A stretch of 6,936 nucleotides of DNA from an uncultured Mucispirillum sp. (lineage in GTDB: Bacteria; Chrysiogenota; Deferribacteres; Deferribacterales; Mucispirillaceae): the NCBI GenBank assembly GCA_947177675.1, contig CAMWVK010000081.1, forward strand, positions 1-6,936. Reading direction: 5' to 3'. The translations under genes were made by a program, and so were the position numbers. Under the pieces are notes generated by a model that did no database searches, had not been told where the DNA came from, and worked only from the letters and a program-made list of their open reading frames with translations. Shown here piece after piece: positions 1 to 6,936 of the stretch (its first letter is position 1; each line of letters begins with the position of its first letter).

Positions 1-744
1 TTTCCCAAGCTGTAACCAGCTAATAGTATCTGGATTTGATGTATCTGTATTATTATTTTGTGCTCTTATACATATTGGATAAGGTTTATTATTTGCAAGA
101 TTTGTTATTACAAAATTATCCAAAGATGTATTATATTTTGGGTCAAACCTTTGTAATTTTGGATTTAAACAATCATCATCTGCTAAAATGCCAAACTCAT
201 CATATTTACTTTTGTTTTTTATTTTAATTAATATAGTTTTATCGCCTGCATATACTTCTACATCATCTTCTGTAAGTTTTGATGGATAAGGCACTGGGGC
301 TGCTTTTGTCATTGTATAGCCGCTGCAGCCATAACTTTCATAACAGGCTCTTATATATACAAAATATTCTATTTCATCTTTTATAGGATATTCCAAAACA
401 ATATTATCACCATCTGCTTCTATTTTAGCTGGCTTAATAAATAAACGCATAAGACCAGAACCATCATTTAACTGCTGCACTTTTCCTATATTTTCAGCAG
501 TATCAATATTATCAACTTTATTAATAAAAAATTCAAAATATGGCAGAATTGGATTGTCTGCTGCACCAATACCAGATATTTTTGAAAATTGAACTGTAAA
601 TTCTTCATGTTTTGCTGTTATTTCAATAGTTTTAGGACCATTAATAACAATACCAGATGGAGCATTGTCCTCACTGCTGCAGCCTGCTAAAAAAACATTT
701 AATAAAATAAAATATAAAAAGAATTTTTTATATATTAACTTCAC
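1..744 (-). CDS. Partial lipoprotein with fibronectin-III-like domains (LP1; C-terminus outside the window)
   Basis: The minus-strand frame is open from a GTG at 744 to the left edge, giving 248 residues without a stop. It begins MKLIYKKFFLYFILL and reaches a lipobox LAGC, so a signal-peptidase-II lipoprotein anchored at the first Cys is predicted. The GTG is chosen because GGAG lies 5 nt upstream (750-753), a typical signal peptide follows at once, and no ATG precedes it. After a short linker come beta-sandwich, FN3-like segments (about 35-145 and 145-248) with the typical IEYFVYIRA and YPICIRAQ strand ends. It is a paralogue of LP2 at 4444-6668: both share FSKISGIGA/FNRISGIGA, a P(V/I)P.P..L linker, and a DDC motif. 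Its own poly-G run is absent. The C-terminal part is not visible, so a nucleotidase-like domain like that of LP2 is only an inference. The specific function is unknown; a surface or periplasmic binding protein is likely. Confidence 0.85.
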   Translation of the reverse strand, partial: MKLIYKKFFLYFILLNVFLAGCSSEDNAPSGIVINGPKTIEITAKHEEFTVQFSKISGIGAADNPILPYFEFFINKVDNIDTAENIGKVQQLNDGSGLMRLFIKPAKIEADGDNIVLEYPIKDEIEYFVYIRACYESYGCSGYTMTKAAPVPYPSKLTEDDVEVYAGDKTILIKIKNKSKYDEFGILADDDCLNPKLQRFDPKYNTSLDNFVITNLANNKPYPICIRAQNNNTDTSNPDTISWLQLGK

Positions 745-749
745 AAAAT

Positions 750-753
750 CTCC
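750..753 (-). promoter_or_regulatory. Ribosome binding site of LP1
   Basis: GGAG on the minus strand lies 5 nt before the GTG at 744-742. It decides the start, because the lipoprotein has no ATG before its signal peptide. Confidence 0.6.
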
Positions 754-763
754 AACAAATATA

Positions 764-824
764 GTGTTACCTATCACACATTTCGTGCTACCGTATTACA
801 TTATATATATATCGTGTTACTATA
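764..824. repeat. Three GTGYTAC operator-like repeats over the LP1 promoter
   Basis: Plus-strand copies are GTGTTACCTAT (764-774), GTGCTACCGTAT (785-796) and GTGTTACTATA (814-824). The last lies in the spacer between the -35 and -10 of the LP1 promoter, the middle one sits at the expected transcription start, and the first is in the leader. The middle copy also forms a dyad, GTGCTAC-C-GTATTAC. This placement suits a repressor, but I do not recognise the regulator. Confidence 0.4.
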
Positions 825-832
825 ATTGTCAA
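804..832 (-). promoter_or_regulatory. Sigma70-type promoter for LP1
   Basis: On the minus strand a consensus -35 TTGACA (832-827) is followed after 17 bp by TATATA (809-804), five of six matches to the -10 consensus. Transcription should start near 797, giving a leader of about 50 nt before the GTG at 744. Confidence 0.6.
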
Positions 833-860
833 TGTATATTTTTTTATATAATAAATATAC

Positions 861-889
861 TTGATTTTACTAAAATATAAGTGTATATC
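861..889 (+). promoter_or_regulatory. Possible promoter for the FmdE-DUF364 operon
   Basis: TTGATT (861-866) is followed after 17 bp by TATATC (884-889), with TG immediately before it. The matches are modest (four of six each), and the surrounding sequence is so AT-rich that other -10 choices such as TATAGT at 891 are possible. It lies about 35-60 bp before the ATG at 924. Confidence 0.35.
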
Positions 890-913
890 ATATAGTTAAT
901 TATATATTAAAAA

Positions 914-918
914 AGGTG
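914..918 (+). promoter_or_regulatory. Ribosome binding site of the FmdE-family gene
   Basis: AGGTG at 914-918 lies 5 nt before the ATG at 924. The in-frame GTG at 918 overlaps this site and has no usable spacing, so ATG 924 is preferred. Confidence 0.6.
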
Positions 919-923
919 TGAAA

Positions 924-1478
924 ATGGTATCGTATGAAGAAGATTTAGAAAAAGCTGCTGCTTATCATGGTCATTTATGCAGCGGTCAGATACTGGGTGT
1001 TAGAATGGCAAGGCTTGGTTTAAAAGTTATGGGGCTTTCTGACAGAGACCCTAAAAAAATGCGTGATTTACTTGTATTTGTAGAATCTGACAGATGTGCA
1101 ACAGATGCAGCCTATGTAGTAACAGGGGCAACTATGGGCAGAAGAAGAATGAAATATAAAGATTATGGCAAAATGGCTATGTCGTTTTACTACATTCCTA
1201 CAAAAAAAGCTGTAAGAATTAAACCTATTAATAACGACAGACCACCAGAAGGTGCAAATTTAAAAGAATTCTGGGCAAAATATACTGATGAAGAACTTTT
1301 CAAATGGGAAAATGTGGAAATTATTGTTGATGAAAATGATTTACCAGGCAAACCACGAGACCATGCAGTATGCTGCCAATGTGGCGAAAGGATTTTAGAC
1401 GGCAGACAGGTAGAAATACATGGCGAAATAAAATGCAGAGCCTGTTCTAATGGTGCATATTATAAAGTAATAAGTTAA
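924..1478 (+). CDS. FmdE-family protein with C-terminal zinc-ribbon-like Cys4 motif
   Basis: The product is 184 residues, a usual size for the FmdE family, which is named after a gene in methanogen formylmethanofuran dehydrogenase operons but is widespread in anaerobes. The N-terminus has the family signature Y-H-G-H-L-C-S-G (His15, His17, Cys19), followed by ESDRC..DA (Cys58, Asp61) and TGATMGRRR. The end holds two CxxC pairs (Cys151/Cys153 region with Cys150, and Cys171/Cys174), a zinc-binding knuckle. The family is thought to bind metal; the exact biochemical role is not established, and formylmethanofuran dehydrogenase itself is not indicated here. The protein is cytoplasmic, with no signal peptide. 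ATG 924 is used rather than GTG 918 because of RBS spacing. The stop codon is only 8 nt before the next gene, whose Shine-Dalgarno overlaps it, so the two are co-transcribed and probably translationally coupled. Confidence 0.88.
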   Translation: MVSYEEDLEKAAAYHGHLCSGQILGVRMARLGLKVMGLSDRDPKKMRDLLVFVESDRCATDAAYVVTGATMGRRRMKYKDYGKMAMSFYYIPTKKAVRIKPINNDRPPEGANLKEFWAKYTDEELFKWENVEIIVDENDLPGKPRDHAVCCQCGERILDGRQVEIHGEIKCRACSNGAYYKVIS

Positions 1479-1486
1479 GGTGCAAA

Positions 1487-2242
1487 ATGGATAAATGGAA
1501 ATTATATGATGAATTAATAGAAAATATTGAAGATAGATACACTGTGGAATACTGCTTTGTAAGCCCACACTGGGTTGGCGTAAAAAGCCAAATGGGGCTT
1601 GGACTTGCTATGCGTATGTCTGAAAGCCCAATAGTTACAAAACTTACTGGCAATATGAAAGGTATGAAGTTAAAAGATTTAGCAGTTTATGCAAAATCAT
1701 GGGATTTTCATGAAGCTTCTATTGGTATGGCAGCTGTCAATTCATACTATAATGGTCAAAATAACACAGCACTTAATAATATTAATGAAAATACATCTAA
1801 TTTGAGTATTTTTGACTTAATAAAAGATAAAGTGTATGGTAAAAAAGTAACTATTGTAGGACATTTTCCAAATATTGAAAAAATGAGAGAAATATGCCAA
1901 TTAACTATTTTAGAGCGTAAGCCTGATTTAGCAAGGTATGATTTACCAGACCCTGCATGTGAATTTGTTTTATCTGAACAGGATTACCTTTTTACAACAG
2001 CAGTCACCTTAATAAATAAAACTCTGCCAAGACTTTTAGAACTTTCAAAAAATGCTAAAACTTACCTTGTAGGCCCTACTACTCCACTTACTGATATTAT
2101 GATTAACTATGGTATAAAATGCCTTTCTGGCTCTATTGTGCTGGAAGAGGAAAAAGCAAAAGATTTATTTTTGGAAGGTGCAATTCTGCAGTCTGTTATA
2201 AAAAATAAATATATTAAAATGGTCAATATATTAAAAAATTAA
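1487..2242 (+). CDS. DUF4213/DUF364 putative heavy-metal-chelation protein
   Basis: The 251-residue protein matches the DUF364 family, whose structural prototype combines an enolase-N-like N-terminal domain (DUF4213) with a Rossmann-like C-terminal domain and was proposed to chelate heavy metals. Visible landmarks are MKLKDLAVYAKSWDFHEASIGMAAVNSYYN (broken here as M..N, about residues 60-89) in the first domain, VTIVGHFP (Gly125-Pro128) opening the Rossmann-like part, DLPDPACE (152-159), and the family-typical GPTTPL (196-201) followed by YGIKCLSGS. It has no signal peptide, so it is cytoplasmic. The Shine-Dalgarno AAGGTG overlaps the stop of the FmdE gene and lies 4 nt before the ATG. Association with FmdE suggests a joint role in handling a metal or metal cofactor; that is inference, and no reaction is known. 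Confidence 0.85.
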   Translation: MDKWKLYDELIENIEDRYTVEYCFVSPHWVGVKSQMGLGLAMRMSESPIVTKLTGNMKGMKLKDLAVYAKSWDFHEASIGMAAVNSYYNGQNNTALNNINENTSNLSIFDLIKDKVYGKKVTIVGHFPNIEKMREICQLTILERKPDLARYDLPDPACEFVLSEQDYLFTTAVTLINKTLPRLLELSKNAKTYLVGPTTPLTDIMINYGIKCLSGSIVLEEEKAKDLFLEGAILQSVIKNKYIKMVNILKN

Positions 2243-2348
2243 CTTTTTGTGATAATTGTGTGAAATGATTTTATAATATAAATACATCAGCTTATATCAT
2301 ACTAAACCTTTTAGGTGAAGTATCTAGAATAAACTTATCAAAAAAGTT
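2241..2348. repeat. Long-range inverted repeat in the convergent gap; possible shared terminator
   Basis: AACTTTTTGTGATAA (2241-2255), which starts in the stop codon of the DUF364 gene, is nearly the reverse complement of TTATCAAAAAAGTT (2335-2348), differing by one inserted base. The arms are separated by about 79 bp. On the minus strand the inner arm is followed by a run of six T. No compact GC-rich terminator is visible in 2243-2371, so this may be what ends both converging transcripts, but the AT-rich stem and long loop make that uncertain. Confidence 0.3.
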
Positions 2349-2371
2349 AGGCTAAACTAGTAAAATCTACT

Positions 2372-4384
2372 TTAAATTTTAGCAGTTAAAGACAATGTGT
2401 AACTCCTGCCTTTTAATGGATAGAACTGCCTTGTCTCATATAAAGTATCTGTAAGATTTTTTACTGCAAAATCTATCTGAAAATGCTCATTTATAAAAAA
2501 ATTAATATTTAAATGGGCTAAAAAATAATCATCTAATTCATTAATACCATAAATATCTGCATATCGTGAAGTAATATATTCTACAACTGGTGTTATTGCA
2601 ATATACTGGCATGGTGTAATTTTTACATAGGCTTTACCTGTAAAAAGTGGATAGTATGTCATCACTGCAGCTTTTGACTGACTTTTATCTATATTATAGG
2701 CATTAACTGATAAATTAAGCCCTATTTCTGCATAATCCAAAATGTAAATATTTGATAAAAATTCAAAGCCATATAATGATACTTTATCTAAATTCATTAG
2801 ACAGTCTACTTGAGTTGTTGGAACAACAGGGTTTGGGACCTGCATAACCACTATTTTATCTGATACACTGCTGTAATATAAAGCAGACTCTATATAAAGC
2901 ATATTAAATAATGAACCTTTATACCCCAGCTCTACATGGTCTGCAACTTCTGGTTTTAAATTAGGGTTTGGCAGGTTTTCTCCAAGCTGTGTGGAATACC
3001 TGTCGCTCATTGTTGGAAACTGGTTTCTTCTAGCATAAGTTAAGTATAAATTATTATCATCAATAAACTCATAAAAAATACCAAACTGACCTGCAAATAA
3101 AAATCTGTTTATAACATCAACATTATATGATGACAGCCCAAGCTTATTATTAAAGCTGTTTTCTTTGCTGAAAAAATAAGATGGTATTAAGCTGTCAAAT
3201 CCTAATGTTCCAGAAATAGTAAGCCTTTTTAATGGCTTGTAATCATATTCTACCCCAAAAGACAACTTATTTTCTGTTATATTTATATCTTCTTCTACAC
3301 TGATACTATCTTCACTGTATCCTATATGGTTATCCTGCCTGTATGTTATGGCGGATTTAATAATATGATTATCTGTTATTTTATAACTGCCATTGATACT
3401 AAAACCTGCAGCATATTCATCATACATACTTGTGCGGTATGGAGCATCATAATTAACATGTATAAGGCTTGAATACATACTCATTGAATTATCATAGGTA
3501 TCATAAAAAGCCAAAAAGTTAAGCTCGTAATTTTTTTTCTCATATTTTCCATGCAGTGATATACTTTGATGATAATCATAATCCCAGCCCCATAATGAAT
3601 ATACTGAACTGACTTCTGGGCTTACCATTCCTTTATCTATATCACTGTAAATATATGCAAACCATATATCAAGTCCGTCAATTGGTGTGGTGCCTGCTAT
3701 TACCGTATTTTTTATATCATTTCTATCAGAAAAAAGCCTGTTTCTGTCTTTTTGTAAACTTCCCTGCATAGATTTATAACTTTTTGGCAGCAGATAATGG
3801 TCTATCTCTCTATACTGTAATGTATTCTTAAAATAAAATTTAGAAGTTTTAAAGCCAAGACTGAAAATATTATAAACTGATGCAAAATCAAAATTATCAT
3901 CATTTTCTATTGTTGTTTTCAAAAATACTTCAAACTTTTCCGCTGGTTTTGCAAGAGTTAAAAGCACTGCTCCACCCATACCATTTGAGCCTTGCAGCAT
4001 AGAAGAATAACCTTTTTGTATTGTTACAGATGCAGTATCCCCTAAAAGCATTGAAGAACTGTCACCAAGACCATTATATGGGTTTAATGTAGATATACCA
4101 TCTATTATTACTGGTATTGTAGAGCTTGAAAAGCCTCTTATCTTAAATGTAGTATCACCCCTTGCTCCACCTTCATCTATCATAACACTGGGACTTAGTG
4201 TTAATGCATCTGATAATGAATAAACATTCATATTTTGCATATCTTCCTGTGTTATAGTCTGCCCTTTCTCTTTTGTTTTAGTATCTGTTACAATGACAGT
4301 GTCAGTTTCCACATGTTCAGTATATTCTGCATAGCTGACACCAAAAGCAAAAATAATAAAACAAAAAATAAAGTATTTTGGCAT
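2372..4384 (-). CDS. TonB-dependent outer-membrane receptor, probably for an iron compound
   Basis: The 670-residue protein has the standard architecture and size. A Sec signal peptide ends in VSYA (cleavage after about residue 19). A TonB-box-like TDTVIVT follows at 27-33. The plug domain spans roughly 42-150, with LSDALTLSPSV, the FKIRGF motif (80-85), PVIIDGI (91-97) and GMGGAVLL at its end. The rest is the 22-strand barrel, rich in alternating aromatic strands, including the family-typical NPNLKPE (473-479) and a C-terminal YTLSLTAKI strand. It imports a bound substrate across the outer membrane using TonB-ExbB-ExbD energy; those genes are not in the window. The substrate cannot be read from the sequence, but the Fur box upstream of the preceding gene favours a siderophore, haem or other iron source; a cobalamin receptor is the main alternative. 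GGAG lies 5 nt before the ATG. It follows LP2 by 59 bp, with a terminator-like hairpin between. Confidence 0.93.
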   Translation of the reverse strand: MPKYFIFCFIIFAFGVSYAEYTEHVETDTVIVTDTKTKEKGQTITQEDMQNMNVYSLSDALTLSPSVMIDEGGARGDTTFKIRGFSSSTIPVIIDGISTLNPYNGLGDSSSMLLGDTASVTIQKGYSSMLQGSNGMGGAVLLTLAKPAEKFEVFLKTTIENDDNFDFASVYNIFSLGFKTSKFYFKNTLQYREIDHYLLPKSYKSMQGSLQKDRNRLFSDRNDIKNTVIAGTTPIDGLDIWFAYIYSDIDKGMVSPEVSSVYSLWGWDYDYHQSISLHGKYEKKNYELNFLAFYDTYDNSMSMYSSLIHVNYDAPYRTSMYDEYAAGFSINGSYKITDNHIIKSAITYRQDNHIGYSEDSISVEEDINITENKLSFGVEYDYKPLKRLTISGTLGFDSLIPSYFFSKENSFNNKLGLSSYNVDVINRFLFAGQFGIFYEFIDDNNLYLTYARRNQFPTMSDRYSTQLGENLPNPNLKPEVADHVELGYKGSLFNMLYIESALYYSSVSDKIVVMQVPNPVVPTTQVDCLMNLDKVSLYGFEFLSNIYILDYAEIGLNLSVNAYNIDKSQSKAAVMTYYPLFTGKAYVKITPCQYIAITPVVEYITSRYADIYGINELDDYFLAHLNINFFINEHFQIDFAVKNLTDTLYETRQFYPLKGRSYTLSLTAKI

Positions 4385-4393
4385 ATATACTCC

Positions 4394-4423
4394 AAAAAGG
4401 GAAAAGGGACTATCCCTTTTCCC
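4394..4423 (-). terminator. Intergenic hairpin plus U-run between LP2 and the receptor gene
   Basis: On the minus strand, GGGAAAAGGGA and TCCCTTTTCCC form a perfect 11-bp stem around a 3-nt loop (4423-4399), followed directly by five T (4398-4394). The next four bases are the GGAG Shine-Dalgarno of the receptor gene (4393-4390). This is a canonical intrinsic terminator in form. With only 14 bp to the ATG there is no room for a promoter after it, so receptor expression must come from read-through or processing of the LP2 transcript. Partial termination, giving more LP2 than receptor, is the likely effect; mRNA end protection is an alternative. Confidence 0.75.
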
Positions 4424-4443
4424 AGTATGAATATTTTTACTAC

Positions 4444-6668
4444 TTAATTCTCTTTATAATCATTTGCAGTATTTCCCGGCACCCCGCCTGATAATTTTAC
4501 TCTGCCGTCTAAATATGGAGCAATGCTGTTTTTATATGCAATATACTCTGCAACAGCTTTAAGCATTGTAACTGGCTGATTATTTTCGTCTAATACAGGC
4601 GTTACATTTTTTCCTAAAAATGCAACATACATTTCTTTTGCAGTTTTAGTTGTTGTAAGAATCTTATACTGTTGGTTAGACACTATCTGCTTATCATTGA
4701 TTAATAAACTGTCTTTTTGTATTTTGCCTCTTTTATAGCCCATAACAGATGCTTCTGTAGGATTTCCTGATTGTGGATTAGCCTCTTCATAAGATAAAAG
4801 ATAGCAGTTTTTAGGGTCATTTACTGCATCATATAATGCATCATATAATGCATCTGTACCACTGTCTATTCCTGTTGACTTGTCAACAGTTGCACAGTTT
4901 GTATTAAATCTTTCATTAAATTGATTAATATCGTATGTCAGATATTCTATTATATACTTAACTTCACTTGATGGAATCCCCCAGTATTTACCATTATATG
5001 TTGTGCCGCCAGAACCGCCATAATGGTTATTTCTATAAACTGCTGCAGCTTGACCAAAAAGTGTTTTTGTATATGGGTTAGATTCATCTCCAACTGTTGG
5101 ATATAAATCTAAATTAAGGTTATAATCATCATTCTTAATTAAATCAGACCCACTTAATGTTACAGTTACTAATGTATCATCTAAATAATCTGAAGTAATA
5201 ACCATCTGTAAAAATGCTGGTGTAATAGTCTGATTTGCTTGTATTCCCTGACTCATCATATCACCAATAAGCCATGCAAAATCTGTTTCTATACCAGCCA
5301 TTTCTGTGCCATACCATTTTACAGCATCAGCAAAAAGATTTCCAAGTGCAGTTTCTTTACCTCTTGTAAGCCTGTCTGTATTTGGTCTGCCACCTGCATT
5401 ATAGGATTCACTAATACGCCAGAAATCGCTGTGCGGCACATCTTCTGCATAAATAAAATTACCTGCTGCAGTGCCTAAATACTGATTTAAGTCGCTTAAA
5501 TCAACTGGAGTATATACTGGTGTTACTTCTACAGAATCGCTTTCTATATAGAGAGCATCACTACTCATGGATGAGTTTGTTGCTCTCAGTTTAATGTAAT
5601 ATGTTTTGTCATTATCAAGATTTGATATAACAGATGATACAGTATCTTGAGTAAAAGGAATAGGGTCATCTATCCATGTATAATTTGTATTATCAATAGA
5701 ATATCCTGCCTGATATTCTGATACAGCAGCATCTCCAACAGATGCAGCATTAAAAGTAAATTCTGCTCTTTTATTTTTGCCTTGTACCTCATTAATTACT
5801 GGGTTTGCAGGCGACTGAGTTGAATCTTTTCCTATAAGAAGTGCTTTTTCATCGTCTGTTGCATAAATATTTGTGCCAAATACTTTCCATGTACTATTAC
5901 CATCTGCATCTAAAATACCATTTGCATTGTGTGCAGCTATACATATAGAATGAGATGATGAACCATCATATGAATCAGTATTATTTTCAAGTTGGACAAT
6001 ATAATGATCAGAATTTAAAGATAAAGCTGGTGTCCATTTGCTATACTGCCCCGATTTTGACGGACAATCATCAACATGCACTGAATAAAGCTCATCATCT
6101 TTTTTAGTCCAAGAAATTCTAAGATGCTTATCTCCCTGCTCAACTTTCACATCTTCAAGCTGAGTTGGAAGTGGTATAGGTTTAGCATAGACATATGTCC
6201 AGTCAGAAACACCATAGCCACAGCGAGTGAAGTCAGACCTTAACCATATAGTATATCGTTTACCATCTGTCAAATTTGGATAATATATAAATGGAAAATC
6301 TTCTGTGCTGTCTGCATCTTCTTGCTCTTTTTTAATAGTAAATCTAACAAGCAGACTATTGTTATACTCTATTGTGCCTAAATCATCAGCCTTATCAACA
6401 TTATTATCTGTGCCTATTTTCACATTGTAATAAGGCAGACATGCATCAGTACCTTCTGCACCAATGCCACTAATCCTGTTAAACTGAATATTTATGCTTT
6501 CATGCAGTGCTGTTGGAGAAACATCAACTGGGTAATATGATGAAACATTAATCCCCCCCCACTGTCACCACCATTATTACTGCTTGAACTACATGCAGTA
6601 AGTAAGGCAAACATAATCAATAACATAAACAAAAATTTTTGTTTAAATAAACAAGAAACCTTTATCAT
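4444..6668 (-). CDS. Surface lipoprotein LP2: FN3-like domains plus degenerate 5'-nucleotidase C-terminal domain; out of frame in a poly-G run
   Basis: Translation starts at ATG 6668 (AGGAG 6 nt upstream) with a lipoprotein signal ending LLTAC, Cys26, then a Ser/Gly/Asn tether. The frame breaks in a run of eight G (6560-6553): as written, translation stops after 58 residues at 6494-6492. Nine G would join it to the long frame ending at 4444, giving 741 residues, and the joined region aligns with LP1 (NRISGIGA). FN3-like segments lie near 40-150, 164-270 and 286-400. Residues about 425-735 resemble the 5'-nucleotidase C-terminal domain: RLTRGKETALGN (Glu439), TDFAWLIGD, VTLSG, RGKIQKD...YKILTTT and a final LDGRVKL. 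The metallophosphatase domain is absent, and the NGGGIR and GGDGY motifs are replaced (GDMMSQGI; TAKEMYVAF), so a binding rather than hydrolytic role is inferred. A 12-bp tandem repeat encodes DALYDALYDA. It is probably co-transcribed with the receptor. Confidence 0.8.
4825..4854. repeat. 12-bp tandem repeat, 2.5 copies, inside LP2
   Basis: The unit TGCATCATATAA occurs at 4825-4836 and 4837-4848, with half a unit after it. On the coding strand it gives DALYDALYDA. The unit is a multiple of three, so copy-number change would add or remove four residues without breaking the frame. Confidence 0.8.
6553..6560 (-). repeat. Homopolymeric G8 tract at the LP2 frameshift
   Basis: Eight C on the plus strand read as eight G in the LP2 coding strand, 36 codons after the start and within the Ser/Gly tether. 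Nine or six G restore the reading frame. A run of eight G is highly unusual in sequence of about 30% GC. Confidence 0.9.
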
Positions 6669-6674
6669 AAAACA

Positions 6675-6679
6675 CTCCT
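6675..6679 (-). promoter_or_regulatory. Ribosome binding site of LP2
   Basis: AGGAG on the minus strand lies 6 nt before ATG 6668. It supports this start over the internal GTG at 6423, which begins inside a conserved domain and lacks a signal peptide. Confidence 0.7.
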
Positions 6680-6696
6680 ATAAAAATTAATTATAT

Positions 6697-6725
6697 AAAA
6701 TAATATATAACGATAATAAAGTCAA
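6697..6725 (-). promoter_or_regulatory. Sigma70-type promoter for LP2 and the receptor
   Basis: On the minus strand -35 TTGACT (6725-6720; five of six) is followed after 17 bp by TATTTT (6702-6697; four of six). A TATAAT at 6695-6690 is also present but would be 24 bp away. A leader of roughly 20-25 nt would precede ATG 6668. Confidence 0.5.
6706..6717. promoter_or_regulatory. Partial Fur-like half site within the promoter spacer
   Basis: TATAACGATAAT on the plus strand resembles two successive GATAAT hexamers of a Fur box and falls exactly between the -35 and -10 of the LP2 promoter. It is weak alone but agrees with the strong box 27 bp upstream. Confidence 0.35.
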
Positions 6726-6743
6726 TACCTAAATACAATAGCA

Positions 6744-6762
6744 TATAATGATAATCGTTATT
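6744..6762. promoter_or_regulatory. Fur box upstream of LP2
   Basis: TATAATGATAATCGTTATT matches 16 of 19 positions of the classical Fur consensus GATAATGATAATCATTATC. It lies just upstream of the -35 at 6725. Fur bound with Fe(II) would be expected to repress LP2 and the receptor when iron is plentiful. The flanks are very AT-rich, but the match includes both hexamer repeats and the inverted half. Confidence 0.7.
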
Positions 6763-6797
6763 TATTTTATATATAATGTATAGTATATATATAAATA

Positions 6798-6935
6798 TCA
6801 AAATAATGTATTATTTATAATATTTTTTTTACTATTCATCATTCTATATAAGATTGTTTTTGATGATAATATAAGCCAGAATAACAGGATTAATGTTTGA
6901 AGCGAATAAGTTATTGCTGATATTACTCTTTTAAT
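6798..6935 (-). CDS. Possible C-terminal 45 residues of an upstream membrane protein (cut by the right edge)
   Basis: A minus-strand frame is open from the right edge to a TGA at 6800-6798. It contains a hydrophobic stretch (LQTLILLFWLILSS) followed by a basic tail, as at the end of a membrane protein. Base composition supports it: the last 85 bases are about one-third GC, like the genes here, whereas the stretch from 6740 to 6850 is far more AT-rich. Against it, a similar-sized open frame exists on the plus strand and 45 codons can stay open by chance. No family can be named. Confidence 0.3.
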   Translation of the reverse strand: MKRVISAITYSLQTLILLFWLILSSKTILYRMMNSKKNIINNTLF

Positions 6936-6936
6936 C

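What the first reader, a model, noticed from the sequence alone, without database searches (positions are those of the whole stretch)
6553..6560. Poly-G tract puts a surface lipoprotein out of frame: candidate phase-variable contingency locus
Seen directly: a perfect lipoprotein start (RBS, ATG, signal peptide, lipobox) is separated by a run of eight G from a 702-codon open frame, and one extra G joins them into a protein that aligns with the paralogue LP1 across the junction. As written the product stops at 58 residues. Homopolymeric G tracts near the 5' end of surface-protein genes are the classic substrate of slipped-strand phase variation (Campylobacter, Helicobacter, Neisseria). The rest of the gene shows no other stop or frameshift, which argues against an old pseudogene. 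A homopolymer miscount in the assembly would look the same.
Basis: partly seen in the sequence, partly recalled or inferred. Interest (0 to 1): 0.78.

Follow-up and report, generated by a model that had tools for sequence, protein, structure and literature searches.

The report
Poly-G switch in a Mucispirillum lipoprotein
In a Mucispirillum gut bacterium, the gene for a predicted surface lipoprotein is split out of frame at a run of eight Gs, one of 43 G or C runs of eight or more in that genome, and these runs likely act as random on/off switches for predicted surface proteins and respiratory enzymes.

Summary
In detail: eight G (window 6553-6560, minus strand) separate a lipoprotein start (product 58 aa) from a 706-codon open frame. 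The window lies in a Mucispirillum assembly with 43 G/C runs of at least 8, 37 of them exactly 9; about 0.6 runs of 9 or more are expected by chance. Relatives encode the protein intact; three orthologous loci lack the run. The other runs recur in set designs: inside open frames (14), as C9/C10 in the spacer of TTGACA/TATAAT-type promoters before lipoprotein-like genes (7), and at one codon of seven molybdoenzymes, all split as assembled. Nine of ten genus genomes carry the promoter design. Best reading: a slipped-strand contingency locus, off as assembled, one of a genus-wide set. Not shown: length variation within a population, since no reads were held; and a run of exactly eight is by itself within chance. 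A miscounted assembly would change the state, not the kind of locus. It is a new member of a known kind, in a phylum for which my library searches found no report, with respiratory enzymes as unusual targets.

The parts
6553..6560 (-). G8 homopolymer (C8 on + strand) in the Ser/Asn/Gly linker just after the lipobox; frame junction
6492..6668 (-). Start piece as written: signal peptide, lipobox LLTAC, stops at 58 aa
   Evidence: matches residues 1-34 of intact relative P0002
4444..6549 (-). Body frame of the lipoprotein: FN3-like region and a C-terminal domain like the ligand-binding domain of 5'-nucleotidases; no metallophosphatase domain found
6675..6679 (-). Ribosome-binding site AGGAG, 6 nt before the ATG
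   Evidence: read from the sequence
6697..6725 (-). Promoter-like site TTGACT-17-TATTTT; similar TTGACT sequence upstream of three orthologues; the scan as a whole found no excess over shuffles
6744..6762 (+). Fur-box-like site, 3 mismatches to the recalled consensus; best match in orthologues has 6 mismatches
4399..4423 (-). Hairpin with T run between lipoprotein and receptor genes; a hairpin sits at this place in three orthologous loci
2372..4384 (-). TonB-dependent receptor gene, next downstream; same order in three orthologous loci
1..777 (-). Paralogous lipoprotein LP1, runs off the contig, no G/C run of 8 or more

Best explanation
A run of eight G splits the reading frame of a predicted lipoprotein gene in a Mucispirillum genome, and the run likely works as a slipped-strand contingency switch that would turn the protein on and off as its length changes. 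Shown: the run, the split frames, intact homologues, 43 long G/C runs in the genome with a sharp peak at nine, and the same run designs in other species of the genus. Inferred: that the run gains and loses G during replication, so that cells of one population differ; that in the off state ribosomes stop after 58 codons and the receptor downstream may be expressed less; and that the protein, when made, would sit on the surface and capture a ligand, perhaps a nucleoside-like one, for the TonB receptor beside it. As assembled, the gene is off. The locus is one of a genus-wide set that would use two switch types, frame (translation) and promoter spacer (transcription).
For: Genome-wide excess: 43 runs of 8 or more, 37 of them exactly 9, with 2 runs of length 6 and none of length 7 in 201,333 nt of run-bearing contigs. 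Same peak as published for Campylobacter (9 in 53%, 10 in 26% of tracts; passages of PMC6321876). Body without stop over 706 codons and dN/dS 0.22-0.31 against three orthologues (0.16-0.21 among those). Intact relatives P0002 and P0011 have a Gly-rich linker at the same place. A sister lipoprotein gene, L033, has G9 a few codons after its lipobox, within one open frame. Runs kept at orthologous places in G006, some with another length. Natural open and split copies of one run-bearing molybdoenzyme family. Seven poly-C promoter spacers before lipoprotein-like genes; 35 pattern hits against 1 for the reversed control.
Against: No length variation within a population was seen; one genome per species is held. 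A run of exactly 8 is within chance for the genome (2.6 expected, 3 seen). Orthologous loci L067-L069 and L071-L074 have no G/C run of 6 or more, so the run is not conserved at this gene. dN/dS towards the window copy is higher than among the intact orthologues. Mismatch repair genes are present in the genus: mutS1 hits in nine of nine other genus genomes, two below the cut-off, and none in the window's own 86% complete genome; mutL over the cut-off in nine of ten, own included; Campylobacter is repair-poor (recalled). A 2014 survey gives strong avoidance of mononucleotide runs of 8 or more in four Deferribacteres genera, with no occurrence of the name Mucispirillum in its text (passages of PMC4060949). 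The truncated 659-aa body record stands on 2 contigs, the longer of 9367 nt, so the off-state call was made once more, but perhaps from the same sample.
Confidence: 0.74

Rival explanations
1. Assembly or sequencing miscount: the true run has another length and the gene is intact in the sampled cells. The locus could still be a switch, but its stated off state would be an artefact.
For: Homopolymers are common indel errors (recalled); the run differs from the genome's usual length; the nearest relatives are intact.
Against: The same assembly gives one length at 37 of 43 runs; a second contig record carries the same truncated body (possibly the same sample).
Confidence: 0.13
2. Recently dead gene: a chance frameshift in a lineage that no longer needs the lipoprotein.
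For: Run absent in orthologues; a run of 8 is expected by chance 2.6 times per genome; raised dN/dS; five of ten genus genomes gave no match to the gene.
Against: No other lesion in 706 codons; dN/dS well below 1; the lesion falls exactly at a G run in a genome with 40 runs of nine or more where 0.58 are expected.
Confidence: 0.1
3. The run is a slippage site at expression, not in DNA: RNA polymerase or ribosomes slip on the G run and make some full-length protein from a fixed sequence.
For: Transcription slippage on homopolymers is known (recalled; title and start of abstract of PMC5574713); seven molybdoenzymes share the same split with the same run length, which would suit a fixed recoding signal.
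Against: Other genes with the same design are in frame (L115, L116, L126, L033); poly-C runs in promoter spacers cannot work by recoding.
Confidence: 0.05

Closest known systems
Poly-G/C contingency loci of Campylobacter and Helicobacter
   Same: Many G/C runs per genome with a peak at 9 (for Campylobacter); targets include surface and glycan genes (recalled for those genera)
   Different: Phylum Deferribacterota; mismatch repair genes present in the genus; a repeated promoter-spacer class; respiratory molybdoenzymes among the targets
Promoter-spacer switches of Neisseria (opc poly-C, porA)
   Same: Homopolymer in the promoter, run length would set -35/-10 spacing (titles in the reference list of PMC5084427)
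   Different: Here a recurrent cassette, TTGACA-N-C9-N-TATAAT, spacer 15 in 25 of 35 hits, in ten genomes, often before lipoprotein-like genes
5'-nucleotidase family (T. thermophilus 2z1a, CD73, E. coli UshA)
   Different: No metallophosphatase domain found; FN3-like region and lipoprotein signal instead
Lipoprotein partners of TonB receptors (SusD/SusE, HmuY type; recalled)
   Same: Lipoprotein gene directly before a TonB receptor gene in the window and three orthologous loci; one of 26 family members hits SusE weakly
   Different: Main domain is of the 5'-nucleotidase type; partnership is inferred from gene order alone

Membership tests
Simple-sequence contingency locus (slipped-strand phase variation) | Homopolymer runs far beyond chance in the genome | tested here: met
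   40 runs of 9 or more seen, 0.58 expected
Simple-sequence contingency locus (slipped-strand phase variation) | Run placed where length sets frame or promoter spacing | tested here: met
   Frame junction at 6553-6560; 7 promoter spacers elsewhere
Simple-sequence contingency locus (slipped-strand phase variation) | Both states found in nature | tested here: inconclusive
   For this gene: split in the window, intact in relatives of other lineages without a proven run. For the molybdoenzyme family: both states with the run
Simple-sequence contingency locus (slipped-strand phase variation) | Reversible length change within a clonal population | not testable with these tools
   No reads; one genome per species
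Simple-sequence contingency locus (slipped-strand phase variation) | Run length at this gene beyond chance by itself (helpful, not strictly defining) | tested here: not met
   3 runs of exactly 8 seen, 2.6 expected
5'-nucleotidase | C-terminal substrate-binding domain | tested here: met
5'-nucleotidase | N-terminal metallophosphatase domain | tested here: not met
   Not among the six Pfam families found in 26 members
Lipoprotein | Signal peptide with lipobox and Cys | tested here: met
   LLTAC at residues 22-26, by eye
TonB-dependent receptor (neighbour gene) | Plug and beta-barrel domains over Pfam cut-off | tested here: met

The most novel reading that the evidence does not exclude
Mucispirillum, a mucus-dwelling gut commensal of the phylum Deferribacterota, runs a genome-wide set of G9/C9 switches that randomises not only its lipoprotein coat (frame and poly-C promoter-spacer switches) but also its anaerobic respiration: a shared 5' cassette of Tat signal plus G9 sits on seven molybdopterin oxidoreductases in one genome and on relatives in other species, so that single cells would differ in the electron acceptors they can use.
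Probability: 0.45. Interest if true: 0.82.

Novelty: new member of a known kind. Interest (0 to 1): 0.6.

Why it matters
Multi-locus homopolymer switching is known mainly from host-adapted pathogens; a review says that this association may come from selection during host colonisation or from databases biased towards pathogens and commensals (passage of PMC11868660). A gut commensal of another phylum with the same run-length peak as Campylobacter would suggest that the strategy goes with life on host surfaces. The molybdoenzyme cassette would extend it to respiration. It also warns that Mucispirillum gene catalogues will call such genes truncated or missing.

Tried and rejected
Chance as the cause of the genome's runs: rejected. 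Loss of mismatch repair as the cause: not supported; mutS1 hits in nine of nine other genus genomes and mutL in the own genome, though no mutS1 was found in the own genome, which is 86% complete. A conserved run at the lipoprotein gene: rejected, the orthologous loci examined have none. Contig ends as proof of mixed run lengths: 9 of 43 runs lie within 60 nt of a contig end against 0.90 expected, but 5 of the 9 lie in the repeated molybdoenzyme cassette, which breaks assemblies by itself; I do not use it as proof. Fur control: one site with 3 mismatches, best match 6 mismatches in three orthologues. Promoter scan of window 4300-6936: no excess over shuffles. Rfam, PADLOC and PHROGs were not searched. 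Literature: the held library gave no report of phase variation in Mucispirillum or of Deferribacter-type bacteria with it (12 of 163 papers listed). The three papers holding both Mucispirillum and the phase-variation term mention them apart or only in a cited title (passages). PMC5285517 on M. schaedleri has 0 occurrences of 'phase var', 'homopolymer' and 'frameshift' in its main text (supplements not seen). 'Phase variation' with 'molybdopterin oxidoreductase' gave 0 papers; 'phase varia', 'molybdo' and 'homopolymer' together 5 papers, of which I saw passages of one (PMC1097732: mobA, a molybdopterin-cofactor gene, in a table of candidate repeats) and only the listing of four.

Full report
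WHAT IS THERE. The window is contig C81 (6936 nt) of a 1.88 Mb, 329-contig, 86% complete assembly. Orthologues of its lipoprotein lie in three named Mucispirillum records; the genus belongs to Mucispirillaceae, Deferribacterota. On the minus strand, an AGGAG site and an ATG at 6668 begin a signal peptide with lipobox LLTAC. After a Ser/Asn/Gly linker comes G8 (6553-6560), and the frame ends at 58 residues. Another frame, open from 4 nt before the run for 706 codons, holds the rest of the gene.

THE PIECES BELONG TOGETHER. I searched them apart. The start piece matches residues 1-34 of P0002 (31 of 34), the body residues 41-733 of the same 733-aa protein (564 of 701). P0002 is a natural intact relative. 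Orthologues L067, L068 and L069 are intact too, 71-73% identical. In the genus, 5 of 10 genomes, own included, have a match to the body.

THE RUN IS NOT CONSERVED HERE. L067-L069 have no G/C run of six or more in their loci; L071-L074 likewise. The nearest relatives P0002 and P0011 carry a Gly-rich linker at this place, but their DNA is not held. So the run probably arose recently in the linker (inference).

THE GENOME. The genome has 43 G/C runs of 8 or more: 3 of eight, 37 of nine, 3 of ten. In 201,333 nt of run-bearing contigs, run lengths 5, 6, 7, 8, 9, 10 occur 36, 2, 0, 3, 37, 3 times. A first-order Markov estimate gives 0.58 runs of nine or more for the whole genome, and 2.6 of exactly eight. 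The peak at nine is therefore not chance, while a single run of eight could be. The sample was chosen for its runs, but the counts of 8 and above are those of the whole genome. Campylobacter tracts peak at the same lengths (9: 53%, 10: 26%; PMC6321876, passages).

CLASSES. By position as assembled (my sorting), 14 of 43 runs lie within one open frame (8 of the 14 within 330 nt of its mechanical start), 9 at a frame split, 7 in promoter spacers, 5 at gene ends or junctions, and 8 in other intergenic places. Pfam was run on 30 genes at or next to runs. Families seen: MFS transporter, sulfatases, PKD, RCC1 and Big_2 proteins, a peptidase M66/TagA protein with ricin-type lectin domain, FdtA, RgpF and hexapeptide glycan genes, a solute-binding protein, TetR, a response regulator, DUF4910, HlyD, TRL and molybdopterin oxidoreductases; eight of the 30 had no family.

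PROMOTER SWITCHES. Seven runs are C9 or C10 on the coding strand between TTGACA and TATAAT, TAGAAT or TAGATT, upstream of an ATG. All seven genes pass a simple lipobox test, against 21 of 139 ORFs in the same contigs (that background contains these genes). Among 39 genomes, own included, the strict pattern gives 35 hits in 10 genomes: nine of ten Mucispirillum genomes and one of another genus of the family; the reversed pattern gives 1. The spacer is 15 in 25 of 35, 14 in 3, 16 in 5, and 17 and 19 in one each (my count; the pattern limits the range). Of 30 hits in other species, 26 came as loci: 22 had a gene by my rule, 12 of these lipoprotein-like and 10 not, and 4 had none (four loci that repeat own ones dropped). 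A 17-nt spacer is the textbook optimum (recalled), so most copies would be weak as assembled (inference). This resembles neisserial opc and porA (titles in the reference list of PMC5084427).

MOLYBDOENZYMES. Seven of the 12 PF00384 matches in the genome have a G9 run directly after a DIIY codon stretch. In two of them the whole Tat-type signal (SRRSFLKG) is visible; in the other five the contig ends inside the cassette and only its last 12-15 residues are seen. In all seven the DIIY frame ends 3-14 codons after the run starts, while another frame is open. In other species, L115 and L116 (G002, G003) and L126 (G006) are in frame with nine G; L113 (G009), L114, L118 and L120 (G006) are split. 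In all, 11 of 14 copies examined are split. I know of no report of phase-variable respiratory molybdoenzymes.

CONSERVATION OF RUNS. Flanks of the 43 runs were compared with 28 loci of G006, a one-contig genome, which do not cover all its runs. Runs at orthologous places: FdtA (9 and 10), Big_2 lipoprotein (9 and 8; 9 and 9), L037/L132, L059/L139, L049/L126 and other molybdoenzymes (9 and 9), a poly-C promoter (9 and 10). In other pairs the run is shortened (L036 junction run, 10 and 7), or absent or interrupted (L060/L134, both L064 runs against L136). So runs are kept at some genes and turn over at others. In the listed part of G006's runs, nine is again the commonest length. Runs of nine occur in ten of ten Mucispirillum genomes; elsewhere in the family they range from none (G012) to many (G011, G013), and in the order they are many in G024 and few or none in most others (counts of overlapping 9-mers).

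ALTERNATIVES. A miscounted run would change the state, not the kind of locus. A dead gene is not excluded, but the body has no other lesion and dN/dS is 0.22-0.31 (0.16-0.21 among intact orthologues). Recoding on the run fits the uniform split of seven molybdoenzymes but not the in-frame copies or the promoter runs. Repair loss is not the cause by gene content.

STATUS. Shown: runs, frames, relatives, excess, recurrence. Not shown: length change in living cells, expression, surface exposure, benefit.

Noticed in passing
L049, L051, L053-L056, L058 (own genome): Seven molybdopterin oxidoreductases carry G9 after a similar DIIY-ending 5' cassette and are all split there as assembled; five contigs break in the cassette.
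   Followed up: partly
L039, L040, L042, L043, L047, L048, L052: Poly-C9/C10 in the spacer of sigma-70-type promoters before lipoprotein-like genes.
   Followed up: yes
L045:1659-4355: A peptidase M66/TagA protein with ricin-type lectin domain and lipoprotein-like start carries an in-frame G9 at nt 196.
   Followed up: no
L075:913, L076:1103: In G008 and G009, a C8 run lies some 10 bases upstream of a TTGACT site near paralogues of the window lipoprotein.
   Followed up: no
window 4399-4423: Strong hairpin with T run between lipoprotein and TonB receptor genes; a hairpin is present at the same place in three orthologous loci.
   Followed up: partly
window 918-2242: FmdE-family gene followed by a DUF4213/DUF364 gene (putative heavy-metal chelation).
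   Followed up: no
L143:1456-1466 (G006): A G11 run at a frame split in a gene whose start looks like a glycosyltransferase (by eye).
   Followed up: no
G011, G013, G024 (other genera): Many runs of nine G also in other genera of the family and in one genome of another family of the order.
   Followed up: no
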